10,166 nt of DNA from contig JAJOLG010000058.1 in NCBI GenBank assembly GCA_021129445.1, positions 1 through 10,166 on the forward strand, read 5' to 3'. Shown piece after piece: positions 1 to 10,166 of this stretch. This stretch comes from Candidatus Altimarinota bacterium (GTDB taxonomy: Bacteria; Patescibacteriota; Gracilibacteria; GCA-2401425; JAJOLG01). The first letter of the stretch is position 1, and every line of letters starts with the position of its first letter. Below the pieces are notes generated by a model. The model made no database searches. It saw only the letters and a program-made list of their open reading frames with translations, and had not been told where the DNA came from. Both the position numbers and the translations under genes were made by a program.

Positions 1-30
1 AAAAATAGAAAATTTTAATTTTCTATTTTT
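1..30 (-). terminator. Perfect hairpin terminator, probably bidirectional
   Basis: Bases 1-13 are the exact reverse complement of bases 18-30, leaving a 4-base loop at 14-17. The stem is AT-rich but its arms end in A5 and T5, so either strand gives a hairpin followed by a U-run. It lies 17 bases past the stop of the minus-strand lipoprotein gene and most likely ends that transcript. The next gene to the left lies outside the window, so bidirectional use is a guess. Confidence 0.7.
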
Positions 31-47
31 TGAATAATATTTTTTAA

Positions 48-605
48 TTATTTTGGCATTATCGTTTCCAAAATCTGCTCACAAACTTTTTTCAAATCAT
101 CAACTTTTATTTTTCAACATTGAGTTTTATCAAGATTTTGAATTGCTAAACTTGTAAAAACATCTGCTTCACACTTATCTTTTTCGGATCAAGTCAAATT
201 TGCACATTGTCATTTTTTTTCTTCAACTTTTTCTTTCAAAACCTTTTCACTATCAATATTTAAATTTTCAACATCTTTTAATTGTTCTTTCATATCTTCA
301 ATTGTCAAACCTCATTCTTTTTTAACTTTTTGCTCAACATTTTTTATATCATCTATTTTTTCAGCATCTTTATTGATAAAATTATTGTCATTTACTCAAA
401 TGTTTTTCAATTCAACATTTTCATCAGATTGAATATCTTTTTCTGCATCTTTAATTTGTTCAACTTTTTTTTCAGAAACTTCTTGTCATTTTTTTTCTCA
501 CACTGTAATATCTTCATTAATATTCTTAATTTCCTCTGTTTTAAAAACAGAATTACAAGAACTTAAAATTAAAATTGGTAAAATTAAAAAGATTATTTTT
601 TTCAT
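48..605 (-). CDS. Small lipoprotein with a C-terminal four-cysteine domain
   Basis: This is a 185-residue protein under UGA=Gly, starting at the only plausible ATG (603-605) and ending in TAA. Residues 1-16 are a lysine-initiated hydrophobic signal followed by the lipobox L14-S15-S16-C17, so it should be lipid-anchored at Cys17 on the outer face of the membrane. Residues 20-130 are highly charged, rich in Lys, Glu, Asp and Ile, and look helical or coiled-coil. The C-terminal ~50 residues carry Cys134, Cys145, Cys163 and Cys175 (spacing C-x10-C-x17-C-x11-C), regular enough for two disulfides or a small helical Cys domain. I do not recognise a named family. A divergent neighbour, folD, starts 154 bases upstream. 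No Shine-Dalgarno is present, only an A-rich leader. I am confident it is a gene and a lipoprotein; the function is unknown. Confidence 0.9.
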
Positions 606-627
606 TTTTTTAAAATTATTTTTTTAT

Positions 628-633
628 ATTATA
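628..633 (-). promoter_or_regulatory. Possible -10 box for the lipoprotein gene
   Basis: The minus strand reads TATAAT here, a perfect sigma-70 -10 match, 22 bases before the lipoprotein ATG. The hexamer at -35 distance (651-656, TTTTTG on the minus strand) is a poor match. In sequence this AT-rich a TATAAT arises easily by chance, so confidence is low. Confidence 0.35.
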
Positions 634-651
634 AAAAATAAATCACAAAAC

Positions 652-681
652 AAAAACTATTTTACTGCACAAATAGTTTTT
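652..681. terminator. Hairpin with flanking A/T runs between divergent genes
   Basis: An 11-base stem (652-662 pairing with 671-681) encloses the loop 663-670. It has A5 on the left and T7 on the right, the form of an intrinsic terminator on the plus strand; on the minus strand the hairpin is followed by T5-G-T4. Its place is odd because both flanking genes read away from it, so no annotated transcript should end here. It may end upstream antisense transcription, insulate the two promoters, or end a small unrecognised transcript. The rest of 606-759 is A/T-run sequence. A TAAAAT at 742-747 is a weak candidate -10 for folD, with no convincing -35. Confidence 0.45.
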
Positions 682-759
682 TTATGATATTTTTATTTTT
701 TAAAAAAATTTTGTTTTTCCAAAAAATTTCTTTTTACTTTTTAAAATTTTTATAAAAAT

Positions 760-1617
760 ATGACAATTCTAGATTGAAAAAAATTATCGGAAAAAATAAA
801 AAATGAATTAAAAAATAAAATTCAAAAAGAAAAAATTTTTGCTCATATTTGAGTAATTTTAATTTGAGACAATCCTGCATCAAAAATTTATGTAAAATAC
901 AAGGAAAAATTTGCAGAAGAGATTTGAGTAAAATTTACAAAATTTATTTACGATGAAAAAATTTCTGAAAAAGAAATTTTGAATAAAATTGAAAAATTAA
1001 ATAAAAACCCTGATTTTACAGGAATTTTCGTTCAATTACCAGTCCCAAAACATATTTCTGTTCAAAAAATAATTGAAAAAATTGATCCAAAAAAAGATGT
1101 AGACTGATTTTCTCAACAAAATATTTGAGAAATGTTTTTAAATCAATGATGAATTTTTCCAGCAACTCCAAAATGAATTTTAAGACTTTTAGATGAATAC
1201 AAAATTGAAATTGAATGAAAAAATGCAGTTGTAATTTGAAGGTCAAATATTGTCGGAAAACCGCTTTCTACAATGCTTTTAAATAGATGAGCAACTATTA
1301 CAACTTGTCATTCAAAAACAAAAAATTTGAATTTTTATTTAAAAAATGCAGATTTAATTATTGTGGCAGTTTGAAGAGAAAATTTTTTAGATTGAGAAAA
1401 TATCAAAAAATGAGCTGTAATTATTGATGTTTGAATAAATCCAAATTCAAATTTGGAAATAAAATCGCAAATTGTTTGAGATTGTAATTTTGAAAAATGT
1501 TGTGAAATTGCGAGTTTTATTACTCCTGTGCCAGGTTGAGTTGGGCCGATGACGATTGCGAGTTTGATGGAGAATTCGGTAAAATTAGCAAGAAATAACA
1601 AAATTTGCGAATTTTAA
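760..1617 (+). CDS. folD: Bifunctional methylene-THF dehydrogenase / methenyl-THF cyclohydrolase FolD
   Basis: This cytosolic enzyme interconverts 5,10-methylene-, 5,10-methenyl- and 10-formyl-tetrahydrofolate using NADP(H). The 285-residue length is normal for the family. The N-terminal catalytic domain contains GDNPAS (36-41) and the YVKYK stretch (44-48), whose Lys48 aligns with the family's catalytic lysine. Further on come VQLPVP (91-96) and KDVDGF (112-117). The Rossmann domain carries VVIGRSNIVGKP (157-168), VAVG (202-205), IIDVGIN (221-227) and the C-terminal TPVPGGVGPMT (255-265). By my hand count about 18 of its glycines are TGA and four are GGN, and the TGA positions coincide with conserved family glycines. 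The start is the ATG at 760, because MTILDGKKLS matches the usual FolD N-terminus. No Shine-Dalgarno is visible. The carbamoyltransferase follows after 24 bases and may be co-transcribed. Confidence 0.97.
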
Positions 1618-1641
1618 AAAAAAATAAAAGTCAATAAAAAT

Positions 1642-3690
1642 ATGAAAATAATCTGAATATCCGCATTCTTTCACGATTCCGCTTCGGCTCTAATCCAAGA
1701 CTGAGAAATAATTTCCGCAGTTCAAGAAGAAAGATTTACTAGAAAAAAACAAGATGCAAAATTCCCAGAGAACTCAATAAAATGGATTTTAAAAAAAAAT
1801 AATTTATCAATAAATAAAATCGATTTTTTTGTTTTTTATGAAAAACCATTTTTAAAGTTTGAGAGACTTTTAGAAAATTTTTTATCTGAAGTTCCGTTTT
1901 GAATAGAAAATTTTTTTACTGCAATTCCGGTTTGGATAAAGGAAAAATTGTTTTTGAAAAGAATTTTAATTCAAAATTTATTTGAAATTTATGCTGAAAA
2001 TTTTTTAAATGAAGTAAAAAATATTTTTGAAAATAAAAAAAATATTTCAGATGAAGAAAAAATTTTTTTTGAAGAATTAAAAAATTTTTTAAATTGAAAG
2101 AAAAAATTTCAAGATTATAAAAAATTTTTTTGAAATAAAAAAAATCAAAAATTTTTGAAAAATTGAAAAAATTTTCTTGATGAAAAAGAATTTTACAAAA
2201 ATTTTTCACAGAAAATAAAATTTTCAACTCATCACGAAAGCCATTCCGCTTCTGCATTTTACCCATCTCCTCTTGAAGATGCTGCGATTTTGACTATTGA
2301 CGGGGTTTGAGAATGGACGACAACTTCAATCGCACACTGAAAATGAAAGAAAATTAATTTTTTGCAAGACATAAAATATCCGCATTCACTTGGTCTTTTT
2401 TACTCGGCGATTACATATTTTTTGGGGTTCAAAGTGAATTCTTGAGAATATAAAGTCATGGGTTTAGCTCCATATTGAGAGGAAAAATGAGTGGAAAAAT
2501 TTTATAAATTAATGAAAGAAAATTTAATTGATGTTAAAAAAGATTGAAGTTTCAGGCTTAATTTAAAATATTTTTCGTATTTGAGAGGTTTAAGAATGAC
2601 AAATGAAAATTTGGAAAAATTATTTTGAGTGCAAAAAAGAATTCCTGAAAAAAATTTAGAACAAATTCATATGGATATCGCATGAGCACTGCAAAAACTC
2701 ACCGAAGAAATAATGATTAAACTTGCAAAAACTACAAAAAAAATCACAGGTTCAAAAAATCTTTGTTTGGCTTGATGAGTAGCTTTAAATTGTGTTTGAA
2801 ATGGGAAAATTTTGGAAGAATGAATTTTTGAAAATATTTGGATTCAGCCAGCAAGTTGAGATGCAGGTGGTGCGGTTTGATGAGCTTTGGCATTTTATTT
2901 TTCACAAAAAAATACAATTAGAAATTTACAAAAATGAGAAGATAAAATGAAATGAGCCTACCTTTGACCACAATCATCAGAAAAAGAAATTTTAAAAACT
3001 ATAAAAAAATTTTGAGCAAAATTTAAAAAAATGGATGATGAAAAACTTTTTGATAAAATTTCCGAAGAGTTAAAAAATTGAAAAGTTATTTGATGGCATC
3101 AATGAAAAATGGAGTTTTGACCAAGATCACTTTGAAATCGTTCAATTATTTGAGATGCGAGAAATCCTGAAATGCAGAAAAAAATGAATTTAAAAATAAA
3201 ATTCAGAGAAAGTTTTAGACCATTTGCACCGGCAGTTTTAGAGGAAGATGTTGAAAAATACTTTAAAATAAATACAAAATCGTCTTACATGCTTTTGGTT
3301 GCAGATGTTCAAGAAAAAATTAGAAAAAAAATTTCTGAAAATGAAAAAAAATTATTTTGAATTGAAAAATTAAATATTCCAAAATCGGAAATTCCTGCGG
3401 TGACTCATGTTGATTATTCTGCAAGAATTCAGACTGTTTCCAAAAAAACAAATCCAAAATTTCATAAATTGATTTCAAAATTTAAAGAAAAAACTTGAAG
3501 TTCAATTTTGATAAATACAAGTTTTAATGTTCGTTGAGAGCCAATTGTTTGTACAGCAGACGATTCTTACAAATGTTTTATGAGAACTTGAATGGATTAT
3601 TTGGTAATTGAAAACTTTGTGTTTAAAAAAAGTGAACAGCCGGATTTTTGAGATGATGAAAAATGGAAAGAAGAGTTTGTTTTGGATTAA
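1642..3690 (+). CDS. NodU/CmcH/TobZ-family carbamoyltransferase
   Basis: The family uses carbamoyl phosphate and ATP to make a carbamoyl-adenylate in its N-terminal Kae1-like domain, then transfers the carbamoyl group to a hydroxyl of a sugar or small molecule. The protein has 682 residues. It opens with [17 protein letters not shown] (5-21) and [10 protein letters not shown] (27-36). The metal- and nucleotide-binding HH-x2-H motif is His197, His198 and His201, followed by TIDGVGEW (218-225). Later motifs are LAGGVALNC and ASGDAGGAVG, then FGPRSLGNRSI, FRPFAPA and [11 protein letters not shown] of the C-terminal YrdC-like domain. A Lys/Phe/Asn-rich stretch at about 100-190 looks longer than usual and may explain a length above the common ~570-610. 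Most glycines in these motifs are TGA. The acceptor is unknown; surface glycan or glycolipid is a guess. No glycosyltransferase is visible nearby. It ends 16 bases from the convergent pilT-like gene. Confidence 0.95.
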
Positions 3691-3706
3691 GATTTATATT
3701 TTTATA

Positions 3707-5140
3707 TTAATTCCCTAAATAACTCTCATTCATGCCTAAAACATTCCTCATTCAATCTGGATCATTTGAATGTTTTATAGCATTTTCTGGACTAATATTT
3801 CAAAGTTGCACATTTTTCAAAATATCCTCATCAAGCAACTGCATCCCCTCCTGTTTTCAGGTTTGAATAATAGATTCAAGCTGATGAACTTGATTTTCAC
3901 GAATTAAATTTCAAACAGCATAATTATTTACCATAATTTCCATCACAACTTGTAAACCTCATCAGATTTTTGGAATTAATTTTTGAGTTATAATTCAAGC
4001 TAAAGCCTCAGAAAGCTGCAATCTAACCTGATTTTGTTGAGCTGCTGAAAATGAATCAATAATTTTATTTATACATTGCATTGAATTCCTCGCATGAATT
4101 GTAGAAAAAACCAAATGCCCTGACTCTGCAATTGTAATTGCTGATTTAATTGATTCTAAATCCCTCATTTCTCACAAAAATAACACATTTGGATTTTGAC
4201 GAAGTGCAGATTTCATCGCTTTTTGAAATGAAATCGTATCTGTTCACACTTCTCTTTGTTCAATCCAAGATTTTTTCTTTTCAAAAGTATATTCAACCGG
4301 ATCCTCAATTGAAATAATATGCTTTGAAAAATTTTCATTGATATTATCAATCATTGCAGCAATTGTTGTAGATTTTCAAGATCAAGTTACTCAACAAAGC
4401 AACACGATTCATGAATTTCTTTCAGATAAATCTTTTAAAATCGCTGGAACTCATAAAGATTCCAAAGATTTAATATCTGATCTTAAATACCTAAAAGTTG
4501 CAGATGGATTTTTTGCCTGATGAAAAGCATTTACCCTAAATCTAAAATGCTCTCAATCCTCTCTTTCCCATTCATAAGCAAAATCTGTTTCTAATTCTTC
4601 CTCAAATTCTTTTTTATTTTTTTCTGTAAAAATTGAAAATAAAAATTCTTTAACTATTTCTTTTGTTAATTTTCACAATCTTTTTGCAGGAAAAATTCAT
4701 CACTCAATTTTTACTCATAAAAAATATCAAGGCACTGGATATATATCACTCGCCTCATTTTCAACCATAATTGACAAAAATTTTCATTTCAAATCAAGTT
4801 CATCAAAATTTGATGGATATTTTATATTATCGTCAACCACCTGACCTTCTTCAATATTTTTTTGTGCAGGAGGTGCAATTATTTCTGGATCTTGCTCTTC
4901 TTTTTTAAAACTTTTTAATTCATTTCATAAATTTTCATCCTGAACACTTTCAGAAAAACCATTTTCAGCTTCATTATTTTGCAAATTTTCTTGATTATTT
5001 TCAGAAAAATTTTCATCCTGAATACTTCAAGAATTTTTCATAAATTGTGTACTTCATTGATTTTGCAAATCTTGAAAAACATTTCATCATTGACCATTTT
5101 GTCAAAAATTTTGCCCATTGTTTTGAAAATTTTCTTCCAT
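3707..5140 (-). CDS. pilT: PilT-type retraction ATPase with an Asn/Gln-rich N-terminal extension
   Basis: A cytosolic hexameric AAA-like ATPase of the type IV pilus/type II secretion family; PilT members power pilus retraction. Of 477 residues, about 120-470 align by eye with canonical PilT: the N-terminal domain with SDIYPVPG (131-138) and RFRVNAFHQ (200-208), then Walker A GVTGSGKST (250-258). These are followed by the Asp box IEDPVEYTF (278-286), QREVGTDT (295-302), Walker B VLFLGEMRD (319-327) and the His box STIHAR (346-351). All three Walker A glycines are TGA codons. Residues 1-115 are an acidic, Asn/Gln/Ser-rich, low-complexity extension with the near-repeats SIQDENF and SVQDENL; ordinary PilT has about 340-380 residues and lacks it. 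The gene follows the membrane protein at 5161 by 20 bases, suggesting one operon. No PilB, PilC or PilQ is in the window. Confidence 0.95.
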
Positions 5141-5160
5141 ATTTTTATTTTATTTTTATT

Positions 5161-6135
5161 TTAAACCCTTCATCAAACTAAGGTAGTTACAAGTACATAA
5201 GCCACAGAAATGATTATCGATCAAATTATAACATTTTTTATGATAGCTTTTCACTCCTGAGCCTCTTCTTCACCGGAAAATATCATTTTTGCTCATCAAT
5301 AAATAATCATTGCAACGGCAATTGATGCCAAAAATCATAAAATATAATTTAATAATCATGAAACTTCGGCAACAACTTTTCACATATCTCTTCATTCTCA
5401 AGTTACTCAATTTCAATAAACTCAAAAATAAACCAATGTTTTACTAAATAAAATCACAACAAGTCAAATTCATGTCCATAAAATTGTATCTTTCTGTTCT
5501 TTTAATTTCACTTCTGAATCATGTGCAAAAATCATTGAAACTGCTGATTTTATCATCATTACAAGTGCAATTAAAATTACAAAAGTTTCAATATATCAAA
5601 TCAATCATTCAATTTGTAAAACTCAAATTTTCGCAGCATCAACAGCACTTCAAGTTGAATTTAAAATTTCTCAAGCTTTTTGCGTTCAAGATCATCAGAA
5701 AAATACAGTTCTAACCAATGGTTCAATTAAAAAAGTCATCAAAAGTGCTGCAATGGTCCATAAAATTTTTGATTTTGCAGCTGCTAATTCGTCTGCGCTT
5801 CAATTTATTACCAAAGAAATTCAAGTATAAAACAAATATATAAAAGCAAAAAATCACATAAATTTAACCAAAACCTCAACAATTCTCATTATTGCAATTT
5901 GTAAAGAATCTGCTCAGTCTCACCTTTTCTCCATTTCTATACCTTGTTCTCTTGAAAAAGAATTTACAAGTCAAGCATCAGAATTACTAAATTGAATTTC
6001 TAAAATATTATCTCATGCAAAAATTTCTGAATTTACAAAAAAAATTCAGAAAAAAAATATAGAAACTAAAAAAAAATTTTTAATTCAAGAAAAAAATTTT
6101 TCAGCCGATAAAAAATTTTTTATTCTTTTTTTCAT
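5161..6135 (-). CDS. Membrane protein of three tandem T4SS-pilin-like modules (A)
   Basis: The 324-residue protein starts at ATG 6133-6135 (MKKRIKN...). A basic N-terminus and hydrophobic stretch (about 20-35) end in a plausible signal peptidase site IFA|GD (40/41). The rest repeats a module three times, at about 80-145, 173-240 and 255-320. Each has a hydrophobic helix, a short loop rich in Gly/Ser/Asp/Glu with lysines (ADELAAAKSK, DSEVKLKEQK, GEEEAQEGKA), and a second hydrophobic helix. The last copy (YGGAKMIFSGEEEAQEGK, then KNVIIGSIIIS) closely resembles the VirB2/TrbC-like 'T4SS pilin' proteins common in CPR genomes, which normally have one such module. The total is about six membrane helices after the signal. 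The gene is sandwiched between its paralogue (2 bases away) and pilT (20 bases), so a role in a pilus or secretion assembly is likely but inferred. The family assignment is from memory of pattern, not a search. Confidence 0.85.
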
Positions 6136-6137
6136 TT

Positions 6138-7028
6138 TTAATTTGGTAAAAATATCGTTACAAGCGAATAACTTGACATTAAAATCACAAGTCAAATTGC
6201 AACATTTTTCATAATTCATTTTGCCAATTCAGTGTTATCATTTCATTCTCAACTTGAAAAAATGTAATAAACTCATGCTAAAATTATCAATCAAACTCAT
6301 CAAATTGTAATAAATTGCATAAAATATCAAACAACTCACATAATTTCTTGAGTTGTTGAAAGTGAAGCTCACTCATTTACTCATTTCATTCAATAATTTG
6401 TAAAAAATATTTCATAAATAAATTTTCTCGACAAAAGTGTGACCATCAATCAAACTCATGCAGATAAAATTTTTTTAAACTCATCTTCAATTCATTCTCA
6501 TTGCGATTTCACAATTTTTATTCAAGAAATTACAATCACAGCAACAGCAATTCATCAAATTAAAATCGCTGAAAAATCAACCAAAATATTCGCCATAGAT
6601 TCAAAAGCTCAAATATTTCAAAAATCCGCATTATTATTTCACAAAATTGGATCAACAGCCTCTGCAATTTTTCAAGAAAATGAAATTAAAACAAATCACA
6701 AAATTGCAAATCAAAAATTTGTTCAAAATTTTTTAAATGCATTTTCCGCCTCTGCTCACACCGAAAAAATCACAGCAAATAAAGAAACAATGATAAAAAT
6801 AATTGAAATTCAAACCATGATAAATTTTATCAGAGGGACAAAAGTTCAAGTTAAATAAGTTTTCACTTGCTCAACTCAATCTCAATCTTTATGGGTTAAT
6901 TTTAATTGATTATCAATCTCATTTGCCCATCAATCAGGCAAATATCATGCATTTGTAAAATTTGGAAAAAAACAAAAAATTCAAAAAAATAAAATAATTC
7001 AAAAAAATATTTTTTGAAAATTAAGCAT
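6138..7028 (-). CDS. Membrane protein of three tandem T4SS-pilin-like modules (B)
   Basis: The 296-residue protein is a paralogue of the gene after it. A hydrophobic signal at 1-25 ends in a plausible cleavage site TNA|GY (27/28). Three two-helix modules follow at about 58-125, 145-208 and 228-294. Their inter-helix loops are GAEAENAFKK, SQGEGIEDEFKK and SSGEGNDNTELAKG. The third module (LIILAGVYYIFSSG..., then KNVAIGLVILMSSYSLV) is the most pilin-like, as in protein A. The TAA stop lies two bases before the ATG of protein A, so the two are almost certainly co-translated and may form a heteromeric membrane complex. The start at 7026-7028 is the first ATG giving the signal peptide; no Shine-Dalgarno precedes it. 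The homology assignment is by eye and the exact function is unknown. Confidence 0.85.
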
Positions 7029-7086
7029 TTTTGCCGAAAAAATTTTTTTAACAATATTCAAAAAAAATTTTATGTTTATAAATCTT

Positions 7087-7127
7087 TTTATTTTACACAA
7101 AAAAATTTATTTTACATAAAAAAATTT
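7087..7127. repeat. Two overlapping 22-base direct repeats before the pilin-module operon
   Basis: Bases 7087-7108 and 7106-7127 are identical except for one base (position 12 of the unit, C versus T), giving a period of 19. On the minus strand each copy carries TAAAAT (7095-7090 and 7114-7109), one mismatch from a sigma-70 -10 box. The repeat lies 59 bases upstream of the ATG at 7028, so it could be a pair of regulator half-sites or tandem -10 boxes. No good -35 is seen. A/T-run slippage is the dull alternative. Confidence 0.4.
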
Positions 7128-7153
7128 TTGCAAATAAATTAAAATATTTTTTT

Positions 7154-9016
7154 TTAATTTTTTAACCTATTTTCAACAGAAGTTCTGATATCAACATCAA
7201 CTTTTTTTCATTTTACAAAATCAACAAATTTTAAATAAAACGATATCAATTTTAATTCATCATATCTTCTCTCAATAAATTGCATCACATCAAGTGAATT
7301 TTTTGAAATAAAATCATCCAAATTTGTAATTGAAATTTTATCAATATTTAAAGCTGTAAATGCTTTTTCTTTCATAAAAACTACATTTCAACTTCAATTA
7401 AAACAATCTCAACTACAATAATTTATTTTTCAATAAAGATTTTTTTTGGATAATTGGAGATCAGTAAATAAAATATCAGATCAAGAAAATGCAATTCACA
7501 TTGGATTATCAAGCATCGCTTCTTTTGTAAATCAAGTTCAATTTCAGGCTTGTGGAGCAGAAGTACTCATTTTGATATCAGTTCAAGATCAAGTTTCATC
7601 CTCATAAATTAAAATTTCTCAGGCATTTCAAATTATTGTTTCAATTCTGTTAAAATTAGAAAATAATGTTTTTGTATCATCTTCACTAAACTTCCAAATT
7701 TGCACTTTCCTAATTAAATTATTTCAAGAATCTGCAAAAACAAATCATCAAGATCAATAAAATTTTATTCAAGTTGGATGATTTAAAATTGCATTATTTG
7801 CAAGCAAAAAATCTCATCAAAATCACATTTCTCAAACATTTCTTTCTTTTTCAATCACATCATCTAAACTTCAAACAAATTCATCCTTTCATCAAAAAAA
7901 TCAATCGGTCAAGATTCTTTCATCTTTTTTTCAAATTCAGGCAATTGTAAATGGCTTGTAATATGAATTATTTCAAGAAAACGGTCAAACTGCAACAATA
8001 CGATTATTATCTGTATCAGAAATCAATAGCATTCAAATATCTCAACGAATTGCTAAACCTGTTGGATTATTCAAAAGAAAATCTCATGGAAAAACTCAAT
8101 CTTCAACAATTCATGCATCTCAAGTTCAAATATAAGTTTCAATATTATAATTTGTCAAATTTACAACACGAACAGCATTATTTCACGAATCTGCAAAATA
8201 CAAATATCAATCATAAATCACCAATCATTTTGGATGATTCAAAGTATTACGTCAAAAATTTCAATCTTTAAATCAAGAAATAACATAATTAGATTCTTCT
8301 CAGGTGTCAGGATTTATTTTTGTTCAAATTTTTCAAGCAATATTTTCTACTTTATCATTTGAAAAATCATTTTTTGGTACACGAAAAATCAAATTTTGAT
8401 AAGTATCAGAAAAATATAAATTGTTAGAATTTATTGCAATTCAAGTCGGTGTCAAAAATTTTCAACTTCACCATCAAGAAATTTGTGAACAATCTGTGAA
8501 ATCTAAATCACATTTCCAAACCAATCAATTTCAGGGGTCTGTAAAATACAAATTATTTCAATCTTTTTGCAAATCAGAAAATAAATTCAAATCAGTAATT
8601 CACAAATGATAATTTTTATCTCAAATTGTTTTTTCTCAAAAATCACCAGAAAGACTTGTTTCAAGGGGTTTTATTAAAGTAAAAAGTGATTTTTTTTCTC
8701 AATTATTTTTTTTATTTTTTATCAAAACTCAATTAAATTTTTCTCATAAAATATTATCTTTATAAATATTTGATTTTAAAATTTTAATTTCATCTCAATT
8801 TTTTAAATAATTTTTCACACTCGCAACCGCATCAACTATTTCGGAATTCATTTCAATTTTACTTTTATCAAGCTTTCACGAAGTCATCAATTCTCACAAA
8901 ACAGAAAAAACACCTGCTGAAATAATTCACAAAATTGCAATGGAAACCATAATTTCCATCAAAGTAAATGCAGATTTTTTTTTCTGCCCAAAAAAATTTT
9001 TTCTTATTTTTAACAT
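7154..9016 (-). CDS. Type IV prepilin-like protein carrying an NHL-type beta-propeller
   Basis: The 620-residue protein starts at ATG 9014-9016. Residues 1-16 are a basic leader (M-L-K-I-R-K...Q-K-K-K-S-A), then A16|F17-T-L-M-E21-I-M-V-S-I-A-I-L-G. This is a class III signal with Phe at +1, Glu at +5 and a ~20-residue hydrophobic helix, as in type IV pilins and pseudopilins cut by PilD. Ala at -1 replaces the usual Gly. From about 150 to 525 come NHL-like blades with the signature LxxPxGI followed by LYFxDxxNN: 153-168, 188-213, 259-285, 315-341, 411-437 and 501-520, about six in all. The last ~60 residues are charged and helical. NHL propellers usually bind protein, RNA or carbohydrate. I infer a membrane- or pilus-anchored head exposed outside the cell. 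Most glycines are TGA. The gene precedes the pilin-module operon, with 125 bases between. Confidence 0.92.
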
Positions 9017-9071
9017 TTTTTTTATTTATTCTAAATAAATTTAATTAGAAAAAAACTTTTTTATAAAAAAA

Positions 9072-9103
9072 ATAATTGCATAAAAAAAATTTTATGCAAT
9101 TAT
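9072..9103 (-). terminator. Strong hairpin terminator upstream of the prepilin-propeller gene
   Basis: Fourteen bases at 9072-9085 pair perfectly with 9090-9103 around the loop AAAA (9086-9089). On the minus strand the stem is followed by a run of seven T, so it fits an intrinsic terminator for the gene ending at 9124. It separates that gene from the prepilin-propeller gene, which therefore needs its own promoter within 9017-9071. A TAGAAT at 9033-9028 (minus strand) is the only -10-like hexamer I noticed there, only 11 bases before the ATG. Confidence 0.8.
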
Positions 9104-9123
9104 ACTATTTTTTTTAAAATTTT

Positions 9124-10166
9124 TTATTGTTTTCTAAAAATTTTATATAAATCATCCTCTGTAAAATCAAAATCATTTTTATTAAAATTTTCAATTATAA
9201 TTTTATCAAAAGAAGTCTTATTGGTTTTTCTCAAAGCTTTTAAACCTCTCAAAACACAGGTTTTTGGATCTTTACAAATATCTTTTCTTGTTCAAACATA
9301 AATTTCTTTTTTTCAATTTAATTCAGTTCTTGTTCAATCTTTTAAAATTACAAAAGTTTTATATCAAATAAATTGTCAATTTATTTTATCATCACTTGGC
9401 AAATTATAATTTCACTCAAAAACAACTTCTTTTCACATGTTCGATCACGATCATGAATCCTGCGATTCTTTTAATTTTAAATTTAAATTTTCAAACCTAT
9501 CATCATCAAAAATTATTTGCGCATAATCAATATCAGAAAGTGCATTATAAATATTTGCTGTAATTGTGAATTTTACCTGTGATCAAGCTTTTGCCAATGT
9601 TGGAAAAACTTCTGATGAAATAATTTTCGCTCAATATCTTGAAATTGAATAAACTTTTATAATATACTCTGTTCAAATTTTTGCAACAAAAGAAAAATTT
9701 TCTCAATCTTGTGATTTTATATCTAAATTTGCTGATAAATTTAATCAATTTGTTTTTGAAATTAAATTTTCTTGTGGAATATTTGCAACATCATCAATAA
9801 TTCATTTATATAATGATAAACTCAATAATCAAGGTTCTGCAATAATTTTTGCTGCATTTGTTCAATCTGAAATATCTTCTGGCTTGAAAGAAAATATTGC
9901 ATTTACTTTATCTGATTGAACAGTGAAAAATGTATTTTTACTATCTTTAACATCAATTTCTCAGTTTCATTCTATTGTGATTAAAAAATCGTCTAAATAC
10001 AACTTTGCTCATTTTTTTATAAATGAATATGTTTTAATTAATGTTTGTCAGTTTATTAGAGATACTTTTAATGTATAAATTCATCAATTTGTGAAATCAT
10101 CTATATTTGTAGATAAAGATAGTCAAGTTCATGAATCCATTAGATCTCATTCTGTTCAGTTTCCTT
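9124..10166 (-). CDS. C-terminal part of a large, probably extracellular beta-rich protein (5' end outside window)
   Basis: The reading frame is open from the window edge to TAA at 9124-9126, giving 346 residues. I do not recognise a family. The sequence is rich in alternating hydrophobic/polar strands, Gly, Thr, Ser and Asn, with strand-turn patterns such as YTLKVSLINGQTLIKTYSF and KVYSISRYGAKIISSEVF. It suggests repeated Ig-like or other beta-sandwich domains and a surface or secreted location. Near the C-terminus there is a short Ser/Gly stretch (DSGSGSN), two cysteines (CKDPKTC) and a basic helical tail ending KIFRKQ. TGA glycines are frequent and sit in turns. A perfect hairpin terminator follows it. 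The signal peptide and N-terminal domains would lie to the right of the window. I am confident it is a gene; the function is unknown. Confidence 0.8.

What the first reader, a model, noticed from the sequence alone, without database searches (positions are those of the whole stretch)
5161..7028. Two adjacent proteins each made of three tandem pilin-like two-helix modules
Both proteins show a clear threefold internal period of helix, charged Gly/Ser/Glu loop with lysines, helix. The third module of each is closest to the single-module VirB2/TrbC-like pilins of CPR bacteria. Covalent triplication in two paralogues suggests a fixed-stoichiometry membrane ring or channel rather than a polymerising pilin. 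I know of no description of such an arrangement.
Basis: partly seen in the sequence, partly recalled or inferred. Interest (0 to 1): 0.75.

Follow-up and report, generated by a model that had tools for sequence, protein, structure and literature searches.

The report
Paired membrane proteins with tripled pilin modules
Two neighbouring genes of an ultrasmall bacterium each fuse three copies of a small membrane hairpin normally found in secretion-system pilins, and this paired, tripled design recurs across its whole bacterial class, which suggests a fixed membrane assembly at the cell surface rather than an ordinary pilus subunit.

Summary
Read with TGA = Gly (code 25), 5161-7028 (minus strand) encodes two signal-peptide membrane proteins, B (6138-7028) and A (5161-6135), each with three two-helix modules of the T4SS pilin family (Pfam PF18895). 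Profile comparison links all 15 module pairs (probability 96-99.7%); reversed and unrelated-hairpin controls reach at most 13%. The pair is not a local oddity. In 62 distinct pairs, mostly Peregrinibacteria/Peribacteria/Gracilibacteria, B always precedes A (median gap 2 bp), and 60 of 62 have exactly three modules in each protein. Modules keep their position: in 355 of 360 cases the nearest relative in another genome sits in the same slot. In 43 of 62 loci a giant PKD-repeat protein that starts with one more pilin module, of the third-module type, is linked. VirB4 is nearly universal in the class but lies in none of the gene-called pair loci; in this window the downstream neighbour is a PilT. 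Best reading: VirB2/T4SS-pilin-derived proteins that form a fixed, hetero-oligomeric membrane platform or pore, probably holding giant surface stalks. The architecture is shown; ring, pore, partner and non-polymerisation are inferred. Published work describes arrays of separate pilin genes; I found no description of covalent triplets.

The parts
6138..7028 (-). gene B: 296-aa membrane protein, signal peptide plus three T4SS-pilin modules
6948..7028 (-). B signal peptide (cleavage after ...FTNA, predicted by eye)
   Evidence: sequence; hydrophobic N-terminus with an A-x-A-like end, also seen in homologues
6645..6875 (-). module B1
   Evidence: helices 51-88, 92-125
6396..6602 (-). module B2
   Evidence: helices 138-174, 180-210
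6141..6356 (-). module B3 (most pilin-like of B)
   Evidence: helices 224-258, 263-293
5161..6135 (-). gene A: 324-aa membrane protein, signal peptide plus three T4SS-pilin modules; starts 2 bp after the B stop codon
6016..6135 (-). A signal peptide (cleavage after ...EIFA, predicted by eye)
   Evidence: sequence
5692..5907 (-). module A1
   Evidence: helices 74-112, 115-146
5413..5625 (-). module A2
   Evidence: helices 162-204, 209-239
5170..5370 (-). module A3 (most pilin-like of A)
   Evidence: helices 252-287, 290-322
3707..5140 (-). PilT/PilU-family ATPase, 20 bp after A (same strand, probably cotranscribed); adjacency seen only in this genome
   Evidence: (TIGR01420, E 4e-117)
7154..9016 (-). 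type IV prepilin N-terminus fused to an NHL beta-propeller (upstream neighbour)
9124..10164 (-). C-terminal part of a large beta-rich surface-type protein, cut by the contig end (upstream neighbour; beta-rich judged by eye)

Best explanation
A and B are membrane proteins derived from the T4SS (VirB2/TrbC-like) pilin family, in which three pilin hairpins have been fused in one chain and have then taken up distinct, fixed roles. After signal-peptide cleavage each hairpin would cross the membrane twice, with its lysine-bearing loop in the cytoplasm and short acidic linkers outside (inferred from charges and AF2 hairpins). A and B, made from adjacent genes, most probably assemble together into a defined hetero-oligomer (six non-equivalent pilin positions per A/B pair) that stays in the membrane as a platform or pore. 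In most relatives the giant PKD-repeat protein encoded next to them carries one more pilin module near its N-terminus and would plug into that platform, so that its stalk of Ig-like PKD domains projects from the cell for contact with host or neighbour cells. Shown: module homology, triplication, positional conservation, operon order, giant-protein linkage. Inferred: topology, hetero-oligomer, platform/pore, docking of the giant protein, role in cell contact.
For: Three PF18895 modules per protein; all module pairs homologous, A3-B3 the closest pair, so triplication probably preceded the A/B duplication. 62 of 62 distinct pairs same strand, B before A, median gap 2 bp; exactly 3 modules in 60/62 As and 60/62 Bs. 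Nearest neighbour in another genome has the same slot in 355/360 cases, and same-slot scores (92-157) far exceed other slots of the same genome (58-79): modules are not interchangeable. Loops carry 3.1-3.5 K/R, linkers 0.8-1.8 K/R and 2.1-4.0 D/E, fitting positive-inside. Giant PKD protein linked in 43/62, with exactly one module, mostly near aa 75-170, closest to A3/B3; some genomes keep it unlinked. Other Patescibacteria also have an N-terminal pilin module on giant proteins. No VirB4 in any gene-called pair locus.
Against: No structure of a complex; AF2 models are only moderate (pLDDT 73/71, pTM 0.52/0.48) and do not fix how modules pack. No PDB relative by sequence or fold. The giant protein is not linked in 19/62 pairs, including the window, and was not found in the own genome, though two truncated PKD/beta-rich giants exist at contig ends. 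Covalent triplets do not by themselves rule out polymerisation.
Confidence: 0.48

Rival explanations
1. A and B are covalent tri-pilins that still polymerise: each chain supplies three neighbouring subunits of a VirB2-type pilus, perhaps a hetero-filament of A and B.
For: Modules belong to T4SS_pilin/TrbC families; signal peptides as in pilins; linkers of 10-40 aa on the face where pilin termini lie; Patescibacteria have VirB2 arrays that are essential in a Saccharibacterium and proposed to form a pilus (PMC12857230).
Against: Slot identity is fixed over the whole class rather than homogenised; pair not linked to virB4; a giant PKD protein shares the module, which a uniform filament would not obviously need.
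Confidence: 0.2
2. A and B are translocon parts of the chromosomal Patescibacteria T4SS, standing in for VirB6 (reported absent in Gracilibacteria) at the base of the channel, working with the VirB4 encoded elsewhere.
For: VirB4 (PF19044) in 273/288 class genomes and in the own genome; literature reports VirB6 homologues scarce or absent and virB3/trsD mostly unlinked to virB4 in Gracilibacteria (PMC12102498); outside the class a pilin module is fused to a TrbL/VirB6-like protein next to PrgI and VirB4 (L144).
Against: No TrbL/VirB6 match in A or B at E<=1; no VirB4 within reach of any gene-called pair locus; VirB4 is so common that co-occurrence is uninformative.
Confidence: 0.2
3. A and B are envelope parts of the type IV pilus / competence machinery, as the window's prepilin-NHL and PilT neighbours suggest.
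For: In the window the order is prepilin-NHL, B, A, PilT on one strand with 20 bp between A and PilT.
Against: No PilT relative next to the pair in the 36 first relative loci examined; elsewhere the neighbours are secE-nusG-rplK-rplA or nusB-rnc. The linkage is local.
Confidence: 0.08
4. Unrelated six-helix transporter or chance repetition of hydrophobic helices.
For: Both proteins are mostly hydrophobic helices.
Against: Controls with reversed profiles and 27 unrelated hairpins fail; independent Pfam hits to the pilin family; no transporter family matched.
Confidence: 0.02

Closest known systems
T4SS_pilin family PF18895 / TrbC-VirB2 PF04956
   Same: two-helix hairpin with short Gly/Glu/Lys loop, signal peptide; significant profile matches for most modules
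   Different: known members described as single-module pilins; here three fused, position-specific modules per chain and two paralogues in a conserved pair
VirB2-like pilin arrays of Patescibacteria (2-11 separate genes; six essential ones in Southlakia epibionticum ML1) (PMC12102498, PMC12857230)
   Same: several divergent pilin modules encoded side by side in the same phylum
   Different: arrays are separate genes, often near virB4, and their modules are mostly of the third-module type; here covalent, fixed at 3+3, unlinked to virB4
Mbov_0395 family pilin-like conjugal transfer protein (NF045849)
   Same: weak matches of several modules
   Different: below the curated cut-off (31.5 and 19.1 versus 40 bits); single module
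VirB6/TrbL translocon proteins
   Same: several TM helices, about 300 aa; a pilin-TrbL fusion exists outside the class
   Different: no sequence match in A or B; internal threefold pilin repeat
Giant PKD/adhesin surface proteins of CPR bacteria such as Vampirococcus (PMC8080830)
   Same: long PKD-containing membrane proteins thought to mediate attachment
   Different: here the giant has an N-terminal T4SS-pilin module and is encoded next to the tri-pilin pair

Membership tests
T4SS_pilin (PF18895) | profile match above the curated cut-off (26.6 bits) | tested here: met
   A 60.3 bits with three stretches; B 26.4 bits, just under, but its orthologues L060 and L178 B score 66.3 and 81.1 bits with three stretches
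T4SS_pilin (PF18895) | two-helix hairpin per module behind a signal peptide | tested here: met
   hydropathy and AF2 models; signal peptides judged by eye
T4SS_pilin (PF18895) | polymerises into a pilus | not testable with these tools
   needs microscopy or biochemistry
TrbC/VirB2 (PF04956) | match above cut-off (27.9 bits) | tested here: inconclusive
   window modules A2 19.4 and A3 15.9 bits, below; orthologue L060 A 48.3 bits, above
VirB4-dependent T4SS locus | encoded near virB4 | tested here: not met
   no VirB4 relative in the gene-called pair loci; own VirB4 is on contig C22
Mbov_0395 pilin-like (NF045849) | score above 40 bits | tested here: not met
   31.5 and 19.1 bits
VirB6/TrbL (PF04610) | profile match | tested here: not met
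   not among Pfam hits at E<=1
VirB6/TrbL (PF04610) | VirB6-like fold | tested here: inconclusive
   no significant fold match of any kind; model confidence moderate

The most novel reading that the evidence does not exclude
A and B form a dedicated envelope machine of Gracilibacteria-class CPR bacteria: a closed membrane ring or pore with six fixed, non-equivalent pilin positions that evolved by covalently fixing a pilin array, and from which a giant PKD stalk bearing its own pilin plug projects; it is neither a T4SS nor a type IV pilus.
Probability: 0.3. Interest if true: 0.82.

Novelty: new variant of a known kind. Interest (0 to 1): 0.62.

Why it matters
Pilins are thought of as interchangeable building blocks. 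Here pilin modules have been fused three by three, each slot has kept its identity across a bacterial class, and a further copy starts giant surface proteins. If they build a fixed membrane platform, this shows how a polymerising subunit becomes a non-equivalent scaffold. It also gives a concrete candidate for how host-dependent CPR bacteria hold their giant contact fibres, and suggests that the essential multi-pilin arrays of other CPR classes may be defined hetero-assemblies rather than antigenic variants.

Tried and rejected
Table 11 gives no long ORFs; table 25 does. PilT adjacency looked like a T4P link but is absent in the 36 first relative loci gene-called. Co-occurrence with VirB4 was uninformative because VirB4 is near-universal. 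A neat equation '3+3 modules = six-pilin array' was tested: arrays elsewhere carry very different numbers of modules (about 3 to 13 in the stretches read) and most pilins read there score best with the type-3/giant profiles (109 of 123), so no one-to-one orthology with the six slots was found; dropped as evidence. PDB sequence search, Foldseek and VIA-align (top Z 12.8 to a designed helical block, within the range the tool calls uninformative for helical models) found no relative. Broad alignments gave no searchable stretch in genome contigs or viral contigs; a narrower one worked for genome contigs, and viral contigs was not searched again. An open frame of 14,266 aa reported in G367 runs through a masked stretch of N, so its length is not trusted.

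Full report
Reading frame and observation. The window is an entire contig (G000:C26, 10,166 bp) of a 0.67-Mb, 95% complete genome. Table 11 gives no long ORFs. Table 25 (TGA = Gly) gives a full gene set, and glycines that are invariant in standard-code homologues are TGA codons here. The minus strand encodes, in transcription order, a truncated beta-rich protein, a prepilin-NHL fusion, B (7028-6138), A (6135-5161) and a PilT (5140-3707). B and A are 2 bp apart, A and PilT 20 bp.

Threefold repeat. Pfam T4SS_pilin matches A three times (E 2e-16) and B twice (7e-6). Scanned one by one, five of six modules match, the third ones best. With 33 homologues aligned, profile-profile comparison joins all 15 module pairs at 95.8-99.7% probability; reversed profiles reach at most 13.3% and 27 unrelated hairpins at most 8.5%. 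A3-B3 is the closest pair, while A1, A2, B1 and B2 are close to each other, so the multi-module protein probably existed before A and B separated (inference from scores). AF2 models show three helical hairpins in each protein, with moderate confidence and uncertain packing.

Conservation. P0001 relatives were found in 239 of 288 sampled genomes of the class; that count includes single-module matches. Named relatives are mostly Candidatus Peregrinibacteria, Peribacteria and Gracilibacteria. Among 62 distinct pairs from the gene-called loci, all are co-directional with B first, median gap 2 bp, and 60/62 of each protein have exactly three modules; the exceptions have four. Code-25 families f15 and f22 were also matched along most of the A profile, and gene calling of two code-25 loci showed a 3+3 pair (f15, G023) and a single three-module gene (f12, G031). 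In 379 phylum genomes, the listed matches outside the class cover mostly one or two modules; gene calls there show two-module proteins inside pilin arrays and one four-module protein.

Slots are fixed. In 60 genomes (360 modules), the nearest relative in another genome occupies the same slot in 355 cases. Same-slot scores average 92-157 against 58-79 for other slots of the same genome. So the repeats have not been homogenised, unlike what interchangeable subunits would suggest (inference). Hairpin loops hold 3.1-3.5 K/R; linkers hold 0.8-1.8 K/R and more acids, which fits loops in the cytoplasm.

Neighbours. In many relatives the pair is divergent from secE-nusG-rplK-rplA, or from nusB-rnc in one family (secE inferred from position and size). 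In 43 of 62 pairs a giant PKD-repeat protein (about 1,400-2,700 aa where complete) is linked; it has one pilin module near its N-terminus, of third-module type (A3 126, B3 124 versus 66-91 for the others; 142 to single pilins). PKD domains were confirmed by Pfam in one representative (L060) and called by similarity and position in the rest. A further PKD protein after it has a weakly related hairpin (94% to single pilins). Some genomes without linkage have a giant elsewhere. In other Patescibacteria, giant proteins also begin with such a module, often beside a second module-bearing gene. VirB4 is in 273 of 288 class genomes, but no VirB4 relative lies in the gene-called pair loci.

Mechanism. 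Shown: pilin-family modules, covalent triplication, fixed slots, an invariable pair order in the loci examined, frequent linkage to a module-bearing giant surface protein, absence of virB4 linkage. Inferred: A and B co-assemble in the membrane into a defined platform or pore and hold the giant stalk. A tri-pilin filament and a VirB6-like translocon role remain possible (each about 0.2).

Known or new. PMC12102498 reports VirB2 arrays of 2-11 separate genes and scarce or absent VirB6 in Gracilibacteria, and its text, searched for fusions and multidomain forms, does not mention fused pilins. PMC12857230 describes the essential six-pilin array in Southlakia. Searches for tandem or fused pilin domains returned nothing, within an open-access library only. 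I file the finding as a new variant of the T4SS pilin family, not as a proven T4SS component.

Noticed in passing
window 7154-9016 (-): Type IV prepilin N-terminus (N_methyl motif) fused to an NHL beta-propeller of about 500 aa.
   Followed up: no
window 3707-5140 (-): PilT-family ATPase with an unusual Asn/Gln-rich N-terminal tail of about 110 aa.
   Followed up: no
window, whole; L056 and L177 (G012): The window genome reads TGA as Gly, whereas G012, the only sampled genome of the same order, has long genes under the standard code, so the recoding boundary may lie within the order.
   Followed up: partly
L144:5166-9850: Outside the class: single pilin, then a pilin module fused to the N-terminus of a TrbL/VirB6-like protein, then PrgI-like and VirB4 genes.
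   Followed up: partly
L148:3786-4880; L143:4493-5080; L147:4833-5501: Four-module and two-module pilin proteins inside arrays of single-module pilins, each array next to a secreted protein of about 430 aa that looks like a sugar-binding protein (by eye).
   Followed up: partly
L194, L195, L196, L197, L198, L199: Giant proteins (about 1,900-3,800 aa where complete) outside and inside the class that begin with a signal peptide plus one T4SS-pilin module, often beside a second, shorter pilin-module protein.
   Followed up: partly
L145:8107-11635 (G007); L079:8177-11031 (G047): In one family of the class both A and B have four modules instead of three.
   Followed up: no
L042 (own genome C63):1666-2764: A two-module pilin protein followed by a single-module one in the window's own genome.
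   Followed up: no
L175 (own genome C20):10686-13157: PKD-repeat giant protein cut by the contig end; could be the unlinked giant partner, but its N-terminus is missing.
   Followed up: partly
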